Of a stretch of 52,028 bases of DNA, positions 1 to 52,028 are shown piece by piece. The notes under the pieces were generated by a model. That model had not been told where the DNA came from. It was given only the letters and a program-made list of their open reading frames with translations, and made no database searches. Position 1 is the stretch's first letter, and each line of letters opens with the position of its first letter. Position numbers and translations under genes: made by a program. Source of the DNA: Acidobacteriota bacterium (lineage in GTDB: Bacteria > Acidobacteriota > Terriglobia > UBA7540); contig JARLGN010000497.1 of assembly GCA_031292775.1 (NCBI GenBank), positions 1 to 52,028 on the forward strand, given 5' to 3'.

Positions 1-210
1 CTTCCCTGGATGTGGGCGCTGAACGGCGCGGCATCCGTGTTGGCCAGCTTCATTGCCATGGTCATCTCCACGGAATCGTCGATACGCACGTGCGTGCTTA
101 CCGGCGCCGCCTGCTACGCGCTGGGGGGAATTCTGCTCTCAGGCAGGCGCGTAGTGCCGGCCACCAAAGCAGCGGGGGTTGGTGAAGCAAGGCCCTCGGC
201 TGCACTCTAG
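1..210 (+). CDS. C-terminal fragment of a multi-TM membrane protein, possibly the membrane part of a spermidine synthase-like protein; truncated by window start
   Basis: Frame open from the window edge; hydrophobic WALNGAASVLASFIAMVIS...CYALGGILL tail; followed by stop at 210. Confidence 0.35.
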   Translation, partial: LPWMWALNGAASVLASFIAMVISTESSIRTCVLTGAACYALGGILLSGRRVVPATKAAGVGEARPSAAL

Positions 211-279
211 TTAAGCAGGCTCCCCAAGCGGGGTAATGAAATTGACGACGGACGATAGGTCGCAGTTCGCCCCGCCGCA

Positions 280-939
280 GTGAGTGACTTCATGATATCG
301 GAAGTAGATTCGCTGGCGCAGAAGGTTTGGGATTACCATCATCTGAATCACCGGATGGAGAAATCCGATGCCATTCTGGTTTTGGGCAGCCACGATCTGC
401 GCGTGGCGGAGCGAGGCGCCCAGCTCTTTCTGGAACATTGGGCGCCTTTATTGATCTTCTCGGGCGGCTTGGGGAACCTGACCCGGGAAGTATGGGACCG
501 GCCCGAGGCTGACCGCTTTGCGGAAATCGCCTTGGCAATGGGCGTGCCGCAGGATAAGATCCTGATCGAAAACCGCTCGACGAACACGGGGGAGAACGTC
601 CATTTCACCAGAGACCTTCTGGCGAAACTCCACCTCAATCCGCAAAAGTTCATCCTCGTCCAGAAACCTTACATGGAACGCCGGACCTTCGCCACGTTCA
701 AGAAAGTTTGGCCGGAGAAAGAAGCCATCGTCACTTCGCCGCAAATTTCCTTTGAAGATTATCCCACCCGGGAAATTTCCAAGCGTGAGGTTATCAATAT
801 CATGGTGGGAGATTTGCAAAGAATCCGGCTGTACCCCGCCAAGGGATTCCAGATTGCGCAGGAGATTCCGCCCGACGTTTGGGCCGCCGGCGAGAAGCTT
901 ATCGAATTGGGTTACACCCAAAACCTCATCAAGGACTGA
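280..939 (+). CDS. YdcF family (DUF218-like) protein
   Basis: 219 aa; DAILVLGSHDLRVAERGAQLF...FSGGLGN...ENRSTNTGENVHFTRDLL...KPYMERR pattern of the YdcF/DUF218 family. Confidence 0.8.
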   Translation: MSDFMISEVDSLAQKVWDYHHLNHRMEKSDAILVLGSHDLRVAERGAQLFLEHWAPLLIFSGGLGNLTREVWDRPEADRFAEIALAMGVPQDKILIENRSTNTGENVHFTRDLLAKLHLNPQKFILVQKPYMERRTFATFKKVWPEKEAIVTSPQISFEDYPTREISKREVINIMVGDLQRIRLYPAKGFQIAQEIPPDVWAAGEKLIELGYTQNLIKD

Positions 940-1353
940 GCTGTCCCCAATGTGCGCTGCCGGAGACTGGCTCATCTGGTCGGAAGTTCTGGGCAATCTC
1001 CTTTCCGACGACGCAGCAAGTAAATTGACAAATACCATGGTTTTGATTGAGTATCGTCACAGCATCCGCCGGAATTAGATGACATCACTTAAATGTCGAA
1101 ACTAAAGGTGGGTGTGCACCGGCAAAATGTGGCCATCGTACCACTTGCAATGATCGCGAAAGGGTCCAATAATGTGCCCGGTGCTTAACGCTGTTCTTTG
1201 TTCGCTCGCCACACACCTGCCCCCGAAACAAGGCCGTACTTTGCAGGTCCAAGTCGGGGGAGGAAGCCAAATTATATAAACACAGGGAAGTCCTTCCACG
1301 CTGAATGCGCACGAAAATGGGAAAGAGGAAGGACCTATATAGAGGAGAAAATC

Positions 1354-2100
1354 ATGTCATTGCCAACCGAGGTCCGAGGCGCAAAGACGCACCGGGCAAT
1401 CGTATCGCTCGTCTTGCTCACTTTAACTTTGTTACTTGTCTCGGCTCCCGCTCGTGGCGAGCAGAAGTACGTTTCGCGCTACGACCTCTTTACCGGGTAC
1501 ACATTTCTCGACAGCCCGCATGTAAGCCTTTTTGAGAATGGATTTCATTTTCAGTTTGGTGTCAGGCCCAAGCCCTGGTATTCACTAGGCTTCGACTACA
1601 GTATTTCGGGTGGTAGCTTGACGCTGACGCCCAGCCTGCTGACACCCTATTGGCAGACGCTATTAGGCGGTCAATTGCAACAATTGGCTGCGGCGGGACA
1701 ACTCCCTGCCGGTTACACCGTATCCGTACCGTCCAATTCCACCACCCAGACCTTTGCCGGCGGGCCGCAATTAGCCTATCGCCACTTCTCGAAAGTGACG
1801 CTCTTCGTTCGGCCTTCCGTTGGAATGATCCATGAGGTCGCAACCCCCCAGCCCGCGGATGCGATTTCAAAATTAATCGTCGCAGCGTTGGCGCCCACCG
1901 GACAGAAAACAAACTGGACTGTTTTTTACGGGTTCGGGGGAGGCGCCGACTTTCTCTTTTCCAAGCACGTAGGCCTGCGCGTACAGGCTGACCTGGTCTA
2001 CGATCATCTCTTCAGCGATATTTTGCAGGACGGCCGCCTCACGACCCGGTTCTCCGTGGGCCCTTGTTTCAACTTTGGGAGGAATATTAAGAAGAAGTGA
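1354..2100 (+). CDS. Outer-membrane beta-barrel-like protein with signal peptide
   Basis: ATG at 1354 after AGAGGAGAAA; signal peptide LVLLTLTLLLVSAPARG; alternating beta-barrel pattern ending RFSVGPCFNFGRNIKKK. The ORF-track start at 1198 is probably too far upstream. Confidence 0.6.
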   Translation: MSLPTEVRGAKTHRAIVSLVLLTLTLLLVSAPARGEQKYVSRYDLFTGYTFLDSPHVSLFENGFHFQFGVRPKPWYSLGFDYSISGGSLTLTPSLLTPYWQTLLGGQLQQLAAAGQLPAGYTVSVPSNSTTQTFAGGPQLAYRHFSKVTLFVRPSVGMIHEVATPQPADAISKLIVAALAPTGQKTNWTVFYGFGGGADFLFSKHVGLRVQADLVYDHLFSDILQDGRLTTRFSVGPCFNFGRNIKKK

Positions 2101-2281
2101 ATTCCGAAGAGTTGACGCGGCCATTCTTGTGATTAGGCGGTGTGGTCAGGCACGAGGCGGGGCTTCTCCCCGGCCAACAAAATTCCTCCGCAAGCGGCAG
2201 GAGGGGCGGCGTCTCCGGGATATGCCCGCGTGAGACGCAACGCCCCCCTAAACCTGATGGCATTGCACAAGGCGGAGAAAC

Positions 2282-2977
2282 TTATTGGCCAGCGGCTTGC
2301 ACCTGGTTCGCAGCGCGGGTCTGCAAGGCGTTCTGCGTGATAGCCAACTCACGCGCTAATTGATAGTTGAGCTGCGTTCCGACAGGGATGGTTAGATCCT
2401 TCCCGCGTCGGCGCATGCGGTCCACGGTAGTTGCGGTAAGCCCCACCGTAGCCCCAATAACGGGATGGGCAAATATCAAACCCAGCAGCGTGCCACCCGC
2501 GGTTCCCGCACCAATCTCTTCCAGGTCCGGCCGGCGCGAACTCGGGCCCTTCAACAACCCTTCGCTCCCCACCACCTTGACGTTGTCAGCGCCATAAGCA
2601 GTCATCAGAGTGGCGCTGAGAGGAAAGCTGCGGCCGTCTGGAAGTGTGATCTGCTCCACCGTCAAGCGCATCTGGCCAACGCCCTTAATGCGGCCAGGGT
2701 GCTCCATTAGTGTGATACGTCCGGTCAGCATCGTGCCGGCGGGGATCGCCATGTGGCCATTAATGCTCACAGGCTCCGCAACCTCAAAGGTGAAAGCATC
2801 CCCTTGGGAATTCAGTTTGGTGGTCAGAGTTTGTGTGGTGCGGCAATGGAGCATGGTACCGGCGGGAACCGAAAAGGGCTCCGGTTGTACCAGTGTTTCT
2901 GCATTTGCCAGGGAAATCCCGACAGTGGCGAGTAAAACGGCCAGCAAAGCACGCTTGACCATGTTGAACCTCCTCAA
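2282..2977 (-). CDS. Secreted hypothetical protein (signal peptide, glycine-rich hydrophobic C-terminal segment)
   Basis: 231 aa; MVKRALLAVLLATVGISLANAE signal peptide; start probably at the internal MVKR. Confidence 0.6.
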   Translation of the reverse strand: MRRFNMVKRALLAVLLATVGISLANAETLVQPEPFSVPAGTMLHCRTTQTLTTKLNSQGDAFTFEVAEPVSINGHMAIPAGTMLTGRITLMEHPGRIKGVGQMRLTVEQITLPDGRSFPLSATLMTAYGADNVKVVGSEGLLKGPSSRRPDLEEIGAGTAGGTLLGLIFAHPVIGATVGLTATTVDRMRRRGKDLTIPVGTQLNYQLARELAITQNALQTRAANQVQAAGQ

Positions 2978-3093
2978 AGGTCATTCATGGCCGGACCCTG
3001 GCGCTTTGTCCAGCTTGGGTTGATGCCCGGAAGTAGTCAAAGGGTGAGAGGGGAGACCCGCTCACAGTGACAGGGTCTCCCCGCGGAAATTTG

Positions 3094-3981
3094 CTAGTGC
3101 GCTCCCTCCGAGCGCGCTGCAACTACGGTGACACCCTTCGGAGTACTAAGGTACCCCTTCACTTGATTTGATCCTACACTATTTACCACCAACTCGTAAG
3201 GCTTTTTTGAGCCGTTCACAAAGAAGTCGACGGGGGAATTGATGGCGCAATCCCGCCTTTCCACATCCTTATCGTCTACCAGCGTATTCACGTTAAAGCG
3301 ATAGCGTTTGGGATTGGTACGCTTCAGGGTCAGGTTTACACCCGCCACTTTCGCCGGTTGGTTCTTGTTCAGGGTGAATTCAAAGTAGTCACGATCACCC
3401 AATTTGCGCAGGTATTCAATGTCATCGTGGTTGCGTGCAATGAGAGTTCCCAATTCGCTACGGGCCATACCCAAGTCTGACACCAGCGTGGTGACGGTTT
3501 TCTGGGTGCTGCTCAAGTCCGTTTTCGTCGAGGAAACATCCTGCGTCAGGGCACCGACTTGTTGCTGGTCCGCCTTCTGGTCAAGCTCTTGTTTGAGTTG
3601 CTCAGTTTGCTCGCGCTGCTGATCCTGAAGTTGCGACACCATGGTTCGCGCACGCCTAAGTTCCCCGCTCTGCGCGCCCACGCGCTTCGCTGCGGTGCCA
3701 AGCTCGATTTTGACGGCATCAAGCTCCTGCGCGTTCTGCCGCTCAATGGCTTCCAGCCGATTCGAAATCTGGTCTCGCATTTGCCCCGTCATGTCGTCTC
3801 GCAACTGGCTCTGCTGCGCGGTCAGTTGATCCCGCACCTTGTTCGTCTTACTGATCGAAACGACTTCGCCCACTGCCAGGGCGGCGAGAACGAGAAAGAT
3901 TACAATAAACGCACCGTACCCGGGTTTGGAGTTCATCTCCGCCGGTTGCACCTGATGGCCACGTTCCTCATCAATTGGCAT
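3094..3981 (-). CDS. Single-pass membrane protein with long coiled coil
   Basis: 295 aa; TM GAFIVIFLVLAALAVGEVV followed by an extended Q/E/K-rich coiled coil. Confidence 0.6.
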   Translation of the reverse strand: MPIDEERGHQVQPAEMNSKPGYGAFIVIFLVLAALAVGEVVSISKTNKVRDQLTAQQSQLRDDMTGQMRDQISNRLEAIERQNAQELDAVKIELGTAAKRVGAQSGELRRARTMVSQLQDQQREQTEQLKQELDQKADQQQVGALTQDVSSTKTDLSSTQKTVTTLVSDLGMARSELGTLIARNHDDIEYLRKLGDRDYFEFTLNKNQPAKVAGVNLTLKRTNPKRYRFNVNTLVDDKDVERRDCAINSPVDFFVNGSKKPYELVVNSVGSNQVKGYLSTPKGVTVVAARSEGAH

Positions 3982-4199
3982 GTTGGTCTCTCCCCTCCAT
4001 TTACGAAGTTGCTAAATGAAGCCACTTGATTTGCCGGCGATTGGCTTCCTCGCTGAGGAAAGGAGCACGCCGAATACCAATCGAAGCAGGCCACCATAAG
4101 GTGTTATTTATTAGTTGGTTGGCAGGAATTGAGATAAATGCCGCGGCAAGTTTCCCCGCAGATCTTACGCGCGCCAAGTAAAAAGGTATGGTCAGTTGA

Positions 4200-4255
4200 G
4201 GACACGGGACACGTGGTTCGGGACTCGGGGTTCGGAATCTTGAATCTTGAATTCT
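4200..4255. repeat. Heptamer array (8 x 7 nt, drifting unit)
   Basis: GGACACG|GGACACG|TGGTTCG|GGACTCG|GGGTTCG|GAATCTT|GAATCTT|GAATTCT, no slippage. Confidence 0.85.
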
Positions 4256-4310
4256 GAATGTCCTATTGGGAAAGCGGGCTCATGGGTTCGAGGCTTACCC
4301 AACATGCACA

Positions 4311-4373
4311 CTGCCGACTGCCTTCCGCTTACTGCCTACGCTCTGCCGCCTTATGCTTTTGCCTTCTACCTTT
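4311..4373. repeat. Degenerate heptamer array abutting or overlapping the glmU stop
   Basis: CTGCCGA|CTGCCTT|CCGCTTA|CTGCCTA|CGCTCTG|CCGCCTT|ATGCTTT|TGCCTTC|TACCTTT. Confidence 0.6.
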
Positions 4374-5751
4374 TCTTCCGTTCGCGCGCCCAGCTCTCTT
4401 TATTGACCTGATGGCTGCGGCCAATGGCGAGCGATTCCGGCGGCACATCCTTGGTAATCGTTGAGCCCGCGGCGGTGTACGCCCCCCTGCCGATGTGCAC
4501 GGGCGCCACCAGCATGTTTCCACTGCCGATGAATACTTCGTCCTCAATGGTCGTGGGATTCTTCTTTTCACCGTCGTAGTTGCAGGTGATGGTGCCGGCG
4601 CCAATATTGGTGTGCGCACCCACGGTTGCGTCGCCCAGATAGGTCAGGTGCTGGGCCTTTGCGCCCCGGCCGATAGTCGATTTTTTGATTTCCACAAAGT
4701 TGCCGATGCGCGCCTCCGGCTCTATAACCGCGCCTAAGCGCAAATGTGCGAAGGGGCCGATCGCGACACCCGCCCCGACTTCACTCTTCGTTATGACACA
4801 GGATTGCCGCACCGTGACGCCGTCGGCGAGGGTGGAATCGGTGATGGTCGAATAGGGCCCCACATGGCACCCGCTCCCTATCCGAGTTTGGCCGCGAAGG
4901 CTGACGCCGGGTTCAATAACGGTATCGGGGCCGATGACGACGTCCTCATCAATGTAAGTCGTCGCCGGATCGGCAATCGTCACGCCGTCCTTCATCAAGG
5001 TTGTGGCCTTGTGAAGACGCAGTGTTTTTTCCACCTCGGCCAGTTGCACACGGTCATTGATGCCCCACGCCTCGCCGCCCGGCGCTTCATATGCCGCAAC
5101 TTTAAGACGGTGTCGATTGAAAATTTCAACAAGGTCTGTAAGCAGATATTCCTTTTGGGCGTTCTCCCGGGACAGTTCGCCCAAGTGTGCCAGCAGGTGT
5201 TGGCGCGAGAAGCAGAGGATGCCGGTATTAACTTCACTGATTCTTTTCTGAGCCGCACTCGCCACTTTCTCTTCTACAATGGCGCGCACGCGTTTGCCAC
5301 CCACACGCACAATGCGCCCATAGCCGGTGGGGTTGTCCGGACGCATGGTGAGAATGGTGCAGGCCGCTCGCTCCTTGCAGTGTGTGGCCACCAGCGCGCT
5401 CAGTGTCTCTGGCCGAAGCAGGGGCGCGTCTCCCACCAGCGCCACCACAACACCGGTTGGGCAGCGCTCGAGTTCCGGGCGGGCGACAATCAGCGCGTGT
5501 CCGGTACCCAATTGCTCCTTCTGCTCAATAAATTCCAGCCCCTCGCGGGCAAAGGCTCTGCGCATCGCTTCCGCCTGATGGCCAATAATCATGTAAAGCC
5601 GTTCAGCCCCAGCCGCCGTGGCTGCGCGCAAAACATATTCACCCATCAAACGGCCCGCCAACGGGTGCAGCAACTTCGGATACTCCGACTTGAAACGCGT
5701 TGCCTTGCCCGCCCCCAGAATCAGGATCGAAAAACCCTCTGCCCCCATCAA
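4366..5751 (-). CDS. glmU: Bifunctional UDP-N-acetylglucosamine pyrophosphorylase / glucosamine-1-phosphate N-acetyltransferase
   Basis: 461 aa; LGAGKATRFKSEYPKLLHPLAG nucleotidyltransferase motif, hexapeptide-repeat C-terminus, NYDGEKKNPTTIEDEVFIGSGNMLVAPVHIG. Confidence 0.95.
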   Translation of the reverse strand: MMGAEGFSILILGAGKATRFKSEYPKLLHPLAGRLMGEYVLRAATAAGAERLYMIIGHQAEAMRRAFAREGLEFIEQKEQLGTGHALIVARPELERCPTGVVVALVGDAPLLRPETLSALVATHCKERAACTILTMRPDNPTGYGRIVRVGGKRVRAIVEEKVASAAQKRISEVNTGILCFSRQHLLAHLGELSRENAQKEYLLTDLVEIFNRHRLKVAAYEAPGGEAWGINDRVQLAEVEKTLRLHKATTLMKDGVTIADPATTYIDEDVVIGPDTVIEPGVSLRGQTRIGSGCHVGPYSTITDSTLADGVTVRQSCVITKSEVGAGVAIGPFAHLRLGAVIEPEARIGNFVEIKKSTIGRGAKAQHLTYLGDATVGAHTNIGAGTITCNYDGEKKNPTTIEDEVFIGSGNMLVAPVHIGRGAYTAAGSTITKDVPPESLAIGRSHQVNKESWARERKKR

Positions 5752-5978
5752 TGGCTCCTAAGTAAAGGCTGAATGTAATAGCAAAAGCCGCAGCGCACGA
5801 AGCAGATGGCATCTATAGCCAAAGGCTTTGCGATTCGCTAAGGCATTCTACGGCGTCTGGGGAGAGAAAAGCAAAAACCACCTATAATTCCCGGCTCAGC
5901 ACCACTGCGGCGCTACAGGAAAACGCATTGTCCCAAGCCACAATGCTAATATCAATGTGAGCGAACCTCAGGAGAAAA

Positions 5979-6611
5979 ATGGCAATCTTCTATTTCCTTC
6001 GGCACGGTGAAACTGCATGGAACGCGGAGGGGCGGTTGTGTGGGCGGACCGATGTTCCGCTTTCGGACGTGGGGCGGCACCAGGCGCAGTTGCTTGCTTT
6101 GCGTGTGAAGGCCCTTCCGACCGAGGCACTGTATTCAAGCCCCCTGAGCCGCGCTCTGGAAACCGCCCGCCTGGTGGGACAAGCCCTGGGGTGCGAACCG
6201 GTTGTAGACGGCCGATTATCCGAGCTCAATTATGGTGCCTGGGAAGGCAGGACTTTTGATGAAATCAAACGCACCGAGCCCGCTGTCTACCGCGCCTGGG
6301 ACGAGGACCCCGGTGAGTTGGCGCCTCCCGAGGGCGAAACGGGCGTGCACCTTATCGAGCGCGCCACCCCGTTTCTGGCCGATGTTGCGCAAAGGCATCA
6401 GAGCGGCAACGTGGTGGTGGTCTGCCACAAAACCGTATGCCGGCTGCTCGCCTGCCACATCATGGGCGTGCCGCTTGCGGAATACCGGCGCCGCATCCCG
6501 ATGGAAAATGCCGCACTGAACATCTTTGAAACCGTGGAAGGAAAATGGCGAGTGGTATCGCTAAACGATACGTCGCACCTTTCCAAACCTGCTGTGGGGA
6601 TTTCTCAGTAA
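5979..6611 (+). CDS. Histidine phosphatase family protein (phosphoglycerate mutase-like)
   Basis: 210 aa; FLRHGETAWNAEGRLCGRTDVPLS motif; second His in VVVVCHKTVCRLL. Confidence 0.9.
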   Translation: MAIFYFLRHGETAWNAEGRLCGRTDVPLSDVGRHQAQLLALRVKALPTEALYSSPLSRALETARLVGQALGCEPVVDGRLSELNYGAWEGRTFDEIKRTEPAVYRAWDEDPGELAPPEGETGVHLIERATPFLADVAQRHQSGNVVVVCHKTVCRLLACHIMGVPLAEYRRRIPMENAALNIFETVEGKWRVVSLNDTSHLSKPAVGISQ

Positions 6612-6711
6612 TAATGCCGAATTCAGCAATGTAAAGCTACGACGCAGAGAAGAGGCCTTTTGCATTCATATCTCTGCGTCTCTGCGGTGAAAAAAGTCTC
6701 GAGGTCCCGAT

Positions 6712-7866
6712 TCAGCCTTGCGCACTCCGGAAATTGATTCGGCCCTTTTCGATGGGCACGCCGCGAACCTCAATTTGGCTCAAGTCGCGCGTTCCAAGCC
6801 CCAATTGTTCCGCGAGTTTCAGGGTGCTGGCGCAGGTTTCAAAAGGCGCCGTGCCGTGATCGGCCATGGGATCAAAACCCATCAGCGCCGAACCCACAGC
6901 GTCTGTATTCACACAGTTCGTGCCCGCTATCAGCATGCCGGCATGCACAGGCCGCAGTGTATTCAGCCAAGGGCCTTCGCCGCCCGCCACGGTTTCAATG
7001 CCGTCGATCACCGCAAGATGGATGGGGCGCGCCGCCACAAGGTCGGCAGTGACACGCGGGACGCGATAGCCCGGGTCGCGCGGCGAAGTGGGATCGTTCT
7101 CCGAGGGCGCGCTACGGGAGGGCTGCCGGTCGCCCGCATGCAGCATTCCGCGGGCCCCCGACGGCACTTTGCTGGGCTCATCGATGCCGGCGTTCTCACC
7201 GTAGATCGTTGTGGGTGGAAGCCCAAAGCAGTTCTTCATCGAGAGCGTCACGCCCGCCGTCGCATGTTCTTTAAGTTTGGCCAGGGAAACAAAAACATCG
7301 CACTCTTCGTAAGCGGGATTTACGTCGTAGCCCTTGAACATCAACCCGCCGCCCGGCACGTGCAGGCGTGTGTACTTCTGTCCCGCGCCCGGATAGTTCG
7401 TGTTCACCAACTCCACGCTGGGAGCGGCGCTGGTCAAGGCGCTGGTATTCCAACCGGCTTGGGAGAGAAATTCCGCCAGCGACGATGGCTCCGAAGAGCT
7501 TTCCAGCAAGCGAATACGCCACGCTCCCGCGTTGCCCAGCAAGTGGACGAGCGCTCCCACCACATGGGGATGCACCCAATACGTCTGGGCTTGTGGCAAA
7601 CCCTTAAAACGACCCTGTGAGCTTCCGGTAAAGTTGAGCTTTATGGAAACCGTCTTGCCGTTCACGATTCGCTGCAATCCGCCCAACTGGTCAAACATTA
7701 CGGCAAGCGTGCTCGTTACTTCCGGCCCATACGTGGCACACCTGGCAATGGCCACCGGAGCGGCGGGTGCAGCTTTGGCCCATAGCCCCGACGGCGCAAG
7801 GCAGAACCCCGCAGCCGCAGCGCTTACCCCATGGATAAACTCTCGCCGATTAAGGTTTCGTTTCAT
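6712..7866 (-). CDS. DUF362 domain-containing protein with Tat signal
   Basis: 384 aa; NRREFIHGVSAAAAGFCLAPSG twin-arginine leader; VSLAKLKEHATAGVTLSMKNCFGLPP typical of DUF362. Confidence 0.8.
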   Translation of the reverse strand: MKRNLNRREFIHGVSAAAAGFCLAPSGLWAKAAPAAPVAIARCATYGPEVTSTLAVMFDQLGGLQRIVNGKTVSIKLNFTGSSQGRFKGLPQAQTYWVHPHVVGALVHLLGNAGAWRIRLLESSSEPSSLAEFLSQAGWNTSALTSAAPSVELVNTNYPGAGQKYTRLHVPGGGLMFKGYDVNPAYEECDVFVSLAKLKEHATAGVTLSMKNCFGLPPTTIYGENAGIDEPSKVPSGARGMLHAGDRQPSRSAPSENDPTSPRDPGYRVPRVTADLVAARPIHLAVIDGIETVAGGEGPWLNTLRPVHAGMLIAGTNCVNTDAVGSALMGFDPMADHGTAPFETCASTLKLAEQLGLGTRDLSQIEVRGVPIEKGRINFRSAQG

Positions 7867-7950
7867 ATAAACCTACCTTTCAGTTGTATGAGCCCTATCC
7901 GCAGGGTAAGGGAATTTGTGGCGAGATGCAATAGGAACCCAGAATAGGTT

Positions 7951-7999
7951 ACAGGGGACAGGTTTCAGGTGACAGGGGAGAGATGTCAGGTATCAGGAG
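7951..7999. repeat. Heptamer array (7 x 7 nt)
   Basis: ACAGGGG|ACAGGTT|TCAGGTG|ACAGGGG|AGAGATG|TCAGGTA|TCAGGAG. Confidence 0.85.
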
Positions 8000-8466
8000 T
8001 GGGAGCTTAGTCCGGATTTCTCACCAGGACGCGAGCCGTTTTCGCTGCCTGCCATCTCTCGTTTTGCTCCCTGCAAATGGACACTTTATCCCAGCACGAT
8101 CCCGTTTTTCATAGATTCTGTAAGTGGATTTCTTTTCCATATGTTCTCAGCTTTGGCGCAAAGAAATTCGCTTTCCTGGTCCTTTTTTTTCAACATGTTC
8201 CCCAGCTTTGGGAAGGGGCAATTCTGGCGTCCCCGATGGACACGTTGTCGCGGGCAGTTGAGGGGAATTTAGGCGTGAAAACAACATCATAAGGTGCCTT
8301 CTCATTCCGTGACCCGGAAGTAAGCACCCGCGGGCAACTGGCCCCAGCCCATCCTCGCGCCTACATTGTAGCCTATTGTCATGCCGGTGTCAAGCGAAAA
8401 TTGTCCGCGGCCCCCGCCTGGCTGTCCTCCCCAGGCACCGGATTCTGGTGGGAATTCCGGATTAGG

Positions 8467-8501
8467 GCTTTTCACTTTTGACTTTTGCACTTTGCCTTTT
8501 G
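8467..8501. repeat. Heptamer array (5 x 7 nt)
   Basis: GCTTTTC|ACTTTTG|ACTTTTG|CACTTTG|CCTTTTG. Confidence 0.75.
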
Positions 8502-8614
8502 ACTTGCTTGTGCGGCTCTTGCCGATGGGGCACATCTTCCTACCTCCCCGTTGTTGTCTCCCCCTTGTCGCGTAAAATGGGACATGATAGCTTGGCTTCT
8601 ACCACGGAGGCGTT

Positions 8615-9709
8615 ATGGATCAGCGAATCACCCAGAACATTGGCACAAGAATTCCTGTGGCAAGGATAGCTTGGACGATTGTCCTGGCGATGCTGGCAAT
8701 TGCCACGGTATCGGCCGGTCAACTCTTAGGGAAGCACTACCACAAGGCAGAGTTGATTCCGAATTACTCTGTTGTGAAGAAGATTGTGCTGGGGGGTGAC
8801 GGGGGGTGGGACTACCTCCTTTGCGACAGCGCCGCGCGCCGCCTCTACATCTCGCGCGGCACTCACGTAATGGTGGTAGATGCCGATACCTACGCCGTGG
8901 TGGGAGACATCCCCGGCACCGAAGGAGTGCACGGCATCGCGCTGGCGCCGGAATTTGGCCGCGGCTTCACCAGCAACGGCCGCTCCAACACCGTGACGAT
9001 CTTTGATCTTAAAACACTCAAAATTCTGGGGACAGCACCCACGGGCAATGGCCCTGACGCCATTATGTACGATCCTGCCTCCAAGCGCGTGTTTACCTTT
9101 AACGGCCATGGCGGCGACGCGACGGCCATCGATGCGGCTTCGGGAAAACCCGTGGGAACAGTCACTCTGGGCGGCCAGCCGGAGTTTGCCGTTGCCGACG
9201 GGCAGGGTCACATTTACAACAACCTGGAAGACAAGAGCGAACTCCTCCAAATCGATTCGCAGAAGCTCACGGTCACTGCGCGCTGGCCGTTGGCGCCGTG
9301 CGAAGCACCCTCAGGGTTGGCGATGGACATCGAACATCGCCGGCTTTTCGCCGGGTGTCATAATCAGATGATGGCAGTAGTAGATGCGGACTCCGGCAAG
9401 GTGCTGGCAACGCCAAGGATCGGCCAGGGTGTGGACGCCAACGCTTTCGATGCGGGCCTCCAATTCACCTTCAGCTCCAATGGTGACGGCACCTTGACCA
9501 TCGTTCGGGAGGACTCGCCGCAGAAGTTCAGCCCTTATGCAAACGTCGCCACCCGGCGTGGCGCGCGGACCATGGCGCTTGATCTGAAAACGCATCACGT
9601 CTTTCTGGTGACGGCGGAATTCGGCCCGCCACCGGCGCCCACGCCGGAACATCCGCACCCCCGGCCGCAAGCCATTCCCGGCACGTTTACACTGCTGGTT
9701 GTGGAATAA
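8615..9709 (+). CDS. YncE-like beta-propeller protein
   Basis: 364 aa; repeated blades (RLYISRGTHVMVVDADTYAVVGDIPGTEGVHGIALAPEFGRGFTSNGRSNTVTIFDLKTLKILGT). Confidence 0.8.
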   Translation: MDQRITQNIGTRIPVARIAWTIVLAMLAIATVSAGQLLGKHYHKAELIPNYSVVKKIVLGGDGGWDYLLCDSAARRLYISRGTHVMVVDADTYAVVGDIPGTEGVHGIALAPEFGRGFTSNGRSNTVTIFDLKTLKILGTAPTGNGPDAIMYDPASKRVFTFNGHGGDATAIDAASGKPVGTVTLGGQPEFAVADGQGHIYNNLEDKSELLQIDSQKLTVTARWPLAPCEAPSGLAMDIEHRRLFAGCHNQMMAVVDADSGKVLATPRIGQGVDANAFDAGLQFTFSSNGDGTLTIVREDSPQKFSPYANVATRRGARTMALDLKTHHVFLVTAEFGPPPAPTPEHPHPRPQAIPGTFTLLVVE

Positions 9710-9761
9710 TACAGTTGAAGCATTAGCGAATTCTGCCATCGCGCATGACGTTCGGAATCCT

Positions 9762-9869
9762 GGAGTGCGGGAACTCGCCACCGCTTTTTCTTCCACTGGC
9801 TCGTCAGCGGTTTGTGATACGCCGCGGCGAGTCGCGGCAAGGGAGAGCGGCGTCGAGTCGCGGCACTCC
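9762..9869. repeat. Imperfect inverted-repeat element between two genes
   Basis: GGAGTGCGGGAACTCG (9762-9777) versus reverse complement of CGAGTCGCGGCACTCC (9854-9869), 13/16 identical. Confidence 0.45.
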
Positions 9870-9915
9870 GAAATCGGAACATGCACGATGCAACCAACGG
9901 AAAGAGTTTAGCCAC

Positions 9916-11919
9916 ATGACCCCAGACCCTTTAGCTGACCTTACCCCCTCCACTCCAGTTCCGCCAGAGGACAAGCAATCTCCAGCCCCCTTGCCAGGCA
10001 AGCTGCGAGTGGTGTACTGCCTTATTCTGGCTGCCGTTGCGCTTGTGCCTTACCTTGCCTCCTTGCGCAACGACTTTGTTTATGACGACTTCGATCAGGT
10101 CCTCGCCAATCCCTACATACGGAACTTCCATCACTTGCGGGAAATCTTCACTTCCTCGGTGTGGTCGTTCCTGGGCGATTTCCGCGGGGCCTCCAATTAC
10201 TACCGCCCTGTGATGTCGATGGGATATCTGTTTTGCTACCAGATGTTCGGTCCTCATGCGCTGGGATTCCACCTGGCAAATCTTCTGGCGAACGCCGGCG
10301 TGGTGGTTCTCGTTTTTCTGGTCACGCTCAAAATGTTTCGCGCGCCTAAGGTGGCTCTGGTGGCGGCGTGTATTTTCGCGCTCCACCCCATCCACAGCGA
10401 AGCGGTGAATTGGATTGCCGCCGTCACCGAGCTCGAGTTGGCGCTCTTTTATCTTTTGACCTTCTGGTGTTTCCTCGCCTTGGCGCGCGCCGCCGGTAAG
10501 AGCTCAGCTCCGCTCCAGATCGCCATGGCCGGCAGCTTTGTTTTCGCCCTTCTTTCCAAGGAGCAGGCCCTGACACTCCCCGTCCTGGCCGCCATCTACG
10601 AGCACTTCTTCCGCGAAGATCGCGCGCAAACGACCAAGTTCCAGAAGCTGCGGCGCTATGGCTCTTTATTCATACTCGCGGCGGTCTATCTGGTGTTCAG
10701 GACGCATTACCTGGGCAGCCTGGCGCCCAGTCTGGACCGGCCGGGGTTTGGGACAGAAGACCTGGTGGTTTCGGCCCTCGCTCTGGTTGGCCAATACTGC
10801 TGGAAGCTCGTGTGGCCGGCACATCTCTGCGCCTATTACCTTTTCCCTGGTGACATCACCACCCTTTATCCATCGGCGCTGGGGGGCCTGCTGGCCTTGG
10901 CGATTTGCGCCTATGCCTTTGTAGTCCTTCGCAAGTCTGACCGGCATGCCGCTTTCGGAGTCGTCTGGTTCCTGGCCACGCTTGCGCCGGTCTTGAATGT
11001 ACACTGGATGACCAGCAACCCCTTCGCAGAGCGTTACCTCTATCTTTCTTCCGTGGGATTCTGCTGGATATTGGGCTGGCTGGGAGTCCGCTGGTGGAAC
11101 TCGCTTTCGGCGCGTGGCAGCCGAGGCCGTGTTGCCCTGGCCATCGCCGCCGGGTTAATCGCCATGCTCTGCGTCGTTCGCACTGTTGCTCGTGATCTCG
11201 ACTGGCGGGACAACCTCACCTTTTACACGGCAACGCTGGAGCTTTCGCCGGACGCCTATTACATCCACAATAACCTGGGCACGGTTTATTGGGCACGAGG
11301 CAATACTGCGGCGGCGGCTGATGAGTGGCGCGCAGCACTGCGGCTGGCCCCCAACAACGAGTATGCTCTGCACAATCTCGGCTTGGCGGAACACGAGCAG
11401 AAACATTATCAAGAAGCGGAAGATCTCTACCTGCGCGCCTTGGCGGTGCGGTCAAATTACATGGACGCCCATTTGGATTTGGGGAAAACCTACGCGGCCA
11501 CAGGCCGATTGCAGGAAGCGGAAGCCCAGATGCTCGTCGCTGAGAATCTTTCACCCCTCAGCGTCCGGGCGCACAATACTTTGAGCGAATTTTATTTCGA
11601 TCAACGTCGACTGCCGGAGGCGGAGGCGGAAGCGCGCCGCTCCGTGGAAGTAGAGCCCACCCCGCAGGGGTATTGGGACCTGGGTCTGGTGGAATGGCTC
11701 AAGGGAGACCGCAGCGGCGCCGAGAAAGCCTTCCTCAGCGCGGAGGCCGCAAGCCCATCCGACAGCAGGGGGCATTTCATGCTCGGGCTCCTTTATATGG
11801 ACGCCAATCGTAACGCCGACGCCATGCGCGAATATCGCGCCGGCTTGCAAATTGAGCCCACCAATGCCGAAGCCATCGCCAACCTCAAAAAGTTGGAGTT
11901 TCTCGGCGCACAGAATTGA
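9916..11919 (+). CDS. Multi-TM plus TPR protein resembling the TMTC / O-mannosyltransferase-like family
   Basis: ATG at 9916 (ORF-track start at 9745 lies in the inverted repeat). NDFVYDDFDQVLANPYIRNF, HPIHSEAVNWIAAVTELELALFYLL and NPFAERYLYLSSVGFCWILGW motifs, then C-terminal TPRs. Confidence 0.75.
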   Translation: MTPDPLADLTPSTPVPPEDKQSPAPLPGKLRVVYCLILAAVALVPYLASLRNDFVYDDFDQVLANPYIRNFHHLREIFTSSVWSFLGDFRGASNYYRPVMSMGYLFCYQMFGPHALGFHLANLLANAGVVVLVFLVTLKMFRAPKVALVAACIFALHPIHSEAVNWIAAVTELELALFYLLTFWCFLALARAAGKSSAPLQIAMAGSFVFALLSKEQALTLPVLAAIYEHFFREDRAQTTKFQKLRRYGSLFILAAVYLVFRTHYLGSLAPSLDRPGFGTEDLVVSALALVGQYCWKLVWPAHLCAYYLFPGDITTLYPSALGGLLALAICAYAFVVLRKSDRHAAFGVVWFLATLAPVLNVHWMTSNPFAERYLYLSSVGFCWILGWLGVRWWNSLSARGSRGRVALAIAAGLIAMLCVVRTVARDLDWRDNLTFYTATLELSPDAYYIHNNLGTVYWARGNTAAAADEWRAALRLAPNNEYALHNLGLAEHEQKHYQEAEDLYLRALAVRSNYMDAHLDLGKTYAATGRLQEAEAQMLVAENLSPLSVRAHNTLSEFYFDQRRLPEAEAEARRSVEVEPTPQGYWDLGLVEWLKGDRSGAEKAFLSAEAASPSDSRGHFMLGLLYMDANRNADAMREYRAGLQIEPTNAEAIANLKKLEFLGAQN

Positions 11920-12110
11920 CGGGCACTGGCAAGTCAAGGAGTGAAGTTATTGACGGCGGGCAGTGGTTCTATTATTCTCTACGCTGCCAGACCGGGATAA
12001 GCATGCAGATAATAGGCCCCGGGCGCTGGAATAAAGTCAAGGCGCGCGTTGACATTCCGGCACCCGTGGGGTAATTTCAGGAAAGGGACCTGCGTCCCCT
12101 CCCGGACCCT

Positions 12111-12596
12111 ATGACTCCTGAAAGCAGTGTCGTCGAGGTGACTCTGGAAAGCGACCTCAAGAACGTTGAGGTGGCGGAGGAGATTACCCGCCGCGTTGCG
12201 GTGACCGCAGGATTCGATGAAGACGAGCAGCACCGCATTGAAATGGCCGTGCATGAGTCGATGATTAATGCCATCTGGCACGGCAACAAAAATGACTCCA
12301 GCAAGACCGTTTGGTTGCAGTTTCAGATTCACCGCGACCGGCTGGAAATTCGTATCCGGGACCAGGGGATCGGCTTCAATCCGAACTCAATCCCCGACCC
12401 GCTGGAGAGTGATAACCTGCTGAACGTGTCCGGGCGCGGAATCTTTTTGATTCGCGCCTTTATGGATGAGTTCAGGGTGGAAAACACCAGCGGCGCCGGA
12501 ACGGAAGTTACCATGGTCAAACGCCTGAGTTCCGGAATTCAGACTAAACAAGGAGGAACCGACCGTGAGCATGAAAGCCACAATTCGACAAGTTGA
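12111..12596 (+). CDS. ATP-binding protein, RsbW-like anti-sigma regulatory factor (serine kinase family)
   Basis: 161 aa; EMAVHESMINAIWHGNK (N-box), IRDQGIGFNPNSIPDP (G1), GRGIFLIRAFMDEF (G2). Confidence 0.85.
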   Translation: MTPESSVVEVTLESDLKNVEVAEEITRRVAVTAGFDEDEQHRIEMAVHESMINAIWHGNKNDSSKTVWLQFQIHRDRLEIRIRDQGIGFNPNSIPDPLESDNLLNVSGRGIFLIRAFMDEFRVENTSGAGTEVTMVKRLSSGIQTKQGGTDREHESHNSTS

Positions 12597-12921
12597 TTCC
12601 GTGACGGTCGTCGATGTCAGCGGCAGAATTACTTTGGGAGAAGGGTGCACGCAGTTGCGGGAATTGATCCGCGACCAACTCAGCAAGGGCAACAAGAACA
12701 TTTTGTTGAACCTTGCCGACGTCACCTACATCGACAGTTCGGGGATCGGGGAATTGGTGAGCGCCTATACAGGTGTCTCCAAGCAAGGTGGGGGGTTAAA
12801 ACTCCTGAACCTTACCAAAAAGGTTCACGACCTTTTGCAGATTACTAAACTCTATACGGTCTTCGACGTCCACGACGACGAAGTCAAGGCCATCAGCAGC
12901 TTTAGCAAACCAACCACTTAG
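12565..12921 (+). CDS. STAS-domain anti-sigma-factor antagonist (SpoIIAA/RsbV-like)
   Basis: 118 aa; GTG start with AGGAGG at 12551; NILLNLADVTYIDSSGIGELVSAY phosphoacceptor region. Confidence 0.9.
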   Translation: MSMKATIRQVDSVTVVDVSGRITLGEGCTQLRELIRDQLSKGNKNILLNLADVTYIDSSGIGELVSAYTGVSKQGGGLKLLNLTKKVHDLLQITKLYTVFDVHDDEVKAISSFSKPTT

Positions 12922-13430
12922 GGGAACGGCCCCATTGCCTGCAAGCCGGCGCGGATCGCCTGTGTATGGAGACCCGCAGCCGGCGCGCGGCCTGCCTCCA
13001 CGCAGGTCGTACTTCCTTCAAATTCATTGCCGGGTCCGGCGCTTCCCTGGATGAAGAATCCAGGAAGCGCCCGTCCCTCTTTCGTCAGCTCCCCAAGGCG
13101 ACTTAGCCCTGCTCGGTAGATGGGACGGAGCTCGGAGAATTCTTCTGCCAGGCTGAGATCTATATAGTGGACGACACCCGCCCACTTGGCCCCGGGATCC
13201 TGATCGGCGGGAATAATCTTCTCTGTGATGCCCTCGGCGCATGCCGCTCGCTCCCGAGTAAAGTACTTGAAGGGAACCGGACGCCGTACTCCAGACCCGT
13301 CCATCTGAGGATGATGGGCAAGGTCGGACACGGCCAGCGCCAGCTTGTGCTTGCGGTTCCCCATCTTCAGGAGCGCGCAGAGTTCCACGATGCTCAGCCG
13401 CCGCGGCCGGGGTGAAATCGATGCTGAGAT
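12918..13430 (-). pseudogene. Truncated gluconate 2-dehydrogenase subunit 3-like fragment
   Basis: FTRERAACAEGITEKIIPADQDPGAKWAGVVHYIDLSLAEEF matches the family core, but the downstream part is unrelated low-complexity sequence. Confidence 0.5.
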
Positions 13431-13611
13431 TTCCTACGCGGGCGCCGAGGTTCCAGCGGGTGGGGTCATCTATAACGGCTTCAGTCGCCTCCCCATTCGC
13501 GTCGTCGACACCGTGCCTCGCCCGGAAGGGATGAAATCCTGGGGACGGGAGTTTAAAGATCTCTACCGCCGCTATTTTTGGAAGCATATCCGCGCCTGTT
13601 GCATTGCCTAG
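13415..13611 (+). pseudogene. Internal fragment of a GMC-type oxidoreductase, on the opposite strand to its neighbouring fragments
   Basis: Translation AGAEVPAGGVIYNGFSRLPIRVVDTVPRPEGMKSWGREFKDLYRRYFWKHIRA resembles the mid-region of GMC oxidoreductases (GGx.YN.F.RLP...WG.E.K...RRY). Confidence 0.45.
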
Positions 13612-13623
13612 GGTAATCCGCGT

Positions 13624-13694
13624 GAAGGCTAATTCCTTGGCAACTATGCCGCCCCCGCACCCGCTCCCACCACGACGGCATCAACCTGCTCCAT
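13624..13694 (-). pseudogene. N-terminal FAD-binding fragment of a GMC-type oxidoreductase
   Basis: Reverse-complement translation MEQVDAVVVGAGAGGGIVAKELA (GxGxxGG dinucleotide motif), then loss of family similarity. Confidence 0.55.
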
Positions 13695-13762
13695 AGTTGC
13701 CTCTCAATTCTGCGATTGAGATACCCAATATTCAGGGCATTGCCGTCCAATGAAATTCGTGT

Positions 13763-14887
13763 TCACACATGAGGCGTAAAATCGCGATAGCTTGGCCAAC
13801 CTTCAATTGACTCGGCATTCTTAACGCCTCGGCCAATCGCCTCCGCAACAACCTCTGCGGCAAGCGCGCCGACAGCGGAGACGGGAACGTCGCGCCGCAA
13901 ACTGCGAGTGGAAATGGCGTAGAGCTGGTCGCCGTCCCCAGTCGTGTGGTATGGGGGGATTGCCCTCGCCCCGCCACAGCTTGCCATCATGGCAATCTTG
14001 GTTAACTGCAGCTTGTCAAAATAGACGTTTGTCGCCACTACGGCCAAAGTCGTGCTGTGCAGGAATTCGTCACTCAGCTTAAGGGATGAATGCGCGGGGG
14101 GGTCCGCCAACCGCCGCTTGAGGGTCTCGGTGAGGCCCACAAAACCTCTCCCGTCCTGGTGACGCGCTCCGGCCAGGAGCTTATGGGTTCGCCAATCGAG
14201 GATGTCTCCTGACGCGTTGACCACGGCTAGCGCGCCAATCACGATATCTCCCAGGCGAAGACTGGCGGTACCCAAACCGCCTTTCATCCCCGGGAATCCC
14301 TCCGAGCGCAGCATTTTCCCAACTGTTGCTCCGGCGCCGGCTCCGACGTTTCCTTCGGCGACCGGCCCGGCTGAAGCCGACAGGCATGCCTTCTATCCCG
14401 CCTCCGCATCGGGGCGTATTCTCCCATCGCCGATGGGGAGATCGTCAATGACGGCCCCCACCACGATGGGAACCCGAATATTTGGAACACCCCAGTCATA
14501 GCCGATGTGGCGCTCATCAAGGTATTTCACGGCTCCCGGCACGGCCGCGAGCCCCATAGGGCCTCCGCCTGCCAGCAAGATGCCGTGGATTCCTTCCAGC
14601 AGGCTGACGGGTTGCAACATCACGCCCAATTGTTCGCCTGGTGCCGAGCCGTCGTAGTCCACGCCAGCGCTAACCTCATTGTCGAAAAGAATGGCCGTGC
14701 AGCCGGTGGGCCGGCGCGAGTCCGTGCAGTGCCCGACCCTTACCCCCTGAACGTCAGTAATGGAACCCGGCCCTGGCTTAGATTCACTCACCTTCCAGAA
14801 TTCCGCCTCGGTGGCTACGCTGAACAGGCCGATGCCTCCTGAGCCAGCTAAAACTCTAGTAAACTCCCGGCGATTGAATTTCAACAC
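13763..14887 (-). pseudogene. P1 family peptidase (DmpA/L-aminopeptidase-like) interrupted by a single in-frame TAG
   Basis: ORFs 14393..14887 and 13763..14314 are in the same frame. Reading through TAG (14393-14395) gives a continuous 374-aa protein ...RPDAEAG*KACLSASAGPVAEGNVGAGAGATVGK... Confidence 0.8.
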
Positions 14888-14976
14888 GATCCACCTCCAG
14901 AATGACAGTTGAAACCAAGCTCCTGATCTTCGCTCCCCGAAGCCATATGATCGTGGCTCCGGGCCGCAGGAAGATG

Positions 14977-15221
14977 TTAGCCAACACGCACGGATGTTTG
15001 GGCGTAGTTTTGCCTTCCGTGTTTGGAGTCAAACGCCCGTTTGAAGGCGAGCGCGGCAGCGCCGAGCACGCCACCGTAATATCCAAGCTCAGACGCCATC
15101 ACCCGAAGCTCCCGATTCTCCCACGGGCGGACGAGTTTGGCCAGTTCGTCATTGAGAACAGAAATCGGCAGGGGATTGTTCTCAGGCAGGCCGCCTCCCA
15201 AAAGCAGAGCTTGGGGCAAAT
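14977..15221 (-). pseudogene. C-terminal fragment of a ROK family kinase/regulator-like protein
   Basis: VDLPQALLLGGGLPENNPLPISVLNDELAKLVRP...VMASELGYYGGVLGAAALAFKRAF; no N-terminal part, cut at the stop of the next gene. Confidence 0.5.
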
Positions 15222-16781
15222 CTACTCGGGGGAAACTTCAATGGCATTGATGCGGGGATAATTTCGTACTGGCACGAAGTTGAAGAATATCTTCCCCTGG
15301 TCATTTGGAACGATGCCATGGAAGGTCTTCGCCAGGGCTCGATTTTCCCCTCCGGCCTCTTTGAAGATGTCAAAGTTACGGAGCAACACCGTGCCATTGC
15401 AATACACATCGAACAGGCGGCTGCCCACGCCGCCCCGGCCCTGATTGCCAGGGCCAAAGAAAGCCTCCGTGAAGTGGAGCGTGGCCGAGTATTTCGAACC
15501 CGCGGCCACAGGAATGGAATAACTGAAATAACCGAAGCGTTGGCTCAAATAGAGGTCCGGGTCTGGTGAGCCTTTGATTGATGCTTTGTCCGAGAGTAGT
15601 CTTCCCCCCTCAAAATAGCGGTCCGGAAGCCAGATATTCCCGTTGCGGTCGGTGTAGGTGTCGTCGCTGGCTATAATGCGGACGGGGCGCATCTTTCCCT
15701 GTAAACATGGCACCAACTCAATAGCGCTGACCAAGGGATCATCGATCTTTCTCACGAAACGTAGATGCAGCTTCCCGTCGGAGGACGGATGGATGTCAGT
15801 GAATACCCGTTCATCCGCGGTTTCGCTCCTACCTACGTCACCTAGAATGTCAAAATCTGACAGGAGGTGCTTTCCGCTCAGGAGCACGTCGAACATGCGG
15901 CTGGTTTCGCCCCCGCCATGCGGCTCGCCAGGGCCAAACTCCGGCTCGACGAAGAACAGGTGAAGCTCATAATCACCCGGCTGCAATGGAATATCGTAGG
16001 AGAACTCGCCACGCCGCCACTGTTCGAACATGGTGTTATCGGTCGTACGGGCGATAGACTGGTGAGCCTGAGAGGAGATATCCCCCCCTGAGTAATAGCG
16101 GTCGCTTGTCCACCGCTTTCCTTGCCGGTCAATGTAATCCCCGCGCGTATAGCCGGCAAGGATACGTACGGCGTCGTCCGGTTCGGGTGACGCAGGAGCG
16201 CCCTCCAGGCCCGCCGCATTAGCCGCCAAGGGCTGGTCCCGAGGCTGGACGGAATGTGACTTCCAACGCAGAAGGAGGAGAGTGAGCACGACGGCCAGCA
16301 CTGCGAGCACCCAGGCGGCCGTCCGGCGAGCGCGCCGGCTGACATTCTGTCCGCTAGTCCCGCCGTGGAACTGCACAACGCCAACGGGAGGCTCTCCCTG
16401 GCTCTGCGGGTGCGCCGTATCCGCGCTGGCAGCCGTCGCGGAAGTTCGTGTCCGGGTGACAAATTTCGGCACGTAATGCCCGGGTTCGAGGACAATCTGG
16501 ACCGGGTTGTTGGCGCCTACCCCTTGGTAATACTCCTTCAAGTTCTTTCTAAGCCGGTGTGCCTCAACACGGACAATGGCGTCCTGGTTCTGGTCGAAAT
16601 CCGGACCTCTCCCTAAGACTTCCGTGGCAAGCGTGTATTCCTTGATTCGGTCTACCCTGCCTCCGAAATATTCCTGGCAGATGAATCTGAGCAGCTTGCC
16701 TTGGAGGGGTGCCCTCGGGAAATTCCCAGAACTCAGAACACGTTCCAGTTCTTCCTTCTCGTGGCTGAATGCAGTCTCCAT
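15222..16781 (-). CDS. Membrane-anchored regulator-like protein: N-terminal winged-helix-like cytoplasmic domain, one TM, two tandem malectin-like domains
   Basis: RVLSSGNFPRAPLQGKLLRFICQEYFGGRVDRIKEYTLATEVLGRGPDFDQNQDAIVRVEAHRLRKNLKEYY; TM AAWVLAVLAVVLTLLLL; two copies of a domain with ILAGYTRGDYIDRQGKRWTSDRYYSGG / IIASDDTYTDRNGNIWLPDRYFEGG. Confidence 0.75.
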   Translation of the reverse strand: METAFSHEKEELERVLSSGNFPRAPLQGKLLRFICQEYFGGRVDRIKEYTLATEVLGRGPDFDQNQDAIVRVEAHRLRKNLKEYYQGVGANNPVQIVLEPGHYVPKFVTRTRTSATAASADTAHPQSQGEPPVGVVQFHGGTSGQNVSRRARRTAAWVLAVLAVVLTLLLLRWKSHSVQPRDQPLAANAAGLEGAPASPEPDDAVRILAGYTRGDYIDRQGKRWTSDRYYSGGDISSQAHQSIARTTDNTMFEQWRRGEFSYDIPLQPGDYELHLFFVEPEFGPGEPHGGGETSRMFDVLLSGKHLLSDFDILGDVGRSETADERVFTDIHPSSDGKLHLRFVRKIDDPLVSAIELVPCLQGKMRPVRIIASDDTYTDRNGNIWLPDRYFEGGRLLSDKASIKGSPDPDLYLSQRFGYFSYSIPVAAGSKYSATLHFTEAFFGPGNQGRGGVGSRLFDVYCNGTVLLRNFDIFKEAGGENRALAKTFHGIVPNDQGKIFFNFVPVRNYPRINAIEVSPE

Positions 16782-16844
16782 ACGGCGCCACCATCGGCGG
16801 CTTGCGTCGCATACCCTACCACAAGGGGTTAACAGTATCAAGTT

Positions 16845-16856
16845 GTAACCGGTTAC
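16845..16856. promoter_or_regulatory. Perfect 12-bp palindrome GTAACCGGTTAC in the divergent intergenic region
   Basis: Read directly; lies between the divergent malectin regulator and gntR-like gene. Confidence 0.4.
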
Positions 16857-16999
16857 CGGGCCGACCCACAGTCAGCATTCACCTGAAAAGACAGAAGTTA
16901 GCCAAGTAACTGCCAAGGCGGTTGGCACTAACAGGTATAACGTTGTGTTACTTCTCTCTATTCCCTATGCTGGCGACGCTTAAACTACCATAGATCGAA

Positions 17000-17009
17000 T
17001 GTCTAGACA
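17000..17009. promoter_or_regulatory. Putative GntR/UTRA (NagR/DasR-like) operator, TGTCTAGACA
   Basis: Perfect 10-bp palindrome 22 nt upstream of the gntR-like GTG; core GTCTAGAC matches the dre-type core (TGGTCTAGACCA). Confidence 0.55.
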
Positions 17010-17031
17010 AGTAGTGCATAGGAAAGGATAA

Positions 17032-17844
17032 GTGGGTTCGGCGGTGACTGCATCAACTCAAACCATCACACCCTTTTCCTACCTTCGAATCGACAAAGAT
17101 GCGTCAACCCCCATTTATCAGCAGATTGCCGAGGCCATTGGTTCATTGCTTGACAGCGGAGTCTTGCCTCCGGGGTACATCCTACCGCCTGAACGAGTGC
17201 TCTGTGCGCAGTTTGGCATCAGCCGTATGACGTTGCGGCAAGCCATGAGCTTGCTCGATCGCGAGGGCTTCGTTAATTCGCGCCGGGGCGTGGGAACGGC
17301 GGTCACGGACAGCCGCCTGCGTAAGCAACAACAGGAGGTGCGCAGCTTCAGCGAAGACATTCGAGCGCGCGGCGGGCGCCCGGAATCGCGTTTGATCTCG
17401 CTCGATCTGGCGATTCCGACGCCATCCGTGCGGGACTTCTTCGAATTGCACGAACAGCAAAAGGTGTACGAAGTTCAGCGTGTGCGCTTGAAAGATGGCG
17501 AGCCGTTGGCATTGGAACTTGCCCGCCTTCCTGAACGGTTGTGTCCAGGGCTTGAACGCTTCGACGTGGCAAGAAGCTCGCTGCACGAGATTCTGGAGCA
17601 ATCGTACGGACTTAGGCCGGAAACTTGCAACGAAGAAATCTCGGCAGAGATCCCGAGTCCAGAACAGCGGAAACTACTGAGCATACCGGCACGCACGGCC
17701 GTGCTTGTCATCAATCGAAAGATCCATATGGACCAGGGGCGCCCCCTTGAATTCACGCGTTCCGTCTACCGTGGCGATCGCTACACCGCCGTCGTACATT
17801 CGGTCCGCAGGAGCAAGTCAATCTTGCAAGCGACGAGTTCTTAG
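17032..17844 (+). CDS. GntR family transcriptional regulator, HutC/UTRA subfamily
   Basis: 270 aa; TPIYQQIAEAIGSLLDSGVLPPGYILPPERVLCAQFGISRMTLRQAMSLLDREGFVNSRRGVGTAV wHTH plus UTRA domain ending RPLEFTRSVYRGDRYTAVVH. Confidence 0.9.
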   Translation: MGSAVTASTQTITPFSYLRIDKDASTPIYQQIAEAIGSLLDSGVLPPGYILPPERVLCAQFGISRMTLRQAMSLLDREGFVNSRRGVGTAVTDSRLRKQQQEVRSFSEDIRARGGRPESRLISLDLAIPTPSVRDFFELHEQQKVYEVQRVRLKDGEPLALELARLPERLCPGLERFDVARSSLHEILEQSYGLRPETCNEEISAEIPSPEQRKLLSIPARTAVLVINRKIHMDQGRPLEFTRSVYRGDRYTAVVHSVRRSKSILQATSS

Positions 17845-17970
17845 AAAAACTACAGATTTGCACGATCAAGAATGGAAGTTTCATTGCAAGCGTCGGGATT
17901 GGGCAAAAATCATCCGCAGCATGCACGCAGGGTGGGAGGAGTTGACATGCGCGGAGTGAGAGGAGTGGAG

Positions 17971-20900
17971 ATGAATTCACATCGAAATCGCGAGAATTCT
18001 CGCCTTTTCTCGCACGGAAGGCTCAGGAGCGTTCTGGTCGCTCTGGGCGCTTTTTGTGCTTTCTGTGTTCTGCTATCCCCGCCTGTATTCGCCCAAAGCG
18101 GTGCCGTCTTGGGAGTGGTGAGCGACACGAGCGGTGCCGTGTTGCAAGGCGCATCGGTGACCTTAACCAACACGGCGACGGGCGTGAAAACGGCGACCAA
18201 GACGAACAACGAAGGTCTGTATGTTTTTCCCTACGTTCAGCCCGGCGTCTACGATGTCTCCGCCAGCGCTGCCGGATTCCAGGCGATGAAGAAACCGGGA
18301 GTGACCGTGAATGTGACGGAGCGCGTGCAGGTAGGCTTCAACTTAAAGATAGGTGACGTCAAGCAGACCGTGACGGTCGAGGGCGCAGCGCCACTGCTCA
18401 ATACCGTCAACGATGTGGGGGGGCAAATCATCACCCGGAGGGTCATAAACGATTTGCCGCTTTTGAACCGCACGGTGTTTGATCTCTCATTCCTCGCTCC
18501 GGGAGTCAATCAGCCCGCCGGTTCCACCTACGGAAATCAAACGGGGACGGCTTACATGAATGCGAACGAGTTTGTTTCCAATGGCAGCCGCGAGGCGACC
18601 GCCAACGTGCTCATTGATGGCGTTTCCGCAGGGGGAGTGAACATGGGGGGGCTGACGACTCGTATCGCCTATGCCCCTTCGGTGGATGCAGTCCAGGAGT
18701 TCAAGGTACAGCAAACGAATTTCGGCGCCGAATATGGAAACTCGGGCTCGACCATCGTTAACGTGATCACGCGTTCCGGCACGAACGCCCTCCATGGCAG
18801 CGCCTACGATTTTCTGCGCAACAATAAGCTCGATTCCCAGGATTACTTCATCAACCAATACCCGGCGCCCCTGAACGTGCTCCCGCACCTGGAGCGGAAC
18901 GTTTTTGGCGGCACGGTGGGGGGGCCGGTCTTGATACCCCATGTTTACAATGGGAAGAACCGGACCTTCTTCTTTTTCGACTATGAAGGCACGCGCCAGA
19001 GTTCGCTGGCAAGCTCGTACGCCGGCGTGCCTAGCGCGGCGGAGAAGACGGGAGACTTCGGTGAGCTTTGCAACGACATTAGCCAGCTCGACGGCAAGGG
19101 CGCGGGGACGTTCAACTCAAGCGGTGTCTGCTCAGACCCCAACGGCCAACTGTGGGACCCCTACATTGCCTCCTTGGACAACAACGGCAAGGCCGCGCGT
19201 ACAACCCCCATTCCGAGAAACAACATCGCCGCGTACACTAGCCCCGGCGCGGGATATGCGCTACCGGGAGGTACGGGGCCAGGTAACATGATCGATCCCG
19301 CCGCGAAGAAGCTGATGTCGTATTTCCCGGCGCCGAACTTCAATGCAGGAGGGCTAGGTGGGATCTATAGCCCGTACTACAACTGGGCCGCCAGCGGTGC
19401 CACAGGACTGGCCAATCACCAGTGGGACCTGAAAATCGATCAGAATTTTGGTGACCGCGACAGGCTGAACGGGAAATACGCTCAACGCCTGACGCATCAG
19501 ATTAACCTGAACTGCTTCAACAACATCGCTGATCCCTGCTCGGGCGGGGTCGGACCTCAATCGGCCCGTCTGCTGGCGCTGGACTGGGTACACACTTTCG
19601 GCCCGGCGACGGTGCTGAATATTTCCTACGGCTATACCAGCGTCGCGCGCCAGTTAACGCCCGCGGCGGCGGATCCGGTAACATCGCTGGGGATGCCAAG
19701 CTACACGGACCAGTCCGGTTTCAAGGTGCTTCCGTCGATATTATGGCAATACAGCGACGAACAGGGCGCGGAAGCCGGCAACAACGACACCGCCATTGGC
19801 GGACAGCCGTGGTCTATCCTCGAGGACAACACGGCATCGCACGACATCCTTGTCTCGCTCACCCATATCCAAGGGCGCCACGAGTTAAAGTTCGGCGGCG
19901 AATTCCTCATCAACCTCTACAACTTTTCGCAACCCGGCACGCAAAATGGACTGATGACCTACGGCCCGGGGGGCACATCGCAGAACTCTGGTTCGGCGTC
20001 GGGCGGGGATAACCTGGCGAGTTTCCTGATCGGAAGCGGGTTTAACGGTTGGGGGCAGTACGAAATTCCCGCGTGGCTTTACACCCAAAACCACGGCATT
20101 GCCGGCTACGCGCAGGATGCCTTTCGTGCCAGCAAGAAGCTCACGGTCAATGTTGGGCTTCGCTATGATTTGACCAAGCCGGAGACGGAAAGCAAAAACG
20201 AGTTGAGTTGGCTCGATCCTAATGCGGCTTATCCTTCGACAGTCCCCGGGTACTCCATCCTCCATGGCGGCCTGATGTTTGCCAGCCCCGGCGAGCGCTC
20301 AGCCCTTAACGCTGACTACAAAGACTTTTCGCCGCGTGTCGGCCTGGCATACACCCTGAATGACAAAACGGTGATCCGGACCGGATACGGAATTTACTAT
20401 GGCATGTCGCGGGCAGCGGCGAATGCCGCGGCGATAACTCCTAACGATCCGGGATTTGACGGGACTACCTCCTGGCCCACTTCTTATAATTGGGCCAACG
20501 TTACGCCTTGGGCCGGGCTCAGCAACCCCTTCCCATATGGGATCACGCCCGTCACGGGTAGCTCGTTGGGATTCGCGACCCAGATTGGCAACAGCTCATC
20601 CGCGCCCAATGGGTTCGAGCGGACCATGAACGCCACGCCCTATACCGAGTCCTGGAACTTCGGAATCCAGCGCCAGCTTCCGGCAAGTATGCTCCTCAAC
20701 GTGGAGTATATCGGCCAGGAGTCAACGCATCAGTACTTTGGCATTGGCGGCAATTACAATATCGATCATTTAGGCGCGCAAGAGGAGAAGATGTCGACGG
20801 CGCAACTCCAGGCGCTGAACAATCAAGTCCCCAATCCCTTTTCCGGGATCATACCCAACAGCACAGGAACTACATCACAATACCAGCTCGACCTTCCCTA

Positions 20901-21735
20901 TCCTCAATTCAGTGGCCTCGACATCACCAGTCCACCGTGGGCCAATGCAAACTATCAGGCGTTGCAATTAGGGCTGGAGAAACGCTTTTCCAATGGGCTG
21001 TCGTTCCTGGTTACCTATGTGTGGTCGAAATCGCTCGACGATGACTCGAATCCCGGTAACGCGGGTGGTTCAGGGCTTGGATTTGCCCCCGCCCCCGCGG
21101 ATCCCAACAACTTGAAGCTGGCGAGGTCGGTTTCTCAATACAACATCCCGCAGGTCTTCCAGTTCAGCTACGACTATCACCTGCCCGTCGGGCGCGGCCA
21201 GCATTTTGGCGCCAAGATGAATCGGGTGCTCGACGCTGTTGTCGGAGGCTGGCAGACCACCGGCATCTGGCGGTTTGACGACGGCCAGCCCATGACCTGG
21301 TCAATGCCGTCAGGCACCGCTGTTACTTTGCCTGGCTATGGTCAGGCACCAAATTTGGTCGGCACGCCACATGCCAACCCGAAGTCCAAGTGGTTCCTCC
21401 CGGCGAGCCAGGGTGGCGGTTACTTTGCCAATCCTGGGGTCTTCCAAATGCCCGCATCTTACGCAATAGGCAACGCGCCGAGAACCATTCCGTGGATGCA
21501 CTATCCCGGCACGTCGAACGCAAACCTGTCACTCTTCAAGGAATTTTCCATGAACAAACTTCGCGAAGGCATGCACCTCGAACTCCGTACGGAATGGTTC
21601 AACGCCTTCAATCACCCGCAATTCAACAACGTCAATATATCCGTCTCGCCGAGCAACACCGCATTCGGGCAGATTACTGGACCCGACGCAAACTCGGCGC
21701 GCGAGATACAAATGGCCATGAAGTTGTATTTCTAG
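17971..21735 (+). CDS. TonB-dependent receptor with N-terminal carboxypeptidase-regulatory-like domain
   Basis: GAVLGVVSDTSGAVLQGASVTLTNTATGVKTATKTNNEGLYVFPYVQPGVYDVSASAAGF; large beta-barrel; C-terminus AREIQMAMKLYF. ATG 17971 preferred over 17872. Confidence 0.9.
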   Translation: MNSHRNRENSRLFSHGRLRSVLVALGAFCAFCVLLSPPVFAQSGAVLGVVSDTSGAVLQGASVTLTNTATGVKTATKTNNEGLYVFPYVQPGVYDVSASAAGFQAMKKPGVTVNVTERVQVGFNLKIGDVKQTVTVEGAAPLLNTVNDVGGQIITRRVINDLPLLNRTVFDLSFLAPGVNQPAGSTYGNQTGTAYMNANEFVSNGSREATANVLIDGVSAGGVNMGGLTTRIAYAPSVDAVQEFKVQQTNFGAEYGNSGSTIVNVITRSGTNALHGSAYDFLRNNKLDSQDYFINQYPAPLNVLPHLERNVFGGTVGGPVLIPHVYNGKNRTFFFFDYEGTRQSSLASSYAGVPSAAEKTGDFGELCNDISQLDGKGAGTFNSSGVCSDPNGQLWDPYIASLDNNGKAARTTPIPRNNIAAYTSPGAGYALPGGTGPGNMIDPAAKKLMSYFPAPNFNAGGLGGIYSPYYNWAASGATGLANHQWDLKIDQNFGDRDRLNGKYAQRLTHQINLNCFNNIADPCSGGVGPQSARLLALDWVHTFGPATVLNISYGYTSVARQLTPAAADPVTSLGMPSYTDQSGFKVLPSILWQYSDEQGAEAGNNDTAIGGQPWSILEDNTASHDILVSLTHIQGRHELKFGGEFLINLYNFSQPGTQNGLMTYGPGGTSQNSGSASGGDNLASFLIGSGFNGWGQYEIPAWLYTQNHGIAGYAQDAFRASKKLTVNVGLRYDLTKPETESKNELSWLDPNAAYPSTVPGYSILHGGLMFASPGERSALNADYKDFSPRVGLAYTLNDKTVIRTGYGIYYGMSRAAANAAAITPNDPGFDGTTSWPTSYNWANVTPWAGLSNPFPYGITPVTGSSLGFATQIGNSSSAPNGFERTMNATPYTESWNFGIQRQLPASMLLNVEYIGQESTHQYFGIGGNYNIDHLGAQEEKMSTAQLQALNNQVPNPFSGIIPNSTGTTSQYQLDLPYPQFSGLDITSPPWANANYQALQLGLEKRFSNGLSFLVTYVWSKSLDDDSNPGNAGGSGLGFAPAPADPNNLKLARSVSQYNIPQVFQFSYDYHLPVGRGQHFGAKMNRVLDAVVGGWQTTGIWRFDDGQPMTWSMPSGTAVTLPGYGQAPNLVGTPHANPKSKWFLPASQGGGYFANPGVFQMPASYAIGNAPRTIPWMHYPGTSNANLSLFKEFSMNKLREGMHLELRTEWFNAFNHPQFNNVNISVSPSNTAFGQITGPDANSAREIQMAMKLYF

Positions 21736-21763
21736 GAGGGTGCTGAAAAACGAATCCGACCCG

Positions 21764-21860
21764 TGTCATTCCGAGCGAAGCGAGGAATCCCAGTGTGTGC
21801 TTTTTGAAGAAAAACCGGGTTTCCTCGGGCCGAGAAAGAGCATCAGCCCTCGGAATGACA
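21764..21860. repeat. REP-like inverted repeat (TGTCATTCCGAG ... CTCGGAATGACA), possible terminator
   Basis: 12-bp perfect inverted ends 21764-21775 and 21849-21860; left side continues CGAAGCGAGGAATC; 29 nt after the receptor stop. Confidence 0.7.
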
Positions 21861-21903
21861 GCGGGAAGGGTTTTTCACCAAGCGTCTACGCGCCCATTGA
21901 GAC

Positions 21904-24696
21904 TTGGTATGTAGGTGTGTAATATTGCGTCCTGTGATTCGGCCTCGCTTAAGTTGCTGTCAGCACTTGGGGAGGACGGTGTTGTGCGCCGTCCTCTTGC
22001 TTTTTGCCGGGGTGAGTCTTGCTCTCCCCCAAGCGTCGAGTTCCATTGACCAGAAAGCGGCGACGGATTTTCAAGAAGGCCGGGTTGCCGATGCCGAGAG
22101 CGCACTCGAATCCGTGTTGCGCGCTCATCCTCAAGACCTTTCGGCATTGAGCCTCATGGCGGTCATTCTTGATTCCCAGCGGAAATATTCCGAGGCCGAG
22201 GCGTTCTACCGCCGCGCTCTCCAGATCGCACCCAGCTCTACTGCACTATTGAACAATCTCGGGAACCACTATCTTGCGACGGGCAATCCCAAGAAAGCGG
22301 AAGAAAGTTTCGGGCGCGTTGTGGCGATTGATCCGCATCATCTGAACGCGAACCTGCAACTCGCCGACATGAATGTGCAACGGAAGGAGGGAGCGGAAGC
22401 TCTGGCGTGTTTGAGCCGTCTCGCGGCAAATGCTCAAAGCCAACCCGTAGCACAACTGCTGAAGGCTCAAGCTCTCGTCCTCATAGGCAACTGCAAGCCA
22501 GCGGTGCCGGTGCTTAGCGCCCTCGAAGAGAAAACAGCTCAAGACCCACGCTATAGTTTTTCCATTGGCTTGAGCTATGCCCAATGTCACGAGTACGATC
22601 GAGCGGAGAAATCATTCAGCGCGGCCTTGCGAGCCGACCCCTCGAACTTCGACGTTCTGTACAACCTCGGGGTGGCCGCGCGCCGTGCCGGGCACCTCGA
22701 TCGAGCGCAACAGATGTTCGAGGCTGCCCTGCGGTCAAAGCCGGAAGACGTAGATGCTCTCTCCGCCTATGGTGACCTGCTGATTGCGACCAAGGATTTT
22801 CTGACGGCAAGCGCTGTCCTGTACCGGGCGGCGCGATTGGCTCCAGATCGCGCCGATGTGCTTTTGCTTTTGTCTCATACTACGGAAGAGCTTGGGTATT
22901 ATGAGGACACCGCCAGCACCTTGGAAAAGTACCTGAAATTGCGTCCTGCCGACGAAGTTGCCCGACGTGAGCTGGGCTTCTCGTTGATCCTCGAGGGCCG
23001 GTTCGAAGAAGGTCTCCCCAAACTTCAGCAATTTGTGCTCAGGCACCCGCACGACGCGAGAGGCCAGTATGAACTCGGCGCAGGTGAAGCAACTGGCAGT
23101 CCGGAAAAGGCTCTGACCCATCTGGATGAGGCACTCAAGCTCGATCCGACGATGTTTGAAGCTCGGTACACGCGTGCGGCACTCAATTTCCAGAATAGCA
23201 GGCTTGACCAGTCACTGGCAGATTTCGAGGCGCTTCGGAAAATCGATCCTGACAATCCACGGATTCTGGACTGGCAAGGCCAAATCTATTTGAGACGCGG
23301 TCAGCCGCAAGAAGCAGCGATGCTCTTGCAGCAGGCAGTCAAGCTGGATCCCCACGATCGGGCCATTTTGATTCATTACAGCCAGGCACTCGAAAAACTG
23401 GGTCGCACGAACGAGCGCCATGCGGTGTTAGCGTCATTCAAGGAAGCCGCTGCCGGCGGCGCTCATCCTCGCGCACGCTCGGGTTTGTTGGATTTTCTCG
23501 CTCTCTCCCCGGAGCAGCAGGGCGCTAAATATCTCGAATCCTTACAAGCCGCGGTTAATGAGAACCCAAATGATGTCGCTCTCAAGGCTCGCCTCGCCGA
23601 CTATCTGCTGAACCAAGGAGAAGAAAAGCGCGCTGCCGCGGTATTCCGGGAGGTGCTCGCAGCGGGACCCGATACCGCCACTCTGGCTGATTGCGGGAAA
23701 GCCCTGCTGGAGCATGAGCAGTATGGTTTGGCGGTGGAATTCCTGCAAAAGGCGCCGAATGCGAAACTCGACCTGGCCATCGCCGTGTTCCATTCCGTCA
23801 GCCCCGAAGCCGGACTGGCCCAGCTCGATGCCATGCCCGCCGACCAACGCGCCGGCGACTACTTTATACTTCGCGCCCAGATCCTCGATTCCATGGGCAA
23901 GACCGCAGAAGCGGTGGACTCGTTGGATCAAGGTATTCGCGCGGCCCCCCGGCGTGCCGATATGTATTTTGAGGCTGCGGCGTTTTTGATTCAACACGGC
24001 CGATTCAAGCAGGCGGCGGCATTGCTGGAAGATGCAACCCGCCTGATCCCGGATGCGCCCAACTTGTGGCTGGCGCGGGTGATTGCGCTTGAGTTGCCGA
24101 TGGCGCATGGAAGATCCCCCGCCGACCAGGTACGGAGCGAAGAAGCAATGAAGGTGCTGGCGCAAATTGAGTCCCGCTGGCCGGCGTGGGACCTCCCCTA
24201 CCTCGTGAACGGGATGATATTGCAGGACGAACTGAAATCGAAGCCAGCGAAGCAGATGCTCGATTTAGCCATTGCCCTCGGATGCCGGGAAGTCGACGCT
24301 TATTATTACGAAGCTTTAGCCATCACCAACACGACTCCGGTCAACTTGGCGGAGGCGGAAAAGGCCATCTCTCAGGCAGTCACACTAAACCCCGAACATG
24401 CCCCAAGTAGGGCACTGGCCGGACAGATTCTCCTGGATAAGGGAGACTACCAGGCCGCCGTTGAACAACTCCTCGCCGCTGTGCGGGTTCGGCCGACGCT
24501 CTATCTCGCGCATGGTCTCTTGCGCACGGCCTACCTCAAGATGGGAGAGAGTGACAAAGCTGCTGAAGAATTGAATCAGATGATGCGCCTCACGAAACCG
24601 AGTTCCGAAACCGACCAGGCTACCTCGTCTATGGAGCGTCTCCTGTTCACCGTGCGTGTGCCAGGTGGTACTTCACTTACGGAATCAAAGTTCTAA
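21904..24696 (+). CDS. Exported TPR-repeat protein
   Basis: 930 aa; hydrophobic leader LCAVLLLFAGVSLALPQ; many TPR motifs (ALLNNLGNHYLATGNPKKAEESFGRVVAIDPHH etc.). Confidence 0.85.
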   Translation: MVCRCVILRPVIRPRLSCCQHLGRTVLCAVLLLFAGVSLALPQASSSIDQKAATDFQEGRVADAESALESVLRAHPQDLSALSLMAVILDSQRKYSEAEAFYRRALQIAPSSTALLNNLGNHYLATGNPKKAEESFGRVVAIDPHHLNANLQLADMNVQRKEGAEALACLSRLAANAQSQPVAQLLKAQALVLIGNCKPAVPVLSALEEKTAQDPRYSFSIGLSYAQCHEYDRAEKSFSAALRADPSNFDVLYNLGVAARRAGHLDRAQQMFEAALRSKPEDVDALSAYGDLLIATKDFLTASAVLYRAARLAPDRADVLLLLSHTTEELGYYEDTASTLEKYLKLRPADEVARRELGFSLILEGRFEEGLPKLQQFVLRHPHDARGQYELGAGEATGSPEKALTHLDEALKLDPTMFEARYTRAALNFQNSRLDQSLADFEALRKIDPDNPRILDWQGQIYLRRGQPQEAAMLLQQAVKLDPHDRAILIHYSQALEKLGRTNERHAVLASFKEAAAGGAHPRARSGLLDFLALSPEQQGAKYLESLQAAVNENPNDVALKARLADYLLNQGEEKRAAAVFREVLAAGPDTATLADCGKALLEHEQYGLAVEFLQKAPNAKLDLAIAVFHSVSPEAGLAQLDAMPADQRAGDYFILRAQILDSMGKTAEAVDSLDQGIRAAPRRADMYFEAAAFLIQHGRFKQAAALLEDATRLIPDAPNLWLARVIALELPMAHGRSPADQVRSEEAMKVLAQIESRWPAWDLPYLVNGMILQDELKSKPAKQMLDLAIALGCREVDAYYYEALAITNTTPVNLAEAEKAISQAVTLNPEHAPSRALAGQILLDKGDYQAAVEQLLAAVRVRPTLYLAHGLLRTAYLKMGESDKAAEELNQMMRLTKPSSETDQATSSMERLLFTVRVPGGTSLTESKF

Positions 24697-24867
24697 GTGG
24701 ACTAATCGTTCGCTAAAAAGGAATCTCTGTTTGCTTACTGATTCCAGCGGGTGATTTCTTCAACTGAGGCTCGATGCGTAAGCGTCCGAGGAATGCGGGT
24801 GCTGCTGAACACGCACTCGTCCAAGTTGGAGTGGTTGCGCGCTGAAATGCGCCGGAAGGTGTTGTCC

Positions 24868-27051
24868 ATGCAAAAGGCAGCGAACTCAGCTTGGCTCCTC
24901 CTGATCCTGATCACGACACTGCCCCATCCACTTGATGCAATACCTCCCCCTGCATCGCCAGCAGGCGAACTGCCTTCATCAGGGTTGGAACTGAGGCCGA
25001 TCTTGGATCTGGTGCACAGAGTTGTCCCTTGGATGGACGGAAAGCTAATTCTCATCCGCATTCCGAAAGAACGCGGGGACGATGTGTTCGATCTGCGAAC
25101 GGAGGGCGGCAAGCTCGTCATTCGGGCATCCGATTCGTCCAGTGCGGCGGCGGGGCTGAACTACTATCTGCGGCACTATTGCCATCGCTCGATGTCGCTG
25201 GTTGGCAACAACCTTGCGCCAGTCAAAGTTCTTCCCGGGCTGGCGCAGCCTGTGCATCGAACTTCACGTCTAAAGTATCGGTATTTCCTGAATTACTGCA
25301 CTTTCAATTACTCGTTCGCGTTTGCGGACTGGCCCGCGTGGGAGAGCGAAATCGATTGGATGGCGCTGAATGGCATCAATCTGGCGCTGGCGGTGAATGG
25401 AACCGAAGCGGTCTGGGAGAACACGCTGCGCCGCTTTGGCTACAACGATGCAGAGATCCTGCAATTCCTTCCCGGACCGGCGTACACGGCTTGGTGGCTG
25501 ATGGGAAATCTGGAAGGTTGGGGCGGGCCATTGACCGAGCGATTGATTGATGATCGCGTGGTGCTGGAGAAGAAAATTCTGGCGCGGATGCGCGATCTGG
25601 GAATCGAACCGCTTATGCAGGGTTTTTACGGAATGGTGCCCGCATCGCTGGCGAAGAAGTTCCCGGACGCGCGAATTCCGAAACAAGGCCGCTGGAACGA
25701 TTTTCGCAGACCGGAGATACTGCTTTCGTCGGACCCGCTGTTTGTGCGGATGGCGTCCATTTATTACGAGGAAATGAGCAAACTATACGGGCCGGTGCGG
25801 TTTTACGGAGGCGATCTATTCCATGAAGGTGGAATAGCTGAAGGTCTCGATCTTGCGCCGCTCGGGCGCGGCGTGCAGGATGCAATGCTTAAGGCGAACC
25901 CGGACGCGGTATGGGTACTACAGGGATGGCAAGGAAATCCCAAGCAGGGATTGCTGGACGGGCTTTCGCCGGCGCATGTATTGATCCTCAATATGGAGAG
26001 CGACGATTGGGAGAAGAGGAAAGGATTTGGCGGGTTGCCTTGGATTTGGGGGGCGATCAATGACTATGGCGACAACACGGGGCTGTTTGGCGGTCTGCCG
26101 CGGATCGCGTCGGAGCCGGCGCGCGCGAAAACCGGGCCGTACGGCGCCAGTATGGCGGGCGTGGGCGCGCTGATGGAGGGAACGAATAACAATCCTGTCG
26201 TGTACGAACGCCTCTTCGATGCGGCATGGATCAATGAGCGAGTCGATTTGCGCGGGTGGATTCGGGATTATGTGAAGTGGAGGTACGGAGAAGGCACTCC
26301 GGAGTTGGAGCATGCGTGGCAACTGCTGTTGGACACTGTATACATATCAAGTGCGCGCCCGGAACCTATTTTCTGCGCTCGTCCATCCTTGGCCGTAAAG
26401 AGCGTGAGTACGTGGGGGTCGACAAATGTCCCGTACGATGAGGCAAAACTGGAGGAGGCGGCGCGGGAGTTCCTCAAGGGCGGCGACCGGCTACGAGGGA
26501 TCGATGCCTATCAATACGACGCGGTGAATCTTGTGCGACAGGTGCTAAGTAATCGTGGCGGTGAAGCGTACCGCAAGATGGTCACGGCCTATCAGGCGCA
26601 CGACGTGGCCGGATTTGCGGCAGCATGGCAGGAGTTTCTGAAGCTGACGTGTGCGGAAGACTCGCTGCTGCGCACACGGCGCGAATTCATGTTGGGAACA
26701 TGGCTTGCTGCAGCGAAGACCATGGGGCATACGAAAGAGGAAAAGAATTTGTGCGAAAAGAACGCGCGAACACTGATTACGTACTGGGGCCCGGATGATC
26801 CCGCGACCGTAGCGCGCGATTACGCATATAAGGAATGGTCGGGCCTGTTGGAAGATTATTATTTGCCACGGTGGGAGATGTTCGTTGAGGATCTTGGCGC
26901 GCGGCTCCGGGGCAGGCCTGGGCGGGGAATCAATTACTTTGAATTCGAACATAGGTGGACGGAGGAACGTAAGGACTACCCAGTCGATCCTCTTGGCGAT
27001 CCCGTGCGCGCTGCTGCCGCGGCTCTCGCCAGCCTCAGTTTCGGCGAGTAG
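24868..27051 (+). CDS. Secreted alpha-N-acetylglucosaminidase, GH89 (NAGLU family)
   Basis: Signal peptide from ATG 24868; YFLNYCTFNYSFAFADWPAWESEIDWMALNGINLALAVNGTEAVW and MGNLEGWGGPL...QGFYGMVPASLAKKFPDARIPKQGRWNDF closely resemble NAGLU; FYGGDLFHEGG acidic region. Confidence 0.92.
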   Translation: MQKAANSAWLLLILITTLPHPLDAIPPPASPAGELPSSGLELRPILDLVHRVVPWMDGKLILIRIPKERGDDVFDLRTEGGKLVIRASDSSSAAAGLNYYLRHYCHRSMSLVGNNLAPVKVLPGLAQPVHRTSRLKYRYFLNYCTFNYSFAFADWPAWESEIDWMALNGINLALAVNGTEAVWENTLRRFGYNDAEILQFLPGPAYTAWWLMGNLEGWGGPLTERLIDDRVVLEKKILARMRDLGIEPLMQGFYGMVPASLAKKFPDARIPKQGRWNDFRRPEILLSSDPLFVRMASIYYEEMSKLYGPVRFYGGDLFHEGGIAEGLDLAPLGRGVQDAMLKANPDAVWVLQGWQGNPKQGLLDGLSPAHVLILNMESDDWEKRKGFGGLPWIWGAINDYGDNTGLFGGLPRIASEPARAKTGPYGASMAGVGALMEGTNNNPVVYERLFDAAWINERVDLRGWIRDYVKWRYGEGTPELEHAWQLLLDTVYISSARPEPIFCARPSLAVKSVSTWGSTNVPYDEAKLEEAAREFLKGGDRLRGIDAYQYDAVNLVRQVLSNRGGEAYRKMVTAYQAHDVAGFAAAWQEFLKLTCAEDSLLRTRREFMLGTWLAAAKTMGHTKEEKNLCEKNARTLITYWGPDDPATVARDYAYKEWSGLLEDYYLPRWEMFVEDLGARLRGRPGRGINYFEFEHRWTEERKDYPVDPLGDPVRAAAAALASLSFGE

Positions 27052-27080
27052 CCATGTCGCATCTCTTGAGGAATACAGCA

Positions 27081-28460
27081 ATGAACCTTCATCGGCTTCT
27101 TTTGGTGGTGTGCCTGTGCAATGTGACCGCCTTCGCACAGGCAAGGGCCAATCTTGTTCCCAATCCTGAATTCCGCGTTGACCCCACGGGCCAGCCCATT
27201 TCCTGGCAGTTCTGGTCGCCGCGTCCTGACCTGCGACCCCGCGCAGACGTCGCAATTGACGCCGATGGTGCCGTGCTACGGCTTACGGCTATTGATTTTT
27301 CCTCATTCGGAAAATGGCTGTCAAAGGATATTCCGGTTACTGCTGGCCATTTCTATCGATTCCAGGTGTTGTACAGACCGACGGACATTGTCAACGAGCG
27401 CGGCAGCGTGGGAGTGATGTTGACGTGGAACACGGCTGATGGACAGCCAGTTCAGCGTGATTATGTAGACAGTATTTCTGCGGCGGATAGCGGCTGGCGC
27501 AGCGCTGCCCGGACCTTAGGCGCTCCCGAAAAAGCGACTAGCGTGACACTCGAACTCTGGCTGCGGTGGGCCGCGGAAGGCTCAGTAAGGTTCAGGAGTC
27601 CCAGTTTGATAGAAACCGGTCAGCCCCCACCGCGCAGTGTAAGGGTGGTCACAACAAGAATTCCCGTACGCTGGGGTACTACGGTACACGACAACCTGCA
27701 ATCTATGGCGGAGGTGCTGGACCGGGCCGGGCGCGCTAAACCGGATGTGGTTCTGCTGACGGAGATCTTTCCTGACTGTGGAGTGAAGGGGACCGTCTAT
27801 GACCTCTCCGAGCCGATTCCGGGTCCTGTGACCGAGGCGGTGGCGCGCAAGGCGCGAGAATACCACACTTACCTCATTACCGGCATGCTGGAACGGGAGG
27901 GCGGAAAGGCTTATGACACGGCTGTGCTGATCGACCGCCAGGGCCGAATCGCGGGGAAATATCGGAAGGTGCATCTTCCTCTTGCCGAAGTTGAGGGCGG
28001 CGAAACTCCGGGGAGTGAATACCCGGTTTTTGATACGGATTTCGGGCGTATTGGCATTCTGATTTGCTGGGATATGTTTTTCCCCGAAACGGCCCGCATC
28101 TTGCGCCTCGCAGGCGCCAACATCGTGTTCGTGCCGATTGCTGGAGACCCTGGCGCGCGGCACTATGACGTTACCACGCGAGCCCGGGCTCTTGACAACG
28201 GCGTGTACCTGGTCACTTCCGTTGGCGAAGGACGCGCTAGTCGTATCGTAAACCCCAATGGAGAGGTGATGGCGGAAACTACGGACGGCCTGGCGACGGC
28301 AGACATCGACCTGGGGAAGAAGTGGCGCGAATGGTGGCTCTCTGTTGGCCCGGCCTACGGTGAGGCCAAGAGTCTTGTTATTGAGGAGCGTCGGCCCGAC
28401 ACGTACAAGGTGTTGGTCAAACAAGGTCAGGAGCCGGGAATAACTGATCTGGCTCATTAA
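27081..28460 (+). CDS. Secreted carbon-nitrogen hydrolase (nitrilase superfamily) with N-terminal jelly-roll/CBM-like domain
   Basis: Signal peptide from ATG 27081 (GAGGA upstream); NLVPNPEFRVDP...ISWQFW N-domain; catalytic set VVLLTEIFPD (E), KYRKVHLPLAEVEGG (K), IGILICWDMFFPE (C). Confidence 0.85.
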   Translation: MNLHRLLLVVCLCNVTAFAQARANLVPNPEFRVDPTGQPISWQFWSPRPDLRPRADVAIDADGAVLRLTAIDFSSFGKWLSKDIPVTAGHFYRFQVLYRPTDIVNERGSVGVMLTWNTADGQPVQRDYVDSISAADSGWRSAARTLGAPEKATSVTLELWLRWAAEGSVRFRSPSLIETGQPPPRSVRVVTTRIPVRWGTTVHDNLQSMAEVLDRAGRAKPDVVLLTEIFPDCGVKGTVYDLSEPIPGPVTEAVARKAREYHTYLITGMLEREGGKAYDTAVLIDRQGRIAGKYRKVHLPLAEVEGGETPGSEYPVFDTDFGRIGILICWDMFFPETARILRLAGANIVFVPIAGDPGARHYDVTTRARALDNGVYLVTSVGEGRASRIVNPNGEVMAETTDGLATADIDLGKKWREWWLSVGPAYGEAKSLVIEERRPDTYKVLVKQGQEPGITDLAH

Positions 28461-28624
28461 GGTTTCAAAGCGCTGGCCTCCCTCGTGGTGACGAAAGTTC
28501 CAGCGGGCAGGAGGTGCGGGCGATGCAATCGCTCCTGGCCGTTTCACGTCGCAAATTCCCCGGACTACTCAGCACGGCAGGCTTGTTTCGGGTTACTGCG
28601 ACAGTTGAGTAGTCGGGTTATCAC

Positions 28625-30292
28625 CTATTTGAACCCGGCGCCTTCGACAATCGTCACGGTACGGTCGGCGGCGACATTCTTCAGTTCCTGTACAATCCCG
28701 GAAGGCCAGTGAATTTCCACGCGATCTGCTGTTTTGTGTGGACCCAAACCGAAATGAGTCGGTCCAGCGCTCGATGACGCGTATCCCGTCGTAAAAGCAA
28801 CATGATTGTACTGCGTCAATTCGCCTGCCACGACTTTGATTCTTGCGCCGATGCCGTCGCGATTGCTTTTGGTTCCTTGCAGCTTGAAAGCCAGCCAGTG
28901 ATTCTCGCCGGGGCTGTCGTTGATCCAGATTTCCGCCGGCGCGCTGAGAGCGCTGGTCACGACGTCGAGCTTTCCATCGCCATTGAGATCGCCAACCGCC
29001 GATCCACGGTGCCGTTTGCGCGCCTCGGCGGCAAGGCCGGCTTCCGCGGTGAGCGCCCGGAATTTGAATCCCCCCAGATTCTGGAATACAGTATTGTGCT
29101 GGTCCATCGGCATATCGGGCCTTGAGACGCCCTCGACGTGTCCACCCGTGACGAACAAGTCCTTCCAACCATCGTTATCGAAATCGGCGAGCGTCGGCGA
29201 ATAACCCGCCATCTGCTGGCTCAGGCGAGCCATGCCGCTCGAAACTGTCACGTCGTCGAACCCGCCGCCTAAATTGCGAAACAGCGGAAAAGTCTGATAA
29301 TTGAGTGCCACGAAAGCGATATCCGGCAAGCCGTCATTATCAATATCGCGGAAGTCTACGCCCATCCCCGAGATGAATTGGCCGTTCGCCGTCAGCGCGA
29401 CGCCCGCTTCGAAAGCCACCTCCTCGAATTTTCCGCCGCCCTTGTTATGGAACAGCCAGTTACACATCGTGTCGTTCGTTACGAACAAATCCAGCCAGCC
29501 ATCGAGATCGTAGTCCGCAACGCCCACGCCCATGCCTTTTCCCGGATGCGCGCGAAGTCCCCATTCCACGGAAACGTCGCGGAACGTTCCGTCGCCGTTG
29601 TTAAGGAAAAGTTGGTTGGGTGTGGTCTTGTAGAACTTTGGATGGCAATAGTCGCGTACGCCGGGCTGAACATAGCATGGGGGTTCGGTTCCGACATCCC
29701 AAGCGAAGTAATTGAGGACGAACAAATCGAGCAAGCCATCGTTGTTGACATCGAGCCAGGCTCCGCCCACTGACCATAGCGGACCAAACTCTGAATCGTG
29801 GGTCACCAGCCCCGCTTTCTCCGTAACATCCGTGAATGTACCGTCACCGTTATTGTGATAGAGATGGTTCGCGTGAACGCCGCCAACGAACAGGTCCAGA
29901 TTGCCGTCGTTGTCGTAATCGCCGACGGCGACGCCGTTCGAGAAGCCGGCGCCCGCAAGCCCCGCTTTCTCGGTAACGTCCCTGAAATTTCCTTTGCCAT
30001 CGTTTTCGAAGAGCCGATTCGAGTATTTGGGCGAAGTTTTGATCAGGGAATGAATGTCAGCCCCATTCGCGAAAAAAATGTCGAGATGGCCGTCGTTGTT
30101 GTAATCAAACAGGCCAACGCCGCCCGCCATCGTTTCCGGAGCGTGCCGTTCCGGCGTTTCGCAGCTATCGAGCTGGAAATCAATCGGACGGTAAGTGAAG
30201 TGGATGGGTGAGGCTGGGGCTTCCCCCCTCGAGCGTATCGCTCCCGCGGCCATCAAGAAGGTCAAGAATTCGCGCCGTTGCATCGGATCCAA
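28625..30292 (-). CDS. CRTAC1/ASPIC-UnbV family protein with FG-GAP (VCBS-like) repeats
   Basis: Repeats GVGLFDYNNDGHLDIFFANG, GVAVGDYDNDGNLDLFVGG, GSAVGDLNGDGKLDVVTSA; C-terminal GLGPHKTADRVEIHWPSGIVQEL (ASPIC/UnbV). Confidence 0.9.
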   Translation of the reverse strand: MDPMQRREFLTFLMAAGAIRSRGEAPASPIHFTYRPIDFQLDSCETPERHAPETMAGGVGLFDYNNDGHLDIFFANGADIHSLIKTSPKYSNRLFENDGKGNFRDVTEKAGLAGAGFSNGVAVGDYDNDGNLDLFVGGVHANHLYHNNGDGTFTDVTEKAGLVTHDSEFGPLWSVGGAWLDVNNDGLLDLFVLNYFAWDVGTEPPCYVQPGVRDYCHPKFYKTTPNQLFLNNGDGTFRDVSVEWGLRAHPGKGMGVGVADYDLDGWLDLFVTNDTMCNWLFHNKGGGKFEEVAFEAGVALTANGQFISGMGVDFRDIDNDGLPDIAFVALNYQTFPLFRNLGGGFDDVTVSSGMARLSQQMAGYSPTLADFDNDGWKDLFVTGGHVEGVSRPDMPMDQHNTVFQNLGGFKFRALTAEAGLAAEARKRHRGSAVGDLNGDGKLDVVTSALSAPAEIWINDSPGENHWLAFKLQGTKSNRDGIGARIKVVAGELTQYNHVAFTTGYASSSAGPTHFGLGPHKTADRVEIHWPSGIVQELKNVAADRTVTIVEGAGFK

Positions 30293-31116
30293 TCAGTGTT
30301 TCCCAACTTCAGGGACGGCAGAGGTTCGATCAGGCTTCGTGCCCTTCTTCGCTCCGCCGCGTTATTCTACCATGTACCACACGCGAATTTTGAGGGCTCT
30401 CGCGTGGTATTTTGGCGCGTAGTTCTCCAGAAAAATACGACGGAAATCCTCTAGACTGGCAGGGTGAAGATTGATAGGGGGAGATGTTGGACTTTCGGCG
30501 AGCAGCGATGTCGCAGGTCGAGTGGGGGCCCAGCGTGGAGGCCGCCAATGGCACGAGACAGAATGTCAATGGAGGAAAGCTGGAGGACAACATCCTGGTG
30601 CAAGAAATCGATCGGAGCTACGCTGACCTGACCGGGGTTTTCTGTTCCAGATGAAATGAGAGAGAATTCACCTGGGGAGGAAGACCGATCATGGCAAACC
30701 AAGCCCCCCACACAAAATGGTGCCTGCCGTCGAGGTGGACATCGGGCCGTGAGGTTCGGCGGGCCGACGTATCATCTGGGTTAATTCGTACTCGCGACGA
30801 TCACGATGACGATCGCTGGCGTCCTCCAGACCATTGCCAGTTGACCCTAATCCAGCAACCCTAGCACGCCACGATAGTGAGGACTGTCGCTGGACTGGTG
30901 CATGAGGTATAGACTCGCCCCGCCCGGCGACAGACCTGCGAACGATTTTCCAGTTTCTCGAACGGCCTTATTACGGATCTGAACTATGCTGTGTCAAAAC
31001 TGTACTGAACTCATACAGGAAATGCAAGATTTGCAAGGCACGCAATTCATTGTCCAATTTGGGCGAGCACGCGGTCACTGGGCTAAGTTGTTGTGTATCT
31101 TATTGTTTCTTAAGGT

Positions 31117-31191
31117 TGGTAGCGCTACCGGGAATCGAACCCGGGTTTTCAGATTGAGAATCTGACGTCCTAACCCCTAGACGATAGCGCC
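31117..31191 (-). tRNA. tRNA-Glu (anticodon CUC), CCA encoded
   Basis: Reverse complement GGCGCTATCGTCTAGGGGTTAGGACGTCAGATTCTCAATCTGAAAACCCGGGTTCGATTCCCGGTAGCGCTACCA; cloverleaf folds, anticodon loop TTCTCAA. Confidence 0.95.
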
Positions 31192-31386
31192 ACGGAGGCA
31201 AGTAATTCTTCTAACACCCGCTCGCCAGGATTGTCAAGGCGCGCAGGCTAATTTGACGTAAAGGCGGCCGTTACGCCGCCATGTGGCGAGGGAGACCCGC
31301 CGCTACAGAACCCAAAGAATACCCTAACCGCCGTGCCTTTGCCGCCCCGTCATGCCCGATCACAGGGGGAACGCCCGGGGCACGTC

Positions 31387-32751
31387 TCAGTACTTGGTGG
31401 TAGAGGCAAAATTAAAGTCGCGGATTTTCGCTGCTGGCACCACCATTTCAAACGACTCTTCCCCAGCGGTGCGTTGTGGGGGGCTCATCATTTCCACCTG
31501 GCCCAACATATCCACCAAGCTTTGGTTGAAGCGCAGATTTCTTACGCCCTGCTTCACCTGCCCGTCTTCAATCCAGAAGGTCCCGTCCCGCGTCATGCCG
31601 GTCAGTATCTTCTTGTAGGGATCCACTTCCCGAATGTACCAAAAACGGGTCACCAGCATGCCGCGATCAATGGACTTAATCATGTCGTCCACACTCGAGC
31701 GATCGCCGTCCATGACGATGTTAAGAGGAGCTTCCGCGTACTCGTTGGGCAAAGGGAATCCGTGGCCGGTGGGCTGCATTCCCAATTTGTGGGCCGTCTG
31801 GCGAGAGTAGACCAGGTTCTTTACCTCACCCTTTTCGACAATCGGCACGCGCTGCCGGGGAATTCCCTCGCCGTCGAAGGGTGCGCCCGTCTGCAAAGGG
31901 TGGAAAGCATCATCACGAAAGTTGATGTTTTCTCCGAACACTTTTTGGCCCACGCGGCCGGTCAGGCAACTGCGCTGCTCATGCACGGCCAGACCGCTGA
32001 AATCAAAAATCATAAAGCCCAAAAGGTCGAGCATCGCCGCGGGCTCCAGGATCACGGTGTAGCGCCCCGGCACAACCTCTCGTGGGTCGCGGCTGCCGAG
32101 GGCCTTCTGCGCAGCGCGCTCCGCCAACTCCTGGGGTTCCAGCTCCATCCAGTAAGGCGCGGTCCTCTTCGCCCAACCGGAGCTGGAATCGCTCATCATG
32201 GTTACAGAAAACTCCGACATGGTTTCTTCGTGGTAAGCTTTCATGCCGCGGGAGTTGAAAATGCCATAAGCCGATGCACCGTTTGAAAACACCCCCGCTG
32301 CCGTAAGACCATCTTTTTCCGCGCGTTCCACCACTTGGGCGACAGTCTCCGCGCGCGTCTGCGGGGTCAGTTGCGCCGTCTCGTTGAAGAATCGATTGAG
32401 CGAGCGATAGGTCTGAGGACCCGGCATCGGTAGCAATAGCGGTTCGGGCGGTTGCAAACGCGTCAGCATCAAAGCGTTCTCGCAGAGCTGGCGGATGGAG
32501 GCTTCGTCAAACTTGTTGGTGCTGGCTCGCGCCATGCGCCCTTCGCTAACCAGCCGGATGGAAAGCGATGAGCTCTCTTCCGCCACATTCTGGTGAATCG
32601 CGTTATTGGCGAAGCGGGTGAGGGCATAAGAGGTTGAGGAGACCGTGGCCTCGGTTTCATCGGCCGTGGAATACTTCAGGACTTTGTCGAAAACTTCTTC
32701 CGCGCGTTGTCTAGTCAGGTTCATTGAGTCATTTAGCCGTTTAGCATGCAA
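31387..32751 (-). CDS. TldD/PmbA family metalloprotease-like protein (TldE/PmbA-like partner)
   Basis: 454 aa; TAAGVFSNGASAYGIFNSRGMKAYHEETMSEFSVTMM; FDFSGLAVHEQRSCLTGRVGQKVFGENINFRDDA. Confidence 0.8.
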   Translation of the reverse strand: MHAKRLNDSMNLTRQRAEEVFDKVLKYSTADETEATVSSTSYALTRFANNAIHQNVAEESSSLSIRLVSEGRMARASTNKFDEASIRQLCENALMLTRLQPPEPLLLPMPGPQTYRSLNRFFNETAQLTPQTRAETVAQVVERAEKDGLTAAGVFSNGASAYGIFNSRGMKAYHEETMSEFSVTMMSDSSSGWAKRTAPYWMELEPQELAERAAQKALGSRDPREVVPGRYTVILEPAAMLDLLGFMIFDFSGLAVHEQRSCLTGRVGQKVFGENINFRDDAFHPLQTGAPFDGEGIPRQRVPIVEKGEVKNLVYSRQTAHKLGMQPTGHGFPLPNEYAEAPLNIVMDGDRSSVDDMIKSIDRGMLVTRFWYIREVDPYKKILTGMTRDGTFWIEDGQVKQGVRNLRFNQSLVDMLGQVEMMSPPQRTAGEESFEMVVPAAKIRDFNFASTTKY

Positions 32752-32752
32752 C

Positions 32753-32827
32753 GACGAAATTAGAAAATCGAAACTCGAAATTCGTGGACCTGCATCGAAT
32801 TTCGATTTTCCAGTTTCGAGTTTCGCT
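32753..32827. repeat. Paired inverted heptamer arrays (NNNGAAA ... TTTCNNN)
   Basis: GACGAAA|TTAGAAA|ATCGAAA|CTCGAAA|TTCGTGG (32753-32787), then ATCGAAT|TTTCGAT|TTTCCAG|TTTCGAG|TTTCGCT (32793-32827); TCGAAATTCG/CGAATTTCGA inverted core. Confidence 0.8.
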
Positions 32828-32829
32828 CT

Positions 32830-34287
32830 TTACTCCGGGTACGCCACTCCCACCTGCACCTTGCGGAAGCGTGCTGGTGAGGCTCCATGGCCCGTGCCCA
32901 TGGTTTGCATCGGCTGTCCCTTACCGCAATTGGGCGTTCCCCACAGCGTCCAGTAATCGGGGCCGCAAATGGCGTCGCAGGAATTCCAAAAGTCGGTGGT
33001 AATGCCGCCGTAGCTGGGGTTCTTCAGCATGCGGGTCTTCTTACCCCCGCGAATCTCCCATCCGATTTCGGTGCCAAACTGAAAGTTGTAGCGGCGGTCG
33101 TCGATGGACCAACTCCGGTTGGTCTCCATATAAATGCCATTGTCGGTATCGGCAATCAGGTCTTCCGGCTTCCAGGTTCCGGGGAGAATGCTGACGTTCG
33201 TCATGCGAATTAGTGGGATGCGATTCCAGCTTTCCGCGCGCATGGCGCCGCTCGACCGTTTCAAGCCGACGGTGGAAGCGGTCTCGCGTGAGCTCAGGTA
33301 ACCCACGAACAGGCCGTCCTTGATGATGGGCGTGCATTGGGCGGGAACGCCTTCGTCGTCGTAAGCAAAAGTGCCCAGCCCGGGGCCATGTGCAGGAGTG
33401 GCGTCAGCGACCACGTTGACAATGTCGGAGGCATATTTGAGCGTGCCCAGCTTATCAATGGTCAGGAAGCTCATCCCGGCGAAGTTGGCCTCAGTGCCCA
33501 ACACGCGGTCCAGTTCAATGGGGTGGCCGATGGACTCGTGAATCTGCAAGCCCAATTGCGAGCTGTCGAGAATAATGTCCTTCTCACCTACGGGGCATTG
33601 ATCAGCCTTGTGCAATGCCACCGACTCCTCAGCCACGCGGCGCGCGTTCTCCACCAAGTCGAGTTCCTGCACCAGCTCATAACCTTTATTCTGATACTGA
33701 CCGCCGAAGGAATTCGGATAGGAGCGCCGCTGGATCTCAGTGCCGGCAAAGGAAGTGGCCACATATCCCGTGCCTGTTTGGGTCTTCAGTTGATAGATTT
33801 CTGATCCCAGGCTGGAAAGGAAAAGTTGCTCGACGCGGCGGAAGTCCATGGCGGCCTCGGCCAAGGTCACCCCCGGCACACTGCGCAGTTCCGCGTCGAT
33901 CTTCAGCATGAGTTCCAGGCAAGACGATGTGGGGACGGAAAACGGATCGATGCGGCAAGGCGCCGCCCAGTGATCGACGATCTTTTTTTCCGGAACAAGA
34001 TGAATCTTATGTTTCTTGGTCAGGGCGCTGGCAAGTGCGATCTCCACGGCCAAAGCCGCCGCCCGATCGACGTCGGCGTGGGTCATCATATCGGTGGAAG
34101 CAAAACCCCACCCTCCCCCGGCAATAACACGGATGCCCAATCCCAGGGACTGCGACTCCCTTACCTGGGAAATTTGCCCATTTTTGGTGGAAAGGTAGCG
34201 CTGGCGGGTATCAAGGACCCTTACCTCGGCGTATGTGGCCCCGCGAGCAACCGCGGTGTCCAACGCCCACGTAGCGAATTCTTTCAT
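32830..34287 (-). CDS. tldD: TldD metalloprotease
   Basis: 485 aa; HESIGHPIELDRVLGTEANFAG zinc motif; YNFQFGTEIGWEIRGGKKTRMLKNPSYGG. Confidence 0.9.
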   Translation of the reverse strand: MKEFATWALDTAVARGATYAEVRVLDTRQRYLSTKNGQISQVRESQSLGLGIRVIAGGGWGFASTDMMTHADVDRAAALAVEIALASALTKKHKIHLVPEKKIVDHWAAPCRIDPFSVPTSSCLELMLKIDAELRSVPGVTLAEAAMDFRRVEQLFLSSLGSEIYQLKTQTGTGYVATSFAGTEIQRRSYPNSFGGQYQNKGYELVQELDLVENARRVAEESVALHKADQCPVGEKDIILDSSQLGLQIHESIGHPIELDRVLGTEANFAGMSFLTIDKLGTLKYASDIVNVVADATPAHGPGLGTFAYDDEGVPAQCTPIIKDGLFVGYLSSRETASTVGLKRSSGAMRAESWNRIPLIRMTNVSILPGTWKPEDLIADTDNGIYMETNRSWSIDDRRYNFQFGTEIGWEIRGGKKTRMLKNPSYGGITTDFWNSCDAICGPDYWTLWGTPNCGKGQPMQTMGTGHGASPARFRKVQVGVAYPE

Positions 34288-34289
34288 AA

Positions 34290-34324
34290 TTTAGCTATCA
34301 GCTCTCAACAATCAGCTCTCAACT
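34290..34324. repeat. Heptamer array immediately upstream of tldD start
   Basis: TTTAGCT|ATCAGCT|CTCAACA|ATCAGCT|CTCAACT. Confidence 0.75.
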
Positions 34325-34415
34325 ACACGAAACGCCGGGCATTAGCCCGTACGGATTCAAATGATGACGTCACTTCCGGCGATCAGCCGCCAACCCGCCC
34401 CTTTCGGTAGAAGTC

Positions 34416-34450
34416 CTGGCTGAAAGCTGATCGCCGATAGCTGAAAACTG
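34416..34450. repeat. Heptamer array immediately downstream of ahcY stop
   Basis: CTGGCTG|AAAGCTG|ATCGCCG|ATAGCTG|AAAACTG; related in inverted orientation to the array at 34290. Confidence 0.65.
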
Positions 34451-34455
34451 TTTTT

Positions 34456-35730
<1,275 letters not shown>

Positions 35731-36885
35731 TTATAGTCCAGCCTCTTTCTTCAGGATTGCAGCCTTGTCGGTCTTCTCCCACGTGAAGTCGGGGTCAGGA
35801 CGGCCAAAGTGGCCATAAGCCGCGGTTTTCTTGTAAATGGGTCGCAGCAGGTTGAGCGAGTCAATAATCCCTTGCGGCGTTAATTTAAAGTGCTTGCGAA
35901 TCAGGCTTTCGAGTTGGGATTGGGCGATGCGGCCAGTGCCAAAAGTGTCAACCATGACGGAAACAGGTTCGGCAACACCGATGGCATAAGCAAGCTGCAC
36001 TTCTGCATGGTCGGCAATCCCCGCCGCCACAATGTTCTTGGCAATGTAGCGCGCCATGTACGCTGCCGAGCGATCGACCTTCGTTGGATCCTTCCCGGAA
36101 AAAGCTCCGCCGCCATGATGGGCCGTGCCGCCGTAGGAGTCCACGATGATCTTGCGCCCGGTGAGGCCGGAGTCGCCGACGGGCCCGCCGGTAACAAAAC
36201 GTCCGGTGGGATTGATGTGGTACTTGGTCTTGGCGTCAAGCAAATGGGCCGGGATGACTGGCTTAATGACACACTCCAGCACCCCTTCGCGCAGGGTTTC
36301 GGTGCTGACGCTTGCCGAATGCTGGGTGGAAACAACCACCGCATCCACGCGCACGGGCCGGTTGCCATCGTACTCAACGGTAACTTGTGATTTGCCGTCC
36401 GGACGCACGAAATCGAGGATCCCTTCGCGCCGCACTTCCGCCAGGCGCAAGCAGAGCTTGTGCGCCGTCATGATGGGGAACGGCATCAACTCTTCCGTCT
36501 CGTTACACGCATATCCGAACATCAGCCCCTGGTCACCTGCTCCACCCGGGTTCACACCCTGGCTGATGTCAGGACTCTGGCGCGTCAGGTTGACGATGAC
36601 CTTGCAATTTTCAGAGGTGAAGCCGCCGGCGGGATCGGTGTAACCAATTCCCAGCACGGTTTCACGAACGAGCTTTTCGATATCGGGTTTGGCCGACGTT
36701 GTGATCTCGCCCGCAACATAAACGGACTGGTCCTTCACCATGGATTCGCAAGCCACACGTCCGCGAGGATCGGCGGCAAGGACGGCATCGAGGACGGCGT
36801 CTGAAATCTGATCGCAAATTTTGTCGGGGTGTCCTTCAGTTACGGATTCGGAGGTAAACAGATAATTACTTTTCGGCTCGCTCAA
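35731..36885 (-). CDS. metK: S-adenosylmethionine synthase
   Basis: 384 aa; [51 protein letters not shown]. Confidence 0.97.
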
Positions 36886-37116
36886 TCAAGAGCCTCCTTC
36901 TAGTCAATTAGGAATTTTAGGGTCGGCACAAAAATCCAACGTAACATAGGCAAAACGAAAGTGTCAACGAATTCGAACCGTTATGGGCCTGAGTGAGCCG
37001 ATCGGTCGGAATCAGGGTGCGAATGGCTCGGATGGGCAGCCGAAGCGAGCAAGCACCACAGCGTTAAATTCCACGATGCCATCAATAAACGGTAAAAGAG
37101 TCGCATACCAGGACAT

Positions 37117-38227
37117 TTATGAACTGGCTTTAGCCCCCCGCCGCTGCGAGAGCAGGTAGGATTTGATGAACGGATCCAAGTCACCATTGAGCACACGGTC
37201 CGCATCGCCAACTTCAAATTTGGTCCGATGGTCCTTCACCAATCGGTACGGGTGCAAGACGTAAGAGCGAATCTGGCTGCCAAAGTCGATGTCGGCCTTG
37301 GACGCCTCAAGCTTGTCAGAAACCTGCCGGCGCCGCCGCAGTTCAAGTTCGTAAAGGCGTGACCGAAGCATCTTCATCGCCACTTCGCGATTGCGATGCT
37401 GCGAGCGTTCATTCTGGCACGAGGCCACGGTACCGGTGGGAATGTGCGTGATGCGCACCGCCGAATCCGTGGTGTTGACGTGCTGCCCACCCTTGCCGGA
37501 GGAGCGGTAAGTATCCGTCCGCAGGTCCTCAGGCTTAATATCGATGGTAATGGAATCATCGATTTCGGGACTGACGAAGACTGACGCAAAAGAGGTGTGC
37601 CGCCGTTGCGCGGCATCAAAGGGTGAAATGCGAACCAGGCGGTGCACGCCGCTTTCACCGTGCAGCAGACCATACGCATATTCGCCCGTCACCGTAAAAG
37701 TGGCGGATTTCAAGCCGGCTTCATCACCCGACTGGTAATCATTCATGGTGATTTTAAAACCGCGGGTTTCCGCCCAGCGCTGGTACATGCGCAGCAACAT
37801 TTCGCCCCAATCTTGCGATTCCGTGCCACCCGCGCCGGGGTGAATCGTCATGATGGCGTTCAGGTGATCGTTGTCACCGCCTAAAAGCGATTCCGTTTCG
37901 AGCAGGTCCACCTCCTGGCGGAGCTTGTCGAGCTCGACGCGCAGTTCGGAGTCAATGTTCTCCCCTTCGCGCGAGAGCTCGTAATACGCTTCCATGTCGG
38001 CAAGACGGCGGGCCAACTTCTCGTCCGCATCCAGGGTTTCCGTCAGCCGCTTCCGGGCGGTCAGAATCCTCTGCGATGCTTCCTGATCCTGCCAGAATTG
38101 GGGTTCGGCGATTTGTACTTCGAGGGAGTCCAGTTCCTTGCGGCGTTGAGGAGCGTCAAAGAAAACTCCGAATGTCAGATGATCGCTTCTTGAGTTCGTC
38201 GAATTCGCGTTGTAGTTCTTCGGTCAC
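37117..38227 (-). CDS. prfB: Peptide chain release factor 2, with programmed +1 frameshift
   Basis: GTG start 38227 with AAGGAG upstream; VTEELQREFDELKKRSSDIRSFL then CTT-TGA-C (CTT 38161-38159, TGA 38158-38156); +1 frame DAPQRRKELDSLEVQIAEPQFWQDQEASQRI... into ORF 37117..38016; HPGAGGTESQDW GGQ-containing protein. Confidence 0.95.
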
Positions 38228-38365
38228 AGGTACTCCTTAAAGAAAGTATGTAGCGGTTCTTCATTACACTCGCGCTCCCAAATTCCGGGACAGGCGCCCG
38301 ACGTTCTCTCCGATTCCCAGCCATTGCACGGGAAAAGTCGCAGACTTCAAAAACGGAAGTCCGCG

Positions 38366-40072
38366 CTACGGCCTCATTCTTGCCGCCTTAAACGATGCGC
38401 CCAGGAGCATGATGGCCGCCACCACGGTGCACAACCAGGCGAAAGCATCTCCATGGGCCGTGTAAAACGTCTGCCGCGTCTCGAAGTTAAAGTACGCGGG
38501 CATGGCCAATTGCTGGTAGCGCGGGATTTCCTTCAGCACCCGGCCATAAGGATCTATGAGGGTTGTCAGCCCGTTATTGGTTGCCCGCAGCAGGTAGCGG
38601 TGATTCTCAATGGCGCGCAGCCGGGCCATTTCCAAATGTTGATAGGCGGCGGCGGATTCACCGTACCAGGCATCATTCGAAATATTCACCAGCACGCCCG
38701 CGCCGCCTGCCACAAGCTTCCGCGCGAGTTGGGGAATGATCGCCTCGTAGCAGATGAATACTCCAATGCCACCGCCGGGAGACTGGGCCACGGAGTAGCT
38801 GGAACCGGGGACGAAGTTCCCCACCTCGTCAGTGATCTTGTGCACCAACCCCGGTAGCGCCCAACCCGGCACATACTCGCCGAAAGGCACCAGATGAATT
38901 TTATCATACCGGGACACTTCGCGGCCGTCGGGATCCAGTGTGAAGGCACTGTTGGTGATACTTTCCCCCTTCGCATCAACGGGAATTATCGTATTCCCGA
39001 TGACGAAGGCATGTGCCTGGCGCGCCATATCTTCCATGGCGTTGTGAAAAATCGGATCGCGAGTGAAGAAGAAGGGCGCGGGGTTCTCCGCCCAGATCAG
39101 CAAGGGAGGATTTAAGGAATTGTCGATTGTCGATTGCCGATTGCCGATTGAGGGAACGGCCTCGGAATTTTGGATTTTGGATTTTGGATTTTGGATTGGC
39201 GGAGTTCCGGTTGCCAACTCTTGAATTTTGAATCTTGAATCTTGAATCGCCAGCTCGGCGACGCTGAATTGAACGAGTTCCCGAAGCTTTGTGGCATCGC
39301 GCCAGGGCGTCCAAGCATCCAGCTCCGGCCCATCTAATGGCACGTTGGGCTGGACGAGAATTGCCAGTTCCTTCCCCGCCGCAGCAGGGGGCGGAGCCAG
39401 CCTCCATTGGGCAATGAGTAACAACCCAAGCCAGCCCGCCAGCACCAGTCCGGCCCGCGCACGCCGGGGAGAGATCCATACCCATGCCAGCAGGGCGCTG
39501 GTGGCCACGGCGAGGAATGAAAGGCCGTATACGCCAGTCACCGAAGCAATCTGCCGCACGCCGGGAGCCTGCACGGCATAACCCAGAAGGTTCCAGGGGA
39601 ATCCCGTGACCAGGTACGTGCGGGCCAATTCCATCGGCATCCAAAGAAACGGGGTCAGCGCCAACGCCCATCCCGGGGAGCGGCGCGCGGCCCATCCCAT
39701 CGCGAGGCCGAACCCACCAAAGAAGATTGAGTCAATGATGACGAAGAGAATCAGGACCACCACGGCCAATACCGGCGCCAGGTGCCCGTAGAATTCCATG
39801 ACGGTCACGAACCAATAACAGCTTCCCGCGAAGAAGAAAGCCCCACACACATAACCCAATAGAAACGCATGTTTCAGCCGCTTCTCAACCGCCAGGGCGG
39901 CGAGCACGGGGAAGCACGCCACCCACACCAGGCCGCGCCAATGGAGCTTGGGAAAGCACGCCACGAGCATGAGCCCGCTCAGCGCGGCGGCGATTAATCG
40001 TGTGGAGGTTTTCGCAAGTAAATTGCGCATTGATCCTTTGGGAGGCCGGTGCGATTCGCGAGACGGCATCAA
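38366..40072 (-). CDS. lnt: Apolipoprotein N-acyltransferase carrying a heptamer-repeat insertion
   Basis: 568 aa; N-terminal TMs, LGYAVQAPGVRQIASVTGVYGLSFLAV, PLLIWAENPAPFFF, YDKIHLVPFGEYVP, GVFICYEAIIPQLAR. Confidence 0.92.
   Translation of the reverse strand: MMPSRESHRPPKGSMRNLLAKTSTRLIAAALSGLMLVACFPKLHWRGLVWVACFPVLAALAVEKRLKHAFLLGYVCGAFFFAGSCYWFVTVMEFYGHLAPVLAVVVLILFVIIDSIFFGGFGLAMGWAARRSPGWALALTPFLWMPMELARTYLVTGFPWNLLGYAVQAPGVRQIASVTGVYGLSFLAVATSALLAWVWISPRRARAGLVLAGWLGLLLIAQWRLAPPPAAAGKELAILVQPNVPLDGPELDAWTPWRDATKLRELVQFSVAELAIQDSRFKIQELATGTPPIQNPKSKIQNSEAVPSIGNRQSTIDNSLNPPLLIWAENPAPFFFTRDPIFHNAMEDMARQAHAFVIGNTIIPVDAKGESITNSAFTLDPDGREVSRYDKIHLVPFGEYVPGWALPGLVHKITDEVGNFVPGSSYSVAQSPGGGIGVFICYEAIIPQLARKLVAGGAGVLVNISNDAWYGESAAAYQHLEMARLRAIENHRYLLRATNNGLTTLIDPYGRVLKEIPRYQQLAMPAYFNFETRQTFYTAHGDAFAWLCTVVAAIMLLGASFKAARMRP
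39121..39248. repeat. Cluster of three heptamer arrays inside lnt
   Basis: TGTCGATx2|TGCCGATx2 (39121-39148); GGAATTT|TGGATTTx3|TGGATTG (39164-39198); TTGAATT|TTGAATCx3 (39221-39248). Confidence 0.9.
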
Positions 40073-40144
40073 GCGGTTATCGATTCCTGTAACAAAAGTG
40101 GACCTTTCAATCTACTCCCGGAACAGGTTGATTCGAGTTCACAC

Positions 40145-40402
40145 CCCTCGCCCCCCTGGGGGAGAGGGGGGACCGCAAGCCGGAGGGGGCCCCACGTTCT
40201 GCTTGTTGTGGGGGTGAGGGGGTTGGCACCAAGATAGGAATCGTGCGCCTGAGCCGTGGAAGCAAGTGAAAAGGCAAAGGTGAAATCTCTAAGCTTTGGC
40301 AATGTCTTGGTAGCCCCCGGAGTTCTTGACCCCCTCACCCGTCCCGCCCCGGCTGGTGAAGGCGCCGGTTGCGGGCCACCCTCTCCCCCAAGGGGGCGAG
40401 GG
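40145..40402. repeat. 258-bp composite REP-like element (copy A): two unlike arms in inverted orientation
   Basis: Left arm CCCTCGCCCCCCTGGGGGAGAGGGGGGACCGCAAGCC...GTGAGGGGGTT; right arm GACCCCCTCACCCGTCCCGCCCCGGCTG...CTCTCCCCCAAGGGGGCGAGGG. Confidence 0.85.
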
Positions 40403-40796
40403 AACCGTCTTTCCTCGATCTCCGCTGGAAACAGGTTGGCGCGACCGCCAGCGTGAGAAATAACCCCAGCTTCCCCGCATAGCGAGCGCTTGTTCTGCAT
40501 CTCGTTCCCAACTTGACGCGATCTATTTTGGACACGCGTGGTATTAAAGCACCCGTCGACGATAACCTGACGTCGCCCCTGCCGGGGCTCAGCATCCGTT
40601 CGTTTACGCTCTTTCCCACGGCTGGCTCGCCATGGGCTACAGGACAACGCCCGTTTCACGGGCTCCCGGGTACCGCTGACCGTTATTCTCGCGCCTATGG
40701 GCGGGACGGGCCTACGCCCGCCGAAGGGGCACTGGTGAAGTATAACCAACGTCGGCTTCGGCCCGCAGGCGGGTGAGGGGGTCAGTTGGGATCTCG

Positions 40797-41072
40797 TCAG
40801 ACTATCTTGATCTCAGGCTGATTGAATTTAGTCACCAAGTACCACACTAGTGCATTTACGCAAACGATTGGAACACCAGCGACCAAATAGCCTTCCCATC
40901 CCGGCAGTTTATCTAACAACTGCTGCAGGAAAATAACGATGAAGGACCCCGGGAATAATAGAAGCCATCCCAGGAACAGGGGCGCAATGTTGCTGTGCAC
41001 GTTTGCGAAAGAAGGCAGCATGAATCCCGCACATTGAACCGCACCAAATATGACCCAGAGTTTCCAACGCAT
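40797..41072 (-). CDS. Small membrane protein, unknown function
   Basis: Start MRWKLWVIFGAVQCAGF preferred over 41147; three hydrophobic segments. Confidence 0.5.
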   Translation of the reverse strand: MRWKLWVIFGAVQCAGFMLPSFANVHSNIAPLFLGWLLLFPGSFIVIFLQQLLDKLPGWEGYLVAGVPIVCVNALVWYLVTKFNQPEIKIV

Positions 41073-41130
41073 ACGGTCATGCCTTCGACGAGCGGGGACA
41101 GCTTCCCACTTCAGTCCCGTATCCAACGAG

Positions 41131-41165
41131 TTCAATCCAAAATCCAAAATCTAAAATCCAAAATC
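41131..41165. repeat. Heptamer array immediately after the SPOR-gene stop
   Basis: TTCAATC|CAAAATC|CAAAATC|TAAAATC|CAAAATC. Confidence 0.9.
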
Positions 41166-41166
41166 G

Positions 41167-41826
41167 TCAGTGTCTGACAAACGGCTTAAAGCCGTCCTGT
41201 TTGAGTTTAATGCGCGCCTTCTCCGCATCGTCGCGTGTCTTGAACGGGCCCACCAGCACGCGAAAAAGGCTATCATCCGAGTGGGAAGATTCCGGTGTCA
41301 TCAGATATACCGGGTAACCCTTGCCTTTCAGGGCATTAACCATAGCCTCCGCGTCCTGCTTGGCGTGCAGCGCCACAACCTGCAGAGTTATCCCCGCTCC
41401 CACATCGCTTGGAGCAGGCGTGGCAGGCTTCGCGGCAGCCCGGTGGGTTTCAACTGGAGGCGCAACCTCTACGGGCTTGGCCGGGGCCGCTGGGGGAGTT
41501 GTTCCGGCTTCCCCGGGAGGAATCACCTCGGTATCAGGAGCCGCGTTGGAAGGGGCGTGGCCGACGCCTGCATCCGGGGGTTGGCCTTGTCCGGTGTCCG
41601 GCGGTGGGTTCACCGTGGGCGGAACAACTCCGGGAGTGGTAACAACCTCTGTAGACGGAGCCGAGTGGAGGCTGCGTTCGTTGCGCCCCACCAGGAATCC
41701 CGCCGAAAAGCAAACTGCCATTGTCGCAACACACACGAGAAAAATGAGGATTAAGACTCGCGCGGAATGGCTTCTTTCCTCATCTTCCCTTACCTCCGTT
41801 GCCACGGTGGTCCTCCTCGCATCCAA
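41167..41826 (-). CDS. SPOR domain-containing membrane protein
   Basis: 219 aa; TM, Pro-rich linker, C-terminal GITLQVVALHAKQDAEAMVNALKGKGYPVYLM...FRVLVGPFKTRDDAEKARIKLKQDGFKPFVRH. Confidence 0.88.
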   Translation of the reverse strand: MDARRTTVATEVREDEERSHSARVLILIFLVCVATMAVCFSAGFLVGRNERSLHSAPSTEVVTTPGVVPPTVNPPPDTGQGQPPDAGVGHAPSNAAPDTEVIPPGEAGTTPPAAPAKPVEVAPPVETHRAAAKPATPAPSDVGAGITLQVVALHAKQDAEAMVNALKGKGYPVYLMTPESSHSDDSLFRVLVGPFKTRDDAEKARIKLKQDGFKPFVRH

Positions 41827-41861
41827 GGCGAAATGGCAAGTCTTCGCCCGGAATCCTTTGG

Positions 41862-42635
41862 TTATTTTTGCTCTTCCACAGGCTTCGCAGCCGCAACAGT
41901 CTTCCCCATCAGAGCCGTCAGCAACTCAACCGGAATCGGAAAAACGATCGTAGTGTTCTTCTCCGTGCCGATTTCCGCCAGCGTCTGAAGGTAGCGAAGG
42001 GTAATCGTGACCGGCTCACGCGCCAGTATGGACGCGGCTTCCGAGAGTTTTTCCGAGGCCTGGAATTCGCCGTCTGCATTGATAATTTTGGCGCGGCGCT
42101 CACGCTCAGCTTCTGCCTGCCGGGCCATGGCGCGTTGCATTTCCTGGGGCAAGTCCACTTGCTTGATTTCGACCTTGGTAACTTTGATGCCCCACGCTTC
42201 GGTCTGCTCGTCCAGAATCGTCTGCAGCCGCGCATTCAGCTTTTCGCGCTGGGAGAGCAGGTCGTCTAATTCCACCTCACCCAGCACCGACCGCAGCGTG
42301 GTCTGCGCCAGTTGTTCAATGGCGTAGCGATAATTCTCCAGTTCCAGGATGGCCTTCTGCGCGCTCAGCACGCGGAAGTACACAACGGCATTCACCTTCA
42401 CGGATACGTTGTCACGCGTAATAACGTCCTGGGGAGGAATATCCCAGGCCACCACGCGGAGTGAAACACGGACGATTTTATCGATCGGCCAGTATACAAG
42501 AATAAGTCCGGGGCCTTTATCAATGGCTAAAACCCGCCCCAGCCGGAATACCACTGCGCGCTCATATTCGCGCAATACGTTCAGACAGGACGAAACCCAG
42601 AAAAAGATGATGACCGCCGCGACGATGTATCCCAT
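41862..42635 (-). CDS. Slipin family protein (SPFH/Band 7)
   Basis: 257 aa; [69 protein letters not shown]. Confidence 0.93.
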
Positions 42636-42719
42636 AAGTAACTCCTCTCCGCATTCCTATGACTGAGGCATATCCAACTGGAAGTTCAAATGCACGCGGG
42701 AAGTAAACTCATTAGCTAT

Positions 42720-42794
42720 CCCTCGCCCCCTTGGGGGAGAGGGTGGCCCGCAACCGGCGTTTTCATCAGCCGGGGCGGGACGGGTGAGGAGGTC
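42720..42794. repeat. Solo 75-bp right-type REP-like arm (copy B), inverted relative to copies A and C
   Basis: CCCTCGCCCCCTTGGGGGAGAGGGTGGCCCGCAACCGGCGTTTTCATCAGCCGGGGCGGGACGGGTGAGGAGGTC is the reverse complement of the right arm at 40328-40402 with few differences. Confidence 0.85.
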
Positions 42795-42887
42795 ACCCAA
42801 GAACCAGTTGCCACTTTGCATCACCGTTAATTAAACCATGTTGGCGCCGCTGTCCCTGCCAAGTCACTCAAAAAACCGCAAGCCAGT

Positions 42888-44204
42888 CTAGCGAGATTCC
42901 TTCTCCGGCTCAACCTCCAAGGTTAGGCCGTCGATCTTCCGTACGCGAACCCGGGTGCCTTTGGGAATCTCACTTCCGGCGCGGGCATCCCATATCTCCC
43001 CATGGACCAGGATCTTTCCCGCCGGCGCGAGCGCTGTCTGCACCACGCCCAGTTCACCGAGCATGCCTTGATCGCCGGTGACCGCTTTACGCTTCTTAGC
43101 GGCAATAACCAAACGGAGCAGGATAATAGAAATAAATGCCAATGGCAGCGCGACACTCAGAGCTGTGGGAAAGTGGATACGCGCTTCCGGCCAGGGCGAT
43201 TTAACCAGGATCATCGCGCCCAACACCATCGCCAGGATTCCTCCGCCCGCCAGCACACCGTGTGAAGTCAACTTGGCCTCAAGCGCAAACATGACCAGGG
43301 CGGCGATAATCAGCAACACCCCGGCGTAGTTGATGGGCATGAAATTAAAGGCATAGAGCGCCAGGACTAATGAAATCGCTCCTGCTACGCCGGGCACCAC
43401 CATGCCGGGATGGGTGAATTCAAGGTAAAGGCAAACCAACCCGATTGCGCCGAGAAGGAACGCAACGTTGGGGTCCGCCACCCAGACCAGGATGGATTCG
43501 ATTCTTCCCATCGGGTAGGTCTCAACATCAGCATCAGCCAGGTGCAGCGTTGTGGTGGAACCGTCGAACCGCTGAACCGGCTTGCCATCATACTGCGCGA
43601 AAATCTCGCGGGGGGAAGGCGCCACAAAATCAATCAACTTGTCGTCCAACGCTTCCTTGTCGGTAAAGGACGAACTCTTGCGCACCGCGTCATCTGCCAG
43701 GGCCACGTTGCGCCCGCGTTTCTGGGCAATCGACCGAATGTAGGAAGCGAGATCGCTCTCAATCTTCTCGCTCATCGTCTTATCGGTTTGTCCCCCCATA
43801 AGGTCAACCGGATGAGAGGCGCCGGTGTTAGTTCCAGGAGACATCACCGCCAGATCGCCGGCAATCAAAACGAAGAAGCCGCCTGACGCCGCGCTGGCGC
43901 CACTGGGCGTGACATAGGTAATCACCGGGGCGTGGGACGCGTAAATCGCCTGCACCAATTCCTGCGTGGCGGTTACCAGTCGCCCGGGCGTGTTCAATTC
44001 CAAAATAATGGCGTCGGCATGCTGATCATTGGCGTAGCGGATTCCCCGCTCCACGTATTCCGCGCTCACCTGATGAATCATGGTGTCGAGCTTGATATCC
44101 ACCACCAGAGGACGGGGTTGACCGGCGCGGAGCGGATTCGAAGGTAACGCGGAGGCAAGTATCGTTATCAGTAGGAGTGCGGGCCGTAGATATTTGGAGC
44201 TCAA
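42888..44204 (-). CDS. NfeD family protein (ClpP-class serine protease plus NfeD domain)
   Basis: 438 aa; SAASGGFFVLIAGDLAVMSPGTNTGASHPV serine protease region; C-terminal GMLGELGVVQTALAPAGKILVHGEIWDARAGSEIPKGTRVRVRKIDGLTLEVEP. Confidence 0.93.
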   Translation of the reverse strand: MSSKYLRPALLLITILASALPSNPLRAGQPRPLVVDIKLDTMIHQVSAEYVERGIRYANDQHADAIILELNTPGRLVTATQELVQAIYASHAPVITYVTPSGASAASGGFFVLIAGDLAVMSPGTNTGASHPVDLMGGQTDKTMSEKIESDLASYIRSIAQKRGRNVALADDAVRKSSSFTDKEALDDKLIDFVAPSPREIFAQYDGKPVQRFDGSTTTLHLADADVETYPMGRIESILVWVADPNVAFLLGAIGLVCLYLEFTHPGMVVPGVAGAISLVLALYAFNFMPINYAGVLLIIAALVMFALEAKLTSHGVLAGGGILAMVLGAMILVKSPWPEARIHFPTALSVALPLAFISIILLRLVIAAKKRKAVTGDQGMLGELGVVQTALAPAGKILVHGEIWDARAGSEIPKGTRVRVRKIDGLTLEVEPEKESR

Positions 44205-45838
44205 GGCGCCTTCCTTACCGGCGGGGTTGCGGCTGGAATCTGCTGCATCAGTTGATCCGCACGGATGTTACCGGGGTCGAGATTGAGCGCCGCCTGCGCC
44301 TGCGCACGGGCCAGGTCGGGTTGATTCGTGGAAAGATACACGCGTCCCAATAAGACGTGTGCCTCCACGGAGTCCTGCAGTTTAAGTGAGGTCTGCAGTT
44401 CCACCACAGCTTCAGGATGTTTGCCTTCGGCTTCGAGTGCCTGGGCCAGCAGGATGTGCACCTGGGAGTCATCCGGCGACAGGGAAACAACTTCCTTCAG
44501 TTCGTGTTCCGCTTCGCCATAGCGGTTGGCCGCGAGAAACTTCTTCCCCTCTGCCAGGTGGGTGTCAATATGCTGCTGCCGCGAGGCGCCGGCCAGGTGA
44601 TGCTCCATGGCATTGTGCAAAGTCAACTCCAGCAACCGGAACGCGCGGCCATCATAATTTTTCTTGAGCCGCGGCAAGGGGAGTACGTCGCCCGGCTCGC
44701 CGGCCGCCACCCCCACTTCATGCTCTGCCAGCCAGTCCAGTTCCTTTCGTTCCGCTGCCGTATTGCCCAACTTGCCAAAGACCACCACCAACAAGGTATG
44801 GGCCTCGGAATCCTCGGGGTTGGCTTGCACCGCTGCCTGAAGGGATTCCGCCGCCTCCGGATAGTGTTTCTCATACCACAGCGCCACCCCCCGGTTGAAG
44901 CAAAAATCCGCATCTGACGGATTGCTCCGGTAGGCGCGATCAAAATTCGCCAGGGCTTCGGAGTAGTGGCCGCGACGAGCCTGTAAGACTCCGAGATTAT
45001 TGGAAACTTCATCGAGCGGCAGGGACGTCGCCAGAGTCTGAAAATCCTTCTCCGAGGCCTGTTCCCGCCCCAGGAAGAACTCATCAACCGCGCGGAGAAA
45101 GAGCGCCTCGGTATAGTTCGAGTCAGACTCCTCGATTTTTCCCAGCCATTTGGCGGAACTCACATAATCCTTGCCGTCAAAATAAAGCCGGCCCAGGGCG
45201 AAAGCAGCGCGATGGTCGGAAGGATCGAGGCGGTCTGATTCGGTAAAGAAATGCAGCCGGCTGGCGTCGTCAGTGGCCACCAGGCCGCGAACATAATTCT
45301 CAAAAGCATCCAGGCGGATATCGTGGAAACCCCGCCGGAAGTCGTCTTCATTGCCGACGGTGAAGCCCGGGTCGTGCGTGGCCAGCAACCGCCACACCAG
45401 CCGCGTCTGGAGATCCACCAACTCCGTCAAGTCTCCGGAAACTTCCAGGGGGGGCGAAAGCTTCAGCAATTTGACGTCGAGCAGCCGCGCGTGGACAATC
45501 ATGCGGTTGTCAGTCACATTGAAATTACCCAGGATGGCCCAATCCACGCCCAGGGTTTGCGCCACCTTGAATTCGCTTGCCAGGGTCAGGGGCGCATCAT
45601 TCGGCATTCCCAGTTGCAGGTAGGCGGCGTTGCGCTCGTCGCGGTCAAGGACGTAGTTGTCAGGTTGCGGGAGCCGGGAAGAAAGGACTTGGGCGAAGCT
45701 TTCCGAAATCCAATTCAAGTCGGCACGGGGGCTCAGATTTTCGAAAGGAAAAACAAGTAGGGATCGCACCTCTGACGAGCCATGAAGCTGCCAGGGGCAA
45801 CATAAAAGGAGCAGAACAAGTCCGAACATTCTTCGCAT
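44201..45838 (-). CDS. TPR-repeat protein, exported
   Basis: 545 aa; signal peptide; SLLVFPFENLSPRADLNWISESFAQVLSSRL, then TPRs; overlaps nfeD start by 4 nt. Confidence 0.8.
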   Translation of the reverse strand: MRRMFGLVLLLLCCPWQLHGSSEVRSLLVFPFENLSPRADLNWISESFAQVLSSRLPQPDNYVLDRDERNAAYLQLGMPNDAPLTLASEFKVAQTLGVDWAILGNFNVTDNRMIVHARLLDVKLLKLSPPLEVSGDLTELVDLQTRLVWRLLATHDPGFTVGNEDDFRRGFHDIRLDAFENYVRGLVATDDASRLHFFTESDRLDPSDHRAAFALGRLYFDGKDYVSSAKWLGKIEESDSNYTEALFLRAVDEFFLGREQASEKDFQTLATSLPLDEVSNNLGVLQARRGHYSEALANFDRAYRSNPSDADFCFNRGVALWYEKHYPEAAESLQAAVQANPEDSEAHTLLVVVFGKLGNTAAERKELDWLAEHEVGVAAGEPGDVLPLPRLKKNYDGRAFRLLELTLHNAMEHHLAGASRQQHIDTHLAEGKKFLAANRYGEAEHELKEVVSLSPDDSQVHILLAQALEAEGKHPEAVVELQTSLKLQDSVEAHVLLGRVYLSTNQPDLARAQAQAALNLDPGNIRADQLMQQIPAATPPVRKAP

Positions 45839-45903
45839 GAGAACCTAATCCGACCCCATCATTATAGCATTGTGCGGGCCTCGGCCCACCCCACGTCCCG
45901 CAC

Positions 45904-46725
45904 TCACTTCTTAATGGCAACGGGAGGATTCCGCATGAGTTCCACATATGCCGGGTATTTGCTGATCTTCTGGAAATCCGGATCCGATTCAATCTGCTCC
46001 CGGTCGGAAAATCCATCCTCGAGAGCGCGCCGCAGGTAGCGCACCGCAATCTCCGCGTTCCCCTTGGAAGCAAGGGCTTTGGCCATGTAGAAATAGTATT
46101 CCACATCGGTTTCACCGGCGTGGACCACCGTTCCCACCCCGGATTCAGGAGACAAAACGCTGGGATCAATACTGAGAGCGGTGCGATACTCCTCCCCGAC
46201 CTGATCCCACTTTTTGAGCTTCAAATACGATGAGCCCAGGTTGATATGGAAAGAGGCAACATCGCCCTTTAACTTGATTGCCCGCCGGTAATAGGACACC
46301 GATTTCCCATATCTCTTCTCCATGAAGTAAACGGTGCCAATATTGTTCCACGCCTCGGCGAAATTCTTATCCGCATGCGTGGCATTGCTAAAGTCTTTCC
46401 GGGCGCGGGGGAATGCGTTCAACTGCTGATAGGCAATGCCCATCTTGTTCCATACCGCAGGATTATTGGAGCCCGATTCCTTCAGCGCCTTGTCATAATA
46501 CGCAATCGCGCCGGCGTAGTTCTTTCTCGCCATCAAGACGTCTGCCCGCTGCTCCAGAGTGATCTCCGTGGGCCGAGTTTCGCCGGTGGATGGCGATCCG
46601 GCCGCTGGGGGTTCCTGGTCCGCGCGAATATGTGCCGCGGTTGCCGGCGCCGCTCCCCAGAAGGCCGCAGTCACTGCCAAAGTTGTGAAAGCAAATATGC
46701 CCGCGTGCTGTACCCGGGGGATCAT
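45904..46725 (-). CDS. TPR-repeat protein, exported (alternative start 46773)
   Basis: GAGGAG upstream of ATG 46725; signal peptide; TPRs NPAVWNKMGIAYQQLNAFPRARKDFSNATH. Confidence 0.78.
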   Translation of the reverse strand: MIPRVQHAGIFAFTTLAVTAAFWGAAPATAAHIRADQEPPAAGSPSTGETRPTEITLEQRADVLMARKNYAGAIAYYDKALKESGSNNPAVWNKMGIAYQQLNAFPRARKDFSNATHADKNFAEAWNNIGTVYFMEKRYGKSVSYYRRAIKLKGDVASFHINLGSSYLKLKKWDQVGEEYRTALSIDPSVLSPESGVGTVVHAGETDVEYYFYMAKALASKGNAEIAVRYLRRALEDGFSDREQIESDPDFQKISKYPAYVELMRNPPVAIKK

Positions 46726-46769
46726 AGGTGCTCCTCGGACGTTCGTGACTTGGAACCAGATCCTGAACT

Positions 46770-49382
46770 TCATCCCTCCGGCGGTGTTTTTTTCGGGGGC
46801 TCCGGAGGATTGGCTTGCTTGTCCTTGTCGCTCTTTCCTTTGAAAATCGAAAGGAACTTCTTCAGCACTCCGCCACTTTTCTGGCCGGGTTGCTGATCTG
46901 GGTTAGAGTTTGGGGGGGCAACAACCGTATTGTCATTTCCCGGCGTTGTGGTTGACGGCACAGTGGTGCCGCTGCCGGTGTGGAACAATCGGCTCAGAAT
47001 TCCACCGCCGCTCGGCTGGGCTGCCTGCCCTTCCTGCGGTTCGGTTCCCTCGATAAAGTACTCATTGCCCACCGATACCCCCTCGTTGCCGCTGGGGAGA
47101 GTGGACGTCGTTTGTACGGGGACGGCAACGATTCCCGGCGGCGGTTCGAAGGACCGGGCATCGCGATATGCAGGGTATTGGGTGGCCAGCTTCATGAACT
47201 CCGTCCAGATGGGCAGCGCGGAATCCGCTCCGGGGAGTTTCAGCTCGCGGTCGTCGTCATATCCCACCCAGGCAATCGCCAGCAGGTTGGAGGTAAAGCC
47301 GGCAAACCAACCGTCGTGCGAAGTCCCCGTCTTACCGGCGGCGGGCAATCTGAATCCGCGGGAACGTGCCCCTGCGCCCGTGCCATTGTTGATGACGCTT
47401 TCCATCAAATTGACCATCAGGTAGGCAACACGTGGATCGAGCACCTGGCGGGATACCACGGAACTTTTCCAAAGCAGGTGGCCGGAAGCGTCGTTGACCG
47501 CCAGGATATACCGCGGCTCCACGTAGGTTCCGCCATTCGAGAAAGTGGTATAGGCGCCGGCGACTTCCAGAGGCGTCGCCACATACGCTCCCAGCGCAAT
47601 GGCGGGCGTGGCCAGAAGACCGCGGTTAAACCCTGCCGCCAGCGCCAGATTGCGCACCTTTTCGTATCCCGCCATCTCGGCCAGGCGCACGGTGGCCACG
47701 TTCAACGAATACATCAGCGCTTTACGCAGCGTCACTTCCCCGAAATATTCCTGCTTGTAGTTTTCCGGTTCGTACGTCCGATCGCCGAACTGGAACGTGG
47801 TGGGCTCATCATTCAGCACCGTAGCCGTGGTAATGAGGGGTTGCGACCCGTCCACGCCGGAGTTCAGCGCTGCCGCATAAACGAACGGCTTGAACGATGA
47901 TCCCGGCTGGCGCTTCGCCAGCGCATGGTTAAGCTGACTGCGGCCATAATCGCGCCCACCCACCATGGCCTTCAACCATCCCGTATGCGGATCAAGCACC
48001 ACCAGCGCCAATTGCGGTTGCGAGAGATCGGGCGGCGGCGCATCCTTGGCAACTTTGGATTTGTGCAAGCGCTTGTCAACTTCCACCATGCCGGTATTGA
48101 TTGCTGTTGAAGCCGCCTGCTGCACATCCATATCGAGCGTGGTGTAAATCCGGTAGCTCTGCGAAAGCAGATCCTTCTCGGAAAACTGCTCGAGCAACTG
48201 GTCTTTCACCATGTCCACAAAGTAGGGAGCCTGGGTGCCCTCCACGTTGCGCATTACCACGCCCAAGGGCGCGGCGGAAGCCTTTTCCGTCTCCTGAGGT
48301 GTGAGCATGCCCTGTTCCATCATGCTTCTCAGGATAAAGTTGCGCCGCTCCAAGGCCCGCTCCGGATACTTGTAAGGCGAATAAATATTGGGCCCGCGAA
48401 TCATCCCCGCCAGCAGCGCGGCCTCCGCCGCCGTCAGGCTGCCCACGTCCTTGTTGAAGTAGGCGCTGGCGGCTTCCCCGAAGCCATAGATGGAAAAGCC
48501 TCCGCGCTGACCCAGGTAGGTCTGATTGGCAAACAGCTCAAAAATCTGTTCCTTGTTCAGCCGTTGTTCCAGCAGCAGGGCTAGGAAAACCTGGGTTATC
48601 TTGCGGGTAAATTTGCGCTGGGGAGTGAGCCCAAAGATGTTGCGTGCCAGCGTCATGGTCAGCGTGCTTCCGCCCTGCATGATTTCGTCCGAACGGAAGA
48701 AATCATGGATACCGGAGGCCACGATGCGGTACAGGTTCACCCCATGGTGAGTGAAGAAACTGTGATCTTCCGCCGCCACCACAGCGTCGATGACCGTCTT
48801 GGGAAGATCCTGGTAGCGCACCAGCCGCCGTTTGGTGCGGGAAGTATCAAACAGCGTGGTAATGACTTCCGGTTCAAGCTTGTAAGTCTGCAGCGCCCCG
48901 GTGCCGCCAAGCGAAGTGATGGAGGTTATGCGTCCATTGGCAAACTCCAACGCTGCCGGGCCTTCCGCGAAATCGTCACTGGCAAAGAATGAAGATAAGC
49001 CCGGCCGGATTTCCAGGCGATTGCCCTCCCGCCGGTAGGTGCCAACGTTGGACCCGCCTTCCGTCTCGGCGTAGAGTCCCTTGCGCAGGCGGGCTGCCAC
49101 GTCGTCCGGCGTGATGGCTTCACCGACAAACACCGGCGTGGGCGCGGCGAATACCAGCGAGGCATTATTGAACACGTCGCCGCTAAGACGGGCGTCGATG
49201 GCCCGCGAAAAGCGCACATAGAAGAAGATCAAGGCTCCCACCGCCAGCAGAAACAACAGCAGGGCCGCGCCCAGCAATATTTTTTTGTTTTTTCCCCAGA
49301 AGGATGTCCGAAAGCGCAAGAATCCCCCACGGTTCCCTGCTCCGTGAGAGCCTCGCGATGCCGAAGATGGACGGACAGTCAC
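46770..49382 (-). CDS. Class A penicillin-binding protein (glycosyltransferase/transpeptidase)
   Basis: 870 aa; AAEDHSFFTHHGVN, GGSTLTMTLARNIFG (GT51); RQPGSSFKPFVY (SxxK), AAGKTGTSHDGWFAGF (KTG). Confidence 0.95.
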   Translation of the reverse strand: MTVRPSSASRGSHGAGNRGGFLRFRTSFWGKNKKILLGAALLLFLLAVGALIFFYVRFSRAIDARLSGDVFNNASLVFAAPTPVFVGEAITPDDVAARLRKGLYAETEGGSNVGTYRREGNRLEIRPGLSSFFASDDFAEGPAALEFANGRITSITSLGGTGALQTYKLEPEVITTLFDTSRTKRRLVRYQDLPKTVIDAVVAAEDHSFFTHHGVNLYRIVASGIHDFFRSDEIMQGGSTLTMTLARNIFGLTPQRKFTRKITQVFLALLLEQRLNKEQIFELFANQTYLGQRGGFSIYGFGEAASAYFNKDVGSLTAAEAALLAGMIRGPNIYSPYKYPERALERRNFILRSMMEQGMLTPQETEKASAAPLGVVMRNVEGTQAPYFVDMVKDQLLEQFSEKDLLSQSYRIYTTLDMDVQQAASTAINTGMVEVDKRLHKSKVAKDAPPPDLSQPQLALVVLDPHTGWLKAMVGGRDYGRSQLNHALAKRQPGSSFKPFVYAAALNSGVDGSQPLITTATVLNDEPTTFQFGDRTYEPENYKQEYFGEVTLRKALMYSLNVATVRLAEMAGYEKVRNLALAAGFNRGLLATPAIALGAYVATPLEVAGAYTTFSNGGTYVEPRYILAVNDASGHLLWKSSVVSRQVLDPRVAYLMVNLMESVINNGTGAGARSRGFRLPAAGKTGTSHDGWFAGFTSNLLAIAWVGYDDDRELKLPGADSALPIWTEFMKLATQYPAYRDARSFEPPPGIVAVPVQTTSTLPSGNEGVSVGNEYFIEGTEPQEGQAAQPSGGGILSRLFHTGSGTTVPSTTTPGNDNTVVAPPNSNPDQQPGQKSGGVLKKFLSIFKGKSDKDKQANPPEPPKKTPPEG

Positions 49383-49385
49383 GTT

Positions 49386-49748
49386 TTATATTGCCCGGTT
49401 TTCAGATGAGGGGGTGAAATGGAGCTGAAGCGTGTACACCTTCAAATCCACGGGGGCGATGTAATCGATTTTGACACTGACCTTGACCGAAGTAGCCTCC
49501 ACCGTCACATTGTCTTCGACAATGGGAAGGCCCAGATCCTCGGCCTTGGCCAGGATGTTTTTTCGCACCGCATCCGCCGTGGCGTGCTGTGTCACCCAAA
49601 AAGGTGTCTGGTTCTGGATGTAATCTTGAAGTTCGTAGTTGTTGACGTAAACGGGAATGGTCTTGACGCAGGCAAAGATCACCGCCGCGATAAAGGCGAG
49701 GGCAAGAATCGCCTTCAAGGTTATCTTTCCGGACTCAGACCGCCGCAT
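49386..49748 (-). CDS. Short single-TM protein, DUF4845-like
   Basis: Start MRRSESGKITLKAILALAFIAAVIFACVKTIPVYVNNYELQDYIQ; ~120 aa. Confidence 0.55.
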   Translation of the reverse strand: MRRSESGKITLKAILALAFIAAVIFACVKTIPVYVNNYELQDYIQNQTPFWVTQHATADAVRKNILAKAEDLGLPIVEDNVTVEATSVKVSVKIDYIAPVDLKVYTLQLHFTPSSENRAI

Positions 49749-49782
49749 CGTGTCCCTCGTACCTTGTAGAACCCCCAAGAGC

Positions 49783-51480
49783 TTATCTCCCTTGCATTTC
49801 CAGCAAACTGGAGACAACAGATTCCAGCTTAACATCCTGTATTTGCTTTGTCGAGCGACGGAAGATCTCCGCCAGCCCCTGTTCAAATTTGCGTTTGCCG
49901 ATCGTCACGCGGTAGGGCACGCCAATCAGGTCCGCGTCCTTGAACTTGACCCCCGGCCGTTCGGCGCGGTCGTCAAAGAGCACGTCCAGGGATTTTGCGC
50001 GCATCTCCTCGTAAAGCTTTTCCGCAGCTTCGCGCAAGCGCGCGTCGTCCATGTTGGCAGCCGTCAGGATGACGTCAAAAGGAGCAATGGCCGCGGGCAG
50101 GAACATGCCATCACGATCGTGGTTCTGCTCCACTGCCGCGCTCAGAATGCGCTCCACGCCTATGCCGTAGGAACCCATTACCAGCGGAACCTCGCGGCCG
50201 TTTTCATCGAGCACGCTGGCGTGCATGGCCTGGGAGTAACGGCGCCCCAGCTTGAAGATGTGGCCCAACTCCACCGAAACGCTGACCCGCAGCGGCTTTC
50301 CGCATTTCTTGCAATGATCACCGGCGGATACCACGCGCAAATCGAAGTATTCAGGGGTAAAGTCGCGTCCGGGCGTTACGTTGCGCAGGTGGGTGCCGTC
50401 CTGATTGGCGCCTGTAATCATGTTGCGACGCCCTTCGAGCGCCTTGTCAGCAAGAATCCTGACGCCTTTCAATCCCACCGGACCCAGTGAACCCAGGTGC
50501 GCCCCCAGCAGCGCCAGGGCTTCTTCCGGCGTGGAGGGGCGGAACGCGTCGGTGCCCAGCGTGGAGGCCAGCTTGGTTTCACTCAGCGTATGATCGCCGC
50601 GCAGCAGGATCAGTATCGCCTGGGCATCCACAACGTAGACCAGGGTTTTGATCATCCGGTTGCCATTCTCACCAGTGAACTTAACCAGGTCATCGATGGT
50701 TTTTTGCCCCGGGGTCGCAAAGGGCTCCGGCGCCGCGTCGCCCGCGATGTCCTCCACCGGCGGCGCGTTCCCTTCCGCTTTTTCCAAATTCGCCGCGTAG
50801 CCGCAATCGCAGATCGCGATCAGGTCCTCGCCCGCGTCCGTGGGAGCGGTGAATTCATGCGAGTGGGTCCCGCCCATCGTTCCCGAGTACGCTTCCACAA
50901 TCACGTACTTGATCCCGCAGCGGTCAAAGATGCGGCGATACGCGTCGTAATGCTTGTGGTAGCTTGCGTCCAGGCCGGCGTCGTCAATATCAAACGAATA
51001 CGAATCCTTCATCCAGAACTGCCGCAGCCGCAGCAGTCCCGACTTGGGGCGCGGCTCATCGCGGAACTTTTCCTGAATCTGGTACCACATCTGCGGAAGT
51101 TGCTTGTAGGAGCGCAGTTCCCCGCGCGCGATGTTGGTCATTTCCTCTTCGTGGGTTACGCCCAGCACCATTTCATGATCGTTGCGATCCTTAAACTTGA
51201 AGATCGCCGGGCCGTAGGCGGTGTAGCGTCCAGACTCTTTCCAAAGCTCGGCCGGGTTCAGCGCCGGCAGATAGAATTCCTGCGCGCCAATGGCGTCCAT
51301 TTCCTGGCGGATAATCCCCATGATCTTCAGCAGCGACCGCTGCGCCAAAAAGAGATGAGCGTATACACCGGCGGCAACCTGGCGGATGTAGCCTGCCCGC
51401 AGCAACAGGCGATGACTGGGAACTTCTGCTTCCGCGGGATCTTCCCGCAAGGTGGGAATAAAAGCCTGACTCCAACGCAT
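49783..51480 (-). CDS. proS: Proline--tRNA ligase
   Basis: 565 aa; MRWSQAFIPTLREDPAEAEVPSHRLLLRAGYIRQVAAGVYAHLFLAQRSLLKI; YRTAYGP...FKFKDRNDHEMVLGVTHEEEMTNIA. Confidence 0.97.
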   Translation of the reverse strand: MRWSQAFIPTLREDPAEAEVPSHRLLLRAGYIRQVAAGVYAHLFLAQRSLLKIMGIIRQEMDAIGAQEFYLPALNPAELWKESGRYTAYGPAIFKFKDRNDHEMVLGVTHEEEMTNIARGELRSYKQLPQMWYQIQEKFRDEPRPKSGLLRLRQFWMKDSYSFDIDDAGLDASYHKHYDAYRRIFDRCGIKYVIVEAYSGTMGGTHSHEFTAPTDAGEDLIAICDCGYAANLEKAEGNAPPVEDIAGDAAPEPFATPGQKTIDDLVKFTGENGNRMIKTLVYVVDAQAILILLRGDHTLSETKLASTLGTDAFRPSTPEEALALLGAHLGSLGPVGLKGVRILADKALEGRRNMITGANQDGTHLRNVTPGRDFTPEYFDLRVVSAGDHCKKCGKPLRVSVSVELGHIFKLGRRYSQAMHASVLDENGREVPLVMGSYGIGVERILSAAVEQNHDRDGMFLPAAIAPFDVILTAANMDDARLREAAEKLYEEMRAKSLDVLFDDRAERPGVKFKDADLIGVPYRVTIGKRKFEQGLAEIFRRSTKQIQDVKLESVVSSLLEMQGR

Positions 51481-51502
51481 GATTTCGACCTTTCGTGGTT
51501 TA

Positions 51503-51530
51503 GAGCTGTCAGCGCTCAGCTTTCAGCACT
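51503..51530. repeat. Heptamer array upstream of proS
   Basis: GAGCTGT|CAGCGCT|CAGCTTT|CAGCACT. Confidence 0.6.
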
Positions 51531-51766
51531 CCGCCGGCAATCCAGTGTTCCCGCTGAGGGGTGATTACGGGCGGCTGAGGACCATACATTCGAATCCGTC
51601 ATTGTTGAAGATACAGCCACAGATTGTCAAGGAAGGCGCGGGCGGCTCGGCCGTGGAATGGGCATCTTCACCCCACTGCTGTCCAAATTAGCAGACGCGC
51701 CAAGTGGACCACGCGGGCCCGCGGTCAGCCATCATGAATTCGACATCGAAACCAAGAATACATTTC

Positions 51767-52025
51767 CCCTCGCCCCCTTGGGGGAGAGGGGGGACCGCCA
51801 GGCGGAGGGGGCCCCACGTTCTGCTTGTCGTGGGGGTGAGGGGGTCTTTGCCAAAATGGAATTCGTTTGGGAGACCCGCAAAAGCCAGGCAAAAGGCAAA
51901 AATAAAATGCCCTCAGAGTCGACAGGATCTCAGAAGGCCCATGAGTTTTTGACCCCCTCACCCGTCCTGCCCCGGCTGATGAAAACGCCGGTTGCAGTCC
52001 ACCCTCTCCCCCAAGGGGGCGAGGG
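51767..52025. repeat. 259-bp composite REP-like element (copy C)
   Basis: Arms nearly identical to copy A (40145-40402); central ~100 nt divergent. Confidence 0.88.
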
Positions 52026-52028
52026 ATA

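Follow-up and report, generated by a model that had tools for sequence, protein, structure and literature searches.

The heptamer SSRs of Xanthomonas and Nostoc (GGGAATC, GGGGAYT) are over-represented in these genomes, depleted from coding sequence and found as inverted pairs (PMC4692102). In Coxiella burnetii, an IVS of the 23S rRNA carries an S23p/IVP gene; this unit of about 430 nt has terminal inverted repeats and has been called selfish, and tandem heptamers (GACAGAT) lie just upstream of the S23p ORF (PMC4990558). The Coxiella IVS and the Xanthomonas GGGAATC repeats are partial precedents for the arrays described here. No mention of S23 was found in the paper on the Xanthomonas and Nostoc SSRs (PMC4692102), and our search of the open-access literature found no paper joining heptamer arrays with IVP genes or reporting in-frame protein inserts derived from them. 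Repeats in which the unit length is fixed while the sequence changes, heptamer-derived satellites being noted among them, resemble those studied here as well (PMC6749651, PMC8161180); the available portions of these two papers contained no link to IVP genes or to in-frame inserts.

The arrays considered here lie in the gene for apolipoprotein N-acyltransferase (lnt) of a soil bacterium of the Acidobacteriota whose genome (G000) is a draft MAG of 5.48 Mb in 657 contigs, 86% complete. The nearest named relatives are MAGs of Terriglobia/Acidobacteriota, and an initial assignment of the host to the Verrucomicrobia was dropped on this account. The window, that is, the whole stretch of DNA analysed, is its contig C189 (52,028 bp). 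The relevant features are the following:

38366 to 40072, minus strand: lnt, apolipoprotein N-acyltransferase, 568 aa (ORF; TIGR00546, PF20154, PF00795; Foldseek)
39086 to 39088, minus strand: codon of the catalytic Glu329 (IWAEN), invariant in the alignment
39113 to 39250, minus strand: repeat-derived insert, about aa 275-320, between helix 261-287 and the strand running up to the catalytic Glu (30-orthologue alignment; structure)
39119 to 39150, minus strand: array (CGGCAAT/CGACAAT)n on the coding strand, encoding IGNRQSTIDN, aa 308-318
39167 to 39197, minus strand: array (CCAAAAT)n on the coding strand, 4.4 perfect copies, encoding IQNPKSKIQN, aa 292-302
39221 to 39248, minus strand: array (GATTCAA)n on the coding strand, encoding IQDSRFKIQ, aa 275-284
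41134 to 41165, no strand assigned: further array (AATCCAA)n, close to a gene boundary and outside lnt (TRF)

The first-pass annotation had placed three different heptamer arrays in the lnt frame, and TRF and translation agree with it: exactly three period-7 arrays occur in the interval, with 96% (39119-39150), 100% (39167-39197) and 91% (39221-39248) matches, separated by spacers of 16 and 23 bp. They encode peptide repeats of the FKIQDSR- (aa 275-284), PKSKIQN- (aa 292-302) and RQSAIGN/RQSTIDN-type (aa 308-318). The frame had been described as open on both sides of the arrays, and indeed the ORF at 38366-40072 runs without a stop along all of its 568 aa. The inserted segment directly precedes the WAE motif with the catalytic Glu329, as expected from its proposed position before the W-x-E region, whereas its proposed extent of about 45-50 repeat-encoded residues has to be narrowed, since only about 32 of some 46 residues derive from repeats and the rest are short spacers. 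At the score of these arrays, 451 kb contained 37 arrays of period 7 and two first-order Markov shuffles contained none; other periods, multiples 14 and 21 excepted, gave 0-6 arrays each. The absence of arrays from the shuffles together with the excess of period 7 excludes an origin by chance.

The product is a typical Lnt outside the insert. It matches TIGR00546 with 273 bits (cut-off 133), both the LNT_N membrane domain (PF20154) and the CN_hydrolase domain (PF00795) are detected, and in a Foldseek search with its model every top-ranking match is a solved Lnt structure (TM, normalized by query length, about 0.7). Fold, domains and the catalytic Glu-Lys-Cys are as in PDB entries 5VRG, 5N6H and 5N6M. 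Residues E329, K391, E399 and C441 are unchanged in the alignment (E329, K391 and C441 in 26 of 26 sequences), and lnt of G000 and its closest relative, G001, differs by 179 synonymous versus 109 amino-acid-changing codons. With an unchanged catalytic Glu-Lys-Cys set and a prevalence of synonymous changes, the gene looks functional. Lnt is assumed to be essential in this organism, as it is in other Gram-negatives.

Alignment with related Lnt proteins, which the first-pass annotation had proposed, reveals a much shorter loop at this place in the relatives. Among 30 aligned Lnt proteins, the segment from W-x-PW to WxE typically comprises 26-27 aa across the family and 33-38 aa in the majority of relatives from the same genus, but 49 aa in G001 and 65 aa in G000. 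The loop before the WxE strand thus exceeds that of most relatives by about 27-39 aa, an addition of some 30 to 40 residues for which the three arrays largely account. Automatic segment lengths above 65, and of 56-95 in other family members, were discarded, an earlier PW having been matched. A homologous non-repeat segment of the same length would have spoken against an insertion; three other genera (G023, G024, G045) have non-repeat segments of 42-45 aa by hand count from the alignment, and these indicate that the site is naturally length-variable. The Lnt of G001 is 79% identical and carries CCAGTCCAAAATCCAAAATCTAAAGTCCAAAATCC where G000 has the array at 39167-39197; this middle array of G001 is shorter and decayed and encodes VQNPKSKVQN, whereas the arrays at 39119-39150 and 39221-39248 were seen in G000 alone. 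Since the middle array is common to both, it is older than their split and the segment has changed stepwise. An assembly or binning artefact might be suspected in a draft MAG of this completeness and number of contigs; it is nevertheless extremely unlikely, because the arrays are 28-32 bp long, which is below read length, lie in frame in the interior of a 52-kb contig, and the middle one recurs at the same site in an independent MAG (G001).

How a reading frame survives such arrays follows in part from arithmetic. As 7 is not divisible by 3, an array encodes one cyclic peptide of seven residues in all three frames of a strand, and hence whether it is open depends on its orientation only. On a given strand, 69% of all heptamers are stop-free. 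The GATTCAA array (39221-39248) can be read through on the coding strand of lnt, whereas the opposite strand would hold a stop, and the net difference between lnt of G000 and of G001 is 48 bp, a multiple of three. The same arithmetic could be read as a contingency switch, in which gain or loss of one heptamer shifts the frame and turns lnt on or off, and heptamer tracts are known in phase variation, for example in the HMW adhesins of Haemophilus. We consider such a switch very improbable here, given three separate arrays in the middle of a gene for a core enzyme, an intact frame in both array-carrying species and a depletion of arrays from ORFs.

In the AlphaFold model (mean pLDDT 83.7, pTM 0.87), helix 261-287 is followed by a low-confidence loop (aa 288-322), which runs on to strand 324-327, adjacent to the WAE motif. 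Such a model had been proposed as a check on whether the segment forms an exposed loop; two of the arrays fall in the disordered low-confidence loop, while the first-translated one (aa 275-284) extends helix 261-287. That a conserved enzyme has tolerated an in-frame insertion derived from repeats, as first proposed, is well supported by the alignment, the catalytic residues and the model. The added segment might have acquired a role by co-option, such as contacting the lipoprotein substrate, since it lies one loop away from the catalytic Glu and its first-translated array is predicted to continue a helix. Low model confidence, the low complexity of the repeat-derived sequence and its poor conservation even with respect to the closest relative make co-option highly improbable. 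Most likely, the peptide so formed is tolerated as a passenger and does not itself serve a function.

The arrays in lnt belong to a genome-wide population, which was characterized in 1.01 Mb of contigs, 0.44 Mb of which were chosen without regard to arrays. Period 7 dominates the short arrays of the genome, and their density is about 65 per Mb overall and about 68 per Mb (30 arrays) in the unbiased 0.44 Mb. In this unbiased part, only 5 of 30 arrays lie well inside an ORF, compared with 68% of random windows. Being tandem 7-bp units found genome-wide and mostly outside genes, the arrays qualify as heptameric SSRs/STRRs; short imperfect arrays of about four units, distributed over the genome and poor in coding regions, are likewise characteristic of the Xanthomonas/Nostoc SSRs (PMC4692102) and of cyanobacterial STRR. 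Convergent inverted pairs (70 cases) occur in Xcc (PMC4692102), and inverted pairs are also common here: among array pairs at most 200 bp apart, in a sample partly chosen for holding arrays, 28 are inverted, 3 are direct and 24 consist of different heptamers, where 5% inverted would be expected at random. Many inverted pairs enclose only a short spacer and no gene. Whereas one heptamer characterizes the Xanthomonas/Nostoc SSRs, dozens occur here (69 consensus types in 1.01 Mb). The exact pattern CCAAAATCCAAAATCC occurs at only 4 sites, so that no single heptamer represents the population, and the use of one as a stand-in was rejected. The window also contains, at 40144-40200 and 51766-51822, a 44-57-bp repeat of the CCCTCGCCCCC..GGGGGAGAGGGGG type. 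About 40 more copies of it lie elsewhere in the genome, and it is probably a REP-like palindrome that has no connection with the heptamers.

Two further features set these arrays apart from the Xanthomonas/Nostoc SSRs, namely in-frame arrays in conserved genes and matched arms around IVP genes. Regarding the former, the insert in lnt is not isolated but one of several such in-frame insertions. Others sit at or between domain boundaries in FTCD (between PF02971 and PF04961), in a RimO/MiaB-like UPF0004/Radical_SAM protein, in a Mur ligase and in a phage terminase, where the two domains flank the array; one in a Mu-like protease belongs to the same set, whose members tend to lie beside domains or in the stretches that separate them. 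The state of the NSKLETG repeat in the FTCD linker differs among several congeners; NSKLET-type repeats occur in G000, G001, G003, G005, G007 and G008, and none in G002. A prophage-like region with terminase and Mu-like protease (L187, G000:C186, 2581-9962) has many heptamer arrays within ORFs, and two of them form an inverted pair in the linker of the terminase.

Regarding the latter, 67 loci with an IVP/four-helix-bundle gene (PF05635/TIGR02436) were collected from Acidobacteriota, Geobacter and relatives, candidate division FCPU426 and others; for this protein family, XCC0516 (PDB 2GSC) is the relative with a solved structure. Arms were counted as matched when they were reverse complements within one mismatch, and the background was obtained by swapping flanks between loci. 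Matched inverted heptamer arms are present at 33 of the 67 loci, as against 1.7% expected with swapped flanks and 0 of 26 control genes (lnt/FTCD/RimO); about half of the IVP genes have no clearly matched arms. Matched inverted heptamer arrays thus flank IVP genes in several groups of bacteria, and the heptamers vary from unit to unit but agree within a unit. The notion of RNA pairing, with G-U pairs selected on one strand, was dropped, as arm duplexes on the IVP sense strand did not exceed those on the antisense strand in stability (15 versus 18 of 35, p 0.87). These units share with the Coxiella IVS the protein family, by name. However, the Coxiella IVS resides in 23S rRNA, while the units described here occupy other chromosomal sites and have the heptamer arrays themselves as inverted repeats.

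The presence of whole units differs between species. At one site (L117, G000:C403, 1396-1896, and loci L385-L387), an IVP unit of about 0.5 kb with AGGTATC-type arms is present, arms and gene, in G000 and cleanly absent from the sister species G006, where the flanks abut exactly (query 1-696 and 1198-1901 at 7848|7847) and the junction consists of the overlapping stop and start of the two flanking genes. At the same junction, G001 and G002 have a different IVP unit with other heptamers, which suggests site preference or replacement. At a second site (L122, G000:C573, 1430-1924), G000 has a full IVP unit with CGATTGT-type arms. In G001 (L373) the gene is missing and the arms consist of another heptamer (GATTTGT/GATTGGT), yet they still match as a pair; arms and gene are both absent from G002 to G006. 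The states of both sites indicate that arms come or go with the unit, and paired arms appear to change in concert. Downstream of another IVP gene, a larger patch of repeated GGAATC-type heptamers (L153, G000:C259, 10372-10751) looks like an expanded or duplicated arm.

The first-pass annotation was silent on the source of the arrays. On balance, and with modest confidence, we regard the lnt segment as three heptamer arrays that are solo or decayed ends of small IVP-type mobile units in a loop of Lnt. The link of the lnt arrays to the population of IVP units is inferred. The array at 39119-39150 is built of the very heptamer that forms the arms of the L122 unit, and it is the only one of the three whose heptamer exactly matches an IVP arm of this genome; the other two (39167-39197, 39221-39248) have one mismatch to arm heptamers of units in other genomes and belong to the commonest heptamer families of this genome, which frequently make up gene-less inverted pairs. 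The lnt cluster contains no IVP gene (PF05635/TIGR02436), which the Coxiella IVS does carry, and no matched inverted arms, its arrays pairing no better than random arrays in a duplex test; it is therefore not a complete IVP unit. Folding of the lnt region gives z values of -1.15 and -1.27, which are unremarkable. The fold includes a plus-strand hairpin formed by two of the lnt arrays, but this was discounted because it is not significant and random pairs of arrays do equally well. Neither a donor copy nor a target duplication was found for the lnt arrays.

The main rival to the solo-derivative reading is local replication slippage, in which a polymerase with a preference for 7 bp made the arrays in place, without any mobile unit, and the Lnt loop tolerated them. 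The lack of a matched inverted partner in lnt and the presence of one of the arrays, in shorter form, at this position in G001 fit slippage, which could also yield gene-less inverted pairs and solo arrays. It accounts poorly, however, for three different heptamers within 130 bp, for the strong inverted pairing of arrays throughout the genome, for arms that match within but not between IVP units and for the clean gain or loss of a whole unit. Moreover, a gain of 7 bp breaks the frame, and stepwise growth in a conserved gene would need steps of 21 bp or compensation. We consider slippage possible but rather doubtful.

If the lnt arrays are ends of IVP-type units, as we favour, arrays would reach new sites as parts or derivatives of such units, which would often lose the gene and one arm. 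Selection would remove most landings in genes, and the survivors would be those that are stop-free on the coding strand, leave the overall length a multiple of three and are situated in loops or linkers. Of the lnt arrays, one predates the split of G000 and G001, and the other two would have been gained later in G000 or lost in G001. More tentatively, and a little short of probable, the heptamer arrays of many bacteria may be the ends of widespread tiny mobile units composed of an IVP gene and unit-specific matched inverted arms, with arm-only derivatives seeding in-frame segments in lnt, FTCD and RimO.

With regard to the source of bacterial heptamer repeats, which have been known for a long time but lacked a convincing origin, the matched arms of IVP genes and the clean empty site provide a concrete handle, and they raise the question of whether the IVP unit itself makes or copies its arms. 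As lnt illustrates, repeats of this kind can lengthen a core enzyme by tens of residues, and their task is eased in that every frame of a strand yields one and the same peptide from a heptamer array.
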